A program made the position numbers and the translations under genes. A stretch of 64,000 bases of DNA. Origin: Candidatus Uhrbacteria bacterium (lineage in GTDB: Bacteria; Patescibacteriota; Patescibacteriia; 2-12-FULL-60-25). Shown here piece after piece: positions 1 through 64,000 of this stretch. Below the pieces are notes generated by a model, which did no database searches, was not told the DNA's origin, and saw nothing but the letters and a program-made list of their open reading frames with translations. How positions within the stretch are numbered: position 1 is the stretch's first letter; each line of letters begins with the position of its first letter. Where the stretch lies: positions 124,001 to 188,000 of the forward strand of contig JADZEJ010000002.1 in assembly GCA_020850575.1 (NCBI GenBank), written 5' to 3'.

Positions 1-2
1 GT

Positions 3-710
3 GTCGGTTCTACTTTTTTTCCTGATTGGAAAGCTGGCGGACATGGTGCTACAAACGTTCGAAGGGCGTTAGCTTGGTCGGTGAATACATTTTTTTATTA
101 TGTTGGAGGTGGATTTCAGTCTTTTACCGGGCTAGGTATTGATCGTTTGACTTCGTGGATGCGACGGTTTGGATTGGGAGCACGTACAGGTATCGATGTG
201 CCAGGAGAAGTTACTGGTTTTGTTCCGTCTGCTGAGTGGAAAGCACGAGTTAAAGGTGAACGATGGTATATAGGAGATACATATAATTTATCTATTGGTC
301 AGGGAGACTTATTGGTTACACCTTTACAGGTCGCAGTTTATACTGCTGAAGTTGCAAATGGCGGTCATGTTATCGTGCCACATATTGGACAAGATGTGGT
401 GTCTACGCCAACTACAACCCCAATTATTGATCCCGCAATAGATCGTGTTATTCAAGATGGGATGAGGGATACGGTTGTATACGGATCAGGAAGAGCTTTA
501 GCAGGCATTGGTTTTGAAGTGTCTGGTAAAACCGGAACAGCGCAGTGGCGTACTGATAAAGCAAATCATGCTTGGTTTACGGCTTTTGCTCCAACTGCGA
601 AACCAGAAATTGCATTAGCGGTTTTATTGGAAGAAGGGGAGGAGGGCTCAAAAACGGCTATTCCTGTTGCGAAAAGTATTTTGGAATATTGGTATAAGCA
701 CAAAAAATAG
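3..710 (+). CDS. mrdA: Penicillin-binding protein 2 (transpeptidase), C-terminal part
   Basis: Last 235 or so residues of a class B penicillin-binding protein, the periplasmic transpeptidase that cross-links peptidoglycan during elongation. The frame is open from the window edge, so the membrane anchor, dimerisation domain and SxxK serine motif lie outside. The SxN motif (SVN, nt 78-86) and the KTG box (SGKTGTAQ, nt 522-545) are both visible in correct order. The tail after the KTG box is short, as in MrdA rather than in PASTA-bearing PBPs. No rodA-like gene follows, so the elongasome partner must be upstream. Other class B PBPs (FtsI) are possible; MrdA is preferred from the tail and the sequence around the KTG box. 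Confidence 0.85.
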   Translation, partial: VGSTFFPDWKAGGHGATNVRRALAWSVNTFFYYVGGGFQSFTGLGIDRLTSWMRRFGLGARTGIDVPGEVTGFVPSAEWKARVKGERWYIGDTYNLSIGQGDLLVTPLQVAVYTAEVANGGHVIVPHIGQDVVSTPTTTPIIDPAIDRVIQDGMRDTVVYGSGRALAGIGFEVSGKTGTAQWRTDKANHAWFTAFAPTAKPEIALAVLLEEGEEGSKTAIPVAKSILEYWYKHKK

Positions 711-739
711 TTGACAGGTTAATTTATGATGGATATGCT
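711..739 (+). promoter_or_regulatory. Promoter of greA
   Basis: TTGACA (711-716), a 17-base spacer and TATGCT (734-739), starting at the base after the mrdA stop codon. The predicted start near 746 leaves about 42 bases of leader with a GC-rich hairpin at 751-766 (CGCGC/GCGCG around TTTCGG). Confidence 0.6.
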
Positions 740-787
740 TTGGTATATAACGCGCTTTCGGGCGCGCATTTCATTTATTACACGTGT

Positions 788-1252
788 ATGCCAGACAAAA
801 CGACGTATATTACTCAGGAAGGTCTTGATAAAATGAAGGCTGAGCTTATTGAATTGAAACAAGTTAAACGTCGAGAATTAGCGGAACGGATTGAATCCGC
901 TCGTGATTTGGGTGATTTATCCGAGAATGCGGAATATCATGATGCAAAGGACGCATTAGCTTTAGTTGAGAGCAGAATTCGAGAAATCCAAGAAATCATG
1001 AAAGATGTTTCTTTAATAGATAGTAGTTCAAAAGGAGGAGTGATTTCGATTGGTTCAAAAATTTCTGTTGAAGTACTTGGTAAAGAGCGCCAATATACTA
1101 TCGTTGGTTCAAGCGAAGCTAATCCAGCGGAAGGATTGATTTCGAATGAGTCTCCTATGGGCAGTGCTTTTCTTGGTCATCGTGTTGATGATATGGTTAC
1201 CGTTGAAACGCCAACCGGTGAAACCATCTTTAAGGTGATCAAGGTAGGGTAA
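788..1252 (+). CDS. greA: Transcription elongation factor GreA
   Basis: Binds the RNA polymerase secondary channel and stimulates cleavage of backtracked transcripts. The 154 residues match the family length: an N-terminal antiparallel coiled coil (about 1-75) carrying the acidic tip GDLSENAEY, then a C-terminal FKBP-like domain with the typical KERQYTIVG strand and SPMGSAFLG turn. The start at 788 is chosen because the in-frame upstream extension to 740 runs through the leader hairpin and is unlike GreA. No Shine-Dalgarno is seen; the start is preceded by the palindrome ACACGTGT. A second GreA-type gene lies at 35897. Confidence 0.93.
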   Translation: MPDKTTYITQEGLDKMKAELIELKQVKRRELAERIESARDLGDLSENAEYHDAKDALALVESRIREIQEIMKDVSLIDSSSKGGVISIGSKISVEVLGKERQYTIVGSSEANPAEGLISNESPMGSAFLGHRVDDMVTVETPTGETIFKVIKVG

Positions 1253-1265
1253 TTATTGACATTCG

Positions 1266-1305
1266 TCTTGACCCATTTTTCGCCTTCGGGTATCTTCGGT
1301 CAAGA
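1266..1305 (+). promoter_or_regulatory. Inverted repeat just before lysS
   Basis: TCTTGACC (1266-1273) pairs perfectly with GGTCAAGA (1298-1305), three bases before the lysS ATG at 1309. The 24-base loop is T and C rich. There is no U-tract after it, so it is not a classic terminator; it could hide or present the initiation region. Confidence 0.4.
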
Positions 1306-1308
1306 ACT

Positions 1309-2778
1309 ATGCTAGATGAAGTACAAGTACGTCGAAACAAGCTCGAGGCACTCCAAGCTCGAGGAATCGACCCTTATCCAAAAACGACACAACGTGATAC
1401 GACTTGCGCTTTTGCTCTTGAAAAATTTGAGCAATTTTCACAAGAGAAGAAAAACATTACTCTTGCAGGTAGAGTGATGTCGATTCGAGTTCACGGAGGT
1501 ATGATGTTTGCTGATGTTGTAGATGGTACCGCACAAATCCAAGCAACCTTTAAAGAAGATGAAATTGGTTCAGAAGTTTTTACATTATTTCGTGATTCCA
1601 TTGATCCAGGTGATATCGTAGAGACGACTGGAATGCTTTTTACTACTAAGCGCGGAGAAAAATCACTTTTGGTTTCAGCATGGAATATTTTATCTAAAGC
1701 ATTATTACCATTACCGGAAAAATGGCATGGACTTCAAGATGTGGAAAAACGGTATCGTGAACGTGAGTTGGATATTTTGACGAATCATGAAGTTCGAGAA
1801 CGGTTTGTCATGCGTTCTAAATTAGTTTCTGCCATGCGTGATTTTTTGAATGAACGTGATTTTTTGGAAGTTGAAACGCCAATACTTCAGCCTATCCCGG
1901 GAGGGGCAAGTGCGCGCCCTTTTCAAACTCATCACCATGCATTGGACATGGAATTATATTTGCGTATTTCTCCTGAAATGTATTTAAAGCGTTTGATCGT
2001 TGGAGGTTTAGAGAAGGTATATGAAATTGGTCGTTGTTTTCGAAATGAAGGGATTGACTATTCTCACAATCCTGAATTTACGATGATCGAATTGTATTGG
2101 GCTTATGCGGATAAAGTGACTTTTGTTTCGATGCTGGAGGAATTACTGACGTATTGCATCAGAAAGACGCGTGGATCATTGTTGATTACAAGCGAGCAGG
2201 GCGAGATTGATTTTACTGGTCCGTGGAAACGTACAACATTTAAACAATCCATTATCGATGCTTGTGGAATCGATATTGATGAATACCAAAATGAGGAGTC
2301 ACTGATAGCTGCAGTTCAGGAGAAAGGATTGAAGATAGATTTTACCGGTTGTATCGGGCTCGGTGAAGTTTTTGATCAGCTATTTAAAAAAACGGCGCGT
2401 CAAAACTTTGTTCAGCCAATATGGGTGTTTGATTATCCTATTTCATTAAAACCATTAGCAAATGTGAGTCCAGAAGATCCAAGTAAGAGCGCTTCTGTTC
2501 AATTGGTAGTTCGTGGTGCGGAAATTATAAATGCGTATTATCATGAATTACATGATCCGATTGAACAACGACGTCGTTTAATGGAGCAACAAAGTTTGAG
2601 AGAAGCCGGCAGTCAAGATGCTCAATTTTTAGACGAAGCATTTTTACGCTCTCTTGAACATGGAATGCCACCAACCTGTGGTATGGGCATAGGAATAGAT
2701 CGGCTTGCTGCTATGGTGGTAGGCGTTCCAAGCTTAAAAGAATCTATTATTTTTCCAACACTTAGATCAGAAAATTAA
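1309..2778 (+). CDS. lysS: Lysyl-tRNA synthetase, class II
   Basis: Charges tRNA-Lys. The 489 residues fit bacterial LysS. An OB-fold anticodon-binding domain (about 45-140, with LAGRVMSIRVHGGMMFADV) precedes the class II core: motif 1 region FLEVETPILQPIPGGASA, motif 2 FRNEGID followed by HNPEFTMIE, and motif 3 GMGIGIDRLAAM near the C-terminus. All signature arginines and the glycine-rich motif 3 are present. It lies 56 bases after greA and 12 before the next gene, so it is probably co-transcribed with both neighbours. Start chosen at the ATG after the inverted repeat. Confidence 0.97.
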   Translation: MLDEVQVRRNKLEALQARGIDPYPKTTQRDTTCAFALEKFEQFSQEKKNITLAGRVMSIRVHGGMMFADVVDGTAQIQATFKEDEIGSEVFTLFRDSIDPGDIVETTGMLFTTKRGEKSLLVSAWNILSKALLPLPEKWHGLQDVEKRYRERELDILTNHEVRERFVMRSKLVSAMRDFLNERDFLEVETPILQPIPGGASARPFQTHHHALDMELYLRISPEMYLKRLIVGGLEKVYEIGRCFRNEGIDYSHNPEFTMIELYWAYADKVTFVSMLEELLTYCIRKTRGSLLITSEQGEIDFTGPWKRTTFKQSIIDACGIDIDEYQNEESLIAAVQEKGLKIDFTGCIGLGEVFDQLFKKTARQNFVQPIWVFDYPISLKPLANVSPEDPSKSASVQLVVRGAEIINAYYHELHDPIEQRRRLMEQQSLREAGSQDAQFLDEAFLRSLEHGMPPTCGMGIGIDRLAAMVVGVPSLKESIIFPTLRSEN

Positions 2779-2790
2779 ACTGTAGATGCT

Positions 2791-3252
2791 ATGAAAAAAA
2801 TTGCCATGTGTTTTGGGACCTTTGATGGACTTCATGTCGGACATGAGGATTATTTTCGTCAAGCAAAGGATTGTGCTGATGAATTATTCGTTGTTGTTTC
2901 GAGAGATGAAACTGTGGTTGATCTGAAAGGTCAACTTCCGTTGAACAATGAACAGGATCGATTAAGAGTCGTTATGACACATCCAAATGTTGATGACGCT
3001 CGTTTGGGATATTTGGATGATAAGTATAAAATTATAGAAGAAGTTCGTCCTGATTATATTTGTCTTGGACATGATCAAGAAGCTTTCACTGAGCGATTAG
3101 AGGCTGAGCTAGCTCGTCGTGGAATTGCAGCGACAGTTGTTCGTTGTGTTCCTTATGAACCAGATATTCGAAGTTCTTCATTACTTCGTGGCATGCGTGA
3201 AGAAGAACCAATGACAGATGCGGAGTATGATGAACAGGGGATGCCTTTGTGA
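2791..3252 (+). CDS. Nucleotidyltransferase of the cytidylyltransferase-like family
   Basis: A 153-residue HxGH-superfamily nucleotidyltransferase. The N-terminal GTFDGLHVGH loop is the nucleotide-binding signature, and RSSSLLRGM near the C-terminus corresponds to the ISSS-type loop. The Rossmann-like core fills most of the protein. The family contains glycerol-3-phosphate cytidylyltransferase, archaeal-type FAD synthase (RibL) and phosphopantetheine adenylyltransferase. Length and the GTFDGLHVGH motif resemble the FAD synthase/GCT branch, but the acceptor cannot be told from sequence. The acidic C-terminal tail is unusual. Sits in the lysS-serS-alr run. Confidence 0.75.
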   Translation: MKKIAMCFGTFDGLHVGHEDYFRQAKDCADELFVVVSRDETVVDLKGQLPLNNEQDRLRVVMTHPNVDDARLGYLDDKYKIIEEVRPDYICLGHDQEAFTERLEAELARRGIAATVVRCVPYEPDIRSSSLLRGMREEEPMTDAEYDEQGMPL

Positions 3253-3281
3253 AGATAAGATAAATAGCTTATTTTACCTGT

Positions 3282-4550
3282 ATGCTCGATCCAAAACTTA
3301 TTCGTGAGCAAGCTGAATTAGTAAAAGCGGCAACTGCACACAAGTGTATGTCGGTTGATGTTGATGCTTGGTTACATTTGGATGCACGTCGATTAACTTT
3401 ATTGCAGGAAGTAGAGGCTTTACGCGCTGAACGAAATAATGTGGCTGAAAGCATGAAATCGGCACAGTCAGAGGATCGTCCTCTTTTGATCGAAAAAGGG
3501 AAAAATTTGAAAGAAGTTCTCGCTTTGAAAGAAGAAGCATTACAAACTATAGAAGGGGAATGGAAGGCGATTTTATTAAGTATTCCGAATTTGAATCATC
3601 CTAAAGCTCCTATAGGTAATTCTGACGCAGAAAATATTGAATTACGACAAGTTGGGGAGATTACACGATTAGTTGAACCAAGAGATCACGTGTACTTGTG
3701 TCAAAAACATGATTTGATTGATTTTGATCGTGGCACAAAAGTAACAGGAGCTAAATTTTATTTTTTGAAAGGGAAGTTGGCAATATTAGAAATGGCTTTG
3801 ATTAGGTATGTTCAGGATTATTTGATGAAGGAAGGGTTTATTCTTATGAATACTCCGGATTTGGCAAAAGACGATGTTATTATCGGTACCGGATTTAATC
3901 CTCGAGGACCAGAAACACAAATTTATTCTTTGGAAAATACTGATTTGTCGTTGATCGGAACCGCTGAAATTACTTTAGGCGGTTTTCATAAAGATGAATT
4001 TCTTTCTGTAAGCCAATTACCGATTCGATATGCGGGAGTATCGCATTGTTATCGTACCGAGGCTGGTTCATACGGAAGAGAATCTTACGGTTTGTATCGA
4101 GTGCATCAATTTTCAAAAATTGAAATGTTTGTTTTTTGCACACCTGAACAATCAGAGGCTATGCACTTGGAACTTTTAAGACATGAAGAACACATTTTTG
4201 AATCATTAAAAATTCCATTTCGTGTTCTTGATATTTGTACTGGTGATTTAGGAGGTTCAGCTTATCGTAAGTATGATTTAGAAGCTTGGATGTGGGGTCG
4301 TAATAATGGACTTGGTGATTGGGGAGAGATTACTTCGACTTCAAACTGTACAGATTATCAAGCACGTCGCATGAATATTAAATATAAAAAAGATGACGGG
4401 TCTTCTGCGTTTGTGAATACATTAAATGGTACGGCTATTTCATTAGCACGAACGTTAATCGCTTTATTAGAAAACCATCAACAAGCGGATGGTTCAATAC
4501 GAATACCTGAAAAACTTATACCGTATTGTGGATTTGATTCAATAGGCTAG
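3282..4550 (+). CDS. serS: Seryl-tRNA synthetase
   Basis: Charges tRNA-Ser (and tRNA-Sec where present). 422 residues, normal for bacterial SerRS. The N-terminal two-helix coiled coil (about 30-105) that grips the long variable arm is followed by the class II core with TAEITLGG, the motif 2 stretch YRTEAGSYGRESYGLYRVHQF, and a motif 3 region ending NGTAISLARTLIALLENHQ. A possible promoter (TTGTGA, 17 bases, TATTTT) ends six bases before the ATG, but read-through from lysS is equally likely. It is followed after five bases by alr. Confidence 0.97.
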   Translation: MLDPKLIREQAELVKAATAHKCMSVDVDAWLHLDARRLTLLQEVEALRAERNNVAESMKSAQSEDRPLLIEKGKNLKEVLALKEEALQTIEGEWKAILLSIPNLNHPKAPIGNSDAENIELRQVGEITRLVEPRDHVYLCQKHDLIDFDRGTKVTGAKFYFLKGKLAILEMALIRYVQDYLMKEGFILMNTPDLAKDDVIIGTGFNPRGPETQIYSLENTDLSLIGTAEITLGGFHKDEFLSVSQLPIRYAGVSHCYRTEAGSYGRESYGLYRVHQFSKIEMFVFCTPEQSEAMHLELLRHEEHIFESLKIPFRVLDICTGDLGGSAYRKYDLEAWMWGRNNGLGDWGEITSTSNCTDYQARRMNIKYKKDDGSSAFVNTLNGTAISLARTLIALLENHQQADGSIRIPEKLIPYCGFDSIG

Positions 4551-4555
4551 ACAGG

Positions 4556-5722
4556 ATGATTGTTTCAGCGGAAAATAGTCTCATGACATTCCCAAAATCT
4601 TGGGTTGAAATTTCACGTCGTGCGATTACGTCAAATGTCCAAACGTTTAAACGTCATCTTGGAAAAAAAACCTTATTGATGACAGTGGTTAAATCAAATG
4701 CTTATGGACATGGGCTTATTCCTTTTTCAACAATTGCGGCTGCAGCCGGAACTGATTGGTTTGGTGTGGATCAATTAGATGAGGCATTAGCTTTGCGAAA
4801 AGCGGGAATTTTACAGCCAATTCTCGTTTTAGGTTACACTTCGCCCGCACGTTTCAAAGAGGCGGCAGAATCACGAATTTCGATTACTGTTTATTCAAAA
4901 ACTGCCATTTTAGCCGCAAAAAAATTGAATGTTTCAAAAAATGATCGTTTACGAGTCCATTTGGAGATTGAAACTGGTATTACCAGACAGGGTTTATCCG
5001 GTTCCGAACTACTTTCATTAGCAAAGAAACTTCATGCGTTACCTCACATTGAAATTGAGGGAGTATTTACACACTTTGCAAATATCGAAGATACAACCGA
5101 TGCAGGTTTTTCCAATGTTCAATTAAAACGTTTTTCAGATGCGCTTAAGGAATTAGCGCAAATCGGAATTAATCCACCGGTGCGACATACGGCTTGTAGC
5201 GCTGCAGCTATTTTATTCCCCAATACATTGTTCACTGTTGCACGTGTTGGGATTTCTTCTTATGGTTTTTGGTCGTCAAAGGAGACACAAGCCACGGCTT
5301 TAATAATAAAAAAACCTCTTTTTTTGAAACCTGTTTTAACTTGGAAAACGCTTATTGCCCAAGTAAAACAAGTTCAAAAAGGAACTGGAATAAGTTATGG
5401 TTTAACAGAACGGGTAAAAAGAGATTCTTTTATTGCGGTTATTCCAGTTGGGTATTGGGATGGTTATGATCGGGGTTTTTCGCGTATTGGGAATGTATTA
5501 ATTCACGGTCATCGCTGTAAAGTGCTGGGACGAGTTTGTATGAACATGTTTATGGTAGATGTTACGGATGTTCCAGGGGTTCGTGAAGGCATGGAAGTGG
5601 TGTTAATTGGTAAGCAGGGAACTGAAGTCATACGTGCTGAAGATTTAGCGACACAAATTGAAACAATCCATTACGAAATTGTGACTAGGATTAACCCATT
5701 GGTTCCTCGTATTGTTGTATAG
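4556..5722 (+). CDS. alr: Alanine racemase
   Basis: PLP enzyme interconverting L- and D-alanine for peptidoglycan. The TIM-barrel domain begins with the PLP-lysine motif VVKSNAYGHG (Lys46 in this numbering). The C-terminal beta domain carries the catalytic tyrosine segment GISYGLTE and the GRVCMNMFMVDVT motif typical of the family. 388 residues; an internal ATG at 4583 gives 379 residues and is an equally plausible start. It lies between serS and ftsQ with gaps of five and two bases, so the three are co-transcribed and tie cell-wall precursor supply to the division gene. Confidence 0.95.
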   Translation: MIVSAENSLMTFPKSWVEISRRAITSNVQTFKRHLGKKTLLMTVVKSNAYGHGLIPFSTIAAAAGTDWFGVDQLDEALALRKAGILQPILVLGYTSPARFKEAAESRISITVYSKTAILAAKKLNVSKNDRLRVHLEIETGITRQGLSGSELLSLAKKLHALPHIEIEGVFTHFANIEDTTDAGFSNVQLKRFSDALKELAQIGINPPVRHTACSAAAILFPNTLFTVARVGISSYGFWSSKETQATALIIKKPLFLKPVLTWKTLIAQVKQVQKGTGISYGLTERVKRDSFIAVIPVGYWDGYDRGFSRIGNVLIHGHRCKVLGRVCMNMFMVDVTDVPGVREGMEVVLIGKQGTEVIRAEDLATQIETIHYEIVTRINPLVPRIVV

Positions 5723-5724
5723 AT

Positions 5725-6570
5725 ATGTTATTTGGACATCGTGACGGTCGTAAGGGAATTTTTCAGACTGAAAGAAAAGATTTACTCCGTTCAACAAGAA
5801 TGATTGTTTTGAGTATTTGTTTTACTTTTATAGTGACAGTCGGAGTTTGGACAATTTTTATTTCAGGATGGTTCAGTCTTGATAGGGTAGAGGTAGAGGG
5901 TCTTCAAGGTTTACAGGAAGGAGCGGTCGCATCAACGACTTTTGCTTTGATAGATTCTGGACATTGGAAGCCTTGGGATCGGAGAAATCTTTTTTTTATT
6001 AACCCAAAAATTTTAGCCGAAGAGTTAAAAGAGCAATTGTTTTTGGAATCTGCGGTTGTGGAAAAGTCATATCCTAATATTTTACGACTCATCTTACGAG
6101 AGAGGCAGAGAAGTATTGTTTTGTCATCCAAGGATCAATTGTTACTTGTTGATGTTCACGGTGTGGTTACCGGTGAAGCCGACTCAGTTCAGACTGAACG
6201 CATTCGTCGTTTGCTTTCTAAAAATGAATTGATGAGCGTTGACCAATTACCAGTGATAGTTTTTGATTTACCAGAACCTGCCGCACCCGGTTATCAAGCA
6301 GCTTCAGCTCAGGCTATTAGAGGGTGGTTAGAAGCCTCTAAAAACCTCCTAGAGGCTCGTATAAGGCACAGGTATATACGTGTTCCTAATTTGGAGACTT
6401 CAACAATGTATGTTCAGACAGACGGCAATATTGATATTGTGCTCGAACGTGGCAGTACTTTACAGACTCAAATCGAAGTTTATCGAAAATTTATGGAAAG
6501 TAAACCAAAAGATCTTAAGATACATGAATATATTGATGTGCGAGTTCCGGGTAAAGTTTATATAAAATAA
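5725..6570 (+). CDS. ftsQ: Cell division protein FtsQ/DivIB-like
   Basis: Bitopic divisome protein that links FtsB/FtsL to the septal machinery. A basic N-terminus (residues 1-25) precedes one transmembrane helix (about 28-50, IVLSICFTFIVTVGVWTIF) and a POTRA domain starting FSLDRVEVEGLQGL, where the next strand-helix pair reads ESAVVEKSYPNILRLILRE. 281 residues is usual. Sequence conservation is low for this family, so the call rests on topology, the POTRA pattern and the neighbouring alr. No ftsA or ftsZ follows; the operon ends here at a convergent gap. Confidence 0.75.
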   Translation: MLFGHRDGRKGIFQTERKDLLRSTRMIVLSICFTFIVTVGVWTIFISGWFSLDRVEVEGLQGLQEGAVASTTFALIDSGHWKPWDRRNLFFINPKILAEELKEQLFLESAVVEKSYPNILRLILRERQRSIVLSSKDQLLLVDVHGVVTGEADSVQTERIRRLLSKNELMSVDQLPVIVFDLPEPAAPGYQAASAQAIRGWLEASKNLLEARIRHRYIRVPNLETSTMYVQTDGNIDIVLERGSTLQTQIEVYRKFMESKPKDLKIHEYIDVRVPGKVYIK

Positions 6571-7147
6571 TAGATTTAGCTTAAAAAAATACCCTAAGCA
6601 TCGTATAAGATATATTGTGCGACGCTTGTAATCTTTTATAAAACTGCTTTGATCGGTTGTGCAAGTCTCCTCGCCTGTCGACTTTTGTTCTTCGAAGTCT
6701 GAAACACTACCCTTCCATTGTCAGGCTCTATACTGATTATAGGTTGTGATCTTTTGGTACGCTTTGACGACGTTTTCGTTATGCACATCCAAATGTATTT
6801 GTTACGAGTTTATATTCTTGTAAAAGAGTATCTTTTGGATGTATTGAGGGTGTATCCCCGACTGCACGGTTCATACCTACACTATGGCGGAATGGGTGTG
6901 GTGAGATAAGTGCTTCTTTCCCCTATTTTTGCGATCTATTGAGGTGAACTCTGTCTTCTCTGTCATGGGTCGATAAACGTAATACTACAATGCATTGCAT
7001 TGCTGTCGGATTTCTTCCGTGGAAAGTGTGCCGATTTCAATGGCTTTTGATTATCGAAAAATGGATTTATTAATTTTTCAGACTTAACCGAGTTTTCTTT
7101 GGAAGATTAGCGCACGATTGCCGAGTTTTTATTTACGGTGATGAGTT
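6571..7147. other. 577-base convergent intergenic region with RNA-like structure
   Basis: No convincing protein gene is visible. Contents: a weak hairpin after ftsQ (6596-6627) lacking a U-tract; a possible plus-strand promoter (TTGTGC 6615-6620, 16 bases, TATAAA 6637-6642); and a long stem-loop at 6785-6842. The region is too long for a simple 3' gap. I looked for RNase P, tmRNA and SRP RNA core motifs on both strands and did not recognise any. Confidence 0.5.
6785..6842 (+). ncRNA. Candidate structured RNA element (two-tier hairpin, GUAA loop)
   Basis: An outer perfect 9-bp stem ACATCCAAA/TTTGGATGT (6785-6793 with 6834-6842) encloses an asymmetric internal loop and an inner 8-bp stem ATATTCTT/AAGAGTAT (one G-U) capped by GTAA, a GNRA-type tetraloop (6820-6823). 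This could be part of a small RNA expressed from the promoter near 6615-6642. Family unknown. Confidence 0.3.
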
Positions 7148-10100
7148 TTATAAAGTTGTTCCTAATAAACCCATTAAAGCTGGCATTTTTTCTAGAAATG
7201 GTTTTAATTTCTTCATTGTTGGATCTTCAAAAAGCACTTCGTTCATTGGCTTACCTTCCATAGCTGCCCTCATCATTGATTCACTGATTGTGCGAGTAAT
7301 TGTTGATGCGAGCGCATCCAGGTGGCTACCTGCTGCGGTTAAAGATTTTAACAATAATCTAAATTGTGGGTGTATTTCAACGTGTTGGCTCATGAGATCG
7401 GATAAAAGCTCTTTAAAAAAACTTCCAACTTCTGTGTTTTTTTGACTTAATTCTGTGATCTTTTGCGACCATGTACCAGGTTGACCGGTTTTCTGTTCGA
7501 CGTATCGTTCTACAATCTCTCCCAATCTGTCCATATTTGCTAATTGCAGTCGGAGAAGTAACACATTTTGTAAAAAATCTTGAAAGTCAACTCTATAATC
7601 TTTTGTGCCTTCAGGAGTGGATTCAATACTACGACCAACACTTCCGAAATCAATTAAGGCGAGTTTGTGAGCGTCTTTTCCAAGATCGATAATTGAATTG
7701 CCGGAGTGTAAGTCGGAATGGAAAATACCATCTTCAACAATTTCAGTTAGAAGTTCGATGGCTACCTGGGCACGTATTGTCTGAATCGGTAAATCCGAAT
7801 ATTCAAAGCACGCTAATTGTTTTCTATTACCATAGATATTCCCTATTTTCTCTTCAATTGCTTCTTTTCGTGACTTTATTTCTGGAGCAGTTGAATCTGA
7901 ACGGACAAGTGATTGATATTCTTCAATTTCAGAAAAAGTTAAACCGGGAATATATTCTTCAATGGTTAATTGTAAATTATTTGTTTTTTGTTCACTTTTT
8001 TTTGCGACATGTAACACTTTTGGAACAATTATAGGCATTCGTTTATCTGTAATGGCAATATCCGCATTTCTTTTTGTAATGTTGTTACTTATTTCTGTTT
8101 GTGCTTTTGCCTCAGCATTAAAATCAAATTCCACAAGACAGGCGCTTACGATTTCCTCTAGAAGGCGCGGAGGAATTTTTGAATTAATTGCACTTAATTC
8201 CATTAATACCTTTTCCAGAACTGCGACATCTTCTTGAAAATTTTTCTCTATCGATGGTCTTGGAAATTTTCCGACTGCTTGAGTTGTTTGTTTTTTGCCC
8301 AAATCCACGCTTGATTCAAGCGTAACTATGTGGCTTTGTTTGATCGAGGCACTTCCTAAACAAGCGCCTACTTCGGTTACCGCAAAAGGAGCTTGGTGTT
8401 TTGATTCAGGTGAAAGCCCCGCGGCTTTTAAATAGGTAAATACTCCATGTTTTGCGAACGGAGCAGCTTTATCTCTTAATGAAGAAAGTTCATTTTGAAT
8501 TTCCCCGTTTACCAGATCTCGATGTTCGGATAATACTTGTCCCGCTTTTACTCCAACCACACCGACTTGTTCCAGAAACAGTTTGACGGCTTGTCCCAGC
8601 GTTAGTTTTTCGTTTTTTAATCTTACATCTCGAAGTTTATTTGTTAGAGAAAAAAATAATTCGACTCTTCTTGAAGTTGAATAATTTTTAAAGACTTCAA
8701 AAAAAATAGTTCTTAGAATTGTAGGAGTCAGCGAACCCTCTTTTTCGTTAACAATAAGCTGTGCGAGATTGTGTTCATAAAAAGTGTCTAAGAATTCCAA
8801 AAACACTTTTGAATTCTTATTCTCTTCTTGAGACCATTTTGCCGCTTCCGGTAACTCGAACAATCCATATGATCCCAGTAAAGCGTTATATAAAACGACT
8901 CTACGTTCAGCATTGCTTAAATTCCAAAAAATTTCACGCTCATCATCTGCATTTACATGAAATTCCCTCCCTTCAAGATAGCGATCATCAGGTGGTAAAC
9001 CTCCAAATATCCATCCAAGGATTTGTGCACGACTTTCTCTATCATGGAAAGAAGAAAGATAATTTTTTACCGCTTCTTGAGGGGCAAAAGAAGTAGTTGC
9101 TCCATCATCTTCTTCTAAGTGAGGTTGGCGGATAAGAGTATCGTATGACAGTTGTTCAATTTGGCGAGCATGTACCGGTTTTGACGCGTAATCTAAGGCA
9201 AATTTCTGTAACAGTTCATCTCTATTATATCCAGCTTGAGGAAATCTTTTTGTGATGTAATCCAAAATGTACTCAAAAGCTTTATCTTTTGCTTTTTGAT
9301 CTCCTTCTGTTGTCATATCATGATAGATTTCATGATATGAACGTTTTATTCGTTCCGTTTCAAGTTCTATTGCAATTCGATCATACGCTTCTGCAGTAAC
9401 CGGTGTCATGAATTGGCTTACATTTCTTATTACGTCAGCTAGCTTTTCTTGTTCTTCTAATGGAAAAAGTTGAATTTTAGCTACCAATCCTGTTAAACGA
9501 TACACCGTATATTTTGTAAAATAGGCATCTTTTAAAATACCTTGATCGCTTTTTTCATTGAAGTGTTTTGTAAGATCGATATCAGTTTTCTCTAAGCATA
9601 TATTTTCATCTTGTAAAAATGGAGCAAGAGAGCTTCTTTGTATTTCCGACCAGATTTGAATATTTAACACATTTTCCAAATAGAAATCTCTTAGTAGACA
9701 AGATTCAGGAAGATGTTTTTTTATCCAAGTTTGAAAGGCTTGTGAGTATTTATCAATGTCGTTTGGTTTTTCTTGGCTGCCTAATGCAGCTATATAATGT
9801 GCAGCAATTTCTGTTAGCAAATGACCTGAATAAGATTTAGGTAAAATAGATTCTTTGGCTTCACCTCTTTCAATTGAATCCGAAAATACATAAAGTAATT
9901 TTGGAGAAAGCCACTTTTCATCATGCCATTGAGTTTGCTTTTCGATTTTTCTCTTTTTGTGAGCTTCTTCATAGAGCGCTTCCCAATCTTCATAGGTGAG
10001 GGCTTTGTCGTTGGACGTTGGAGTAGCTAACCATTCTTGATGGACATTATGTTTAAAACCTTCTTCATTTACCGATCCGTTACCAAATAGAATACTATTT

Positions 10101-11428
10101 CTTACATAGTTATTCATGAGTTGCGTCGATCGATTCACCCTTGCTCCATCTGTAACCGGACTTTGCATGAGTCTCAGGTATTGTTCAGCATCATTCGTTG
10201 TTTTTTTCTTTTTACTTTTCCAAGATTCAAATAAAAAGAAATCTTTAAAATATCCATCTGTTAATGTTTGGGCTTGTTCAAATGCATCCGGACGATTTAC
10301 GGCTTTTTCTAGACTTTTTTTGAAAGCAGAGATTTCATTCCACTGAATCTCTCTTACACCTTTTAAATACTTTTTTAATAATTCCGACTCTTCGGGTATC
10401 CCCCATTTTTTAATGGCTTCTATGGCAATATTTTGTATATGTTTAATTGATGACGTGGTTGGATCATTTTTGGTATCAAATGAAAATGGTGCAAGAGTTC
10501 GACCAATTTCGTATAATGTTTGTTCAAATCGTGGATCTTGAATAAATTTTTCTGGATCATCAAAATTCTCGACGTATTGAATATCAAAAAATTGTTCTTT
10601 GAGGAGACTTTCATCTTCCCAAATTTTTTGGATAAAAAAATTCCAAGAGAAATTAGAACTATAACTATCTGCATCCGGCTCTTGTGCAACAACTTTTAAA
10701 AGTTCTTTGTAAGAGATAACTTTTTTAAGACGTTGTACGTCTATATCATCTTTAAAAATAGGGTTAGCTTTTTCCCATTCTAGTTCAGCAATCGATGTAT
10801 TAAGCAAGCGCAGTCCTTCCGGGTCTGTTTTTTGCCATTTTTCCACATATATATTTTTCGCTTCTTTAAAATATTTTATGAACTGTGGAATGGAAATATT
10901 AGCAGAGTTCTGTTTATTTTCATCTTTGTACGCTCTTTCTATAAGTTTAGGTTGAAATAAAATGCCCATGCTAAGGTATATTGCGGCGCTTACTTCAGGT
11001 TGCAAACTAAAATTTTTAGCATCAATTTTACGAAGTTTAAATTCTGACAGGTGTTTTACTATACTTAATATCGGTGCATCTATTTCGTCAGCTGGGTGTG
11101 TTTCTAAATATTGTTTGAGTTTTTTTAAGCCAGTCAACATTCTAGGAAATTCTTTTTTGGCAAATAAAGAACGAATTTTAGTCACCTCAGGAGTTTGTGA
11201 TAATCGTGCTAAGGCAAAATCTAATTCATAAAAAAATGCCTGATGTAGTGATATACTTTTATCATAGTCTAGATCACTCAAATCAGTATACTGTTGTAAA
11301 CTACTATTTTCAGGTAGATACGCGAGAGATTCCCCCAAATTATAATTCACCATGGCTCTTACAGGAAAATCTTTTTCATTGTTACTAAACCGAAATCGAT
11401 CAAATAAAAATTGAGATTTGAATGTCAT
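7148..11428 (-). CDS. Giant protein with C-terminal AarF/UbiB (ADCK) kinase-like domain
   Basis: 1426 residues. The last third is an atypical kinase of the ABC1/ADCK/UbiB family: the KxGQ motif GVKAGQVLSEHRDLV (about residue 963), the ASIKQSH stretch matching the family's AS-x-x-Q loop, a lysine in AVGKFPRPS, the catalytic HSDLHSGN (about 1238, family form HxDxHxGN) and the metal-binding DFG (about 1259). The roughly 940 residues before it are mostly helical-looking and match nothing I recognise; no signal peptide or membrane span is evident. Usual UbiB proteins are 450-550 residues. It overlaps the upstream peptidase gene by four bases (ATGA), so both are made from one mRNA. Ubiquinone synthesis is unlikely to be its job here since no quinone genes are near. 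Confidence 0.8.
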   Translation of the reverse strand: MTFKSQFLFDRFRFSNNEKDFPVRAMVNYNLGESLAYLPENSSLQQYTDLSDLDYDKSISLHQAFFYELDFALARLSQTPEVTKIRSLFAKKEFPRMLTGLKKLKQYLETHPADEIDAPILSIVKHLSEFKLRKIDAKNFSLQPEVSAAIYLSMGILFQPKLIERAYKDENKQNSANISIPQFIKYFKEAKNIYVEKWQKTDPEGLRLLNTSIAELEWEKANPIFKDDIDVQRLKKVISYKELLKVVAQEPDADSYSSNFSWNFFIQKIWEDESLLKEQFFDIQYVENFDDPEKFIQDPRFEQTLYEIGRTLAPFSFDTKNDPTTSSIKHIQNIAIEAIKKWGIPEESELLKKYLKGVREIQWNEISAFKKSLEKAVNRPDAFEQAQTLTDGYFKDFFLFESWKSKKKKTTNDAEQYLRLMQSPVTDGARVNRSTQLMNNYVRNSILFGNGSVNEEGFKHNVHQEWLATPTSNDKALTYEDWEALYEEAHKKRKIEKQTQWHDEKWLSPKLLYVFSDSIERGEAKESILPKSYSGHLLTEIAAHYIAALGSQEKPNDIDKYSQAFQTWIKKHLPESCLLRDFYLENVLNIQIWSEIQRSSLAPFLQDENICLEKTDIDLTKHFNEKSDQGILKDAYFTKYTVYRLTGLVAKIQLFPLEEQEKLADVIRNVSQFMTPVTAEAYDRIAIELETERIKRSYHEIYHDMTTEGDQKAKDKAFEYILDYITKRFPQAGYNRDELLQKFALDYASKPVHARQIEQLSYDTLIRQPHLEEDDGATTSFAPQEAVKNYLSSFHDRESRAQILGWIFGGLPPDDRYLEGREFHVNADDEREIFWNLSNAERRVVLYNALLGSYGLFELPEAAKWSQEENKNSKVFLEFLDTFYEHNLAQLIVNEKEGSLTPTILRTIFFEVFKNYSTSRRVELFFSLTNKLRDVRLKNEKLTLGQAVKLFLEQVGVVGVKAGQVLSEHRDLVNGEIQNELSSLRDKAAPFAKHGVFTYLKAAGLSPESKHQAPFAVTEVGACLGSASIKQSHIVTLESSVDLGKKQTTQAVGKFPRPSIEKNFQEDVAVLEKVLMELSAINSKIPPRLLEEIVSACLVEFDFNAEAKAQTEISNNITKRNADIAITDKRMPIIVPKVLHVAKKSEQKTNNLQLTIEEYIPGLTFSEIEEYQSLVRSDSTAPEIKSRKEAIEEKIGNIYGNRKQLACFEYSDLPIQTIRAQVAIELLTEIVEDGIFHSDLHSGNSIIDLGKDAHKLALIDFGSVGRSIESTPEGTKDYRVDFQDFLQNVLLLRLQLANMDRLGEIVERYVEQKTGQPGTWSQKITELSQKNTEVGSFFKELLSDLMSQHVEIHPQFRLLLKSLTAAGSHLDALASTITRTISESMMRAAMEGKPMNEVLFEDPTMKKLKPFLEKMPALMGLLGTTL

Positions 11429-14193
11429 ACATTGATTTCTAACTTAATTGTATCCATATCACATAGATTCATTTCTGCTTGATCATCACACATTAACCTC
11501 ATAAATTCTAACGAAAAAAAATCATTAATAGCTCTTTCTCGTTGGCTTGCATCTTCGCGTAGGTAACTTGATATAAAAGTTATTGTATCTAATATTGATT
11601 TCATTTTTCGTTGATCCGAACGTCTCAAGAAGAAATTTTCAGGTAAATTCTGGGCTAATGCTCTTTGTTCAAGTATTTTTTTATTTATTTTTATTTGATG
11701 CTCATTTGAACCTGAGTTTATATTCGGAAATGTACTTTCTTGCACCATTTGTAAGAATTTTTCAAAAAGTCTCTTTTTAACCAGGATTGGATCATTTCCC
11801 CGTTTGATGTACTCTTGAATAGGTAGGTTTTCTCCAGTAAATATATGATCACGGTTAACTAAAAAGCGTATTATTTCCGGATGGTGATACGCATGTCGTA
11901 TTATTTGCAATTTATCGTTTAACTGTTCTAGTGTTTGTTCATTCTCTTCATCTCCTAGTGTTATTTTCAAAAAACCTGGGTAACTAAAATGGAAATCTTC
12001 GTATTCATCGCGGACTACCTCTTTTTTCCAATGGTGAGAAGGCAGAAGACGTAGTAGAGTAATTAATTCAGGCATTGAACGTACTTTTTCTATTGTCATT
12101 TGTTCAATCATTTTATTAAGGTCTTTTTGTGAGTCAAAAAAATGTCTGACAACGATATCTTTGAATAATAATTCTTTAGAAGCTTCGTCTGTTTTAACTT
12201 TAGTATGAAAACGATCATATATTTTTTTTGAATCTAATTCCGCTGACCATATTTTTCTCGCAACATAAAAATATGCATCTAAAGTGCGCTGCAATGGAGT
12301 TTTTATTTGATCAGCATTAGGGTGTTCATCGATAGATGATCTTATCGCAAATGAAGTAACGGGTATACGTTGCGGTGAATTTAATAAATGATGCGCAAGA
12401 CTATATTCTCGTCGTGTGTATGGAATTCCTGTGAACGGATTTAACGTCTCTTGTTTTCTATATACTGAGACACGTCTCTCTACATATTGTTTTAATTCTT
12501 CCATTTTTTTAAAATTGAAACCCATATTACTCGTACCAATGGTTTGAGAGCCGGATAGCTCATCGTTATATGCTTGTGTTTGTGATTTTTTGAAATTTTC
12601 CAAATTTATTAAAAATTGTTCACGTCGTTGAACTGCTTCTTCACCTACTAGTTTTAGTCTAAAATGAATTCCATAATATATCGCCATGCTCAAAGAAGAC
12701 AGTACTTTATTACGAACAATGTGCATTAATTCTGCACGGATTGTAGGATCATCTAAAGTTGTCGTTGAAAATTTATGAAGCGCCTCATATACACGTGAAG
12801 TTGGATCTAAATCTTTCGCTTGTTTTGCAACAGAGATCCAAAAGGCAACAGTTTCATCGTTTGTTGCATCAAAAAGATCTTTTATCGATGTAAAATGTGG
12901 TTTATCGATAATTTCTTCGTTCGTGAAATGCTTTACCACAAAGTTAAAAACTTCTTCTTCTTTTTCACTATCGATTCTTCGTTGGCTTTCATCAAATTCT
13001 TCTTTCAATCGTGCATGTGACTCTGTTTCGATGACTGAATCTATCAGTTTTTGTGTTTTTTTTATAGTATCTGAATCAGCTGAACCCAATCTATAACCTG
13101 GATAAACTGAAACCAAGAGGTTACCTTTGAATAAGTTCATTGGAGAAACTCCAACATCCATGAATTTTTTATCTTTAAAGAGATAATTAATCCAGTATAG
13201 CATTGCTTTAGTTATTCCTGTTTCGTGTTCAAAAGCGAAGAGTGCTCCGGCTATTGATGCACGCGCATCGAGATGTTTTTTTAGCTCTTTACCAACCAAT
13301 TCGATGTCATTAATTGATGAATTTGGATCAATTTCAATTTTTTTTATGATAGCCTCCCATTCTTGTAGGCTCGTTACGTTTTCTAGTTGTTGCTTCAGTT
13401 CTTTACGTATCAGGATATCTGCTTCTCGAAACACTTCTTCGTGAAAAGGTTCGAATGGTTTTTCGGCTGAAAAAAAAGGACGATCCGGACGTGCGTATTC
13501 GCGCCATAATTCCTTTATTCGATTTTCTGTTAATGGATGCGTGCCACGAATGTAATGATTTGCTAATTCTAGCGCTTTTTCGCTTGATAATAATATTTCT
13601 AATATTTCAATTCCAGCTTTTGGGTTGTATCCGGCTCGATCCATCGCATCTAGAGCCGCCATGTCTGCGTCGTATTCATAACGCTGTTGCTCATTTTTGT
13701 CTTTAGGAGGCTTATCAATGTGATATCCGGGTTGTTTTAGATGTCTTAATTCATGCCCTATAAGAAAAGCTACGTGATCTCTGCTTAATGTTTTACCTTC
13801 TTTTTTTAGAATTTCTTGTGCCCGTGAGATGAAACCAGCATTGATAAAAACACGTAATGGGACACTTGCTTTATCGAAGCCCATACCTTCTTTCGCTACT
13901 TGAAGGACAAATGCATTAAAGGCATCCTCTCGACTGATTTCTACTTGAGGAGATCGAGTAAACCCTAATTCAACTTGAATATTTTCGGTGATCGCCGAAA
14001 GTTCACGGTATATTGCTGAGCTTTCTTTATCCTTTTCGTTTAGTAGTTCGTGTTTTGCATTGATTGCTTCTGTTTGAAGCTGTTCCTTAAGTCGTACAAG
14101 TGAACTATTTAGCTGTTCGCGTGATTCTATAAATTCTTGAATACGGGGTGTCTTTTCACCCATGAGGATTCTTTCTTCTTCGATTTCATACAA
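11425..14193 (-). CDS. Large M48-type zinc metallopeptidase
   Basis: 922 residues as read from a TTG at 14193. An M48-like domain near the N-terminus holds the zinc motif HELRH (about residues 143-147, within AFLIGHELRH) and the third-ligand segment YEYDADMAALDAMDRAGY about 28 residues later, then THPLTENRI, typical of the family. No transmembrane helices are seen, unlike HtpX. The remaining 650 residues are charged and uncharacterised. The frame is open upstream of the TTG to a TGA, and the reading there (SEQDWNAFLYEIEEE) looks like genuine protein continuing from the 106-residue frame at 14127-14447, so the true N-terminus is probably in that other frame. Four-base overlap with the kinase-like gene. 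Confidence 0.8.
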   Translation of the reverse strand: MYEIEEERILMGEKTPRIQEFIESREQLNSSLVRLKEQLQTEAINAKHELLNEKDKESSAIYRELSAITENIQVELGFTRSPQVEISREDAFNAFVLQVAKEGMGFDKASVPLRVFINAGFISRAQEILKKEGKTLSRDHVAFLIGHELRHLKQPGYHIDKPPKDKNEQQRYEYDADMAALDAMDRAGYNPKAGIEILEILLSSEKALELANHYIRGTHPLTENRIKELWREYARPDRPFFSAEKPFEPFHEEVFREADILIRKELKQQLENVTSLQEWEAIIKKIEIDPNSSINDIELVGKELKKHLDARASIAGALFAFEHETGITKAMLYWINYLFKDKKFMDVGVSPMNLFKGNLLVSVYPGYRLGSADSDTIKKTQKLIDSVIETESHARLKEEFDESQRRIDSEKEEEVFNFVVKHFTNEEIIDKPHFTSIKDLFDATNDETVAFWISVAKQAKDLDPTSRVYEALHKFSTTTLDDPTIRAELMHIVRNKVLSSLSMAIYYGIHFRLKLVGEEAVQRREQFLINLENFKKSQTQAYNDELSGSQTIGTSNMGFNFKKMEELKQYVERRVSVYRKQETLNPFTGIPYTRREYSLAHHLLNSPQRIPVTSFAIRSSIDEHPNADQIKTPLQRTLDAYFYVARKIWSAELDSKKIYDRFHTKVKTDEASKELLFKDIVVRHFFDSQKDLNKMIEQMTIEKVRSMPELITLLRLLPSHHWKKEVVRDEYEDFHFSYPGFLKITLGDEENEQTLEQLNDKLQIIRHAYHHPEIIRFLVNRDHIFTGENLPIQEYIKRGNDPILVKKRLFEKFLQMVQESTFPNINSGSNEHQIKINKKILEQRALAQNLPENFFLRRSDQRKMKSILDTITFISSYLREDASQRERAINDFFSLEFMRLMCDDQAEMNLCDMDTIKLEINV

Positions 14194-14447
14194 AAAAGCA
14201 TTCCAATCTTGTTCGCTGATTGTTTTTTTAATTCATCCGTTAACTCTAATTCTGTCGGTTTTCTTCCTTGATCTTCCCATTCATGTTTACGCTTTTGTAG
14301 GAGATCCCAAATTTTTTGGGCAACGCCGTTAACGGATAAATTCTTCTGATAAACTAGTTTAAATAGTATTTCTTCGGTTTTTTTATCTATCTGCAAAGAA
14401 CGTTCCGTTGTTTCATGAGTATTTTGACTTTCAAATAACTTTTTCAT
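14127..14447 (-). CDS. N-terminal segment of the M48 peptidase in a shifted frame, or separate small protein
   Basis: 106 residues in a frame offset from the peptidase. The first 75 or so, up to ELTDELKK, read as a plausible helical protein; the tail after it is basic and low quality. The transition falls on a run of seven A (minus strand; T-run 14223-14229) in codons TTA AAA AAA CAA. One extra A, or a -1 slip on A AAA AAA, would join DELKK directly to TISEQDWNAF of the peptidase frame, giving one protein of about 1007 residues. An assembly error in the homopolymer, a real mutation, or programmed slippage are all possible. Confidence 0.55.
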   Translation of the reverse strand: MKKLFESQNTHETTERSLQIDKKTEEILFKLVYQKNLSVNGVAQKIWDLLQKRKHEWEDQGRKPTELELTDELKKQSANKIGMLFCMKSKKKESSWVKRHPVFKNL

Positions 14448-14461
14448 ATCTAAACATTAGA

Positions 14462-14490
14462 AGTATATCATTCATATAACAAAATATGAA
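14462..14490 (-). promoter_or_regulatory. Promoter of the peptidase/kinase-like operon
   Basis: Minus-strand extended -10 TGATATACT (TATACT at 14462-14467) with a poor -35 TTCATA 17 bases upstream. Fourteen bases separate the -10 from the ATG at 14447, so the leader would be only about 7 bases. Confidence 0.45.
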
Positions 14491-14532
14491 AAAATATTTG
14501 TATACAATAATTTTACCTTGTTAATAGTTTAC

Positions 14533-14561
14533 TTGACAAATTATTACTTATGTTGTTTTAT
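14533..14561 (+). promoter_or_regulatory. Promoter of the 147-residue orphan gene
   Basis: Consensus TTGACA (14533-14538), 17-base spacer, TTTTAT (14556-14561; overlapping alternatives TTATAT and TATATT). The leader of about 35 bases ends in AAGAAAGGCTGCAT, whose AAAGG may act as a ribosome binding site. Confidence 0.6.
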
Positions 14562-14602
14562 ATTTCGGCAGTATTTGTTTTACCCAAAAAGAAAGGCTGC
14601 AT

Positions 14603-15046
14603 ATGCCCTTTTCGTTGCATGACAGGAAGAAGTGTCTAGTGTTTGCACAAACAATCAAAGGTCTGCGGAGTAAATCGCATACCCTGATTTTGTGGGAAGT
14701 CTTTCTCCAGAAAGCTTTCATTGCAACGCGCCGTGGGTTGTTCAAGGATGATGATATTCATCGGGAGATGGTTGAATCTGCCTGTGCTTTCAAACGCAGT
14801 TATGCGGCGGTCAATTATGGTGACAATGAACGTTTGCGTCTGATGCCTCATTGCATCACCCACATTGGATGCCGTATGTCGATTGGTTCATCGCAGCACG
14901 CTGCTGCGCGAGATCTCCTCGAAACGATCGAGTACGATTCTTCTAAGTTGAAAGATGTCGTCTTGATGACGTCGCTTCCGGATTCCGGAAAGCGAGTCAA
15001 AAATAACACTTCTCAGTTGAGTCGGCGTTTGATCGCCATGAACTGA
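14603..15046 (+). CDS. Uncharacterised 147-residue protein
   Basis: I do not recognise the family. The protein is basic, rich in Arg, Ser and Leu, without signal peptide or membrane span, and has a central cysteine/histidine stretch (MPHCITHIGCRMS). It stands alone: consensus promoter before it and strong terminator after it, opposite in strand to both neighbours. The coding DNA looks somewhat richer in G and C than the surrounding genes, which may mean high expression or transfer. The consensus transcription signals make it a real unit, but whether the product is the protein or the RNA cannot be settled here. Confidence 0.55.
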   Translation: MPFSLHDRKKCLVFAQTIKGLRSKSHTLILWEVFLQKAFIATRRGLFKDDDIHREMVESACAFKRSYAAVNYGDNERLRLMPHCITHIGCRMSIGSSQHAAARDLLETIEYDSSKLKDVVLMTSLPDSGKRVKNNTSQLSRRLIAMN

Positions 15047-15109
15047 TTTCGCAGGACCGTTTCTTTCTTCGTCCCTTCTGATACTTCTGACACTGTCTGT
15101 CTGACTTGA

Positions 15110-15147
15110 CCGACCCTTTAAATCATCTGTTTTTGGGTCGGTTTTTG
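15110..15147 (+). terminator. Rho-independent terminator
   Basis: CCGACCC (15111-15117) pairs with GGGTCGG (15136-15142), extended by flanking A-T pairing, and is followed by TTTTT. Ends the 14603 transcript. Confidence 0.8.
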
Positions 15148-15153
15148 GTATTT

Positions 15154-15786
15154 TTACTTTTGCATCAGCAATGTTTTAATCGGAGATTGTGGAGGTATTA
15201 TGTGAACATCACTCCAAGCTTTAATACTAGCTGCCAGATCACGTGCCCAAAAATATACAATACGTTGATAATTTGTTAGGTCTGAGGTGACGCCGATACT
15301 TTGAATACCAAAAGATTCACATAAGTAGAGCGCGCGAGCAATGTGAAAACGTTGAGTGATGATAATCGCATCCTTTATTTGATAAACATTAGCCGCACGT
15401 TTACAGCTTTCATAAGTACGATACCCATGTGGATCGGCTAAAATTGCTTCCTTTGGTATTCCTTGTTTTAGTAAAAAATTATGCATTGATTCGATTTCTT
15501 TTGCATGATAAGCACCATCATCTCCGGTGATAAGAATTTGTCGGACATGACCTTCTTTGTACAAAGTCGAACCAACAAGTAATCGATCACGTAAAGCATC
15601 TGAAGGTTGTCCACTGGCTTTTACGCTGGCACCAAGGATAATTGCCGTACTTGCGCGCGCATCTTGATCTGAAGCCAAACGAAGTCGTTTTATATATCGT
15701 AATTGTACATCGGCACACATGCCGGCTAGGGTGAGTCCCGTGAGGCTGGTAAGTATAAAAAACCAGCGTACTATTTTTTTTATCAT
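15154..15786 (-). CDS. SanA/YdcF-like DUF218 protein
   Basis: 210 residues with an N-terminal membrane anchor (about 5-27, IVRWFFILTSLTGLTLAGM) and a DUF218 domain: AIILGASVKASGQPSDALRDRL, ILITGDDG, then the histidine segment IIITQRFHIARALYLCESFGI. This pattern matches SanA, an envelope-integrity protein linked to vancomycin exclusion in Escherichia coli; the biochemical activity of the family is not settled. Overlaps rmuC by four bases, so the two are translated in sequence from one transcript. Confidence 0.8.
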   Translation of the reverse strand: MIKKIVRWFFILTSLTGLTLAGMCADVQLRYIKRLRLASDQDARASTAIILGASVKASGQPSDALRDRLLVGSTLYKEGHVRQILITGDDGAYHAKEIESMHNFLLKQGIPKEAILADPHGYRTYESCKRAANVYQIKDAIIITQRFHIARALYLCESFGIQSIGVTSDLTNYQRIVYFWARDLAASIKAWSDVHIIPPQSPIKTLLMQK

Positions 15787-16847
15787 TCGTTTATTGTAGG
15801 TTTTTCAAGTAATTCTGGTTGGTAGCTAAAATTACTGCCAGTTATTTTGAAGACGTCTTTATCAATTTTAGCAAATTCTTTTGATGCAAGATTGTATTGA
15901 TTTACAACGGTACCAAGATGCTTCCCTACATTGGAATAATAACTTTCATACGCACCAAGGTGTTTACTCATTTCGTTTATTCGGAGTTTTATTTCTTTCG
16001 CCTGTTCTTCGATTTGCAGCGCTCGCAATCCTTGTAGAACAGTTTGTAAATAGGCTAAAAATGATGTGGGAGAAACAATGATGACATGATACGCCGAAGC
16101 CGCTCGTTGAATGAGATTTTCTGAATCCGTTTTTATGGCGCCAATTTTGTTAATCAACAAATCATAATAAATCGCTTCATGTGGGATAAACATGAAAGCG
16201 AAATCCATTGTGCCTTCGTCGGGGCGAATATATTTTGCCGTTTCTTTTATTCTGAGCTTTAAATCATTCAAAAAGAGCGTTTCAAGGCGTTCGCGTTCTG
16301 ATGGATTGGTTTCTTCAGCGATACGATTGTAATTTTCTAGACTGAATTTAGAATCGATTGAAACAATTTTATCCCGGATGAAAATAGCGGCATCAACAAT
16401 TTCACCATTGGCGAATTTGTATTGCATTTGAAATCCGCCCGGTGGCAGTACATTATTAAGTAAGTTTTCCAAAAAAAATTCTCCTAGGATGCCACGCTGT
16501 TTTGGATTTTTTAAAATATCTTGTAGTTTTTGTAATTCTCCCGTTTCTTGTAAGACTTGACGCGAGATTTCTTCGACTTTTGTCATGCGTTCGGTTATGT
16601 CTCGTACAATACCTGTTGAAGCACTGAATTGTTGTCGAACTGCTTGATGGGTTTCGCCCATTCGGTCACCGATTTCTTTTTGTAATTGAGCAACTTGATT
16701 TTGCAATAAGGTCATGGCTTGTAACGCTTGTTGAGGTTCTTGTAGGGGTTGATTTTGTTTTGATGTTCGAATTAACAATAAAACAACTCCAGCGCATGCC
16801 ACGAGAGAAGTCAAAATGGTAATGATCATTAAAAATGAAGTTTCCAT
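15783..16847 (-). CDS. rmuC: DNA recombination protein RmuC
   Basis: Member of the RmuC family, which has a PD-(D/E)XK-like nuclease fold and limits recombination at inverted repeats. One N-terminal membrane helix (about 4-26) is followed by a coiled coil (35-100) and the RmuC core: RGILGEFFLENLLNNVLPP, VDAAIFIRDKIVSIDSKFSLENY and FMFIPHEAIYYDLL. 354 residues is typical. Start is an ATG; a minus-strand extended -10 (TGCTAGAAT, TAGAAT at 16876-16881) lies 28 bases upstream and overlaps the opposite promoter of the acidic gene. Confidence 0.9.
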   Translation of the reverse strand: METSFLMIITILTSLVACAGVVLLLIRTSKQNQPLQEPQQALQAMTLLQNQVAQLQKEIGDRMGETHQAVRQQFSASTGIVRDITERMTKVEEISRQVLQETGELQKLQDILKNPKQRGILGEFFLENLLNNVLPPGGFQMQYKFANGEIVDAAIFIRDKIVSIDSKFSLENYNRIAEETNPSERERLETLFLNDLKLRIKETAKYIRPDEGTMDFAFMFIPHEAIYYDLLINKIGAIKTDSENLIQRAASAYHVIIVSPTSFLAYLQTVLQGLRALQIEEQAKEIKLRINEMSKHLGAYESYYSNVGKHLGTVVNQYNLASKEFAKIDKDVFKITGSNFSYQPELLEKPTINE

Positions 16848-16894
16848 ATTTTTTGTAGAGTGCCATGTGCGAAGTATTCTAGCAATGTATTCAC

Positions 16895-16923
16895 TTCACA
16901 CTTTTTTTTCCGTTTGTTATCTT
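16895..16923 (+). promoter_or_regulatory. Promoter of the acidic small protein
   Basis: TTCACA (16895-16900), 17 bases, extended -10 TGTTATCTT (TATCTT 16918-16923). The ATG at 16934 is only 10 bases after the -10, predicting an almost leaderless mRNA. Confidence 0.45.
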
Positions 16924-16933
16924 TGTTCTTACT

Positions 16934-17194
16934 ATGACTTTTATATCCCCTGATGATGAGATCGATCCGATGGAAGATTCGGACGATGAGCTCGAAGTAG
17001 CTGGCATGCATGTTTTAGGTGAAGACGAAGAAGATGAGGAAGATGAGGAAACTTCTTCTCTTTTGGAGAAAATTGAGGTACCGGTCGAGGACGAAGAACC
17101 AAAAAATGGCTTAGCAGAACTTGAAGAAATGGAAAAAGCTTATTTGGATGCTGAGGCTGAAGATGCACCGGCAGATGAGGAGGATATGGTTTGA
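16934..17194 (+). CDS. Small highly acidic protein
   Basis: 86 residues, more than one third Asp or Glu, with two acidic runs (DSDDELE and GEDEEDEEDEE) and no hydrophobic segment. Function unknown; such proteins can be mimics of nucleic acid, RNA polymerase or chaperone partners, but nothing in the sequence decides this. Supported by its own promoter. Its last 55 bases are antisense to the end of the membrane-protein gene at 17140-17790, whose Ser/Ala-rich tail is probably the by-product of this overlap. Confidence 0.55.
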   Translation: MTFISPDDEIDPMEDSDDELEVAGMHVLGEDEEDEEDEETSSLLEKIEVPVEDEEPKNGLAELEEMEKAYLDAEAEDAPADEEDMV

Positions 17195-17790
17195 AATATT
17201 GGACTTATTGTTCGTCCGGTTTGATATCCAATTAGCGCCAATGCGAGCCACCAGATAAGACTTCCTATTGCCCATTTGCGCCGATGTTGCGCACAATAAG
17301 CTACACCAGCTCCAAAGCCAAAAATTGGTAATGCTAAAGCTACAATCCAATCATTTCGGTTCAATGCCGAAATGTTTTTGTTTTTACCTAAGTGTAATAA
17401 TGCGATAAGCCGTAACAAGAGCGGAAATATAATAAATATAGACGTTGCAAGCAAATATACCCATGCTCCGGGAGCCATGATTTTAGCAAATAGTTGTTCA
17501 AATGTTGAGAGATCGCTTCGGATTAATATTCGTTTTGCAATAAAAGGCGCTGTCGCAAAACCGAGTACAAGTGGTGTAAATAACAACCAAAATGCCCAGC
17601 GTTTCCAAATATACCAATACCAAACTGCCGTAATAGGGTTTAAAACCATTGATCCACTCCAAAAAACACGCTGTAACATGCTTGATTGTGGTGTTGATCC
17701 GGCATGCCAGATTGCCCAAGACCAGAATATGAAAAAACAGATTGCTGATAGGACAAACATCGCATGCATTGCAAAGCTTATGATATTCAT
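17140..17790 (-). CDS. Multi-pass membrane protein of unknown function
   Basis: 216 residues with at least five hydrophobic spans (about 5-27, 45-60, 68-88, 105-132, 148-168 and a sixth near 175-192). Tryptophan- and aromatic-rich, with charged loops. No family recognised. The C-terminal tail SSSSAGASSASASK is low complexity and overlaps the acidic gene in antisense. It lies downstream of the nrdA terminator. Confidence 0.6.
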   Translation of the reverse strand: MNIISFAMHAMFVLSAICFFIFWSWAIWHAGSTPQSSMLQRVFWSGSMVLNPITAVWYWYIWKRWAFWLLFTPLVLGFATAPFIAKRILIRSDLSTFEQLFAKIMAPGAWVYLLATSIFIIFPLLLRLIALLHLGKNKNISALNRNDWIVALALPIFGFGAGVAYCAQHRRKWAIGSLIWWLALALIGYQTGRTISPIFQTISSSSAGASSASASK

Positions 17791-17853
17791 GCGTCTGGAT
17801 TTATTGGATCCAAGTATAACTTTTTTACCTATTTTTTCAAGTTTTTTCTCCTT

Positions 17854-17884
17854 AAAAAGCCTCCGGTGTCGCGGAGGCTTTTTT
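17854..17884 (-). terminator. Terminator of the nrd operon
   Basis: AAAAAGCCTCCG and CGGAGGCTTTTTT flank a short loop; the stem is GC-rich with T-tracts in both directions. On the minus strand it follows the nrdA stop by about 24 bases. Confidence 0.85.
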
Positions 17885-17907
17885 CTGTCGTTACCCTTTC
17901 ATTTATT

Positions 17908-19815
17908 TTATTGGCAAACTGCGCATTCTTCGTTACTAAGATCACGTTTTTGTACTTTAACGTCAATACGATCCGCTTCAATCGGGGCAGCCGAACGAAG
18001 ATAGTAGAGAGATTTAACGCCCGTTTTCCAAGCAAGCATATGAACTTCATCCAAGTATTTTCCACTAAGTGGAGTTGGAAAGAAAACATTTAATGATTGG
18101 GCTTGCGAAATGAATGGCTGACGGTCCGCCGCTTGCTGCACGATTTCCCGCATATTCATTTCATATGCTGTACGGAAAATAGCTTTTTCTTCATCGTTAA
18201 GACATTTGAGATATGCGACACTTCCTTTGTCTGCGATGATTTGTTTCCAGGTTTCCGCATTATTGAATCCTTTACTTTCCAAGAGTTGTTCCAGATACTT
18301 ATTTTTTACTAAGAAACTCCCCGATAATGTTTTTTGTAGATACGCATTGCCAGAAATTGGTTCAATACATGGCGTTGCTTGTTGGCAAAGAAAGGCTGTT
18401 GAAGCTGTTGGCTGAATGCTCGTTACGTATGAATTGCGACGGGTGCCGCCATCAAGCGGTAAACCGCGTTCTTGACCAAGCTTTTCTGAAGCGGCAAGAG
18501 CGCATTTTTGCATGTGTTCAAATATCTGTTTATTAATCATTCGAGCTTGTAAACTTTCAAATGGAATCATTTTACTCATCAAGTACCCATGATATCCCAT
18601 GGCACCGAGTCCAATAGAACGTTCTCGCTTTACTGAATTTATGGCTTTTTTGTATTCAATCGGATCCGCCATTTCGCAAAATGTTTCGAGATTATTATCA
18701 AGCGCTTTTACACACAAGTACGCAATATGCTCATATTTATCTTTCCATTCTTCGTATTTTTCTAGGTTCATGCTGCCAAGGCAGCAGACTGCGGTACGGG
18801 TTTCATCTGTTGGAAGAACGATTTCAGTGCAGAGATTGCTTTGACGAACAGTTAATCCAAGTTTTTGGTGATGTTCCGGTAATGCTTTATTTATCGTGTC
18901 GATAAAAATGATGTACGGCTCCCCTGTTTCGGCACGCATTTTTAAGATTCTACGCCACATATCGCGCGCATCCAAAGATTTGACGATGGTTTTATAATGC
19001 GGGTCAACCAAGTCGTAGGTTCTGTTTTCTTCAACCGCTTTCATGAATTCATCAGTGACAACGATGCCATTATTTAGATTTAGGCATTTACGATCCATGT
19101 CACCTCCTGTTGGCTTGCGAATTTCTAAAAAGTCTTCGATATCCGGATGATCGATGCGAAGATATGCGGCTGCTGCGCCACGTCGTGTTGAGTTGCGCGA
19201 AATGGCGATGGTTTCTGAATCCATGATTTTTAAAAATGGAATCACTCCACTTGAGCGTAAACCGCTGGCTTGTAGAGGCGCATTTTGACCTCGGAGTTGT
19301 GACCAGTCAGTCCCTATACCACCACCAAACTTGGCAAGAAAAGCATTTTCACGATAAATATCAAAAATACCTTCCAAGGTGTCTGGGACAGTGTTAAGAA
19401 AGCATGAAATAGGCAAACCTTTTTTCGTACCGATATTCATGAGTGTTGGCGTTGCGGGTAGAAACCAATATTTACTCATGATGTCATACAATTCTTGTGC
19501 GAATGCGGCATCGTCTCGAGCGATGCCAGTAGCTACGCGTGCATAAAAGGTTTGAATGTTTTCACAAATGTCGCCATTTGCATCTCGTAAAAGATAGCGA
19601 TCGCGCAAATTTTCTAAACCGAAATATGTCATGCCTTGATCATTGGCATGATCGAGCTTGATCCCCTGTTGAATTGTTTTATCAGCCGTATAATGCGGAC
19701 AATCCCAACTGTTTTTATTTTTTGTTTGTTCGTGTATTTCTGCGAGCAGAAGATCACGAGCGGCGGTAAGATCATTGTTCGATAATGCGTCAATTACTGT
19801 TGTGTATGTTGGCAT
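17908..19815 (-). CDS. nrdA: Ribonucleotide reductase class I, large subunit
   Basis: Catalytic alpha subunit reducing ribonucleoside diphosphates. Key pieces: active-site cysteine in GLPISCFLNTV, glycine loop KFGGGIGTDWSQLRG, the NLCTEI motif with Asn-Cys-Glu of the active site, CCLGSMNLEKYEEW, the second redox cysteine region, and the mobile C-terminal pair CAVC ending the protein. 635 residues is short for NrdA; the N-terminus has no recognisable ATP-cone, so the dATP off-switch at the activity site is probably absent. Third gene of the operon after the TSCPD gene and nrdB, 50 bases behind nrdB. Confidence 0.93.
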   Translation of the reverse strand: MPTYTTVIDALSNNDLTAARDLLLAEIHEQTKNKNSWDCPHYTADKTIQQGIKLDHANDQGMTYFGLENLRDRYLLRDANGDICENIQTFYARVATGIARDDAAFAQELYDIMSKYWFLPATPTLMNIGTKKGLPISCFLNTVPDTLEGIFDIYRENAFLAKFGGGIGTDWSQLRGQNAPLQASGLRSSGVIPFLKIMDSETIAISRNSTRRGAAAAYLRIDHPDIEDFLEIRKPTGGDMDRKCLNLNNGIVVTDEFMKAVEENRTYDLVDPHYKTIVKSLDARDMWRRILKMRAETGEPYIIFIDTINKALPEHHQKLGLTVRQSNLCTEIVLPTDETRTAVCCLGSMNLEKYEEWKDKYEHIAYLCVKALDNNLETFCEMADPIEYKKAINSVKRERSIGLGAMGYHGYLMSKMIPFESLQARMINKQIFEHMQKCALAASEKLGQERGLPLDGGTRRNSYVTSIQPTASTAFLCQQATPCIEPISGNAYLQKTLSGSFLVKNKYLEQLLESKGFNNAETWKQIIADKGSVAYLKCLNDEEKAIFRTAYEMNMREIVQQAADRQPFISQAQSLNVFFPTPLSGKYLDEVHMLAWKTGVKSLYYLRSAAPIEADRIDVKVQKRDLSNEECAVCQ

Positions 19816-19865
19816 ACGGTTATTTTCATTTGTATTTTTCTATTGCCTTGTTGTATTAAGTTGGA

Positions 19866-20828
19866 TTACCAATCCTCCACAATTGCGCCCTTTGAATATT
19901 CAGTAGCACGATTTTCAAAGAAATTCGCGTGTTCTTTGGCGTTGACCATGACATCCAACCATTGAAGCGGATTTTCTACTTTGTAGACCGGATCGAGCAT
20001 AATTTCTTGTAATTTTCTATCCGCTGTATATCTAATATATTGCTTAACTTGATCTGCTGTTAAACCAGGAACTTCACCTTGAGAAAAACATGTGTCGATA
20101 AAAGCGTCTTCTAATACAACCATGTCATTGCAGGCTCTATAGAGAGTGTCTTTTAAGTCTTGTGTCCAAATGTGACGATTTTCTTGAACGAGATCGCAGA
20201 ATAACTGACATACTCCTTTTGAATGAAGCGTTTCGTCACGAATTGACCACGTTATGATTTGCCCAACGCCTTTTAATTTTCCCATACGAGGGAAATTCAT
20301 CAGAATAGCAAAACTGGAAAATAAACTTACACCCTCCATGAAAGCTCCAAAAACGGCTAAATTCAAGGCTAATTCCTCTACAGTTTCGACATCGAATGTA
20401 TGAATGTAATTGTATTTATTACGCATTGATTCATACTCAAGAAACGTAGAATATTCCCGTTCCGGGAGACCCAGGGAATCATTTAAATATGAATAAGCCC
20501 AGACATGAATTGATTCCATAGCGGCAAACGCGGAAAGCATCATTTTTATTTCCGGTTTTGGAAACGATGGAATTAAATTCGTATTGTAATTATTATTGAC
20601 TTCAATATCCCCTTGGGTAAAGAAACGTAGAACATTAATAATTAGGTTACTTTCGGCGGATGTTAATTTGAATCGATAATCTGCAATATCAGCTTCCATT
20701 GGAACTTCTGTTGGCATCCAGTGCGCTTGGTTCTGTTTTTGAAAAAATTCAAAATATTGCGGATACTCGAATGGTCTATAAAACGTCCGATGCGTTAGCA
20801 AAGGACATGATCCTACAAGTTTACTCAT
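19866..20828 (-). CDS. nrdB: Ribonucleotide reductase class I, small subunit
   Basis: Ferritin-like beta subunit that stores the radical. The helix ESIHVWAYSYL contains the ExxH metal-ligand pair and a tyrosine at the radical position (ExxHxxxY, as in Escherichia coli NrdB), and later ligands appear in FMEGVSLFSSF and DETLHSKG. 320 residues is standard. Presence of the tyrosine argues against the tyrosine-less class Ic type. Overlaps the upstream TSCPD gene by four bases. Confidence 0.93.
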   Translation of the reverse strand: MSKLVGSCPLLTHRTFYRPFEYPQYFEFFQKQNQAHWMPTEVPMEADIADYRFKLTSAESNLIINVLRFFTQGDIEVNNNYNTNLIPSFPKPEIKMMLSAFAAMESIHVWAYSYLNDSLGLPEREYSTFLEYESMRNKYNYIHTFDVETVEELALNLAVFGAFMEGVSLFSSFAILMNFPRMGKLKGVGQIITWSIRDETLHSKGVCQLFCDLVQENRHIWTQDLKDTLYRACNDMVVLEDAFIDTCFSQGEVPGLTADQVKQYIRYTADRKLQEIMLDPVYKVENPLQWLDVMVNAKEHANFFENRATEYSKGAIVEDW

Positions 20829-21295
20829 ACTATTTTGTTTATGTTATTACTTGGATCAATCGCTTCAGACGATATATTCTCTTTTGCAATCGCTTGACGT
20901 TCCTCCGGTGTTAAAAATTTCATTGCGAGCCAGCGGAATACGTAGTCAACTACAGATTTTGCCTCAGGTAGGTTTGGATTTTGTGTTTGACCAGATGGTT
21001 CGAAGCGGGTATGGGCAAATTTTGTGACGAAAATTTTAAGTGGAACTCCGTATTGCAATCCTATGGAGATTGATGTTGCAAATGCATCTACTAAACCGCT
21101 TAGTGAACTTCCTTCTTTGCTCATTTTTAAGAAAATTTCGCCCGGATTTCCGTCGTCATATAAACCGACGGTGATATACCCTTGGTGTTGGCCGATTTCA
21201 AATTTGTGAGTAATGGAACGACGCTCGTCTGGCAAACGACGACGACGAGCGATGTAGGTATCACTGATCATTTTTGATTTTTCGTTAGTTTCCAT
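20825..21295 (-). CDS. Stand-alone TSCPD-domain protein linked to ribonucleotide reductase
   Basis: 156 residues from the ATG at 21295 (a TTG at 21325 would add ten residues). From about residue 25 it reads GYITVGLYDDGNPGEIFLKM, GSSLSGLVDAFATSISIGLQ, GVPLKIFVTKFAHTRFEPSG, which is the TSCPD domain normally found at the C-terminus of B12-dependent class II ribonucleotide reductases (NrdJ). Here it is a separate gene in front of a class I nrdB-nrdA pair. In NrdJ the domain is a late accessory region; a role as assembly or reducing partner for NrdAB is inference. First gene of the operon behind the NrdR boxes. Confidence 0.75.
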   Translation of the reverse strand: METNEKSKMISDTYIARRRRLPDERRSITHKFEIGQHQGYITVGLYDDGNPGEIFLKMSKEGSSLSGLVDAFATSISIGLQYGVPLKIFVTKFAHTRFEPSGQTQNPNLPEAKSVVDYVFRWLAMKFLTPEERQAIAKENISSEAIDPSNNINKIV

Positions 21296-21351
21296 AGAAA
21301 AAAAAGCGTGGATAAAAGTACACAAAATGACGTTTCGTTATTTACCCATGC

Positions 21352-21372
21352 CCTCGGTTGAAACAATCGAGG
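21352..21372 (-). promoter_or_regulatory. Hairpin in the nrd leader
   Basis: CCTCGGTTG and CAATCGAGG form a 9-bp stem (one G-U) around AAA within the predicted 5' leader. No U-tract follows on the minus strand. Confidence 0.35.
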
Positions 21373-21408
21373 TGTGCGTGCTTGGGATAAATAACTGTAG
21401 AGACGCCG

Positions 21409-21460
21409 ACCACAATATATTGTGGTTGTGATTGTAATTATATCACAATATATTGTGGTC
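21409..21460 (-). promoter_or_regulatory. Paired NrdR boxes over the nrd promoter
   Basis: Two near-identical palindromes: an 18-bp perfect one, ACCACAATATATTGTGGT (21409-21426), and CACAATATATTGTG (21444-21457). Their centres are 33 bp apart, about three helical turns, as for NrdR box pairs. Between them lies a minus-strand extended -10, TGATATAAT (TATAAT at 21437-21442), so NrdR binding would block the promoter. No nrdR gene is in the window. Confidence 0.85.
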
Positions 21461-21497
21461 GATGTTTCAGCTGGGGATATCTCTTAAAACTCTTTAT

Positions 21498-22079
21498 TTA
21501 CAGGCCGAGCGAGAGATTGAGCGTGATCGATTGTGCGGAATTTGGAGGAATTATGGGCATTGGTACCTCTTTTTTTTGTCCAATTCGATCAAAATAAAAG
21601 ACTTTTTGAGTATTTAGAGCATATTCATAGACATCTTTTGTTACACGAACATCCTGTAAACAATATTCACGTAATTTATCGATTTCTCCATTTTTCCAGA
21701 ATTCAACCGCTTGTAATCCATTACCTGATTTCCCTATGCCAAGCGTCGCATGAGCAACATCGTCCAATTTAACCCGGTGTCCAATGCGTTTTTCAATTTC
21801 AACCATAATATCGACGGTTGGAATTTTTTTTAAATCACCGGCGTAATATGTTTGCATGCAAGGATAATCGAAACCGAATAAATTATACCCGATAACACGG
21901 TCCGCCATTTCGAGCCTTGGCCATAGTTTTGGAAAATCAGCTTCGAGAAAGGACTCGTAGCTATCGGTTTCGTAAAAATAACAACCGATTAATGATATTT
22001 TTAATAAAGAAGGATTGTAGGCACCAACGTCTTGAAAAGTATTTTTCGTTTCGATATCAAGAACAATTTCGCGTCGCAT
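21498..22079 (-). CDS. DEDD-type 3'-5' exonuclease-like protein
   Basis: RNase H-fold exonuclease-like protein of about 193 residues. Exo I is VLDIETKNTF (DxE), exo II is VIGYNLFGFDYPCM, and exo III is REYCLQDVRVTKDVYEY, giving a DEDDy-like set of acidic residues and a tyrosine. It resembles the stand-alone exonuclease domain of YprB and of family B polymerases, without a polymerase part. Start taken at the ATG at 22079, since the longer version begins at GTG 22094. Substrate unknown; nucleic acid 3' ends are expected. Lies upstream of, but is separated by the NrdR boxes from, the nrd operon. Confidence 0.75.
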   Translation of the reverse strand: MRREIVLDIETKNTFQDVGAYNPSLLKISLIGCYFYETDSYESFLEADFPKLWPRLEMADRVIGYNLFGFDYPCMQTYYAGDLKKIPTVDIMVEIEKRIGHRVKLDDVAHATLGIGKSGNGLQAVEFWKNGEIDKLREYCLQDVRVTKDVYEYALNTQKVFYFDRIGQKKEVPMPIIPPNSAQSITLNLSLGL

Positions 22080-22214
22080 AAAGTAAGAATACACTTCGAA
22101 TGTAACATGATTGTGAGAGATGACGAAGAGATTCTTGTCAAGCTATTTCTTCACTTTGACGCAAGGATTCTTATATTGTAAACAGTAAGAGTTCTTTTTA
22201 TCGATGAGGTCAAA

Positions 22215-22733
22215 ATGCATCTTTCCAGAATTACCATCTTCCCAAGAATTCCGTATTGGAATTCTGACTTTGAAAAGGATCAGGCGTTTCGGGTTCTTTT
22301 TCTCTTGGGGGTAGATGTCGGTCGTCTGTATGAACCGAAAAGTTCATCAGATGAGTTCTTTATTCAAACGTTGAAACGTATACGAGGCATAGTTCAAGGT
22401 ACTGAAAAACCTTTTGTTATTTTGACCGAGACTCTCCCACTCCCTTCAAGTATACTGGCGATACGTGAACAATTTGTGCGAAATATTCCAGCTCTTGAAC
22501 AGGCTATTTGGATCATTTGGTATGATGCGAGTCGCGATGTTGGTTTTAGGGTTGCTGCTGAAAAAGTCGGATTTTTTGATACGTCTGATCTGGATCGATT
22601 TCCTATTTTGACGACAAAAAACAATGCCCAGTATTTGATTGCGACTCCGATGTCTATTGACAGAGATAGGGCCCAGAGACAAATCGCTGTTTTTTTTCGT
22701 AAACGTTCAAGCTCAATAGCTGTAGTAAAGTGA
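22215..22733 (+). CDS. Uncharacterised 172-residue protein
   Basis: No family recognised. The protein is mixed alpha/beta in appearance with strands such as PFVILTE and AIWIIWYD, no signal peptide and no membrane span. It has a GAGG sequence seven bases before the ATG, one of few Shine-Dalgarno-like sites outside the 43-45 kb cassette, and a weak promoter (TTCACT, 16 bases, TATATT ending near 22178). Single gene with its own terminator. Confidence 0.6.
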   Translation: MHLSRITIFPRIPYWNSDFEKDQAFRVLFLLGVDVGRLYEPKSSSDEFFIQTLKRIRGIVQGTEKPFVILTETLPLPSSILAIREQFVRNIPALEQAIWIIWYDASRDVGFRVAAEKVGFFDTSDLDRFPILTTKNNAQYLIATPMSIDRDRAQRQIAVFFRKRSSSIAVVK

Positions 22734-22734
22734 A

Positions 22735-22758
22735 TCCCATGACGCCATGGGACTTTTT
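22735..22758 (+). terminator. Terminator after the 22215 gene
   Basis: TCCCATG (22735-22741) pairs with CATGGGA (22746-22752) around ACGC, followed by CTTTTT. It begins right at the stop codon. A further dyad with palindromic core AGTCATATGACT (22777-22788) lies just beyond. Confidence 0.7.
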
Positions 22759-22832
22759 GTAAAAAAAAACCGATCGAGTCATATGACTAAACCGGTTAAG
22801 CGGTGTACCTTTGTTGAAGATGTGTACTGAGA

Positions 22833-23015
22833 TCAGCCAATGTAATTAGCTCGAATCCAGTACCATACGGTGACGCTGATGTGCCAGGCGATGACTGAAA
22901 GTCCACACAAAAGTGCGATACCGGCCATCATTTTCACAACTTCCATGATGCCCAGGACTCCAAGTGAAACGAGTCCAATGAAGAACTCTTTTGCGCTCTC
23001 GAAGAGCGTTTTCAT
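22833..23015 (-). CDS. Small membrane protein
   Basis: 60 residues from the internal ATG near 23015; a longer reading from 23099 adds 28 basic residues. One or two hydrophobic spans (FFIGLVSLGVLGIMEVV and MAGIALLCGLSVIAWHISV) fill the protein. No family recognised. It stands alone between a plus-strand terminator region and typA. Confidence 0.45.
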   Translation of the reverse strand: MKTLFESAKEFFIGLVSLGVLGIMEVVKMMAGIALLCGLSVIAWHISVTVWYWIRANYIG

Positions 23016-23169
23016 GAGGTTTTGTTTACCTGAATTCACGGTGTAGCTGTAATGCTGTGTTTTGATCGTGGACAATTTTAGACGCTTTCTGTCTAACATG
23101 ACCCAAAATTGGATTTTTCGTTAGACAGTATTGTATAGCACAAATTGATCGAAATGTCAATCTACAGCA

Positions 23170-23209
23170 GCAATATAAAATACCCATTTTAATGGGTATT
23201 TTATATTGC
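23170..23209 (-). terminator. Long perfect hairpin directly after typA
   Basis: A 19-bp perfect inverted repeat (23170-23188 with 23191-23209, core ACCCATT/AATGGGT, two-base loop) abuts the typA stop codon. It is AT-rich and lacks a downstream U-tract on either strand, so it may act as an mRNA 3'-end stabiliser rather than a classic terminator. Confidence 0.5.
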
Positions 23210-25003
23210 TTAGCCATTTCTTTTCCGTTCGTATTCTTTTAGGAAGGTTTTGCGGATACGAATATTTTTTGGAGTAACTTCAACTAATTCATCATCTCCA
23301 ACGTATTCAAGTGATTCTTCTAGCGTCATCACACGAGGCGTATCCAGACCAACTGCTACACCATCACCTTTGGAGCGCATGTTTGACAATTTTTTCTCTT
23401 TACAGACATTAACCATTAAATCTTCCGGCTTGGCGTTTTTTCCTATGACCATACCTTCATATACTGCAATGCCGGGACCGATAAAGAGCTGTCCACGTTC
23501 TTGAGCAGCTTGCAAACCATAGGTGTTTGATTCACCAGTTTCAAATGAAATAAGCGAACCATGATTTGTAGAACCGAGTTCACCTACATATGGACGATAG
23601 CCAAGAAAAAGCGAGTTGATAATCCCCTGTCCACGGGTGTCCATCATGAATTCATTACGAAAACCAATAAGACCACGAGTTGGAATTACGAATTCAAGGG
23701 TAGTAACACCATTTTCAACACGCATATCTTTCATTTCACCTTTACGTGTCCCGAGTTTTTGAATTACGGTACCACTATAGCCTTCTGGGACTTCGAGCGT
23801 GACTTCTTCAAATGGTTCTTGTTTCTGACCATCGACTTCTTTGAAAATAACTTGTGGGCGAGAAACTTGCATTTCGAAACCTTCGCGACGCATATTTTCT
23901 ATCAAAATTGAAAGATGCAATTCGCCACGTCCTGAAACAGTGAAATTTTCAGCCGAAGTTCCCGGTTCTACTTTTAAAGCGACGTCGTTTTGCAGTTCAC
24001 GTTCCAGGCGTTCTTTAATGTTTCGTGTCGTCGTGAATTGACCTTCTTGTCCGGCGAAAGGAGAAGTATTCACACCAAAAGTCATTTTGACCGTCGGTTC
24101 TTCAATTTTCATGACCGGTAATGCTTCCGGATTGAGTGGATCAGTAATGGTTTCACCAATATTTATGCCTTCGATGCCACTAAAAGCGACAATTTCGCCA
24201 GCCGGAGCTTCTGTAACTTCGATTTTTTTCATGCCATCGAATACCATAACGCTGGTGATTTTAGCCAGAGTTTGTTTGCCGTCACGATTAATCCAAGCGA
24301 CTTGACCCGGTTTAAAGGTTCCGCGTACTACGCGACCAAGAGCTGTCTTCCCTTTATAATTGTCATAGCTCACATTGGCGATGGAAACTTGAAGACTGCC
24401 TTGTGTGTCTGAAATAGGAGCTGGAATTTCTTTTATAACAGTTTCAAATAATGGATGAACATTGCTCATGGTTTCGAGATTTGGTTCGAGACCAGCTTTC
24501 CCCTGTTTTGCAGACGCGTAAATGACTGGAAAATCGGTTTGATGATCATTTGCACCAAGAGCGACAAAGAGATCGAAGGTTTGGTCTAAAACCCAATCAG
24601 GACGAGCATCTGGTTTATCGATTTTATTGATGACCAAAATAATGCGATGACCCGCTTCAAGAGCTTTTTTAAGCACGAAACGAGTCTGAGGCATTGGACC
24701 TTCTTTAGCATCGACGAGTAATAAACAACCGTCAACCAAGTTCATGATACGTTCGACTTCACCGCCAAAATCAGCATGACCTGGAGTATCGACGATATTG
24801 ATTTTTGTGCCATGAAAATTAATGGCCGCATTTTTAGCTAAAATGGTGATACCACGCTCGCGTTCGAGCGGGTTTGAGTCCATAATAGTTTCACCAACCA
24901 TATTATTGACATTGGCGGTTTCAGATTGTTTTAACAAAGAATCGACCAATGTGGTTTTGCCATGGTCAACGTGAGCGATGATTGCAATATTGCGGAGTTC
25001 CAT
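23210..25003 (-). CDS. typA: Ribosome-associated GTPase TypA/BipA
   Basis: Translational GTPase of the EF-G/LepA group that acts on 50S assembly and stress growth. G1 is AHVDHGKTTLVD, G2 region RGITILAKN, G3 DTPGHADF and G4 NKIDKPDA; domains II, III and V follow, and the C-terminal TypA signature IGFRNEFMMDTRGQGIINSLF is present. 597 residues is standard. It has its own promoter overlapping the end of the upstream gene and no Shine-Dalgarno. Confidence 0.97.
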   Translation of the reverse strand: MELRNIAIIAHVDHGKTTLVDSLLKQSETANVNNMVGETIMDSNPLERERGITILAKNAAINFHGTKINIVDTPGHADFGGEVERIMNLVDGCLLLVDAKEGPMPQTRFVLKKALEAGHRIILVINKIDKPDARPDWVLDQTFDLFVALGANDHQTDFPVIYASAKQGKAGLEPNLETMSNVHPLFETVIKEIPAPISDTQGSLQVSIANVSYDNYKGKTALGRVVRGTFKPGQVAWINRDGKQTLAKITSVMVFDGMKKIEVTEAPAGEIVAFSGIEGINIGETITDPLNPEALPVMKIEEPTVKMTFGVNTSPFAGQEGQFTTTRNIKERLERELQNDVALKVEPGTSAENFTVSGRGELHLSILIENMRREGFEMQVSRPQVIFKEVDGQKQEPFEEVTLEVPEGYSGTVIQKLGTRKGEMKDMRVENGVTTLEFVIPTRGLIGFRNEFMMDTRGQGIINSLFLGYRPYVGELGSTNHGSLISFETGESNTYGLQAAQERGQLFIGPGIAVYEGMVIGKNAKPEDLMVNVCKEKKLSNMRSKGDGVAVGLDTPRVMTLEESLEYVGDDELVEVTPKNIRIRKTFLKEYERKRNG

Positions 25004-25014
25004 AGGTTAGAAGT

Positions 25015-25034
25015 ACCCCGGCATTGACCGGGGT
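25015..25034 (-). promoter_or_regulatory. GC-rich hairpin in the typA leader
   Basis: ACCCCGG and CCGGGGT form a 7-bp stem with a six-base loop, ending 11 bases before the typA ATG. No U-tract on the minus strand; it may control initiation or attenuate. Confidence 0.4.
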
Positions 25035-25047
25035 TTAGTTTGCGCGA

Positions 25048-25076
25048 AGTATAGCCATAAAAGTGGTTTTGGTCAA
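25048..25076 (-). promoter_or_regulatory. Promoter of typA
   Basis: Minus-strand TTGACC (25071-25076), 17-base spacer, TATACT (25048-25053). The -35 overlaps the last codons of the upstream gene. Predicted leader about 38 bases. Confidence 0.65.
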
Positions 25077-26134
25077 GGCTCTTTGGTAGCTTCTTTGTCA
25101 GATGCGTGGATTTTGAGATATTGAGAAGCTAAAATTGCTGCATGATTCAGGTTTTTAATGAGATTGGTCTTAGGAATATCTTCTACCTTTTTGATGCTTG
25201 AATAAAAACCAAGAATATTGAAATTTGATAATGTATTGTTTTCATCGTTCTGAACAACAATATCAATATTTTTAGGATTTAGTTTTTTAAGGACAGGAAC
25301 AAGTGCTTTTAGGGTTTCACCGGTGTGTACATCATGCTCATTTAACAAAATATATTCTGTTTTAAGCGGTTCTCGCTTTCCTCCGATATTGCGCCTAACC
25401 GGCGGACCCTCCCAATCTTTATGCCATTCAAGATACATTGTGGATTCACCAAGAAAATCTAGAAGACGAGCGATTTCGATACCACTATTTAGCACACCGA
25501 TTACAAGATCTGGTTTTTGTTTTTTTAATTCCATGGCTGCATTAATGAGTGTTAACTTACCTTTAAAAAATGGTAGTTCTTCGGGTAAATCATTTTTTCT
25601 TGCAAAAATAGTGTATGCTTGTTCAATCGGGTACAGTCGTTCTTGAATATAGGTAGTATCGTCGAATTCAAGGAGTTCATTTTTATCGTTGATCCATGTT
25701 TGAAGAGCTTCTTCAGCACGTTCTTTCATTTCGTAATTGAGCGATGCTTGTACCAGATCATAAAACGCTTTTCCGTTTATGGTACACCCTTTTGCTAAGC
25801 GTTTTTTTATTTGATCAATATCACCGTAATAGCTAAATACTTTAAAAGCCATATAAACATTCACATCCTTTCTTAGACCGGCTTCCGCTAAACGGTAAAG
25901 TATTTTTTTTGTTATTTTATGGAGTTCTTCTTTTTCTGAAGCAGTAATATCTTTTTTTGAATCTATTTGACTTATTATATTTTTGATTTTCATGTCAAAA
26001 CGCAGACCTAACTCTCGTAGGTTATCCAGGGTTTCAGTTGAGATACGATTGTAACGATTTTTTGCCAACAGCTCCTCTTGGTCTGATTTAAAGGGATTTT
26101 CATTTCCGATTTTCGGTTTCTCAAAAGGATTCAT
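25073..26134 (-). CDS. Phosphoribosyltransferase-fold protein with helical N-terminus
   Basis: About 353 residues from the ATG at 26134, just after the upstream stop; ATGs at 26158 and 26167 would overlap the upstream gene. The C-terminal half looks like a type I phosphoribosyltransferase: LVIGVLNSGIEIARLL resembles the first pyrophosphate loop, and ILLNEHDVHTGETLKAL matches the PRPP-binding motif (acidic pair followed by TGxT). The first 170 residues are helical and charged with a short-repeat feel. Substrate unknown. Last gene of the 25-29 kb operon. Confidence 0.6.
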   Translation of the reverse strand: MNPFEKPKIGNENPFKSDQEELLAKNRYNRISTETLDNLRELGLRFDMKIKNIISQIDSKKDITASEKEELHKITKKILYRLAEAGLRKDVNVYMAFKVFSYYGDIDQIKKRLAKGCTINGKAFYDLVQASLNYEMKERAEEALQTWINDKNELLEFDDTTYIQERLYPIEQAYTIFARKNDLPEELPFFKGKLTLINAAMELKKQKPDLVIGVLNSGIEIARLLDFLGESTMYLEWHKDWEGPPVRRNIGGKREPLKTEYILLNEHDVHTGETLKALVPVLKKLNPKNIDIVVQNDENNTLSNFNILGFYSSIKKVEDIPKTNLIKNLNHAAILASQYLKIHASDKEATKEP

Positions 26135-26138
26135 ATCG

Positions 26139-27170
26139 CTAATTCTTTTTTTCAACATTCCATTCATTCCAAAAATGCTTTGCCTCTTCAACTAATTCAG
26201 GATAGCCATGTTGAGACATCCAAACCCACCACTCCACTCCCCAAAAATCGACATTGGTAAAACCCATCTGTTCGGCAAAATGAAAATTTTTTTTCATTTG
26301 CTTGAGGTTCATGGTAGTTAATTGGTCCTCAATAGGAGTTTGGGTTAGACTCGCATTGCTCCACGGTTCCATTTGAAATTCACTTACGTAAACTTGTTTT
26401 ACGCCAAACAGTCGTGCGAGCATTGCTTTGCGTTGATAGATAAAAGGTGGAACGAACCAATATTCCCAATTGTAATTACCGAGAATCGGATTACGGACAA
26501 TTCTATACACGCTAATGCCTAGTTTATCGACAAAGGGTCCAAGTGTGATCCAAGTAGAAAGCTCTCCGGAATCGGTTGTGTAAATTGGACGTGTCGGATC
26601 TAAACCGCGTGCAAAATTGGTTTCAGTGTTAATAAAAAGATAATCAGGAAGCGGACAGTCACCATACGCAAAATGAGGTTCATTTTCAATTTGCCATGCT
26701 TCAATTGTTGGATTATCGCGATAACGAGTCATCACAATTTCGATCCAACGCAACGTTTTTTGTCTTTGTTGTTCGCGAGGTAATTTTTTCCACCAATCCG
26801 GTCCCCAGCATTCTGGCCAACGAGGAAGTTTTTCACCAACCGCCAAAATAACTTTTCCATTCCGTTTTCCAATTTCTTCGATTTGCTTATCGAGTTCTTG
26901 AAAATTGGTATTTCCAGGTTCTGGTTCAATTCGTTTCCAATATGCAGATAAACGAAAGTGCCTAATACCAATTTCATCAAGAGCAATCTTAAGAACTTGT
27001 TCAGGATTTAAGCCGAGTTCTTCAGCATAAGGTGCACTAAAAGTAACACCAGGTATAAGTCCTGGAGTTAATTTCGGGATCCCAGCAAAAAGAAACAAGC
27101 CAGTAAATCCAAAAATGACACCAAAGATGGCTCCAATTAGTTTTAATACGATTTTTGTTGCACGCTTCAT
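26139..27170 (-). CDS. Clan GH-A glycosidase-like exported protein
   Basis: 343 residues with an N-terminal signal-anchor (about 8-30, IVLKLIGAIFGVIFGFTGLFLFAG) and a TIM-barrel typical of cellulase-like glycosidases. The Asn-Glu pair in WQIENEPHF fits the acid/base, and the glutamate in YVSEFQMEPW fits the nucleophile at the end of a later strand. Substrate unknown; it should act outside the membrane. Overlaps the EamA transporter gene by four bases. Confidence 0.65.
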   Translation of the reverse strand: MKRATKIVLKLIGAIFGVIFGFTGLFLFAGIPKLTPGLIPGVTFSAPYAEELGLNPEQVLKIALDEIGIRHFRLSAYWKRIEPEPGNTNFQELDKQIEEIGKRNGKVILAVGEKLPRWPECWGPDWWKKLPREQQRQKTLRWIEIVMTRYRDNPTIEAWQIENEPHFAYGDCPLPDYLFINTETNFARGLDPTRPIYTTDSGELSTWITLGPFVDKLGISVYRIVRNPILGNYNWEYWFVPPFIYQRKAMLARLFGVKQVYVSEFQMEPWSNASLTQTPIEDQLTTMNLKQMKKNFHFAEQMGFTNVDFWGVEWWVWMSQHGYPELVEEAKHFWNEWNVEKKN

Positions 27171-28081
27171 ACAATTAAAGCCATGCCAATCGCAGTTAAA
27201 ATGAGAGCTGTTGTTTTAAATACCAAGGTTTTACGTGAAAGTTCCTCGTTTAAAAGTTGTGGAGCTTTTTTATAGAGTGAAATACCCACAATGACTAGTA
27301 AAGCATACTGTATGGTTTGCATGGCGTTGACAATAGTGGCACTTCCTCGTGCAATAGCTATTTGTACAAAGAGAAATCCAATAGCTCCCAAAGATTGACC
27401 GATGCAGGTGAGTAACGTTGCGTATTTTTGTTTAGATTTAGGTTTTGTTTTTTTGCCTGGTTTGATAATGCTGAGAAACTCTTTTCCCGCAGCTTGGTCG
27501 AATATGAATAATACTAAAATAGCCGTCATTGCCGCAGCGATGCGCGTTGTCAGAAACCCTCCTAGAAATCCAATTTGATCATACGCAACTTTTCCGGTGA
27601 TTGAAGCAACTGCGAAAAAAAAGGCGGACAGAATCGATATAAAAATTGTTTTTTTATTCAATTTCCCTTTTCCACTACCGGATAAAAGAATGGTTGCTAG
27701 AATCAATATACAAAAACCAAGAATCGTTTGATCGTGTAAGCGTTCGTTTAGAAAAAAGAAAGAACCGACCAGCGTTAAAATAGGAATTAATGAACCGATG
27801 ACTGGAACAATACGACTCGCTTCTGCTCTTGCTAATGCTTCAAAAAATGCCCATAAAGCTATTATAAAAGTGACACCGCTTAATCCGGCGATTACCCATT
27901 GAGCTCCTTGCGGCCACTGCGTAACCCACGGGGCGGCTACAATAACAATGAAGGACAATGTTCCGACTAAGCCCGCATAGGTGGCGCTTTGTTTAAATGC
28001 AGAATGAAGTAAGATTTTATCAATGATGAAGGCAGCACCATTTGAAAGATGACCAATCAATGCAAAAAGGAACCAAGACAT
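27167..28081 (-). CDS. EamA/DMT-family transporter
   Basis: 304 residues, ten hydrophobic spans arranged as two five-helix EamA repeats (about 1-140 and 150-304), as in drug/metabolite exporters. The first repeat ends in a conserved-looking FFLNERLHDQTILGF segment typical of the family. Substrate cannot be predicted. Starts three bases after the MBL gene and overlaps the glycosidase-like gene, so translation is coupled. Confidence 0.85.
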   Translation of the reverse strand: MSWFLFALIGHLSNGAAFIIDKILLHSAFKQSATYAGLVGTLSFIVIVAAPWVTQWPQGAQWVIAGLSGVTFIIALWAFFEALARAEASRIVPVIGSLIPILTLVGSFFFLNERLHDQTILGFCILILATILLSGSGKGKLNKKTIFISILSAFFFAVASITGKVAYDQIGFLGGFLTTRIAAAMTAILVLFIFDQAAGKEFLSIIKPGKKTKPKSKQKYATLLTCIGQSLGAIGFLFVQIAIARGSATIVNAMQTIQYALLVIVGISLYKKAPQLLNEELSRKTLVFKTTALILTAIGMALIV

Positions 28082-28084
28082 AAT

Positions 28085-29434
28085 TTACACACTAATAGTA
28101 TCGCCAGGACGTGGAACATCGGCGAGGATTCCAGTTTCTTCTGTTATACGTGAAGCAAGCGCAGCCGAAGCGGCTTCTTCTCCGTGTGTACAGTATATAT
28201 GACTCGGTGGCTTTGCAGCAGCTTCTATCCATTTAACGAGTTGGCGTTGATCAGCATGGGCACTATATGCACCGATAGAGATAATATCAGCTTTTACATT
28301 GATTCGCTCCGTAAGGACGGTCACTTGTTTTTCTCCGGAATACAGTTTTCGACCCAGTGTACCGTGTGCTTGATAGCCGACAATGAGTACGGTTGTTTTT
28401 TTATCTCCAAGATAGCGTACAAGATGATGCAGAATACGACCTGCATTCATCATGCCTGAACCGGCTAGGATAACTTTTGGCTTTGGTGCATCATTAATCA
28501 TTTTTGATTCATCTCGACTTAATGTTTCGTGCAAACCAGGGAAGTCGAATAAATCATCACCGCTTGAAACGAGACGTAAGGCTTCTTGATTATAGTATTC
28601 CGGGTATTCTTGAAAAATTTTTGAAGCTTTAATCGCCATTGGACTATCCAAAAAAATCTCAACACTTGGTATGAGGCGGTTCTCAACCAGGTGATTTAAT
28701 TCATACAATAAAAATTGTGTTCTTTCGATTGCAAAAGCCGGGATAAGGAGTACGCCACCACGTTTGACCGTTTGAATGATGACATTTCGTAACTCACTTC
28801 CTTTTGAATCTATCTGTTCGTGGATGCGATTACCGTAGGTTGATTCCATGATAACCACATCTTGTTCAGCCAGTTGAGCTGTTGGTTTAAGAATAGGGTC
28901 ATTGGTATTCCCAAGGTCACCGCTAAATGCGACACGACCTCCACCGGTTTGTTCGATTTCAATAAATGAACTTCCTAAAATATGACCGGCATCACGAAAA
29001 CGAACTGAGAGATCACCAATCGTCGTTTTTTTATTGTATTTGACAGATGTAAACACTCGGATTGCATTCGTTACATCATTTTCATCGTATAAACGCGGAC
29101 GTAATTGTCGACGTTCGTCTTCTTTCATGATTTGTTCGGCATCCTCAATGACGAGTTTTGCCAATTTGGCGGTTGGAGGTGTGAGATAGACTTTCCCACG
29201 AAATCCTTGTTTTACCAGTTTGGGTAAGCGACCGACGTGATCTAAATGTGCATGCGTCACAAATACGGCATCAATGGTTTTTGCGTCAAATGCGAAGTCT
29301 TTAAAATTTTTTGCATCCGCAAAGGCGCTTCCTTGGAACATACCGCAGTCAACCAAGATGCGTGCTTGATTGGTTTCGATGAGATAACATGAACCCGTTA
29401 CTTCTCGAGTCGCACCAAGAAAGGTAATTCGCAT
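28085..29434 (-). CDS. Beta-CASP metallo-beta-lactamase-fold nuclease
   Basis: 449 residues, probably an RNA-processing nuclease. The MBL domain starts MRITFLGATREVTGSCYLIE, with metal motif THAHLDHVGRLP (HxHxDH) and later SGDLGN. The inserted beta-CASP domain (about 200-390) includes a glycine-rich LAGSGMMNAGRILHHL, and the C-terminal histidine motif YSAHADQRQL. This matches the bacterial/archaeal YSH1-like group rather than RNase J, which is longer. It heads a four-gene operon with EamA, glycosidase-like and phosphoribosyltransferase-like genes. Confidence 0.88.
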   Translation of the reverse strand: MRITFLGATREVTGSCYLIETNQARILVDCGMFQGSAFADAKNFKDFAFDAKTIDAVFVTHAHLDHVGRLPKLVKQGFRGKVYLTPPTAKLAKLVIEDAEQIMKEDERRQLRPRLYDENDVTNAIRVFTSVKYNKKTTIGDLSVRFRDAGHILGSSFIEIEQTGGGRVAFSGDLGNTNDPILKPTAQLAEQDVVIMESTYGNRIHEQIDSKGSELRNVIIQTVKRGGVLLIPAFAIERTQFLLYELNHLVENRLIPSVEIFLDSPMAIKASKIFQEYPEYYNQEALRLVSSGDDLFDFPGLHETLSRDESKMINDAPKPKVILAGSGMMNAGRILHHLVRYLGDKKTTVLIVGYQAHGTLGRKLYSGEKQVTVLTERINVKADIISIGAYSAHADQRQLVKWIEAAAKPPSHIYCTHGEEAASAALASRITEETGILADVPRPGDTISV

Positions 29435-29463
29435 AACAAAGCGAAGTATACCACGGTACAGCG

Positions 29464-29472
29464 TGTTATACT
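29464..29472 (+). promoter_or_regulatory. Extended -10 promoter of the NDH-2-like gene
   Basis: TGTTATACT fits the extended -10 consensus TGnTATAAT closely; no good -35. Fourteen bases separate it from the ATG at 29487, leaving a leader of about 7 bases. Confidence 0.5.
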
Positions 29473-29486
29473 CGTTTGTATCGTTT

Positions 29487-30647
29487 ATGAAACATGTCCT
29501 TATTATCGGTGCTGGTTTTGCTGGATATTTAACTGCAAAACAACTTGCTCACAAATCTTATGGAACCGTTCAAATTACTTTAATAGATCCAAAAGATCAT
29601 TTTTTATTTGCACCTCTTTTGATCGATGTTCTCCAAGGAGATAAATCCCCTGAATCTATCACGATTCCTTTAGTTAGCGCTTCTAAAAAACACGGATTTA
29701 CTTTTATTCAAGGTCTTGCCACAAACATTAATCGTTCTGAACGAGAAGTACTTATAGAAACATCCGATGGCGAACAAACATTGGCATATGATATTTTAGT
29801 TTTTACTACGGGTGCTGGTACAAATTATTATGGAAATCAGACGGCAGAAAGATTTGCTTATCCTCTAAAATCTTTAAAAGATGCTGCGCGAATTAAAAGT
29901 CGTATCGAATGGGCAGTTAAACAAGCGATGATTACGGACGATGCAGTTAAGCGTTCCGCTCTCTTATCTTTTTGCGTAGTTGGTGCCGGAGCTACAGGAA
30001 TTGAAGCTTTATGTTCAATTCAGGATATTGCCTTCGAAGTCTGTAAAGAACGTGTGTCGTTGCGCTCAGAAATGCAATTCCATCTTTTTCAAGCTACGAC
30101 GCAAATTTTACCAGGTTTTCCGATGCGTATGGTGTGTTTTGCATTAGCAGAATGTGAACGTCGTGGTTTTGTGATCCATTGTGGTGTTCCGGTTACACAA
30201 GTTACTGAGGATTCCATTGTTTGCGCTGATGGTTCTCGTTTTGAAGCTGCTTGTGTGTTATGGGCTGCAGGTTTATCACCAAATTCTATTCGCGCTGATG
30301 TGCCTTTCCCACTAACTGGAGCCTGGTTACATGTTGATTCATTTTTGCGTTTGGCGGATGATGTTTTTGCCGCAGGTGATGTTGTTGCGGCTAGTTATCA
30401 AAAAATATTGGTACCAAAAAATGGACAAACTGCAGGAATGATGGCGAAAGTCTTAACAGAAAATATATGGCGTACTTTACATAACCGTTTTGATTTGAAA
30501 GAATTTCGGTATCTTTCCAGAGGAACTCTGCTCGTCATGGGTAATAATGCTTATATTGATTTTCGCTTTTTCGGTTTTTCAGGTGCTTGGATTGGAAAGT
30601 TGCGTTCGGTCTATTATCGGGTTCTGTTATGGCATTTTTTAAGATAA
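29487..30647 (+). CDS. NDH-2-like FAD/NAD(P)-dependent oxidoreductase
   Basis: About 386 residues of the type II NADH dehydrogenase family, which oxidises NADH and reduces quinone at the membrane without proton pumping. FAD-binding GAGFAGYLTAKQL at the start, a second dinucleotide fold VVGAGATGIEAL, and the late FAD motif VFAAGDVVAAS are all present. The C-terminus lacks a strong membrane helix, only amphipathic stretches. Start at 29487 places the first GxGxxG at the usual distance; the longer reading begins in the promoter. Followed by doxX. Confidence 0.85.
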   Translation: MKHVLIIGAGFAGYLTAKQLAHKSYGTVQITLIDPKDHFLFAPLLIDVLQGDKSPESITIPLVSASKKHGFTFIQGLATNINRSEREVLIETSDGEQTLAYDILVFTTGAGTNYYGNQTAERFAYPLKSLKDAARIKSRIEWAVKQAMITDDAVKRSALLSFCVVGAGATGIEALCSIQDIAFEVCKERVSLRSEMQFHLFQATTQILPGFPMRMVCFALAECERRGFVIHCGVPVTQVTEDSIVCADGSRFEAACVLWAAGLSPNSIRADVPFPLTGAWLHVDSFLRLADDVFAAGDVVAASYQKILVPKNGQTAGMMAKVLTENIWRTLHNRFDLKEFRYLSRGTLLVMGNNAYIDFRFFGFSGAWIGKLRSVYYRVLLWHFLR

Positions 30648-30695
30648 GTGCTAAGATAAATAGGTTATTACAATTAATTCATTATTTATTTTTTT

Positions 30696-31175
30696 ATGTC
30701 CGAAGCTGTTTGTAAGAATGAAGCTTGTAAGATGCATCGTTGTCATGTTTCAAAAAAACATCTCGCCTTGCTTTTATTACGCTTGGGTTTAGGAGCTGTA
30801 TTTATAGTTCATGGTTACGGTAAGCTCTTTGGTATGAATCCTGGAATGGAAATGTTTACAGGTATGGTTGCAAAACTTGGTTTTCCAATGCCGGTTGTTT
30901 TTGCTTATGCCGCCGCTTTAACTGAGTTTTTAGGAGGTATTGCCATGGTTTTAGGTCTTTACACTCATATCGTTGGTTGGTTTATCGCTTTTGTGATGCT
31001 TGTTGCATTTTCTATGGTTAAGAAATTTGGAATTCCTGCGGGAGATGCAGATTTATCATTGCTTATTATGGCTGTTTCTGTTGCTTTGATGGGTCCAGGT
31101 AAATACTCATTGATGTCTAAAATGGGACTCGGAGGTGGATGTAGTTGTGGAGATACGAAAAATAACGCTTCATAA
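30696..31175 (+). CDS. DoxX-family membrane protein
   Basis: 159 residues. After a short N-terminal segment with a CxxxxC-x-x-x-C arrangement (CKNEACKMHRC) there are four transmembrane helices; LLLRLGLGAVFIVHGYGKLFG is the DoxX signature helix and TEFLGGIAMVLGLYTHIVG follows. The C-terminus ends with another cysteine pair (GGGCSCG). DoxX proteins are linked to quinone or thiol oxidation. Placement 48 bases after the NDH-2-like gene suggests a shared redox role, by inference. Confidence 0.85.
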   Translation: MSEAVCKNEACKMHRCHVSKKHLALLLLRLGLGAVFIVHGYGKLFGMNPGMEMFTGMVAKLGFPMPVVFAYAAALTEFLGGIAMVLGLYTHIVGWFIAFVMLVAFSMVKKFGIPAGDADLSLLIMAVSVALMGPGKYSLMSKMGLGGGCSCGDTKNNAS

Positions 31176-31190
31176 AAAACGAAAACATAA

Positions 31191-31220
31191 AACAAAAAAC
31201 CCCTTATGGGGTTTTTTGTT
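31191..31220. terminator. Bidirectional terminator
   Basis: Perfect 13-bp stem AACAAAAAACCCC/GGGGTTTTTTGTT around TTAT, between convergent doxX and the cupredoxin-like gene, with T-tracts in both directions. Confidence 0.9.
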
Positions 31221-31732
31221 TATTTTGGTCTTGCATTTACTACGACGGTACCTTTTGCTTGATTTGTTCCATCGCTATAGGTGTATGTTCCGGTGGCTGG
31301 AAAGACATGACTATATTTTCCACCAGCCGGAATATTTCCAGAATCCCAGAGCAAGGCATTATCCGATCTGATTGCGTGATTTGTTTGATCTTTATTAATC
31401 CAAGTTACCCCATCTCCTTCGAAAACGGCAATAATTTTTGGTGACATTCCTGTGGCATAGATATTTACAATTTGATATGCAGGTGTCGGTTTGGTATTTA
31501 TTACCGGTTTTTGGACAGGCTTGGGGATTAATTTTGTCGCTGGTTTCAATGTAGGAGCGGCCGTTTCGGTTGGTGTGGTTGCACTCGTGTTTGTATTTGG
31601 TATTTCGGTTGTTTTTTCGACTTGAGGAATGGGAGCTTGAACTTGCGGCGCTACTATTTCTGATTTTTTTGCGCAACCACCTCCGATAGTCGCGCATAAA
31701 AGCAGTCCACTGATGATTACCTTGTTTTTCAT
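31220..31732 (-). CDS. Cupredoxin-like lipoprotein with incomplete copper site
   Basis: 170 residues. Signal peptide with lipobox IGGGC (Cys about 20), a Pro/Thr-rich linker (about 25-85), then a plastocyanin-like domain: GDGVTWINKDQTNHAIRSD, SGNIPAGGKYSHVFPATGTYTY. The first copper histidine (TNHAIRS) is present, but where blue copper proteins have Cys, second His and Met after GTYTY, this protein has SDGTNQAKG. It therefore probably does not hold type 1 copper. Anchored on the outer face of the membrane. Confidence 0.75.
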   Translation of the reverse strand: MKNKVIISGLLLCATIGGGCAKKSEIVAPQVQAPIPQVEKTTEIPNTNTSATTPTETAAPTLKPATKLIPKPVQKPVINTKPTPAYQIVNIYATGMSPKIIAVFEGDGVTWINKDQTNHAIRSDNALLWDSGNIPAGGKYSHVFPATGTYTYSDGTNQAKGTVVVNARPK

Positions 31733-31760
31733 ATTTTTAAAATATTAATTTTTTGTTGGT

Positions 31761-32090
31761 TTACCGATTGTCGCCGTTGCCATGTAATGTTCCTTCTTGT
31801 TTTCGTTTTTGTAGTTTTTCAATATTACCTTGCGCAATTTCGCTTAATGATAAATTAAATTCCGTAGCAAGCTGTGAGAGATACCACAAAACATCGCCAA
31901 GCTCTTTTGCAATTTCTTGACGTTTCTCATCAGTTACCTCCATGTTGCTATCACGAATGATTTTCTTAATTTTTTCTGCTACTTCGCCACTTTCTCCACA
32001 TAAACCCAGAGCCGGATAAATGAAATTTTTTCCAATTCCAGGGTAAATAGCCGTTGTACGTGATTGCTCTTGATATTCACTAAACTTCAT
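31761..32090 (-). CDS. MazG-like nucleotide pyrophosphohydrolase
   Basis: About 109 residues from the ATG at 32090 (a start at 32108 adds six). All-alpha NTP pyrophosphatase: GESGEVAEKIKKIIRD and KELGDVLWYLSQLATEFNL give the ExxE and ExxD metal-binding motifs of the MazG/dUTPase superfamily. Likely hydrolyses a non-canonical or excess (d)NTP; exact substrate unknown. Confidence 0.85.
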   Translation of the reverse strand: MKFSEYQEQSRTTAIYPGIGKNFIYPALGLCGESGEVAEKIKKIIRDSNMEVTDEKRQEIAKELGDVLWYLSQLATEFNLSLSEIAQGNIEKLQKRKQEGTLHGNGDNR

Positions 32091-32123
32091 ATATGAATAG
32101 CATATCACTTATTTTTTAGATTT

Positions 32124-32879
32124 TTAATTTTTAAGACTTCGTTTCGTTTGAATTTGCATCCAAATAAACAGTATTAGCGAAATGCTTACTATCGCTATGC
32201 ATGACGTTAGTGGTGAAACATCAGCGTAGCCAGTAATACCATAACGAAAAAGATTCACATTATGATGAAGCGGATTTAATAAGCCCAGCGTGCTCCAAAT
32301 ACCAGGTAATGTGCTAATTGGAAAAAACACGCCGGCTAAAAATATCATTGGTTGCATGATGAAGGTAGTGATGAAGGTTAGGGCTTCAAAATTTTTAGCC
32401 CACATGCCGAAAATGACACCCAGTAAACCAAATTCTAATCCGGTTAAGATTGCAGCAAGGATGGCAACCGTTATGTGATGTACTGAGTCAAGAGGGATAA
32501 ACCAAATCGTCAGGAGTACCGTGAATACTAGAGTTGCAATTGCACGAGTCAAAGCAGCTGCGGCATATGCTACACCAATACCCCATGGTGGAATTGGCAC
32601 AACTTGTAAATCAGCAATTGTGCCAACATTTTTTGAAATGATTAAGGCGAATGATGGATTTGCAAAGCTTGAGTTCACCATGAGCATGCAGAGTAAACCC
32701 GTGTAGATAAAACTTAAGAAGTTTATATCCCCTATCGTACGTGTTCCGACAACGATTCCAAACACAGCCAAATAGAGAATAATTGAAATAATAGGCGAAA
32801 AGACTGTGTCTAACCACAGTTTACGGAAGCGCATGACTTCTCGACTGTATAATGAGAAAACGTGCAAGGCGACGCTCAT
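32124..32879 (-). CDS. ABC-2 type exporter permease
   Basis: 251 residues with six hydrophobic spans arranged as in ABC-2 permeases (DrrB/NodJ type). The cytoplasmic start SREVMRFRKLWLDTVFSPII and the late PMIFLAGVFFPISTLPGIW segment are typical. Four bases downstream of its ATPase gene, with which it forms a half-transporter pair exporting an unknown substrate. Confidence 0.88.
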   Translation of the reverse strand: MSVALHVFSLYSREVMRFRKLWLDTVFSPIISIILYLAVFGIVVGTRTIGDINFLSFIYTGLLCMLMVNSSFANPSFALIISKNVGTIADLQVVPIPPWGIGVAYAAAALTRAIATLVFTVLLTIWFIPLDSVHHITVAILAAILTGLEFGLLGVIFGMWAKNFEALTFITTFIMQPMIFLAGVFFPISTLPGIWSTLGLLNPLHHNVNLFRYGITGYADVSPLTSCIAIVSISLILFIWMQIQTKRSLKN

Positions 32880-32883
32880 AGGT

Positions 32884-33795
32884 TTATTTTGAGGTTAAGT
32901 TAAGAAATATTTCTTCGAGCGAAGCAGCTTCACTTCGAATAGATTTAAGATTATCTTTATAAAAGGCTGCAATGCGATCCAAATCGTCTCGTAAATTTTT
33001 TATCGGGTAATTGTACGCCATGCCTACTTGCTGTACTTCTTCCAAGTGCGTTGTATTGCGATCAAATAGTTCAAATCTGATAAGATTTTTTGAAAATTCT
33101 TGTTGTATGTCTTTTAAATCTCCATTCTTTACAATTTTTCCATGATTTAAAACGGTGATACGTTCACATAATTGCTCTGCTTCTTCGAGGTAATGTGTCG
33201 TAAACAATACCGTTGTTCCCTGCTTGTTTAACTCTCGAACTAATTCCCAAATTCTTTGACGTAAAGTTACATCAACTCCAGCGGTCGGTTCGTCCAGAAT
33301 GAGTAGCTTTGGTTTGTGAATAATGGCTTTTGCTATCATCAAGCGACGTTTCATGCCGCCGGATAAGCCACGTGCACGTTCGTGAGCTTTTTCAGATAAG
33401 TCTAAGACTTCGAGAATTTTTGGTATTCGTTTATTGCGCTCTGCGTATGAAATCCCATACATTCCTGAAAAATAGTACAAAACTTCATACACCGTGAATG
33501 CCATTTCTATAACAATTTCTTGAGGAACAATGCCGATGACTTGTTTTGACTGAATTGTTTTGTCCGTAACATTGTTATCGAAAACAACTATTTCTCCTGA
33601 ACTTGGCATACATGATCCTGTAATCATGTTGATTAATGTTGATTTTCCTGCGCCATTTGGTCCGAGTAGTCCGTGTATTTTTCCTTCTTCAATAGACATG
33701 GTGACATTGTTTACAGCGATAAATGGTTCACCATTTTTTTGAATAAACTGTTTACTGAGTTGATGAGTACGAAGTGCGTCCATATGATGTAACAT
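32884..33795 (-). CDS. ABC exporter ATPase subunit
   Basis: 303 residues. Walker A GPNGAGKS, Q-loop IVPQE, signature LSGGMKRR, Walker B LLILDEPTAGVD and switch histidine TTHYLEEAE are all intact. The extra C-terminal 80 residues are the usual DrrA-type extension. An alternative start at 33783 (MDALRTHQL) is close to the usual family N-terminus. Energises the ABC-2 permease next to it. Confidence 0.93.
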   Translation of the reverse strand: MLHHMDALRTHQLSKQFIQKNGEPFIAVNNVTMSIEEGKIHGLLGPNGAGKSTLINMITGSCMPSSGEIVVFDNNVTDKTIQSKQVIGIVPQEIVIEMAFTVYEVLYYFSGMYGISYAERNKRIPKILEVLDLSEKAHERARGLSGGMKRRLMIAKAIIHKPKLLILDEPTAGVDVTLRQRIWELVRELNKQGTTVLFTTHYLEEAEQLCERITVLNHGKIVKNGDLKDIQQEFSKNLIRFELFDRNTTHLEEVQQVGMAYNYPIKNLRDDLDRIAAFYKDNLKSIRSEAASLEEIFLNLTSK

Positions 33796-33944
33796 TGTTA
33801 TTCTTCCATTAATTTAGATGGTTTGATTATCCGTGTTAGTCATTTATCACTATTTTAGTGAGAACGAATAAAATGATCACAGGTGTATGTTTTAACATGA
33901 ACCTTGACTGATGCCAAAACATAGATGAAATGAATATCTCTGAT

Positions 33945-33973
33945 TTGGATGATTGTGTATGGTCTGCTATAAC
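33945..33973 (+). promoter_or_regulatory. Promoter of the YhiN-like gene (leaderless)
   Basis: TTGGAT (33945-33950), 17 bases, extended -10 TGCTATAAC (TATAAC 33968-33973). The ATG at 33981 is seven bases after the -10, i.e. at the expected transcription start. Confidence 0.6.
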
Positions 33974-33980
33974 GTGAAAT

Positions 33981-35231
33981 ATGCGTATTGCGATAGTTGG
34001 TGGTGGAGCTGCGGGACTTATGTGCGCCGCTACTTTGGCTGAATCAGGTGTTGCAAATGATGTTGTTTTACTTGAAAAAAATGCTGAACTTGGAAAAAAA
34101 GTTTTAATTTCCGGAGGCGGTCGCTGTAACGTGACAACGGGTTTATCGGACGTGCGCCAATTGCTTCTGCGATATCCACGTGGACAAAAGTTTTTACAGA
34201 AAGCCATGTATCATTTTCCACCTTTGGCGGTACGTGATTGGTTTGAGAGTCACGGTGTTCCTCTAAAAGTTGAAAAAGATTTACGAGTATTCCCAGTTAG
34301 CGATAATGGTTCAGATATTGTTGGTGTTTTTAAACGTTTATTTGATCAGGCTAATGTTCAGATCTTATACGGTCACCAAGTCATATCAATTTCAGAGAGT
34401 CAACATGTTTTTACATTGCACCTTAAACAGACAATTTCATTAGAAGTTGACGCGGTAGTACTTACTACCGGTGGCCAAGCATATCGTCACACAGGTTCAA
34501 CTGGTGATGGATATACTTTTGCTGAAAAACTTGGACATACAATTACTCCCCTTGCGCCTAGTTTGAGTGCTTTTATCGTTGAGGAACATTGGCCTAAAAC
34601 ATTAGCCGGTGTTTCCGTGAAAAATGCCACAATTACATGTGGCAATAAACGATTTACTGGTCCATTTTTGTTTACTCATAAAGGTATTACGGGTCCAGCT
34701 GTTTTTGCATTATCAGCTCTGATTGCTTTTGAAACTTGTACTCCGCAAAAAAAATTACATATGGAAATTAACCTATTTCCAGATCGTCAAGCGGATGTTT
34801 TTGTAAAAGAGCTTCATGAATTAGCTCAATCACACGGGAAAAAAAATCTATTAAATATTATTTCAACCATTATTCCGTATTCAATCGCTGAAATTTGTTT
34901 AGGTGAAAATTATATCAATGCGAATCAACACGGGGCTTCTCTTTCAAAAGAACAGGCACAAAATGTGGTACATTGGCTACAACATATTCCTATAACTGTT
35001 ATTTCACGAGTTGCCGGAGATGAATTTGTAACGGCAGGTGGCGTAAATACAAAGGATGTTGATCCAAAAACTATGGAATCTTTATTGGTCCCCGGTTTGT
35101 ATTTTGCCGGTGAGATATTGGATATTGATGGCTTTACAGGAGGTTTTAATCTTCAGGCCAGCTGGGCTACGGGAAGATTAGCCGGTGAAGCCATTATTTC
35201 AACCTCGAATCACATTTTGCATAATACATGA
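33981..35231 (+). CDS. YhiN/HI0933-family flavoprotein
   Basis: 416 residues. N-terminal FAD-binding IVGGGAAGLMCAATLAE, followed by the family signature LGKKVLISGGGRCNVT, a middle domain, and a C-terminal GLYFAGEILDIDGFTGGFNLQASWATGRLAG that closes the FAD site. The family is conserved and widely annotated as NAD(P)/FAD-dependent oxidoreductase, but its physiological substrate is not firmly known. Monocistronic, divergent from the ABC exporter genes. Confidence 0.88.
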   Translation: MRIAIVGGGAAGLMCAATLAESGVANDVVLLEKNAELGKKVLISGGGRCNVTTGLSDVRQLLLRYPRGQKFLQKAMYHFPPLAVRDWFESHGVPLKVEKDLRVFPVSDNGSDIVGVFKRLFDQANVQILYGHQVISISESQHVFTLHLKQTISLEVDAVVLTTGGQAYRHTGSTGDGYTFAEKLGHTITPLAPSLSAFIVEEHWPKTLAGVSVKNATITCGNKRFTGPFLFTHKGITGPAVFALSALIAFETCTPQKKLHMEINLFPDRQADVFVKELHELAQSHGKKNLLNIISTIIPYSIAEICLGENYINANQHGASLSKEQAQNVVHWLQHIPITVISRVAGDEFVTAGGVNTKDVDPKTMESLLVPGLYFAGEILDIDGFTGGFNLQASWATGRLAGEAIISTSNHILHNT

Positions 35232-35300
35232 TATTGTTCTGGAGCTAGAATCGCTTATCAATCGGTTTCCGTTTTTATACATTGCGATATAGGAGTAGCA

Positions 35301-35852
35301 TTATTTTGAGAATATCCGTTTAGCGATATTCAGTGCCATAATTTTTTGATCCACGTGAGATTGATCGCTACTAATGATAAACCAGCCATTTTTATTACGA
35401 ACATTAAGTTGATTTAATTTTCCGCCAGACCAATACGCTTCATCGCCAATGTCGTTAATGGACTCTACTTCGATACCCGCTAATTTATTTGATTGATCTT
35501 TAGCATCTCGAAAAACACGTTCAGACTCTTCGATATTTTTAACATAATAAATAAGTAAAGTCATTTTTACATTTTTTTTCGAAGTAATTACAGAAGTATT
35601 GTATTCGCAACTTGATATCGTTGAACCGAATTTGTCACTGTGAATCGTTTTTGAAACTGTCGGTACAATGTTTTCACCAAGTAATTCTTTTGCCATATTC
35701 GGTGTAAAAACGTTACAGGCTTCAATATGTGGTGCTTGTGTCATCACAGAAGTAGCTTTTGAGTTTTTCACATCAATTTTTCCGCAACCCGTTAAAAAAA
35801 AGCTCATGGCAAGAATGTCATGTGAAAAAATACGTATTACACATCGTTTCAT
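35301..35852 (-). CDS. Uncharacterised lipoprotein
   Basis: 183 residues. The N-terminus has a basic region, a hydrophobic core and lipobox FLTGC (Cys about 23), so it is anchored outside the membrane. The mature part has two cysteines (EACNVFTPNMAKELLG and SSCEYNT) that may pair, and resembles small extracellular alpha/beta lipoproteins with a GDEAYWSGG-type loop. No specific family assigned. Divergent from greA2, sharing a 45-base region that contains both promoters. Confidence 0.6.
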   Translation of the reverse strand: MKRCVIRIFSHDILAMSFFLTGCGKIDVKNSKATSVMTQAPHIEACNVFTPNMAKELLGENIVPTVSKTIHSDKFGSTISSCEYNTSVITSKKNVKMTLLIYYVKNIEESERVFRDAKDQSNKLAGIEVESINDIGDEAYWSGGKLNQLNVRNKNGWFIISSDQSHVDQKIMALNIAKRIFSK

Positions 35853-35856
35853 CGTA

Positions 35857-35885
35857 TTGAATGCAGTATAGCATCGTGGTATAGA
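35857..35885. promoter_or_regulatory. Overlapping divergent promoters of greA2 and the lipoprotein
   Basis: Plus strand: TTGAAT (35857-35862), 17 bases, TATAGA (35880-35885), 11 bases before ATG 35897. Minus strand: extended -10 TGCTATACT (TATACT at 35865-35870), 12 bases before ATG 35852. The two polymerase sites overlap, so they should exclude each other, and both leaders are very short. Confidence 0.55.
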
Positions 35886-35896
35886 GTAGTTTATCT

Positions 35897-36406
35897 ATGC
35901 AAGTACCGAAACGTCGTGCGCAATTACTTAAAATTCATGAACCTGAAGCCGTAACGTATTTGACACAGGATGGGATACGTCGTTTGCAGGATACTATTGA
36001 AGATTTAGAAAAAAGACAAAAACCTTTGATAATTGAAGATTTATCAGCAGCCTTAGCAAAAGGTGACTTATCCGAGAATGCGGAATATTCAGATGCCAAG
36101 GCACGCCTTGGTCGAATTGAAGGTCGCATCTTTTCATTAAAGCAACGGTTAAAGAATGTCGTAGAAATTCAACACGGTGCTTCTCATGATGGTCGTGTTC
36201 AGATCGGTTCTTTGGTGACAGTTTTAGTAAACGGTAAAGAACGCAAATACACCATTGTGGGAACGCAAGAAACACAACCAGCCGCAGGACGTATTTCACA
36301 TCAATCACCTTTAGGGCGTGCCTTATTGGACACGAAAATAGGTGACAAGGTGTCTGTTGAAGCACCTGAACAAACAATCGAGTACATCATTTTAGGCGTA
36401 GATTAA
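35897..36406 (+). CDS. GreA/GreB-family elongation factor, second copy
   Basis: 169 residues. The N-terminal coiled coil carries the acidic tip GDLSENAEYSDAK, and the C-terminal domain has KERKYTIVGTQETQPAAG and SPLGRALL, as in GreA. It differs from the 788 copy by about 15 extra N-terminal residues with a basic start (PKRRAQLLK). Both tips keep the acidic residues needed for cleavage, so both should be active; division of labour is unknown. Monocistronic. Confidence 0.88.
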   Translation: MQVPKRRAQLLKIHEPEAVTYLTQDGIRRLQDTIEDLEKRQKPLIIEDLSAALAKGDLSENAEYSDAKARLGRIEGRIFSLKQRLKNVVEIQHGASHDGRVQIGSLVTVLVNGKERKYTIVGTQETQPAAGRISHQSPLGRALLDTKIGDKVSVEAPEQTIEYIILGVD

Positions 36407-36410
36407 TCAA

Positions 36411-36446
36411 AATAATAAAAATCCCCAAATGGGGATTTTTATTATT
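36411..36446. terminator. Bidirectional terminator
   Basis: Perfect 16-bp stem (36411-36426 with 36431-36446, core AATCCCC/GGGGATT) around AAAT, between convergent greA2 and the zinc-ribbon gene; it includes the zinc-ribbon stop codon. Confidence 0.9.
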
Positions 36447-37032
36447 CGAGGATTGTATCCAGCTCGTCCGGTGGATTTTGTTTATTTGCCAATTTCATCA
36501 GAGTGTCCAGTTTGAGATTGATTGCTTTTAATTGGTCCATGATCCGCATATCGTTCCCAATATTCTCTCTCACCTTAATTTGACGCTTTGGTGAATCTTC
36601 ATTGTTGTTATTCCCATCAAAACAGTCACGACAAAAGACGAGCTTTTTTCCGTTTGGTTTGAATGGGACTGTCGTACGAACACCGCAGTCATCGCAGTCA
36701 ACTTCAAAACCTGCTCTTTCATCATTAAATCTGCGTTTATTTTGATATTTACCACGGTCAGTATCTCCGAATTGTGTGCGATCTACGTTTTTATCGCCCA
36801 TTTTTGAAAAACCGGAATCGTCTTTTTTAAAGCAATCACTGCAGAGAACCGGTTTTTTTTCATTTGGTTTGAAAGGCACTTCACAACGCGAACCGCAGTT
36901 GCTGCAAACAGCCTTAAACATCGGTCGATCTTTATTTCGATCAAAACCACCTTTATTATATGAATTTGATCCACTGAAGCGAGAAGGTTTTTTCCAGCTA
37001 TTAGAGCGTTCGGATCGTGGTGGGTAGTTCAT
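36442..37032 (-). CDS. Protein with two CxxC zinc ribbons
   Basis: 196 residues from the ATG at 37032 (a TTG at 37047 adds five). A Ser/Arg/Asn-rich start is followed by two copies of a ribbon: CSNCGSRCEVPFKPN-(x)-CSDC and CDDCGVRTTVPFKPN-(x)-CRDC, each with four cysteines in CxxC pairs. The tandem ribbons with basic linkers suggest RNA or DNA binding; the C-terminus (about 160-196) is a short amphipathic helix. Specific function unknown. Confidence 0.7.
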   Translation of the reverse strand: MNYPPRSERSNSWKKPSRFSGSNSYNKGGFDRNKDRPMFKAVCSNCGSRCEVPFKPNEKKPVLCSDCFKKDDSGFSKMGDKNVDRTQFGDTDRGKYQNKRRFNDERAGFEVDCDDCGVRTTVPFKPNGKKLVFCRDCFDGNNNNEDSPKRQIKVRENIGNDMRIMDQLKAINLKLDTLMKLANKQNPPDELDTILE

Positions 37033-37045
37033 AGAGAATCTATCC

Positions 37046-37074
37046 AAAATAGCCTAATTTTCATTCATTGTCAA
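37046..37074 (-). promoter_or_regulatory. Promoter of the zinc-ribbon gene
   Basis: Minus-strand TTGACA (37069-37074), 17 bases, TATTTT (37046-37051). The ATG at 37032 is 13 bases after the -10. Confidence 0.6.
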
Positions 37075-37084
37075 GTGTGAAACA

Positions 37085-37936
37085 TTAGGAATCTTTTTTT
37101 GTCAGTTCTATGGCTTTTTTTCCAACCATCATCGCTAATCCTCCACCCGGTACAAAATTGGCTACCTCTTTTCCAAATTCAAAAATTTCATCATTGGAAA
37201 AAGATTTACGTAAACGTTCCGTGATTTTATTTGCTTGAGGTCGAAGTTCTCCTGTTGTCCCATCATATGAAATTGTTATGCGTTTATCTTTCGTTTTCCA
37301 GTGGAATTCAAATGTGTAAATTGGGATAAAATAGAGAGCTAGTTCTGAAATTCCTATTTGTTCATCAAGAATTTGGTCAGCTTGAAACGGTTTAATGAGA
37401 GAATTTACAACTTTGCGTACCAAAAATGCCGGCTTCGCTTCAAGGGCGACAATCGGGGTTCCGTCTTGTGTAATTTCCTCAGTCGTTGAAACTTGATGGC
37501 TTGGACGAGAAAGATATCTAGCAAAATCGCCATTCTCCCCTGTTTGCGCATTTACTATAAGTTCTTCACGATATTGCTCCTGACAATGCTCAATTCCTTC
37601 GAGTTCAAAGCTTGCACTTGAACCTGCGCTAAAATTTGTTTGAAGAATTTCAATGTTTTTTACCATGCTTTCAACCGGCACACGGTATGTTTTACGACGT
37701 TTATATTCAAAAGATGAATTGCCAAGGACTCGCCAAAAAGCGTCATAACGCTTTTCTTCGTAGACGATGTCGATATCCTCCGGTTTAGGGCGACTTAATA
37801 ATCCGGCAAGCAAACCAAATGCTTTTACTTTGTATTCATTCGCAAGTGACTTAGCCTTTTCTATTCCTAAAACATCTTCTAGAACAAGCAGTTTTTCTCC
37901 GTCGATATGAATATTACTGAGACCTTCGCCTGGCAT
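37085..37936 (-). CDS. Uncharacterised 283-residue protein
   Basis: No family recognised. Soluble alpha/beta protein with basic Arg/Lys patches in the middle (FEYKRRKTYRVP), a strand-rich section (LALYFIPIYTFEFHWKTKDKRITISYDG) reminiscent of a small beta barrel, and a glycine-rich end VPGGGLAMMVGKKA. Minus-strand TTGTCA, 17 bases, TAAGCT lies 12 bases before the ATG, so it has its own short-leader promoter. Confidence 0.55.
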   Translation of the reverse strand: MPGEGLSNIHIDGEKLLVLEDVLGIEKAKSLANEYKVKAFGLLAGLLSRPKPEDIDIVYEEKRYDAFWRVLGNSSFEYKRRKTYRVPVESMVKNIEILQTNFSAGSSASFELEGIEHCQEQYREELIVNAQTGENGDFARYLSRPSHQVSTTEEITQDGTPIVALEAKPAFLVRKVVNSLIKPFQADQILDEQIGISELALYFIPIYTFEFHWKTKDKRITISYDGTTGELRPQANKITERLRKSFSNDEIFEFGKEVANFVPGGGLAMMVGKKAIELTKKDS

Positions 37937-38090
37937 ATATTTGCTGAAAGCTTACTTGGAAATATCTAAAATGACAAACAGTATTGACACTGCAATTTTT
38001 TAAGCGAACAAACAGAACGTTAAAAATGTGTTACGACTTTCATTACAGCATGCCTTACTTGAATTGTGTATACTTGTAATCTATTACGTT

Positions 38091-38507
38091 ATGCCTTATC
38101 CATTTCCCAGACCTCCTATTCATGAGCTTCGCGTTGGTCGTAGTGCAACAGGTTTTGGAATTTTTGCTATTCACCCTATCCCCGCTCGATCTTTCATTAT
38201 CGAATATTGGGGTAAAGTGGTTTCAGATGAAAACGCTAGCATGGTTGGTGGACGATATTTATTTGAATTGGGAAACGGGAAAACGATTTTGGGTAGTACA
38301 CGCAAGAATACCGCAAGATATGTTAACCATGCTTGTAAACCAAATTCTGAAGTGCGTATTTCTAAAGATCGTATTTATATTTATTCGCTAAAAAGAATTA
38401 AGGCTGGCGAAGAGATCACTTATGATTATGGAAAGGAATATTTTGATGCATTTATCAAGCCTTATGGATGTGCATGTATAAAATGTATTAAAAAGAAAAA
38501 ATATTAA
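38091..38507 (+). CDS. SET-domain protein
   Basis: 139 residues from the ATG at 38091; the longer reading from 38028 lacks family similarity. A compact SET domain: GRSATGFGIFAIHPIP, IIEYWGKVV, NTARYVNHACKPNSEV (the NHxCxPN motif of the pseudoknot) and EEITYDYGKEYF, then a post-SET cysteine cluster CACIKC that with the NHxC cysteine could hold zinc. It should transfer methyl groups from S-adenosylmethionine to lysine; the bacterial target is unknown. Single gene between an unknown gene and the restriction genes. Confidence 0.85.
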   Translation: MPYPFPRPPIHELRVGRSATGFGIFAIHPIPARSFIIEYWGKVVSDENASMVGGRYLFELGNGKTILGSTRKNTARYVNHACKPNSEVRISKDRIYIYSLKRIKAGEEITYDYGKEYFDAFIKPYGCACIKCIKKKKY

Positions 38508-38550
38508 TCTTAATTTTAAAAATATATTTCCTTTTTTATCGTCTTGGTTT

Positions 38551-39525
38551 TTACCACGCAATATCTATAAAAAACAAGCTAGACGGTTGCCCTAATAATT
38601 GAATATCGAACTTTAAGCTGGGTTCAACTTTACTGCTGGCATTGTGTATCCTGAAAGATATAGCCCAACCATTATCCATTGTTAGATGTACCGTTGCTTT
38701 TGAATTATCCTTGAAGGCTAATTCTATAATCCTCGTAGGCAGGGTTATGGTCGGAATTAAAGTATCTGGTGCTTTAGTGTCGCTCGCTTGATTAAGTAAG
38801 CCGTAGATATTGTAAGGAATTACTTTAGCGGTGTGATTGTTGTGGTGTATTACCTTGTAATAATCATACCCATTACTGCCAAGCAAATATTTAATCAAGC
38901 CAGTAGTAACATTATCATTATGATTAGTGTAAGCACGCTGTAATTCGCCCATAAAGGCATTTAGAACTGGGATATATACACTTTGTTCTTTGTTGGGTAC
39001 ATCACGCCATTTAACACCTTGTGTTTTTAGGTTTTGAAGTTTCGTAAATAGTAACGAAATCTCATCAAAATACTGCTTTGTCACTGGTATTCCATACCAT
39101 GCATTACCAAAATCTATCTTTTTACTTAAGCGAGAATGTTTCAATGCTTCGTGATTGTGCTTTACGGATATTCCAATTTCCCACTTGATATCATGACGAA
39201 TAATGAGAACATCTCTGATATCTCCAGACCCAGCGACACTATCAGGTTGAATAGACACTGTTATGGGGTTGGTACCGTCCTCAATAATTTTAGGTTCCAT
39301 TTTAATAATGGCGTTTACACCAGCTTTTGCAGAGGCGAGCATATCTCCGCGCTCTGTATCTGTAATACCATTGAGGTACCTATTGCGAGCTATATCAAGA
39401 CTTGAGTTTTCTATAATTTCAATGGGTCTGATTGATTGAACGATTTCTACGAGAGCGATAATGCTGGCGTATTCGTAAGCTTTGCCTCTGATAGTTGAGT
39501 TGATTGTACTTCTGCTATTGACCAT
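38551..39525 (-). CDS. HaeIII-type restriction endonuclease (GGCC)
   Basis: 324 residues, the expected size of HaeIII-family type II enzymes. Its identity is inferred mainly from the adjacent methyltransferase, whose similarity to M.HaeIII is strong, and from the family-like end of the protein; a candidate catalytic core is GSGDIRDVLIIRHDIKWEIGISVK, with D/E-x-K spacing of a PD-(D/E)XK nuclease. Its start lies 79 bases inside the methyltransferase gene, so it is made after, and in limited amounts relative to, the methyltransferase. Predicted cut at GGCC. Confidence 0.7.
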   Translation of the reverse strand: MVNSRSTINSTIRGKAYEYASIIALVEIVQSIRPIEIIENSSLDIARNRYLNGITDTERGDMLASAKAGVNAIIKMEPKIIEDGTNPITVSIQPDSVAGSGDIRDVLIIRHDIKWEIGISVKHNHEALKHSRLSKKIDFGNAWYGIPVTKQYFDEISLLFTKLQNLKTQGVKWRDVPNKEQSVYIPVLNAFMGELQRAYTNHNDNVTTGLIKYLLGSNGYDYYKVIHHNNHTAKVIPYNIYGLLNQASDTKAPDTLIPTITLPTRIIELAFKDNSKATVHLTMDNGWAISFRIHNASSKVEPSLKFDIQLLGQPSSLFFIDIAW

Positions 39526-40508
39526 ACGTCTTTCAATTCCTCTTTTATTTGTTCAGCGATCGCTTGTGCTAGTTTGATGGGTACGGCATTGCCAATCATT
39601 TTGTAGCCATTTGCAACATCTTTGTATAAAAACTTGTATGTGTCTGGAAAAGTTTGAATCCTAGCACATTCACGAACGCTCAATCTTCTATACAGATGTT
39701 CTTTACCTTCTACAAAAATTTGTTTGTTCTTTTCTACTTTAACCATCTTTGGGGCTTTAGGGTGTAGCGGTGCTTGACGACCACCAGCCTGAATAGTAAA
39801 TGACGGCTCGTCCCAAGCACGCACACGATTACGAGACATGAATATGGACGAAAAACCACCAATCATATATTCGTGATTATCAATGTCTAGCTTGCCATTC
39901 GTTTTATTTTTTTCTAAGGCTGGCATCGCCTCCGGCAAATCACTAATCGCATCTTGAAGTGTTGGCCTTTTTTTCTTAATCTTTGGAAAAGAAAAGGTTT
40001 TGTTAAAGTCTTTTCTATAACCAACGATAATTACACGTAATCTATCTTCCGGAACTCCATAATCGTTTGCGTTTACAAGTTTCCAGCTAATATTGTAGCC
40101 AGCACTTTCAAAATCTTTAAGAAAGCCATTAAAACTATCGGCATGTTTTGGTGCTAATATGCCAGATACATTTTCCACTAAAAAGAACTTAGGCTGTTTA
40201 ACTTTAAGAATGCGAATATAATCGTTAAACAATTGTCCACGATTATCGGCTATACCACGACCAGCCCCAGCCTCGCTCCAACTCTGACAAGGCGGACCCC
40301 CGACTATACCGTCAGCTTCCGGTATTTCATCGGCACTAACATCTGTTATGCTACGTTTGTCTAATTTTGTATGTTGAAAGTTGAGCTGAAAGGTTTCCCA
40401 AATAGTCTTGTCATACTCGTTTGCCCAAATTGTGGTAAAACCAGCATTTTCAAAACCAAGGTCCAAGCCTCCAGCCCCTGTAAATAGAGAAACTATTTTT
40501 AGGGTCAT
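39447..40508 (-). CDS. DNA (cytosine-5-)-methyltransferase, M.HaeIII-like (GGCC)
   Basis: 353 residues with all C5 methyltransferase motifs: I FTGAGGLDLGFENAGF, IV GGPPCQSWSE with the catalytic Cys, VI ENV, VIII and the recognition region containing SSIFMSRNRVRAWDEPSFTIQAGGRQ, IX RECARIQTFPD and X GNAVPIKLA. The match to M.HaeIII extends through the target-recognition part, so GGCC is the predicted site. The extra 20-residue C-terminus (AKLTNTPALSLS) is the part that overlaps the endonuclease gene. Confidence 0.92.
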   Translation of the reverse strand: MTLKIVSLFTGAGGLDLGFENAGFTTIWANEYDKTIWETFQLNFQHTKLDKRSITDVSADEIPEADGIVGGPPCQSWSEAGAGRGIADNRGQLFNDYIRILKVKQPKFFLVENVSGILAPKHADSFNGFLKDFESAGYNISWKLVNANDYGVPEDRLRVIIVGYRKDFNKTFSFPKIKKKRPTLQDAISDLPEAMPALEKNKTNGKLDIDNHEYMIGGFSSIFMSRNRVRAWDEPSFTIQAGGRQAPLHPKAPKMVKVEKNKQIFVEGKEHLYRRLSVRECARIQTFPDTYKFLYKDVANGYKMIGNAVPIKLAQAIAEQIKEELKDVWSIAEVQSTQLSEAKLTNTPALSLS

Positions 40509-40534
40509 TGCTTTTATCCTTAGTTAATTACAAA

Positions 40535-40549
40535 TACAATCTGATTGTA
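40535..40549. promoter_or_regulatory. Possible operator of the restriction operon
   Basis: Perfect 7+1+7 inverted repeat TACAATC-T-GATTGTA, 26 bases before the methyltransferase ATG and overlapping a minus-strand TACAAT. Could bind a repressor, or the methyltransferase itself as in some C5 enzymes that autoregulate. Confidence 0.4.
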
Positions 40550-40848
40550 CCATTTTTTAGTATTTTATCTTACTTTGTCAATAATTTCTTTTATAAATTA
40601 TCCTATAGGATTCACCTTAGAGAATCAACGTAACTTTATAAAATACTAGCATTTTTGTTGAGGTTTTTATAATTTCAGAGGCGATGATCGTGGTGAATAT
40701 TCTGGTTATAGCTTTCTTTCAGAAGGACATTTTATTACTAATTGTTAGTTGTTGAGTGCATTACTATTCATTGCGAATACCGAAGTTCCCTTATTCTTGT
40801 TTAGCAACTCTCCGACACCCTAATTAGATGTAGAGGATAAAAGAGATG

Positions 40849-40867
40849 CTGGCAGTCAGGTTGCCAG
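40849..40867 (-). terminator. Weak terminator after the ABC-F gene
   Basis: CTGGCA/TGCCAG hairpin with a seven-base loop; on the minus strand it is followed by CATCTCTTTTAT, a modest U-tract. An alternative pairing of the same bases with ACCTGA at 40888-40893 is possible. Confidence 0.4.
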
Positions 40868-40901
40868 TTTGAGGTTGATGAAGTTGCACCTGACACAACT
40901 A

Positions 40902-42581
40902 TTAGAGTGAACGAATGAGTTTCTGGGCCCGCTCTTCTGCGGTTCTAAGATACTCTTCGACATCATCCAATTCTCTCAGCTCCCGATGATTTAGAAGAAG
41001 AATTCGGTCAAAACCGATTCGTTCAAGAAAGTATCGGTCATGAGAAACTAGTATGATCGTGCCCTCGAAGTTTGCGAGAACCTCTTCCAAAGCCTCACTC
41101 GCTTCGAGATCGAGATGATTCGTCGGTTCATCGAGAACTAGAACGTTTTTTTTCTGTTCAGCAAACAAGCCAATCAGAAGTCTAGCCCTGGCTCCGGGAC
41201 TCAAGTTTTTTATTGGTTCCCGAGCGCGATCTTTAGGAAGGATGGAGAAGTGGTTTAGCAGCTGGAAGGCGTTTACTTCTTCGATTTTGCATCGTTCCAT
41301 CAAAAAATCGATAGCCGAAGCATTTCGAGGAAGAGATTCATGTTCCTGCAGCATGTTCCCCATCAATACACCCGGTCCGGGTTTAACTTCCCCAGTCAGA
41401 GGTTTCAGGATTCCGCACATGGTTTTGAGGAGAGTTGATTTTCCTGCACCATTTGTACCAAGAATATTGACACGTTCGCCAAAGGGAATGTTCAATGAGA
41501 TAGGTGCCGTGGTGTATCCGTTCGGATAACCAGCTACAACATTATCGAGATTTATGTCAGCGCTCCCATGAAGCACTTCTAGGTCAACCTCAATATGTAG
41601 CCGATCACGAAATGTCGGACGTTCGATGCGTTTAATCTGCTCGATTCGTTTTTCCATCGCAGCCGCACGACGCCCTGAGCCTGCCGCCCGGTCACGTTTG
41701 AACCCACGAAGAAACTTGTCGTTATCAGTCCCTCTCCAGCTAGAACCACGTAGGGCTTTAACTCGAAGAGTTTCCACACGACGTTCAAGACCAGCGATTT
41801 CTTTCTGCTGTCTGTCGTGAGCTGCAGCTTGATTCTCCATTATTCTTTCTCGTTGTTCGAGATAGGAAGAGTAGTTCCCGTTGGTAACGCTTGTCGTGCG
41901 CTTAATCCAATCAAGAACGACGATTTTTGTCGCGATTTGATCGATGAACCGTCTGTCATGCGAAACGAAAAGGATGGTTCGAGAAGATTTTTTGAGATAC
42001 TGCTCGAGCCAGATGATTGCCGGGAGATCCAAGTTGTTTGTCGGCTCATCCAGGAGCAGGATGTCGTCGTCACGCAAAAGGATGGCGACAAGTCCTACTT
42101 TGTGTTTTTGTCCACTACTCAGGTTTGACATGGGATGGAGCATTGAATCGCGCCCAATTCCAAGTCCTTCGAGCATTGTTTCAGCACGATGCACGAAGTT
42201 GTACCCACCGCATCTTTCGAAGCGATCTTGGAGATCCCCGTAATGCATGAGCTGTTCCTGATGAGACAGATCTTTCGAAAGTTCTTCCAGTTTTTGCTCA
42301 ATTGCACTGATCCCTGTTTCGCCACGAAGATACTCCATGACAGTTACATTAATGTGCTGACTTGTGTCTTGTAGGAGATAACCAATGGTTTGGCTCACTC
42401 CGAGCGATATTGTTCCGGAGTCTGGTTTTTCGACACCTGCAAGCATTTTCAGAATAGTTGACTTACCGGTTCCGTTATAGCCAACGAGGGCAGCATGTTG
42501 ACCATCACCAAGATTAAACGTTGCATCTTGAACGACAACGTTCCCTTGATATGACTTCATTAGCTTTTCTACGTTTAGCAT
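40902..42581 (-). CDS. ABC-F ATPase
   Basis: About 559 residues from the ATG at 42581; a GTG at 42638 would add 19 residues inside the upstream gene. Two ATP-binding domains without membrane spans: Walker A GYNGTGKS and GTNGAGKS, signatures LSSGQKHK and LSPGARAR, Walker B LLLDEPTNNLDL and VLVLDEPTNHLDL. A long charged linker (about 240-310) corresponds to the P-site tRNA interaction motif and is rich in Arg/Lys. ABC-F proteins act on the ribosome in translation quality control or antibiotic resistance. Here it is the last gene of the peptide cassette, overlapping the phosphorylase gene by 68 bases. Confidence 0.9.
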   Translation of the reverse strand: MLNVEKLMKSYQGNVVVQDATFNLGDGQHAALVGYNGTGKSTILKMLAGVEKPDSGTISLGVSQTIGYLLQDTSQHINVTVMEYLRGETGISAIEQKLEELSKDLSHQEQLMHYGDLQDRFERCGGYNFVHRAETMLEGLGIGRDSMLHPMSNLSSGQKHKVGLVAILLRDDDILLLDEPTNNLDLPAIIWLEQYLKKSSRTILFVSHDRRFIDQIATKIVVLDWIKRTTSVTNGNYSSYLEQRERIMENQAAAHDRQQKEIAGLERRVETLRVKALRGSSWRGTDNDKFLRGFKRDRAAGSGRRAAAMEKRIEQIKRIERPTFRDRLHIEVDLEVLHGSADINLDNVVAGYPNGYTTAPISLNIPFGERVNILGTNGAGKSTLLKTMCGILKPLTGEVKPGPGVLMGNMLQEHESLPRNASAIDFLMERCKIEEVNAFQLLNHFSILPKDRAREPIKNLSPGARARLLIGLFAEQKKNVLVLDEPTNHLDLEASEALEEVLANFEGTIILVSHDRYFLERIGFDRILLLNHRELRELDDVEEYLRTAEERAQKLIRSL

Positions 42582-43407
42582 ATAATTTGTTGTCACTTTG
42601 GTTGTAGTATTCTCTGATGCGGCTAGCTGCACAGCCACAGGTAAGTTTACCTGCTCCTGTGACCATGTTTTGAAGTGCTTTAATCGTCTTCTCTGTGTTC
42701 TTATGAAACACTTTTAGTACCTTCGAAAGATCGGACGGATCCATGCTCATCGTCTGTTCGGTGCCCACATCGTAATCGGTGACTGAAGCGAATGCTGCAT
42801 AGCATACACCTAGTTCCCGAGCGAAGAGGCATTCAGGGTATTGTGTCATGTTGACTACATCCCATTTTTGTCTCATGAAGAAACGACTTTCCGCTTTTGT
42901 CGAAAAGCGTGGACCTTGGATGACAACGACGGTTCCCTTTCTTTGAACTCGTCGGTTCGTTTCTTTCAACCCTTGGATGACCAAATCGCGTGTAACGGCG
43001 CAATATGGTTCGCCCATGGGTAGATGAAGAAATGAGCCATCTTTCTCAATGCACTCGTGATCTCGTCCATGCGTCAGGTTGACGAACTGGTCTAGTACAA
43101 CGAATGAACCGGGCTCGATTTTCTTTTTGAGACTGCCTACGATGCAAGTCCCAATGATGAATTGAACTCCTAGCGACCTTAGAGCCCAGATATTTGCTTT
43201 ATATGGGATCTTGCTGGGCGCAAGTTGGTGCTTGGTTCCATGCCGAGGCAAAAAGGCGGCTTTGATGCCACCAATCTTTCCGGTAAGAACAACATCTGAA
43301 GGGTTCCCGTAGGGTGTCTCGATTCGATGCGTTTTTGTGTTGCTATGGAAGATCTCCTTGTCCTCCATGCCGGATCCGCCGATTATGCCAATGAACGGTG
43401 GTCTCAT
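42514..43407 (-). CDS. MTA / 5'-deoxyadenosine phosphorylase-like enzyme
   Basis: 297 residues of the purine nucleoside phosphorylase family, MTAP branch. N-terminal GIIGGSGM phosphate loop, the FLPRHGTKHQLAPSKIPYKANIWAL stretch, QGPRFSTKAESRFF, and the substrate loop NMTQYPE followed by ASVTDYDV match 5'-methylthioadenosine phosphorylases; several of these also split 5'-deoxyadenosine. Radical SAM enzymes release 5'-deoxyadenosine, so its place directly after one (four-base ATGA overlap) suggests by-product removal. A GGAG Shine-Dalgarno lies upstream. The Cys-rich tail (CGCAASR) fits the family. Confidence 0.85.
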   Translation of the reverse strand: MRPPFIGIIGGSGMEDKEIFHSNTKTHRIETPYGNPSDVVLTGKIGGIKAAFLPRHGTKHQLAPSKIPYKANIWALRSLGVQFIIGTCIVGSLKKKIEPGSFVVLDQFVNLTHGRDHECIEKDGSFLHLPMGEPYCAVTRDLVIQGLKETNRRVQRKGTVVVIQGPRFSTKAESRFFMRQKWDVVNMTQYPECLFARELGVCYAAFASVTDYDVGTEQTMSMDPSDLSKVLKVFHKNTEKTIKALQNMVTGAGKLTCGCAASRIREYYNQSDNKLYAKRRKANEVISRERCRSRCNV

Positions 43408-44741
43408 GTGTTCTTCTCCTCGTTCGGTGCTTCAAGCCACAGAGCGATTTCAAACATGGTCAATGAGAACTGTTTTGCAGCCTCATCTGTATGCCACGGG
43501 TTACCATACGCATCGATACTGCTCCATGCGCATCCGTTACCTGCAAGAGCCTTTCCGTCTTCGTCTTTAAAACTAGGGTCTTCGAGGGGTGACCGTTTTC
43601 GCCACTCCTCAACGACTTTCGTTTGAGAAATTCGGAAGCTCTCTGGCAAGAGTGCTACATGACCCAGCTTCGCATCGTAGAAGGGGCAGTTGCTTACTCC
43701 GCCATCAGCTCGAATGACGAGTTGATTGCCATAGCATGTGCAATCTATTGGGAAAAATGCCCTTTCTTTGAATGCCCTGATCTTTTTTTCGACCTGGTAT
43801 TCGTAGGAGGCGTCCCCCGTTGAACGGTATCGGTTGATAATTTCCTCAACAGAAGCGTTAACGAAGCTCATACGGTTCTCTTCCGAGACCATATCGATAA
43901 GTCCCTTCCCTTTCAGGAAGTTGATTCCGTACTTCGTTACTCCGACTTCTTGCAAGAGCTTATCCAGTTCTTGGAGGCTCCCTAGGACGTGGGGCGTGAG
44001 ACTAGTTGAAACAGCTGTCCGCACTCCATGCACCTGAAGCATTTTTAGCTTCGCAAGAATGTCATCATAAGTGCCGTTGCCGTTCGTTGCGTAGACACGC
44101 AATTTGTCGTTGCGTGACTTAGGTCCGTCAACTCCCAGCGCTACCAACACGTCGTGCGTTCTACACAACGACATGAGATTCTCGTCGAGAAGCGTGCCAT
44201 TTGTCGCCAGCATCATAGCCGTGCCTACGGGTAGGCTTCCGTTTGATTTTCGACGAGCGATTTCTTCTAGACAGAAGCAGAAGGTCTCTTTGTTTAGAAG
44301 AGGTTCGCCCCCGTAGAAGATGATGTAGTTCTCATCTGCGTTACTCTCTTTGACGTGTTTTTCCCAAAGATCTAGACCGGCACACGCATCCTCTTTAGAC
44401 AGGCACTTGGAGCGTTCTGCCTCCGAAAGACGCGGGATCGGGCAATAACCGCAGGAGAAGTTGCAGCCTTGCGCAAGAATCAGGTAGAGGATGCGCGGCA
44501 CGGAAAGTGATTCCTGTGCCATCTTTTTTGCATCCACATACGCTTGATCATCAACAAGATCGGTTTCTATTAGAAGACCCTCTTTCATGAGGTCATCTAT
44601 CCAATCGAAATAACGCGTCATGTCGCCTTGGAACTCATCCCAATCTGACTTTTTGATGTAAATTGGGACCGGATGGAGTTCATGGAACAGAACTACGGTG
44701 GGGCCACGTTCTCTAAGACACAAATACCTTGATGTTTTCAT
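43404..44741 (-). CDS. Radical SAM/SPASM peptide-modifying enzyme
   Basis: 445 residues. An N-terminal 85-residue region (with DDLMKEGLLIE resembling a recognition-element winged helix) precedes the radical SAM barrel: CNFSCGYC at 93-100 (CxxxCxxC cluster), the SAM-binding GGEPL at 144-148 and ATNGTLL. The C-terminal SPASM-like part carries Cys334, Cys336, Cys352 and Cys404 (IDCTCYGNQLVI, SNCPFYD, GNGCAW), room for extra iron-sulphur clusters. This architecture belongs to maturases of ribosomally made peptides (for example PqqE, MftC, AlbA, sactipeptide enzymes). Shine-Dalgarno AAGGAG is eight bases before the ATG. The likely substrate is the 63-residue peptide upstream. Confidence 0.9.
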   Translation of the reverse strand: MKTSRYLCLRERGPTVVLFHELHPVPIYIKKSDWDEFQGDMTRYFDWIDDLMKEGLLIETDLVDDQAYVDAKKMAQESLSVPRILYLILAQGCNFSCGYCPIPRLSEAERSKCLSKEDACAGLDLWEKHVKESNADENYIIFYGGEPLLNKETFCFCLEEIARRKSNGSLPVGTAMMLATNGTLLDENLMSLCRTHDVLVALGVDGPKSRNDKLRVYATNGNGTYDDILAKLKMLQVHGVRTAVSTSLTPHVLGSLQELDKLLQEVGVTKYGINFLKGKGLIDMVSEENRMSFVNASVEEIINRYRSTGDASYEYQVEKKIRAFKERAFFPIDCTCYGNQLVIRADGGVSNCPFYDAKLGHVALLPESFRISQTKVVEEWRKRSPLEDPSFKDEDGKALAGNGCAWSSIDAYGNPWHTDEAAKQFSLTMFEIALWLEAPNEEKNT

Positions 44742-44762
44742 GTGAAGATTCTCCTTTTAGTA

Positions 44763-44801
44763 AAAAGGGTTGTTTCCTGCATGAGAGGATTCAACCCTTT
44801 T
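44763..44801 (-). terminator. Hairpin between peptide and radical SAM genes (possible attenuator)
   Basis: Minus-strand stem AAAAGGGTTG/CAACCCTTTT (10 bp, 19-base loop) followed by TTTTT, placed 30-67 bases after the peptide stop and 21 before the radical SAM ATG. A partial terminator here would give more peptide than enzyme. A second, imperfect hairpin (44813-44834) overlaps the peptide stop codon. Confidence 0.55.
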
Positions 44802-44830
44802 AAAAATAGTGGCTGGTCGCGTAACTGCGA

Positions 44831-45022
44831 TCAGTCTTTGGCGAGCTCATCCTTGAGCTGCACCCTTTGTTGCGCATTCAAACGGACCTTTTGTCCGTCA
44901 TCGCCCACGATCTCAATATCGCCCCCTTCGAGGCGATTGAGCGTGGGGCAACAGCCCTGAACGCCGCAGTTGAGAACCACAGAATTGACCACCGTGGAGG
45001 ATTCTTTTTCATGATTGGACAT
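44831..45022 (-). CDS. 63-residue cysteine-containing peptide, candidate RiPP precursor
   Basis: Short acidic peptide with Cys19, Cys24 and Cys25 in LNCGVQGCCPTLNRL, then a charged strand-turn-helix second half (DIEIVGDDGQKVRLN, then QQRVQLKDEL). No signal peptide or membrane span. The gene has a strong AGGAG site nine bases before the ATG and sits directly upstream of a radical SAM/SPASM enzyme, the classic place for a precursor. Unusually the cysteines are in the first half rather than at the C-terminus, so if this is a RiPP the recognition part may be the C-terminal half. A small metal-binding protein is the main alternative. Confidence 0.65.
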   Translation of the reverse strand: MSNHEKESSTVVNSVVLNCGVQGCCPTLNRLEGGDIEIVGDDGQKVRLNAQQRVQLKDELAKD

Positions 45023-45294
45023 GGTTCGGTACTCCTACTCAGTTATGTAAAATTTACACAGCTAAGCACTTTTAGGTTAGCAGAAATCTTTAAAACTTCA
45101 AAATCGACACTTTAACCAACCAATCCAATCAAAATATGAGCACTTTTTTATAAAATAAACGGCTCTTTGAATGTTTGGAACGAAGTAAATGAAACATTTC
45201 AACATTTATGTTTTTTATCTTTTGTCACAAATATTTTTTTTAAAGTACCTTTGAAATGGATTTGAGGACCACCGTTATTTTTAAAAATTTCATC
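45023..45294. other. Non-coding region between the peptide gene and the tRNA terminator
   Basis: About 270 AT-rich bases that must hold the cassette promoter. A possible minus-strand promoter is TTGAAG, 16 bases, TAACCT (about 45074-45101); TTGG repeats (GATTGGATTGGTTGGTT, minus strand) lie just upstream of it. No other gene recognised. Confidence 0.4.
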
Positions 45295-45324
45295 AAAAAA
45301 CCACCACGTGTGTGATGGCTTTTT
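45295..45324 (-). terminator. Terminator of tRNA-Asn
   Basis: Minus-strand AAAAAGCCATCAC/GTGGTGGTTTTTT, 13 pairs with two G-U, loop ACAC, ending in a U-tract. A separate 9-bp trailer hairpin ACAGTGTCC/GGACACTGT (45330-45355) lies between it and the tRNA. Confidence 0.75.
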
Positions 45325-45361
45325 GAGCAACAGTGTCCGGATCGATGGACACTGTCTCACA

Positions 45362-45436
45362 TGGCTCCGAGGGTGGGGCTCGAACCCACGACCAATTGAT
45401 TAACAGTCAACTGCTCTACCACTGAGCTACCTCGGA
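45362..45436 (-). tRNA. tRNA-Asn (GTT), CCA encoded
   Basis: Cloverleaf on the minus strand: acceptor TCCGAGG/CCTCGGA, D-arm GCTCAGTGGTAGAGC, anticodon arm GTTGA-CTGTTAA-TCAAT with anticodon GTT, and T-arm with GGTTCGAGCC. The discriminator is G and CCA is encoded (45362-45364). Confidence 0.95.
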
Positions 45437-45471
45437 ATATTTTCATTGAATCAATTCTTCAATGTGGGGGT

Positions 45472-45500
45472 AGTCTACCCAGTCATATACTATGCGTCAA
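45472..45500 (-). promoter_or_regulatory. Promoter of tRNA-Asn
   Basis: Minus-strand TTGACG (45495-45500), 17-base spacer, TAGACT (45472-45477), about 35 bases before the mature tRNA 5' end. Confidence 0.65.
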
Positions 45501-45526
45501 GATGATGAATTTTACTTTATACCCGT

Positions 45527-45563
45527 ATATCAAAAAACCTCCCAGAGGGAGATTTTTTGATAT
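45527..45563 (-). terminator. Terminator of rpoD
   Basis: ATATCAAAAAACCTCCC and GGGAGATTTTTTGATAT form a 17-position stem with one mismatch around AGA; T-tracts on both strands. It adjoins the rpoD stop. Confidence 0.85.
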
Positions 45564-46816
45564 TAATAATCAACTAATTTTTTAATGAGATGATGCTGCT
45601 GGATCTTTTCAATCGCCTTTGCTTCAATCTGACGAATACGTTCTCGAGTGACATCAAATTCCTTCCCCACTTCTTCGAGCGTATGGCTTACGCCATCCAC
45701 CAAGCCAAAGCGCATTTCAAGAATTTTTTGCTCACGTGGGCTTAAATCTTTGATAATGTTTGAAACATTATCGTGCAAGATTTGAAGTGCTGCGGAACGA
45801 TCAGGGGTTACATTTTTTACATCTTCGATAAAGTCTTCGAGGGTTGAGTCTTCATCGTCATCGCCGACGGAAGTTTCAAGTGAAACTGTGTCTTGTGAGA
45901 TTTTTATAATATGACGAACTTTGTCGAGTTCTTCCCCCATTTCAGCCGCAATTTCTTCTGGCAAAGGTTCGCGACCAAGGTCTTGAATGAGCTGACGTTC
46001 GATCTGTTGGAATTTATTAATAGTTTCAACCATGTGAACAGGAATACGAATTGTGCGGCTTTGATCCGCCAGTGCGCGTGTAATTGCTTGGCGTATCCAC
46101 CATGTCGCATAGGTGGAGAATTTAAAACCCTTGCGGTATTCAAATTTTTTGACGGCTCTGAACAAGCCGATATTTCCTTCTTGAATTAAATCAAGAAGCG
46201 ACAATGATTTACCGGTGAATTTTTTTGCGATAGATACCACCAAGCGAAGATTCGCTTCTATCAAACGTTTTTCAGCTTCTTTTTCGCCACGTTCCTTCCG
46301 TTTTGCAAGTGCAATTTCTTCTTCCGCGGTTAATAAAGGAATTTTGCCGATTTCACGCAAATACATTTGAATTGATTCAACGGTTAAGTCGAATGGATCC
46401 ATTTTTGGACGACGCTCATCCGTGCTGTGAAGACCTTGAAGAATTTGAGTTCTTTCCTGAGAGCGACCAAGAATTCCATCCTTGGCATCGACTATAAGTA
46501 ACCCCGCTGAATCAAGACGATCGATAAAAGCTTCAAAAGTTGAAATATAGTCTTCTACTTCTGGAAAAACGAATAATACTTCCTGCTCAGTAAGGAAACT
46601 TCGAGTACGAGCTTTATCAAATAATTTATCAAGCGCTTCGGTTGATGGTGGTTCAGACTTTATATATGGTGCTGGTTTTACAGTCTTTACCTGTTCTTTC
46701 TTTTTTGCAATTGGATTTGGTTTTTTAATGGTCTTAACCTGTTTTTTCGGAAGAACTTTGACTGGTTTTTTTTTCATGGCTGTACGAGGGGCAATCTTTT
46801 TTTTGGATATGGCCAT
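45563..46816 (-). CDS. rpoD: Primary sigma factor, sigma-70 family
   Basis: 417 residues. Region 1.2 begins [15 protein letters not shown]; region 2 includes [12 protein letters not shown] and the -10 recognition helix [16 protein letters not shown]; region 3 follows; region 4 ends with the -35 recognition helix [23 protein letters not shown]. The first 55 residues are unusually Lys-rich ([14 protein letters not shown]) and replace the acidic region 1.1 autoinhibitory domain of larger sigma factors. The next gene upstream on the same strand is dnaG, the usual macromolecular-synthesis order. Confidence 0.96.
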
Positions 46817-46897
46817 AGGCCTGGGAGTCTATCCCTAATCGACAGGAGTTCTTCATCAAGGAAGAGCCATCGGAATGGGACAGATAAAATAAAAAAT

Positions 46898-48610
46898 TTA
46901 GTTCAAGTTGTTAAACTGCGTGAGGAGTTCGCGTATACGATTTTCATCGCCCGCTATTTCAGCGTCACGCATCTGTACTTCCAATTCCATACGGTGTTTA
47001 TTTACGCGTAGTTTGCGTAATGCGTCACTCGTGAGGTCAAACTCTCGTCGGAGAATTGTGACTGACTGGTCTTGGAACTCACGGTCTGCAAAGGCCGCAA
47101 GATAATTTAAACGATCATGATCCGACGAACGTGGTGCATCATACGCTCCTAAAACATTCTCGGCAAGTGTTTGAAAACTCGGTTGAAGATAGATCAATGC
47201 ATCAAGCTGATCGGTGAGTTCATCTTCACGAGTTCGAACTTTAGCAACGGTCGTCGTTGTTACAGTTTCTCTTGTATCTATTTTATTATTTTTCTCGATA
47301 TTTGTTTTAAAATTGTTGTTTTTTTGCGTTACTGTTTGAATCCTCAATGCTTCTCGAATTGATTCTTCTGAAATTTCTAAATCGTTTGTTACACGTTTGA
47401 TCCACGCATCTCGTTCAACCGGATTTGGAATACGCAGTAATTCAGGAGCAAGTTCGGTGACAATTTGTTTTTTATTTTCCGGTCTAGTCGTATCCTTGTC
47501 ACGAAAAATATGTCGATAAACCCAATCCATTATGGGAATTGCTTTTGCGATAGCATCGGTCCACAATTTCGGATCTTTGCGAACGAGATCATCAGCATCT
47601 TTTCCCTGTTCAGACGGAATAGTAATGATACGAACATCGAACTCTTGTTGTCGTGCCAAATCCAAACCTCGTAATGTTGCGGCGCTCCCAGCATTATCGG
47701 CATCAAATGCGATATAGAGGTTTTTGGTAAAACGCTTTAAAAGCTGCAACTGTTCGGCAGTCAGTGCCGTACCCGATGCCGCAACAACAAGATTTATGTT
47801 ACTCCGATGTGAAGACAACACGTCCATATTCCCTTCAACGATAACTGCTTTATTCTGTTTTTTAATTTCTCCTTTTGCTTTATCTAAACCGTAAAGTACG
47901 TGGCTTTTTTTGTATACGAGCGTTTCAGGTGTATTTACGTATTTTGGTTGTTCTTTTGTTTCGGTAAGTATTCGCCCAGTAAAACCGATTATGTTCCCGT
48001 GGACATCACGAATGGTAAACATGAGACGACCACGAAATCGGTCATATATGCCATTTCCTTTTTCTCTTTTTTGGCATAGTCCCGCTTGAATAAGTTCATT
48101 TTCAGTAATATCTTTTTGTTTCAGTGCTGTTCCAAGTGCATCCCAGGACTCAGGCGCATATCCAATTCCCCATAAATCTCCGGTTAGATCATCAATATTG
48201 CGTTTGGTGGCATAGGCTCGAGCAATTTCAGCTTCCGGAGATTGCAATAAATACGAACGATAAAATTTAGACGCAAGTTCATTGATGTCATACATGCGTT
48301 TTTTATCGCTTGATAGCTGTGGGTCAAATTGAGGTAATTCAATACCTGCTTTTTGTGCCAGGATTGCGAGAGTTTCGGGAAAATCTAATCCTTCAATTTT
48401 TTGAACAAACGCAATGAGATCTCCTCCAAGATCACAACCAAAACAATGCCATGATTGACGCGGACGGTTTACATAAAAACTGGGTGTTTTTTCTTGATGA
48501 AACGGACAATTCGTCTTAAAACTGCCAGAACCTGCCGGTTTTAAAACGGCATATTCACTCACGATATCTACGACATCAAGACGTGATTTGATATCTGTTA
48601 CGGCGTCCAT
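46898..48610 (-). CDS. dnaG: DNA primase
   Basis: About 570 residues from the ATG at 48610 (a TTG at 48616 is less likely). N-terminal CHC2 zinc finger: CPFHQEKTPSF and WHCFGCDLGGD supply the Cys/His ligands. The catalytic TOPRIM core contains VIVEGNMDVLSS and AFDADNAGSAATLRG. The C-terminal 130 residues are divergent and short, with a Thr-rich linker (TRETVTTTTVAK), so helicase contact may differ. Gap to rpoD 81 bases. Confidence 0.95.
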   Translation of the reverse strand: MDAVTDIKSRLDVVDIVSEYAVLKPAGSGSFKTNCPFHQEKTPSFYVNRPRQSWHCFGCDLGGDLIAFVQKIEGLDFPETLAILAQKAGIELPQFDPQLSSDKKRMYDINELASKFYRSYLLQSPEAEIARAYATKRNIDDLTGDLWGIGYAPESWDALGTALKQKDITENELIQAGLCQKREKGNGIYDRFRGRLMFTIRDVHGNIIGFTGRILTETKEQPKYVNTPETLVYKKSHVLYGLDKAKGEIKKQNKAVIVEGNMDVLSSHRSNINLVVAASGTALTAEQLQLLKRFTKNLYIAFDADNAGSAATLRGLDLARQQEFDVRIITIPSEQGKDADDLVRKDPKLWTDAIAKAIPIMDWVYRHIFRDKDTTRPENKKQIVTELAPELLRIPNPVERDAWIKRVTNDLEISEESIREALRIQTVTQKNNNFKTNIEKNNKIDTRETVTTTTVAKVRTREDELTDQLDALIYLQPSFQTLAENVLGAYDAPRSSDHDRLNYLAAFADREFQDQSVTILRREFDLTSDALRKLRVNKHRMELEVQMRDAEIAGDENRIRELLTQFNNLN

Positions 48611-48655
48611 ATTCAAATCTTGCCATGACTCATGTTTCGCGGCAAATTACGTTCT

Positions 48656-50791
48656 TTAACGAGTTCTTCCGTGTCGTGTTCCACGTGGTTTTTTTGGCGA
48701 ACTTTCTGATTTCTTTATTTCTTTATCTCGGTTTTTTAATTCTTTATTTAAAATACCGATTTCATCACGTAAAATAGCGGCTAACTCAAATTGTAAATCT
48801 TGAGCCGCTTGTTTCATTTCAGTTGTCTTTTGTTTAACGACTTGCTTTAAATCATGAGTTTCAGCTGTTAATTCCAGTTTCAAAATTTCTTTGATATTTT
48901 TTTCATCGCTCGAGCCTCCTTCTAAACCAAGTTCTTTTCTTATGTCTTTTACTTCTTTAATGATGGTTTTTGGAGTAATGCCATGTTCCTTATTGTATGC
49001 TATTTGCTTTGTCCGACGACGTTCAGTTTCAGCAATGGCTTTACGCATCGATTCAGTCATATTGTCGGCATACAATACGACTTGACCTCTTACATTACGT
49101 GCCGCACGACCGATTGTTTGGATTAAAGATGTTTCTGAACGAAGAAAACCTTCTTTGTCGGCATCTAAAATACAAACAAGGGCAACTTCTGGTAAATCAA
49201 GTCCTTCACGAAGTAAGTTCACACCAACAACCACATCATAATTTCCGCGACGGAAATCCGATAAAATTTCAAGTCGTTCAATGGTATCTATATCAGAATG
49301 CAGGTAGCGTGACTTCATTCCTTTTTCTTTCAAAAAATTTGATAAATCTTCTGCCATCTTTTTTGTCAAAGTAGTCACAAGGACTCGATCTCCCCGCTTT
49401 GTTACTTCTTCAATGCGTAAAATTGCATCATCAACTTGAGATAAGCCAAGATCGGTGATACGGTCGTGTTCATTTTTTCTCACACACTTCGTTGGTATAG
49501 TTGGTGTAATCGGACGAATGATCACCTCAGGATCAATTAAACCCGTCGGACGAATGATTTGCTCAACAATTTTTTGCGAATGACTCATTTCGTACTGGGA
49601 CGGCGTTGCTGATACCATGATAAGTTGTTTGAATTTTTCTTCAAGCTCTGAAAACTTCATTGGGCGATTATCTGCTGCCGAAGGTAAGCGAAATCCGTGG
49701 TCAATCAAATTTTGTTTGCGTGATCTGTCGCCCTCATACATACCACCGAGCTGCGGAATGGTGACATGAGATTCATCAACTACAAGAAGAAAGTCTTCCG
49801 GAAAATACGAAAATAATGAATCCGGCGCTTCACCGGCGTGACGACCGGACATATGACGTGAGTAATTTTCGATGCCATTACAATACCCAAGATTTTCCAT
49901 CATTTCTAAATCGTATTTCGTTCTACGATCAAGACGATCCGCCTCAAGCAATTTACCTTGTTTTTCAAAAAAAGATACACGATCTTTTAATTCTTCACGA
50001 ATCGCTTTTAATGCACGCTCTCGATTCTCTGCATCCGTAATAAAATGCTTTGCCGGAAATAACCACATGTCTTTTTGCTCACGAATTATGCGTTTGGTAA
50101 CAGGATCCATCACTAAAATTGCGTCTACAAATCCACGAGGGGCTTCAATGCGATAGATTTTTTCTTCATTCGCCGGCATAACTTCGAGTACAGCGCCGGT
50201 CGTTCGAAATGAACCACGTACTAAATCCGTATTTGTAAGACGGGTAAATTGCATCTCAACTAATCGTGATAAAACATCTGAACGCTTCATATCATCGCCT
50301 ATGGCAATTTGTAATGCACTTTTGAGATACTCAACAGGAGCACCCAAACCATAAATACACGAAACCGAGGCGCAGATGATCACATCACGGCGTGTGAGTA
50401 AGGCTTGTGTCGCATTGTGACGCAAACGATCAATTTCTTGATTAATCATCGCTTCTTTTTCAATATACGTATCGCTTTTAGCGATATATGCTTCCGGTTG
50501 ATAATAATCATAGTAGGAAACAAAATATTCTACCGCGTTATCCGGAAAAAAATCACGAAATTCATTACACAATTGTGCTGCCAAGGTTTTGTTATGCGCA
50601 ATGACGAGAGTTGGTTTCTGTACTTGTTGGATCACATTTGCAATCGTAAAGGTTTTTCCTGTACCCGTTGCTCCCAGCAGTGTTTGATAACGTAATTTTT
50701 TGCTAATACCATCAACTAGGCTCTCTATAGCCTGTGGTTGATCTCCTGATGGTCGGTAGTCCGATTTAAGTTCAAATTCACCTTGCAACAT
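48656..50791 (-). CDS. uvrB: Excinuclease ABC subunit B
   Basis: Damage-verification helicase of nucleotide excision repair. Walker A GATGTGKTF, the DNA-clamping beta-hairpin VSYYDYYQPEAYI, Walker B VVDESHVT, helicase motifs VSATPSQYEM and IQTIGRAARN, and the C-terminal UVR motif (about residues 640-675) that binds UvrC. 711 residues with a basic tail of about 25 residues. Divergent from the DUF5671 gene by 66 bases. Confidence 0.97.
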   Translation of the reverse strand: MLQGEFELKSDYRPSGDQPQAIESLVDGISKKLRYQTLLGATGTGKTFTIANVIQQVQKPTLVIAHNKTLAAQLCNEFRDFFPDNAVEYFVSYYDYYQPEAYIAKSDTYIEKEAMINQEIDRLRHNATQALLTRRDVIICASVSCIYGLGAPVEYLKSALQIAIGDDMKRSDVLSRLVEMQFTRLTNTDLVRGSFRTTGAVLEVMPANEEKIYRIEAPRGFVDAILVMDPVTKRIIREQKDMWLFPAKHFITDAENRERALKAIREELKDRVSFFEKQGKLLEADRLDRRTKYDLEMMENLGYCNGIENYSRHMSGRHAGEAPDSLFSYFPEDFLLVVDESHVTIPQLGGMYEGDRSRKQNLIDHGFRLPSAADNRPMKFSELEEKFKQLIMVSATPSQYEMSHSQKIVEQIIRPTGLIDPEVIIRPITPTIPTKCVRKNEHDRITDLGLSQVDDAILRIEEVTKRGDRVLVTTLTKKMAEDLSNFLKEKGMKSRYLHSDIDTIERLEILSDFRRGNYDVVVGVNLLREGLDLPEVALVCILDADKEGFLRSETSLIQTIGRAARNVRGQVVLYADNMTESMRKAIAETERRRTKQIAYNKEHGITPKTIIKEVKDIRKELGLEGGSSDEKNIKEILKLELTAETHDLKQVVKQKTTEMKQAAQDLQFELAAILRDEIGILNKELKNRDKEIKKSESSPKKPRGTRHGRTR

Positions 50792-50840
50792 ATGATTGGT
50801 TGCCTTATTCTGCCACGACCTCCCCGTTATGGCTATGGTC

Positions 50841-50849
50841 TGCTATTCT
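50841..50849 (+). promoter_or_regulatory. Extended -10 promoter, leaderless
   Basis: TGCTATTCT (extended -10) ends eight bases before the ATG at 50858, so transcription should begin at or beside the start codon. Confidence 0.5.
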
Positions 50850-50857
50850 ATATTTAT

Positions 50858-51499
50858 ATGACCAATGAATTGCTTCCCTTTGTTAAAGAAGCGCTTAATA
50901 AAGGACTTTCGCGTAAAGAGATAACCGATGCCTTATTAAAAGCGAGTTGGAAAGACGACGAAATACATCAGGCATTGAACAGTTTTGTGGATATTGACTT
51001 TCCTATCCCTGTACCGAAGCGTCGTCCTTATACATCAGCGCGAGAAGCTTTTTTGTATCTTTTGTTATTTCTTACCCTATATATCAGCGCTTGGAGCTTT
51101 GGTGTCATTGTCTTTCAGTTTATTAATCGTTGGCTGCCAGATGTTATGCAATTGGATTATGTCTACGATTCAACTGCGAGTGCATTACGTATGGGAACTG
51201 CATCGCTTATTGTGGCTTTTCCTTTATATCTTTGGATTTCATCAATTCTTGCAAAATCAAATAAACGAGACTCCGATAAACGTAATTCTAAAGTTCGTAA
51301 ATGGTTAACCTATATTACTTTGTTTGCTGCGGCCGGCGTCATTATTGGTGACACGATATCTATCGTTTTTGCCTTTTTACAGGGTGACTTGACCTTACGT
51401 TTTGTCATGAAGGTATTTACGATTGCCGGTATCTCTGGGAGTATTTTTGGTTGGTATCTCCTTGATTTACGAAGTTCTGAAGATGAAGAAAAAAAATAA
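50858..51499 (+). CDS. DUF5671-type membrane protein
   Basis: 213 residues from the ATG at 50858. A soluble N-terminal helical segment (1-45, LPFVKEALNKGLSRKEITDALLKASWKDDEI, resembling a UBA-like fold) precedes SAREAFLYLLLFLTLYISAWSFGVIVFQFINRW and three more transmembrane helices. This matches the DUF5671 family often seen in Patescibacteria. Function unknown. Four bases before the next gene, with which it is co-transcribed. Confidence 0.75.
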   Translation: MTNELLPFVKEALNKGLSRKEITDALLKASWKDDEIHQALNSFVDIDFPIPVPKRRPYTSAREAFLYLLLFLTLYISAWSFGVIVFQFINRWLPDVMQLDYVYDSTASALRMGTASLIVAFPLYLWISSILAKSNKRDSDKRNSKVRKWLTYITLFAAAGVIIGDTISIVFAFLQGDLTLRFVMKVFTIAGISGSIFGWYLLDLRSSEDEEKK

Positions 51500-51503
51500 T
51501 ACT

Positions 51504-51956
51504 ATGAACATTTCCGGTAGAAAAATTTTTGTGACGTGGGTTGTCACAATGGTAAGCGTTACTGCCATTGGCGGAATGATTATTTCTGGAGCTCCATCAA
51601 AAGAACGTGCGCGACGGATCGACCAGCAACGTATTTCTGATTTGCAATCAATTTCTTCGGCTATTGATCAGATATATACCAATCAAAAAGACACTAAAAA
51701 GCTCCCAAATACATTAGATGAACTTCGCCAGCGCAGCGATGTTTTTGTTAGTTCTATAATTGATCCTGAAACAAATACACCATATACATACCGTATTACT
51801 GGAGCTAATTCTTACCAATTATGTGCGACATTCAAAACAGATGGAGTTGATCAAGCAGAATTATCAAAATCTGAAGGAATGTATCCGAAAAATGGTACTG
51901 ATTTTTGGAATCATTCGGTAGGCGAGAAATGTTATTCGTTCACCATTAGTAAATAG
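51504..51956 (+). CDS. Small membrane-anchored protein, pseudopilin-like shape
   Basis: 150 residues from the ATG at 51504; the reading from 51423 overlaps the upstream gene. One N-terminal helix (about 8-30, FVTWVVTMVSVTAIGGMIISG) is followed by a long amphipathic helix (RARRIDQQRISDLQSISSAIDQIY) and a small domain with one cysteine pair (QLCATF and EKCYSF). The layout resembles pseudopilins but no prepilin cleavage motif is seen. Function unknown; partner of the DUF5671 gene. Confidence 0.6.
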   Translation: MNISGRKIFVTWVVTMVSVTAIGGMIISGAPSKERARRIDQQRISDLQSISSAIDQIYTNQKDTKKLPNTLDELRQRSDVFVSSIIDPETNTPYTYRITGANSYQLCATFKTDGVDQAELSKSEGMYPKNGTDFWNHSVGEKCYSFTISK

Positions 51957-51972
51957 AGTTATTACTTTTCGT

Positions 51973-52506
51973 ATGCCACATATAGTTGTTTTACTTGGCT
52001 CAACGCGTCATGGAAGAGCTTCAGAAGGCGTTGCGAGATACATCACCGCACAACTGCAAATACTAGGAGCCTCAGTCACATTAGTCGATGCTCTAGAGAT
52101 CTTAAAAAACCATCCGTTAACCGAAACGGATATCCCAGCCTGGATGGAAATCGCTTCAAGAGCAGATGGTTTTGTTGTTGTCTCGCCTGAGTATAATCAT
52201 GGTTATCCCGGCGCTGTTAAAATGGTTTTAGATGGAGCTTACGATGAATACGAAAAAAAACCTGTCGGCTTTGTTGGAGTTTCTTCAGGTCCATTCGGTG
52301 GGATTAGAGCTATTGAACAATTAAGACAAGTTTGTGTTGAACTAGGTCTTGTTGCTGTTCACGAACAAATGCTGTTTGGATTTGCAAAAAAAGCAGTTGC
52401 GCCTGATGGGACCTTACTTGAATTGACACATCAACCCCGTATGGAGATCTTTGGAAAAGCCTTATTGAATTGGGTTGAACGCTTAACCAACTATAAAATA
52501 AATTAA
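51973..52506 (+). CDS. NADPH-dependent FMN reductase-family protein
   Basis: 177 residues, flavodoxin-like fold. GSTRHGRASEGVARYI is the FMN phosphate loop, VVVSPEYNHGYPGAVKMVLD the isoalloxazine-binding segment and GVSSGPFGGIRAIEQLR the third flavin contact, in the order of the ArsH/SsuE/chromate-reductase family. Reduces FMN, quinones or metal/azo compounds in relatives; substrate here unknown. Confidence 0.9.
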   Translation: MPHIVVLLGSTRHGRASEGVARYITAQLQILGASVTLVDALEILKNHPLTETDIPAWMEIASRADGFVVVSPEYNHGYPGAVKMVLDGAYDEYEKKPVGFVGVSSGPFGGIRAIEQLRQVCVELGLVAVHEQMLFGFAKKAVAPDGTLLELTHQPRMEIFGKALLNWVERLTNYKIN

Positions 52507-52512
52507 AAAATA

Positions 52513-52545
52513 TAGCTTGTACTCTCGACAAGGCTATTTTTTTTT
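52513..52545 (+). terminator. Terminator overlapping the dus promoter
   Basis: TAGCTTGT and ACAAGGCTA pair (one bulged base) around seven bases, followed by nine T. The right arm and T-tract lie inside the -35/-10 spacer of the dus promoter. Confidence 0.65.
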
Positions 52546-52553
52546 GGTATTGT
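52525..52553 (+). promoter_or_regulatory. Promoter of dus (leaderless)
   Basis: TCGACA (52525-52530), 17 bases, TATTGT (52548-52553); ATG at 52561 is seven bases later. Confidence 0.45.
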
Positions 52554-52560
52554 CGCCGCC

Positions 52561-53538
52561 ATGATACATTGGGATTCATTTCCTAAACCAGTGGTCGCTT
52601 TGGCTCCAATGGCCGATATGAGCGACTTACCTTTTTGTTTAATTTCTAAAGAATTAGGCGCATCTCTATTATTTCGTGAAATGGTTTCGGCTGAGGCTGT
52701 CGTTCGATTAAACCCGAAGACTCTTGAAATGGCTCGATTTGATGAAAAAGAAAGACCACTGGTACAACAAATATTTGGTGCAAATCCGGAAGTGATGGCC
52801 GAAGCCGCAAGGATCATTGAAGAACGTTATCAACCCGACGGAATTGATATCAATATGGGTTGTCCAGTTTATAATATCGTTTCAAATTTTAATGGTGCAT
52901 CTTTAATACGAGATCCTGAACGAGCTTCGCGCATCATAAAACAAATGCGAGCGGCGGTACGTGTTCCGATTAGTGTCAAGACTCGCTTAGGTTGGGAAAA
53001 AGACACGGATTGTTTAGAATTTGTCAAAGTTCTTGAAGATGCAGGAGCGAGTTTGATTTCAATTCATGGTCGTACAAAAGCACAAGGATACAGCGGTAAA
53101 GCCAATTGGGACCGTGTTGGCGAAGCTCGAAAAAATACAACTCTTCCCTTGTTTGTTAATGGAGATATCACAACAACTGACTTAGCTAAAGAGGCTTTAA
53201 TTCGCTCAGGTGCAGACGGTATACTGATCGGTCGTGGAGCTTTAGGAAATCCGTGGATCTTTACCCATATTGAACAGGGTCTTGTGGGAAATTTGATTGA
53301 ACCTCCAAGTATGGCTGAACGGTTACGAGTTGTGAGAAAACATGTCAGTATGCATTTAGCTCGTTATGGAGAAAGGGGTATGCCACTATTTCGTAAGCAT
53401 CTCGCCTATTATTTTAAGAAGGAATTGAAATCTGAGAATCCTCATGTGGACTGGACAGAAATTCGTTCGGCTTTAGTTCGAGTAAACTCATTGCAAGAAC
53501 TTGAAGAAATTTTTAAAAGAATTGAAGGAGTGAATTAA
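52561..53538 (+). CDS. dus: tRNA-dihydrouridine synthase
   Basis: FMN enzyme reducing uridines in the tRNA D-loop. TIM barrel begins APMADMSDLPF; the catalytic cysteine lies in INMGCPVYNIV; SVKTRLGW, IHGRTKAQGYSG and the phosphate-binding GADGILIGRGALGNPW follow. 325 residues is typical of bacterial Dus; DusB is the closest-looking branch but the position specificity is not certain. Convergent with the EnvC-like gene with ten bases between. Confidence 0.93.
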   Translation: MIHWDSFPKPVVALAPMADMSDLPFCLISKELGASLLFREMVSAEAVVRLNPKTLEMARFDEKERPLVQQIFGANPEVMAEAARIIEERYQPDGIDINMGCPVYNIVSNFNGASLIRDPERASRIIKQMRAAVRVPISVKTRLGWEKDTDCLEFVKVLEDAGASLISIHGRTKAQGYSGKANWDRVGEARKNTTLPLFVNGDITTTDLAKEALIRSGADGILIGRGALGNPWIFTHIEQGLVGNLIEPPSMAERLRVVRKHVSMHLARYGERGMPLFRKHLAYYFKKELKSENPHVDWTEIRSALVRVNSLQELEEIFKRIEGVN

Positions 53539-53548
53539 ACGCTTACCA

Positions 53549-54784
53549 TCACTCTACATCCGGCAAATAGTTTTCCGGATTTACTGGAATGCCATTTTTT
53601 CGAACTTCAAAATGTAAATGCGGACCCGTTGAGAGACCGGCGCCAGGATCACCCGGACGACCGCCTGAAAGACCTATTTCGTCTCCACGTTCTACGTAGG
53701 TGTCCGGTTTAGCTGTGAATTTTGATAAATGTGCATATACCGTTGCCATATTTCCCGGATGGACAACCATGGTGTAATTGCCGTACATACGACCCTTTTT
53801 GTTCCATGCGACATATCCACCAGCAGCCGATTTAACGGAAGTTCCCACAGATGCACGCACATCGGTTCCCGGATGTTCAAATAAATGACGGAATGGATAG
53901 GTCGGGTCGTGAAAGGTTGCTGTAATTCCTTTAGACGGATCTACTGGCCAATTTAATAATACGTCACCACGAGCAAGTGCTTCATCAATGGAATCTAGTT
54001 TATCTTTTAGTTTGCTTTCAAGTTTTGAAATATCGTCCGCAGTTCCTTGTTGCTGTTGCTGAAGTTCATACAAAACACGTTCAAACTCGCTTTGTTTATT
54101 TTTTGTTTCACTTGCGAGAGATGATTTGAAATTACGTTCAGCCTCTAAGGCTAGCTCTTCTTTACGCAACCGTTTTTTCTGATCTTCTAAAGCTATTCGT
54201 TTTTTATCTCTTTGAGATTTACTATTTTCAAGATCTTGGCGTATTGATTTCACTCTCTGCAATGCTTCCATTAAGTCAGTCTGTAAACGACGATTTTCTT
54301 CTAAACGATCAAAAAATGCGGACAAAGAAGGTTCGATGAGTAAAATTTCATGCATGGGGACGCGCTCCGCACGATCAATGCGTCTTACAAGTTCGCTTGA
54401 AAGCGATTTTTGACGAATCATGCGATCATTTTGTGCTGCAATGTTTGTTTCTAAAGACAAAATTTCTAAGTGTAAAGCCTCTAATTCCTCCTTCGCTTGT
54501 TGAATAGCGAGTTGTTTCGTTGTGATCCGTGTATCTAAAATCAAAACTTCGTTTTCAAGCGTTGATTGCTGTTTTTCTTGTTCATCAATACGTCCCTGAT
54601 ATTTATCAATCAGACTCCCAAGCTCGTTCACGCGACTTCGTTTGTCTTTAATTTGCTTATCAAGCTGATCAACATCACCTTTCATCCCCGTTGAATCTTG
54701 TGCGAAAACTGCTTTACTTTGCCATGATGCCTGCCCAAGCAAACATACTATAATTAACGCAAAAAAAATTTGGCGTTTCTGCAT
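53549..54784 (-). CDS. EnvC-like M23 peptidase with coiled coil
   Basis: 411 residues. Signal peptide (1-28, cleaved near VFAQD), two long coiled-coil stretches (about 30-120 and 165-275) and a C-terminal LytM/M23 domain with HPGTDVRA (first His and Asp ligands) and GPHLHFEV (HxH). All zinc ligands appear present, so unlike Escherichia coli EnvC it may itself cut peptidoglycan. The coiled coil suggests control by a membrane partner such as FtsEX, not present in the window. Confidence 0.9.
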   Translation of the reverse strand: MQKRQIFFALIIVCLLGQASWQSKAVFAQDSTGMKGDVDQLDKQIKDKRSRVNELGSLIDKYQGRIDEQEKQQSTLENEVLILDTRITTKQLAIQQAKEELEALHLEILSLETNIAAQNDRMIRQKSLSSELVRRIDRAERVPMHEILLIEPSLSAFFDRLEENRRLQTDLMEALQRVKSIRQDLENSKSQRDKKRIALEDQKKRLRKEELALEAERNFKSSLASETKNKQSEFERVLYELQQQQQGTADDISKLESKLKDKLDSIDEALARGDVLLNWPVDPSKGITATFHDPTYPFRHLFEHPGTDVRASVGTSVKSAAGGYVAWNKKGRMYGNYTMVVHPGNMATVYAHLSKFTAKPDTYVERGDEIGLSGGRPGDPGAGLSTGPHLHFEVRKNGIPVNPENYLPDVE

Positions 54785-54799
54785 GATAAAAGTATACCA

Positions 54800-56278
54800 T
54801 TATAAACTGCCAATGGCAGCATCGAGTCGTTTTAGACTCATCTCTTTCCCGTAAGTTTCAAGTAATTCAAACGGACTTGGTGATTTTTCTTGTCCCGATA
54901 AAGCCACACGAACAGGCCATAAAACCTCTCCGTTTTGCCATTTTTTTTCCGCGATCCAGGTTTTTATGGTTTGTTCTATCGCCGTACGATTTCCCCATTC
55001 CCAAAATGATTTGGATTGTGCGTGTAGAAAATTGCGTACTTCATTTAAGATTTCCTTTGCGGTTTCTGGCGATTGAGCTTTCCAAGTTAAATTAATCTCA
55101 TTGTAATTCGGTTCTTGAAAAAGCGGTGAAATACATTCATGTACTTGATTTAAGCGATGTAATCGTTCACGTATTAACAATAAGGCGCGATCAAGAATTG
55201 CTGGATCTTCCACTGAAATTTTTGCCAATGGACGAACAAGTTCTAAATACGCATTCTCTGAGAGCGCCCGTAGATATTGTTCATTTATCCAATCAAGTTT
55301 TTCAAGATTCAAAATAGCACCAGATTTGTTTACGTTTTCAAGAGCGAATAATGAACGCAATTCATCATGCGCATAAATTTCGCGATCTCCGGTTGGGTTC
55401 CAACCAAGCATGGCGACAAAATTTATAAGCGCTTCCGGCAAGTATCCTTTTTCTAGGAAATCTTCAACGGCAACATCGCCCTGACGTTTGGACAGTTTTG
55501 AGCGATCCGGATTCAGTAGAAGCGGTAAATGAGCAAAGCGAGGCGGTTCCCATCCAAAACTAGAAAAAATGAATAGATGTTTTGGGGTCGATGAAAGCCA
55601 TTCTTCGCCACGAATGACGTGTGAGATTTGCATGTCGTGATCATCACACATGGACGCCAAATGATAGGTTGGAAACCCATCAGATTTGATAATTACTTGG
55701 TCATCAATCAGTTTCCAGTCAAAAGTTACTTGACCTCGAATCACATCATCAATTGTCACGTTTCCTTCTTTTGGTAATTTTAACCGAATGACATATGTTT
55801 CACCCGCCATAATTCGGCGTTGCGTTTCATCAGATGCTACATTTCGACAGTGACCGTCATACATCGTTGGCTGCTTCATCAATTGCTGTTCTTCACGCAG
55901 CTTGTCCAGACGTTCAGACGTGCAAAAACAAGGGTATGCTTTTCCCATTGTGACTAATTGTTCGGCGTAGGCCTTATGTTTTTCTTTTCTTTTTGATTGA
56001 GTGTATGGACCGTATTCTCCGCGTTCAATCAGATTGCCCTGATCATCAATCCATACACCTTCATTTGCTTCAACGCCGCACCGTTTTAGAGAACTGCACA
56101 GATTTTCAGTTGCTCCTGGAACAAAACGTGTTTGATCAGTGTCTTCAATGCGTAAAATAAAATCTCCACCGTGTTTGCGGGCTAATAATTCATTGTAGAG
56201 CGCGGTTCGAAGTCCTCCGATATGGAGATATCCGGTTGGGCTTGGCGCATAACGCACACGAAGACGAGTTTGAGACAT
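54800..56278 (-). CDS. gltX: Glutamyl-tRNA synthetase
   Basis: About 492 residues from the ATG at 56278 (a reading from 56365 adds 29 hydrophobic residues from the intergenic region). Class I motifs: YAPSPTGYLHIGGLRTALYN (HIGH) and SKLSKRQGDV (KMSKS). The C-terminal helical anticodon domain follows. With no gatCAB or glnS in the window, it cannot be said whether it also charges tRNA-Gln. Confidence 0.95.
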   Translation of the reverse strand: MSQTRLRVRYAPSPTGYLHIGGLRTALYNELLARKHGGDFILRIEDTDQTRFVPGATENLCSSLKRCGVEANEGVWIDDQGNLIERGEYGPYTQSKRKEKHKAYAEQLVTMGKAYPCFCTSERLDKLREEQQLMKQPTMYDGHCRNVASDETQRRIMAGETYVIRLKLPKEGNVTIDDVIRGQVTFDWKLIDDQVIIKSDGFPTYHLASMCDDHDMQISHVIRGEEWLSSTPKHLFIFSSFGWEPPRFAHLPLLLNPDRSKLSKRQGDVAVEDFLEKGYLPEALINFVAMLGWNPTGDREIYAHDELRSLFALENVNKSGAILNLEKLDWINEQYLRALSENAYLELVRPLAKISVEDPAILDRALLLIRERLHRLNQVHECISPLFQEPNYNEINLTWKAQSPETAKEILNEVRNFLHAQSKSFWEWGNRTAIEQTIKTWIAEKKWQNGEVLWPVRVALSGQEKSPSPFELLETYGKEMSLKRLDAAIGSL

Positions 56279-56367
56279 GAGAAAAATCTTAACTGAAACA
56301 AAAATTCCGAGCAAGGTTTGAAAAAATGAACTCTTCCATAAAAATAATGTAAGATTTAACGCCAATT

Positions 56368-57138
56368 TTAAAACTCTTTAATTCCTTTTTGCTCATCAGT
56401 AAGAGCAGCCCACGGAAATCGAATAACGGCATTCCATATTCTTCCAAATCGCGATGGTTGCTGCACAAGGCGCCAAAGCCATTCAAGACCTATTTTTTGC
56501 AGTATTTTTGGGGCACGTTTTACATCGCCAGCCCAATATTCAAACGTTCCTCCAACACCTATGGCTAATTTTACGCTTGGCATACTTGCTAGGTGTCTAA
56601 CGATCCATTGTTCTTGTTTTGGATGCCCAAAAGCAATGAGTAGGACATCAGGTGCTTGTTGCGTTAAACGAAAAAGTGCTTCATTTCCTTCCTCATCCAT
56701 GATGCCTTCCATGGAAACAGATCCGCCTTGTTCAGCGTAAACGGTAAGACTTGGATAGTCTTTTCGAATGTTCCATGCGGCTTTATCTGCATTACCAGGT
56801 TTTCCGCCAACGAGACCAATTTTCCACTGATGGACAACGGCTTGTTGTAAGATCGCTTCAGCGAGAGTGACTCCGGTGATTCGTGTGGGACGCGCTCCTT
56901 TAAACCAGCCGACAAGTTGAAGACCAAATCCATCAACCAGACGCAAATCGGCTTGTCTTAAGATATTCCAATAGGAGGGTTGTTGTTTTGCCGCAAGTAA
57001 AATTTCTGGGTTTGTAGTTACCACCATGCTCGCTTGACCTGTTTCCATTCGTTTCTGAATCGCATCCAGAATTTGAACAAGCGAAAAGCCATGGATGACA
57101 AGTCCAAAACAAGTAAATGTTCGCAGTGGTCGTTCCAT
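56368..57138 (-). CDS. WecG/TagA/CpsF-family glycosyltransferase
   Basis: 256 residues. The family signature is clear: VVTTNPEILLAAKQ, DLRLVDGFGLQLVG, RITGVTLAEAIL, IGLVGGKPGNADKAAWNI, VLLIAFGHPKQEQWI and GVGGTFEYWAGDVKRAPKI. Members (GT26) add N-acetylmannosaminuronate, N-acetylmannosamine or related sugars to lipid-linked intermediates in surface polymer synthesis. It lies between atpC and gltX, an odd place for an envelope gene, and probably shares read-through from the ATP synthase operon. Confidence 0.9.
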   Translation of the reverse strand: MERPLRTFTCFGLVIHGFSLVQILDAIQKRMETGQASMVVTTNPEILLAAKQQPSYWNILRQADLRLVDGFGLQLVGWFKGARPTRITGVTLAEAILQQAVVHQWKIGLVGGKPGNADKAAWNIRKDYPSLTVYAEQGGSVSMEGIMDEEGNEALFRLTQQAPDVLLIAFGHPKQEQWIVRHLASMPSVKLAIGVGGTFEYWAGDVKRAPKILQKIGLEWLWRLVQQPSRFGRIWNAVIRFPWAALTDEQKGIKEF

Positions 57139-57152
57139 TGTCGTATCTTACC

Positions 57153-57575
57153 CTATTTGTGTATTCTACGTCGTTTATTTGCCACGCGATAACGAGCTAA
57201 TTCACGCTCAAGAGCGGCGGCTGCGGCTGCAAATGCATTATCATCACGACGATCGGTTGCTTTCATAATGTCTTCAGCACGCTTTTTAGCCTGTTCGATG
57301 ATTTCAATATCTAAATCTTCTCCTCGTTCTGCTGTATCAGCTAAAACTCGGACTACGTCGTCTTTTATCTCGATGAAACCTCCGGAAACAGCAATATCTT
57401 CTTCTCCCCCATCTTTTCGTTTGAGATGTGCAACCCCTGAAATGAGCGATGCTACTATAGCCTGATGTCCCGGTAAAACCGTAATTTCTCCCATGGTTGT
57501 TGGAAGCGTTACCTGAAGAGCTTCCTCTTTAAAAAGAGTTCGTTCAAGTGTGACTAATTCAAAATGTAATGGCAT
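57153..57575 (-). CDS. atpC: ATP synthase epsilon subunit
   Basis: About 140 residues from the ATG at 57575; a longer reading overlaps atpD. The beta-sandwich starts LHFELVTLERTLF with the typical LPGHQAIVASL and a GFIEIKDDVVRVLADTAE strand, then a two-helix C-terminal domain (about 90-135) that can inhibit the rotor. Last gene of the ATP synthase operon. Confidence 0.93.
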   Translation of the reverse strand: MPLHFELVTLERTLFKEEALQVTLPTTMGEITVLPGHQAIVASLISGVAHLKRKDGGEEDIAVSGGFIEIKDDVVRVLADTAERGEDLDIEIIEQAKKRAEDIMKATDRRDDNAFAAAAAALERELARYRVANKRRRIHK

Positions 57576-57594
57576 AAGTGTTCGCCCAAGGGAT

Positions 57595-59876
<2,282 letters not shown>

Positions 59877-59880
59877 AGAC

Positions 59881-61419
59881 TTATCCTGAAAAAGTTTTAT
59901 TCCAATCAGCAATCGCTTTTTTTATTCCTTCTTCAATTTCAGGTTCAAGCGTTCGTTTATCGGCAATCTCAGTAATTAACGTTTCCGCATGCAAATCAAG
60001 ATGTGCATGGAATCCAGCTTCCCAATCTTTAACTTTATCTGTTGGAATTGTGTCGAGATACCCTCGAGTTACGGCATATAGAATACAAACTTGGTGAGAC
60101 ATGGACATCGGCTCATATTGACCTTGTTTTAAAACCTCAACCGTACGACGACCTCTTTCGATTTGTTTTTTTGTAGTCTCGTCCAAATCTGTTGCAAATT
60201 GAGCAAAAGCTTCGAGCTCACGAAATTGCGCAAGGTCTAAACGCAATTGACCGGCTACTTTTTTGGTTGCTTTCGTTTGGGCTGATCCTCCAACACGTGA
60301 AACGGAAAGTCCCACATTAATAGCCGGTCGAATGCCCTTGTAAAATAAATCGCTTTCCAAAAAAATTTGACCATCGGTAATGGAGATTACATTTGTTGGA
60401 ATATAGGCCGAAATATCTCCACCTTGGGTTTCAATAATTGGTAGAGCCGTAATAGAACCACCGCCATTTTCTTTATTCAAACGACAAGCTCGTTCCAATA
60501 AACGAGAATGGAGATAAAAAACATCACCCGGATAGGCTTCACGACCAGGCGGACGACGAAGCAGAAGCGAAACCTCACGATAAGCCCAAGCATGTTTTGA
60601 TAAATCATCATAAACCACCAGAGCGTCTTTTCCTTTTTCCATAAAGTACTCAGCGATTGCAACACCGGCATACGGCGCAATATATTGAAGTGAAGCTGGA
60701 TCAGATGCACCTGCGATAACAATGACCGTATGTTCCATGGCGCCTGTTTCTTTCAACTTCTGCATAATTTTAGCTACCTTGGATTCTTTTTGTCCGATAG
60801 CAACATACACGCAGATAACTCCCGTATCTTTTTGTTTAATGATCGTATCAATGGCGATTGCCGTTTTACCGGTTTGACGATCACCAATAATCAATTCGCG
60901 CTGACCACGACCAATTGGAATCATGGCATCAATCGCTTTAATTCCAGTTGCTAATGGTACATTAACTGGCTCACGAGTCATGACACCCGGAGCCACTCGC
61001 TCAATAGGCATGTCTTTTTTTACTTTAAATTGTGGGCGTCCATCAATCACCTCGCCAAGCGGATTTACAACACGACCTATAATTTCATCACCAACCGGGA
61101 TCGACATTATTTTTCCTGTTGATTGTGCAGCTTGACCGGCTGAAACAAATTTCCAGTCACCTAAAATCATGGCACCAACACGATCATGCTCTAAGTTCAA
61201 AACAACACCTTTGGCTCCACTTTCAAAATTTATCAGTTCTAATGATTTTGCATGAGCTAAGCCGGCGATTGATGCAATACCATCACCAACATCTCGCACG
61301 ATGCCACGTTCAGCAGTTTCGCTGGAAATTTCAAAATTCTTAATTTGTTCACGTAAACGATCAGCGATTTGGGCGGCGGCGGTTACGTTTTTGAGATTTG
61401 ATTCTGGCATATGATTCAT
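59881..61419 (-). CDS. atpA: ATP synthase alpha subunit
   Basis: Non-catalytic nucleotide-binding F1 subunit, 512 residues. Walker [10 protein letters not shown], Walker B region [13 protein letters not shown], and the [21 protein letters not shown] segment with the arginine finger motif. The ATG directly follows the atpH stop codon, so translation is coupled; an ATG at 61410 is possible. Confidence 0.98.
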
Positions 61420-61959
61420 TTAAGTAGTAGTGGTCAAGGTTTTTTGTAATTGTTGGATTTTTCCTTTGAGCGTAGCGTCATGTACCCAGGTTCCGGATTG
61501 GAATTGAAGACCTCCCAAAATTGAAGCATCGACTTTTACTTTAAGAGTAACCGTTCCATTCCACATTTTTTCAAGTTTTTTACTTATTATTACTTTTTCA
61601 TTTTCATCCAATTCGATAGCCGATGTTACCTCAACTTCGTGATGATTCGCTTTTTCTGCCACTAGAGCCCGAACCGTATCACAGAAGAGGCCAAAATCCG
61701 TTAGTAGCTGTTTTGACATTAGAATCAAGACTGTATTGAGAACGAAGGTATGAACTTTATTCTCGATGGCTTTTTCCAGAGCATTTTTTCGCAGTTGTAG
61801 GGGTACGCTCACTTCTGATAAATCCTGAATGAAAGAAGCAGATTCTAAAAAAAGTTGTTCAATGACTTCGATATCACGGACGATTTGCAATACATTATTT
61901 GCCTCGATTGCCGAATCAACGAGAGCAGTTGCGATATCTTGATGATGACGTTTCGACAT
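61420..61959 (-). CDS. atpH: ATP synthase delta subunit
   Basis: 179 residues, OSCP/delta family: helical N-terminal bundle that caps alpha subunits (1-105) and a C-terminal part with VEVTSAIELDE and VTLKVKVDASILGGLQFQSG, the conserved end of the family. Connects F1 to the b-subunit stalk. Position between atpF and atpA confirms it. Confidence 0.95.
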   Translation of the reverse strand: MSKRHHQDIATALVDSAIEANNVLQIVRDIEVIEQLFLESASFIQDLSEVSVPLQLRKNALEKAIENKVHTFVLNTVLILMSKQLLTDFGLFCDTVRALVAEKANHHEVEVTSAIELDENEKVIISKKLEKMWNGTVTLKVKVDASILGGLQFQSGTWVHDATLKGKIQQLQKTLTTTT

Positions 61960-61967
61960 ACTGGCGA

Positions 61968-62483
61968 TTAACTCGTTTTAATCTCATTTATCGCATCTTT
62001 AATAAGGTTTTTGTGAGTCTCTGTATTCATTCCTTGTGCGACTTTACCAATAGCCAGCGTCACTAAAGAGCCAATTTCACCTTTCAAAGCAACAAAAGCC
62101 GCATCACGTTCTTCTTTAATTTGTTGTTTGGTTTCTAATACTATTTTTTCAATTTCCATTTTTGCCTGAGACATTTTTTCTTGACGCAAAGATTCCGCTT
62201 TGTCTTGAGTTTCTTTCAATATCTCTTGAGCTGCTACACGCGCATCTTTTAAGATTCGTTCTTTTTCCGCTTGCGCGTCCGCTAATCGAACCTTCGCATC
62301 TTGCGCATGCTTTAAACCGTCTTGAATTTCTTTCGTTCGTTTATCCATTAAGGCTAATAATGGACGATACACGAAACGCCACATGACGAAGAGAACAATA
62401 CCGAAATTGAAAAGCTGTGCCATGAACAACTTTCCATTTAGACCAAGTGCACCGAGCACGTCTTTAGTTACTGGTTCAATCAT
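61968..62483 (-). CDS. atpF: ATP synthase b subunit
   Basis: 171 residues. One N-terminal membrane helix (about 20-40, FMAQLFNFGIVLFVMWRFVY) ending in RPLLALMDKRTKEIQDGL, then a long charged coiled coil rich in Ala/Lys/Glu (about 50-150) that forms the peripheral stalk. 140 bases of structured spacer separate it from atpE. Confidence 0.95.
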   Translation of the reverse strand: MIEPVTKDVLGALGLNGKLFMAQLFNFGIVLFVMWRFVYRPLLALMDKRTKEIQDGLKHAQDAKVRLADAQAEKERILKDARVAAQEILKETQDKAESLRQEKMSQAKMEIEKIVLETKQQIKEERDAAFVALKGEIGSLVTLAIGKVAQGMNTETHKNLIKDAINEIKTS

Positions 62484-62623
62484 ATAGTTAGGTGAGTTCT
62501 TTGTTTTTCATTCTCCATTAGGTACTTCTTTAAAAGAATGTACCTCGTTTCGAGAACTACTAAGCCGTAGTGGACTCGGATAGAAGTCCATTTTTATTCT
62601 AAAATAGACTTCTACACTGGCCA
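62484..62623 (-). other. Structured spacer between atpE and atpF
   Basis: 140 bases. Minus-strand hairpins: TAGAAGTC/GACTTCTA (8 bp, just after the atpE stop) and GGTAC-TTCT/AGAA-GTACC (bulged). No strong U-tract. It may slow decay or lower read-through so that c subunits exceed b subunits. Confidence 0.4.
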
Positions 62624-62842
62624 TTACAAGGTAAAAACAACAACGAGACCGTAAATTGCAATTGCTTCTGCAAAAGCTGCACCAAGTAACATTGGTACAA
62701 ACAATTTATCAGCCGCTTCAGGATTGCGACCGATAGCTTCCATGGCTTTACTCACAATTTTTCCAATTGCGAGAGCAGGAAACATACCGCTCAAGGCCAT
62801 GGTGGTACCTTTCATAACAATGGTTAAGGACTCTGCATCCAT
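62624..62842 (-). CDS. atpE: ATP synthase c subunit
   Basis: About 72 residues from the ATG at 62842; the reading from 62953 adds an unrelated basic extension. Two hydrophobic helices joined by the polar loop GRNPEA. The ion-carrying glutamate lies in AAFAEAIAIYGL in helix 2. The usual GxGxGxG run of helix 1 is replaced by FPALAIGKIVS, and the glutamine and serine used by Na+-type rings are Ile and Ala here, so proton coupling is more likely. Confidence 0.93.
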   Translation of the reverse strand: MDAESLTIVMKGTTMALSGMFPALAIGKIVSKAMEAIGRNPEAADKLFVPMLLGAAFAEAIAIYGLVVVFTL

Positions 62843-62955
62843 AGATTTTGTGTTTTCCGGACGACGATATTTGGGGTTGGGTTTAACGTCGCCTTTGAAC
62901 AAATTAAGGATAAATCTGGCACGCGACCTCAGAGAGATCGAGTCCCATAACACCC

Positions 62956-63807
62956 CTAATGTGCGGCTTTAATTTCTACATTGTAATCGCTTACATTTTC
63001 ATCACGGGTATCGTGATCCTGGGAAGCATGCTTTGTGGTCATTGTTGTTAGATACACCAAGGTTAACATTGAAAAAACCGTTGCTTGAATAACACCAACG
63101 ATGAGTTCCAAAAACATAAACGGTAGTGGAATAGCCACCGAAATCAATGATGAAATAACGGTCAAGAGTACTTCTCCGGCAAAAATATTTCCGAACAAAC
63201 GCAAGGAAAGAGAAACAACTTTTGCGGCTTCAGAAAAAAGCTCGATGAAACCTACAACAAACTCAACAAGGGCCACTAAAATCGCTACAGGCTTCATTGA
63301 TTTAATCGCATTCCAAATAGTTCCAATTTGGATAAATTTATTCCAATGAACAAAGAATCCAAGTGTCATCATCCCGATTACGTGAGAAGTGATCACCGAT
63401 AATAAAGCCATTGCTACGGTTAAGTTTAAATCGCTCCCCGCCGAACGCAACACAGGAACCAATTCAAGTTTTCCATGTACGAATTGCCAAATTCCAATTG
63501 TTCCATTGCCTGGAACTAGACCAAACCAGTTAGAACACAGAATAAAAAGAAACAATGTCCCGACAATGGGCAAAAATTTTTTTGATTTTTCAGTACTACC
63601 AGTTACTCGATCAAAGTACGAAAGTAAAAACTCCAAAATAACTTCGAAGCCATTTTGGAGCTTACTTGGAATTTTTTTTAATTGTTTATTTAAAACTAAG
63701 GAAAAAATTATGAATAAGACCGTAACAATCGATGAATTTAAATAGGCATTGGTAATAGGAAATGCTCCAATGTGTCCAATGATTTCGGCAGCAACTGGGA
63801 TATTCAT
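62956..63807 (-). CDS. atpB: ATP synthase a subunit
   Basis: 283 residues with five to six transmembrane helices. The stator arginine is in SLSLRLFGNIFAGEVLL (helix 4) and the final conserved helix contains VGVIQATVFSMLTLVYL. Lies before atpE as usual and overlaps the atpZ-like gene by four bases. Confidence 0.95.
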   Translation of the reverse strand: MNIPVAAEIIGHIGAFPITNAYLNSSIVTVLFIIFSLVLNKQLKKIPSKLQNGFEVILEFLLSYFDRVTGSTEKSKKFLPIVGTLFLFILCSNWFGLVPGNGTIGIWQFVHGKLELVPVLRSAGSDLNLTVAMALLSVITSHVIGMMTLGFFVHWNKFIQIGTIWNAIKSMKPVAILVALVEFVVGFIELFSEAAKVVSLSLRLFGNIFAGEVLLTVISSLISVAIPLPFMFLELIVGVIQATVFSMLTLVYLTTMTTKHASQDHDTRDENVSDYNVEIKAAH

Positions 63808-63998
63808 GTTTGTTTAGAGGTCTTACATCGGCGTGAAAAAGCGTGTGTGAGGCGTAATACGATCATTCCGGATAAGCCCAGGGACACAAGGAGTCCTAAT
63901 GCCGTGAACCAAGGCGTACTCTGAAACTTTGTATCCGCCCATCTTCCGGCCAGCGCGCAGGTTGTTGTCGGTAAGGCAACAGCCACAAGCACTTTCCA
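63804..63998 (-). CDS. AtpZ/AtpI-like small subunit, partial
   Basis: C-terminal 64 or so residues; the frame runs off the window edge, so a GTG near 63992 need not be the start. Two hydrophobic spans (VLVAVALPTTTCALAGRWAD and TALGLLVSLGLSGMIVL) with a short loop containing STPWF, the arrangement of AtpZ/AtpI proteins at the head of ATP synthase operons, which assist c-ring assembly or Mg2+ supply. Confidence 0.7.
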   Translation of the reverse strand, partial: WKVLVAVALPTTTCALAGRWADTKFQSTPWFTALGLLVSLGLSGMIVLRLTHAFSRRCKTSKQT

Positions 63999-64000
63999 CA

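Follow-up and report, generated by a model that had tools for sequence, protein, structure and literature searches.

Sactipeptide and ranthipeptide systems such as SkfA-SkfB, CteA-CteB and AlbA place a short cysteine-containing peptide beside an enzyme built from an RRE, a radical SAM barrel and a SPASM or Twitch domain. The locus described here appears to share that layout, and its enzyme is nearest in fold to CteB while carrying a reduced set of cysteines, as SkfB and other Twitch enzymes do. It differs in that its peptide belongs to another family, in which a Cys loop precedes the conserved C-terminal half, and in that it lacks a transporter or peptidase and adds an MTAP-like phosphorylase and an ABC-F ATPase. 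The top-scoring named maturase family was FibroRumin (TIGR04136; Campylobacter plasmid NZ_CP012551), but at 118 bits against a cut-off of 400 we rejected membership. The FibroRumin enzyme is 26% identical and, unlike ours, has a CX2CX5CX3C block; its peptides have 7 or 8 Cys, mostly in a single Cys-rich stretch, unlike the cassette peptide, and no MTAP or ABC-F is annotated alongside. Ribosomal-protection-type ABC-F proteins also occur within the biosynthetic cassettes of producers, where TlrC, CarA, OleB and SrmB give protection from macrolide-type compounds and further small molecules. The ABC-F of our locus resembles them in its setting, but its partner in the cassette is a radical SAM peptide, and it reaches 262 bits against a producer-model cut-off of 800. 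Finally, graspetide clusters, which rely on ATP-grasp chemistry and other precursors, have been reported from Patescibacteria/CPR (PMC8939145), so the host, which an earlier note on this DNA had called unusual, is not unprecedented for RiPPs. That note knew of no described system with exactly this gene set, and in the open-access literature we likewise found none that combines an ABC-F, a radical SAM enzyme and a precursor peptide. The cassette thus seems to be undescribed, although each of its themes has precedents, in radical SAM RiPPs, in MTAP salvage and in producer ABC-Fs.

Gene order and distribution of the cassette

The window is a 64,000-nucleotide stretch from a genome of the phylum Patescibacteria (1.04 Mb, 7 contigs, estimated 100% complete). 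Four ORFs lie on its minus strand, where the earlier note had placed them: a precursor-like peptide gene (44831-45022; 63 aa, ATG start, AGGAG ribosome-binding site) whose product carries the motif LNCGVQGCCPTL then DIEIVGDDGQKVRLNAQQ; a radical SAM enzyme that is a candidate peptide maturase (43404-44741; 445 aa, AAGGAG ribosome-binding site); an MTAP-like phosphorylase, proposed to act on 5'-deoxyadenosine (42514-43407; 297 aa); and an ABC-F ATPase of the ribosomal-protection-like group (40902-42638 from a GTG or 40902-42581 from an ATG). The family assignments of that note also hold (PF04055, E=4e-15; PF01048, E=5e-35; the NCBI ribosomal-protection-like model NF000355, with 396 bits where 380 are required), as does a 4-base overlap between enzyme and phosphorylase; a 68-base overlap between phosphorylase and ABC-F is right from the ATG at 42581, but becomes 125 bases from the GTG at 42638. 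The C-terminal tail of the window phosphorylase (42514-42590, minus strand; about 20 residues past EYY) is absent from all relatives and comes from the frame running on into the region where the ABC-F begins. Immediately beyond the downstream end of the cassette, the minus strand at 38551-40508 encodes both members of a HaeIII-type restriction-modification pair, namely RE_HaeIII (E=2e-112) and a C5 cytosine methyltransferase. A small plus-strand ORF at 38028-38507 is SET-domain-like by eye, and genome G017 has an ORF resembling it at a distance of about 8 kb from its own cassette (L026:18448-18870).

Our genome searches covered the phylum Patescibacteria and found seven cassettes, the window included, in seven genera of one class: five genera of one family and two other families. 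The peptide gene immediately precedes the enzyme gene in every one, MTAP comes next in all seven and ABC-F follows in six, with constant order and 36-57% protein identity. Enzyme homologues of 40-54% identity occur in four further genera of the window's family, each genome also having the peptide; among 96 relatives searched with both, peptide and close enzyme homologue (at least 39% identity) fall in the same 5 genomes. A peptide profile search of 381 genomes of the class gave 7 matches, each directly upstream of the enzyme, and the two in other families proved to be full cassettes with enzyme, MTAP and ABC-F in unchanged order. The co-occurrence search proposed by the earlier note recovers the set in six other scattered relatives, once (G006) without the ABC-F. 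Enzyme homologues that mostly lack the peptide, which that note had named as grounds against its reading, are not what we see, because all seven close homologues (36-54% identity) carry the peptide gene directly upstream. Elsewhere, a scan of genome contigs matched only the relative G017, viral contigs gave only short radical-SAM-core matches to the enzyme alignment, and plasmids yielded one distant FibroRumin enzyme and no peptide.

That the four genes are adjacent by chance might be argued from how common the radical SAM, phosphorylase and ABC-F superfamilies each are. Against this stand seven cassettes in seven genera and three families with one order at 36-57% identity, and we regard chance adjacency as ruled out for practical purposes. 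The trees of enzyme, MTAP and ABC-F are broadly congruent: each joins G000 with G017 (support 0.995, 0.805 and 0.997), and G013 and G532 stay on the other side in all three. Occurrence is patchy, at 5/41 genomes of the family and 1/10 and 1/36 in two other orders. Cassette GC is foreign in most hosts and departs clearly from its surroundings in several; in the window it is 47-53% against 39%, and excluding peptide genes it is 47-49% against 39% in the window, 44-46% against 30% in G724 and 60-62% against 49% in G017. Congruent trees, patchiness and foreign GC together point to an inherited, transferable unit, and from these sequence data we infer that the cassette moves horizontally as a whole.

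Several observations concern the neighbours of the cassettes and the other enzymes of the phylum. Every cassette except that of the window, six in all, has as a flanking gene one that resembles a P-loop kinase (AAA_18, PRK) or a nucleotidyltransferase (L026:10233-10784, L027:7734-8309, L087:3819-4358, L088:2760-3422, L028:9920-10786 and L029:7244-8008). About 6 kb from the G006 cassette there is a YcaO cyclodehydratase (L028:6-1154; PF02624, E=1.5e-44). Distant enzymes of the phylum (23-31% identity) have neither peptide nor MTAP and were rejected as cassette members; several pair instead with an ORF of about 240 aa (L068:7714-9849, L033:7141-9365, L070:442-2581), apparently metallopeptidase-like where an HExxH-like stretch is visible (HELMH/HELLH in L068). 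These radical SAM/SPASM pairs look like a separate system without a name.

The radical SAM enzyme and its putative substrate

In the AlphaFold model of the enzyme (pLDDT 85, pTM 0.87), residues 7-80 form three strands and then three helices; a radical SAM barrel bearing CX3CX2C comes next, and a small domain completes the C-terminus. The order of strands and helices is that of the RRE topology (PMC8326336), but the N-terminus had no PqqD/RRE match in Pfam. The best Foldseek matches of the model were CteB, TigE, anSME, ChlB, SuiB and SkfB. The enzyme models as an RRE-like domain, a radical SAM barrel and a degenerate SPASM domain. A viperin assignment was rejected, the PADLOC match being at superfamily level only. 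The label SPASM, as the earlier note had it, is half right. The 7-Cys motif of SPASM domains reads CX9-15GX4C-gap-CX2CX5CX3C-gap-C (PMC6231123), and beyond the radical SAM triad only C334, C336, C352 and C404 are invariant across the seven cassettes. CX9-15GX4C and the later C404 are therefore present, but CX2CX5CX3C is missing from all seven, which rules out a full SPASM enzyme; the CX2C...CGGGC block is kept in FibroRumin-type and distant Patescibacteria enzymes. Judged from this Cys pattern, which fits one auxiliary cluster, the enzyme seems to have kept the ligands of auxiliary cluster I and lost those of cluster II, and so seems to be Twitch-like, as is SkfB (PMC6231123).

The peptide matched no family model in Pfam or NCBIfam. 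Its invariant residues across the seven cassettes are C19, G20, G23, C24, C25, P26, D41, V46, L48 and Q52, and the consensus is roughly C-G-V-x-G-C-C-P, then DD-x-GG-x-V-x-L-T-x-x-Q-W, after a variable N-terminus. A short putative precursor gene kept beside a radical SAM enzyme in 7/7 cassettes is what is looked for in a radical SAM RiPP, and we consider it very likely that the peptide is the enzyme's substrate. RiPP operons are known for terminating part of their transcripts just past the precursor gene. A terminator/attenuator-like hairpin lies in the peptide/enzyme gap of the window (44763-44801, minus strand; 21 nt 5' of the enzyme start), where the gap folds with a z of -3.3 against shuffles. 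The same place holds a hairpin in all seven cassettes, about 19-43 nt from the enzyme start, and in a variant locus in genome G135. The best local hairpin energy is -13.8 kcal/mol or lower in 8/8 of these cases against 6/24 ordinary co-directional gaps of the same loci (Fisher p about 3e-4), although the control gaps may include true operon ends; that a strong hairpin also occurs in those six gaps counts against the explanation we favour. Set against the ORFs of at least 100 aa in its locus, the peptide gene ranks first in GC3 in six of eight cases and second in the other two. A hairpin in every cassette together with high peptide GC3 fits an over-produced RiPP precursor.

Other features sit less well with a secreted RiPP. 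The conserved Cys motif comes before a C-terminal half that is conserved as well, which inverts the usual order of leader and core, and no conserved exporter or leader peptidase was found beside the cassettes, unlike most secreted RiPPs, which weakens our best explanation. It is conceivable, if rather improbable, that the product stays inside the cell as a modified small folded protein that acts on its own ribosomes, with the ABC-F as antidote; the Cys loop might then be cross-linked or bind metal, and the role might be in dormancy, phage defence or something toxin-antitoxin-like. Conservation of the C-terminal half as well as of the Cys loop, patchy occurrence and the missing export genes would all suit such a product, as would the bbbb-alpha mini-fold that AlphaFold predicts with the Cys motif in a loop. 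But that model is weak (pLDDT 68, low-to-medium confidence) and a fold search of the PDB returned nothing significant, and in a search of defence families the peptide matched no known family and the enzyme had superfamily-level matches only.

The MTAP-like phosphorylase and the ABC-F

MTAP models score the phosphorylase at 258-268 bits. With TIGR01694 at 258, just under its cut-off of 275, we call it MTAP-like rather than file it as MTAP. The adenine-site Asp pair reads 6-aminopurines, and the window protein has it as TDYD, as in human and Sulfolobus MTAP; six of the seven cassette proteins have TDYD or TDWD, while TDYA in G013 counts against our best explanation. Resemblance to MTAP by sequence would equally suit ordinary methylthioadenosine salvage by an enzyme that merely travels with the cassette. 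We find this unlikely: the gene tracks the cassette in 7/7, its ORF and that of the enzyme overlap or lie almost end to end, and PF01048 proteins are absent from most related genomes (29/41 in the family have none), the phosphorylase being the sole PF01048/PNP-superfamily protein of the window genome. 5'-Deoxyadenosine acts as an inhibitor of radical SAM enzymes and can be cleaved by MtnP (PMC8102628). This precedent, and the carriage of the host's only PNP-superfamily protein on the cassette, support the by-product recycling that the earlier note had suggested; since the Asp pair is also kept, the phosphorylase probably clears 5'-deoxyadenosine.

The ABC-F has two ABC domains by Pfam and passes the ribosomal-protection-like model but not the EttA or Uup models. 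Characterised ABC-Fs extend the tip of their interdomain linker toward the peptidyl-transferase centre. Here all 13 positions of the linker tip, DNDKFLRGFKRDR, are invariant in six cassette ABC-Fs of 42-56% identity. Patchy presence is a mark of resistance ABC-Fs according to an ABCF survey (PMC6723617). Our preferred reading, held at slightly less than even confidence, is that the ABC-F gives immunity to the cassette product. A helper in translating the peptide, for example through GCCP of a highly expressed short ORF, or of stalled ribosomes generally, is another explanation, of low probability in our view. ABC-F proteins are reported to relieve sequence-dependent pauses (PMC11282234), and peptide GC3 bias suggests heavy expression; but the protein passes the ribosomal-protection-like model rather than those of EttA or Uup, and the peptide motif contains a single proline. 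G006 has peptide, enzyme and MTAP with no cassette-type ABC-F there or elsewhere in its genome, so the ABC-F is dispensable in that host, which counts against immunity as part of our best explanation.

The variant in G135, from another class of the phylum, bears on the same question. At L107:5890-9835 it has in a row an ABC-F, a CCP peptide whose ORF begins at or just past the ABC-F stop, the hairpin, a radical SAM enzyme and a TrpD-like PF00591 protein. This enzyme is different from that of the cassettes: it is a full-SPASM protein with a complete CX2CX5CX3C block, and the model it matches best is the geopeptide maturase, at 166 bits where 400 would be needed. Although a single case, the variant suggests that a CCP peptide goes with an ABC-F even where the enzyme has been replaced.

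A working model and its implications

We lean modestly toward a horizontally moving cassette of the radical-SAM RiPP type, which would make a modified peptide, clear the by-product and provide self-immunity through the ABC-F. This reading draws on gene order, the co-occurrence of peptide and enzyme, the trees, the RRE-like fold, the Foldseek matches, the hairpin and GC3; on the sole PF01048 MTAP with its TDYD and the inhibition precedent (PMC8102628); and on patchiness (PMC6723617) and the G135 variant. From the observed gene order, co-inheritance, families, Cys pattern, hairpin and composition we infer every biochemical step that follows. The peptide would be made in excess, with the hairpin stopping most transcripts and a minority reading on into enzyme, MTAP and ABC-F. 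The enzyme would then dock the peptide, probably via its N-terminal RRE, and form a 5'-deoxyadenosyl radical that would install at least one thioether or C-C link at the CGVxGCCP loop, assisted by a single auxiliary Fe-S cluster. MTAP would phosphorolyse the resulting 5'-deoxyadenosine in a host with no other PNP-superfamily enzyme to remove the inhibitor. Lastly, the ABC-F, in the ribosomal E site, might dislodge the mature peptide or restart ribosomes stalled by it, and so confer self-immunity.

We speculate, as a minority possibility, that the whole is a self-contained mobile module of ultra-small bacteria, in which a ribosome-acting, radical-SAM-modified peptide, possibly intracellular, is combined with ABC-F immunity or antidote and a 5'-deoxyadenosine phosphorylase. 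ABC-F immunity is known mainly from makers of small-molecule ribosome inhibitors, and a protective role here would join a radical SAM peptide to that type of immunity. If the reading is true, radical SAM RiPPs would be extended by a further precursor family and by a cassette logic not seen before, dedicated by-product clearance plus ABC-F, and radical SAM peptides would be tied to the ribosome in a way that can be tested. The cassette may also offer candidate chemistry for the ways in which Patescibacteria affect hosts or rivals.
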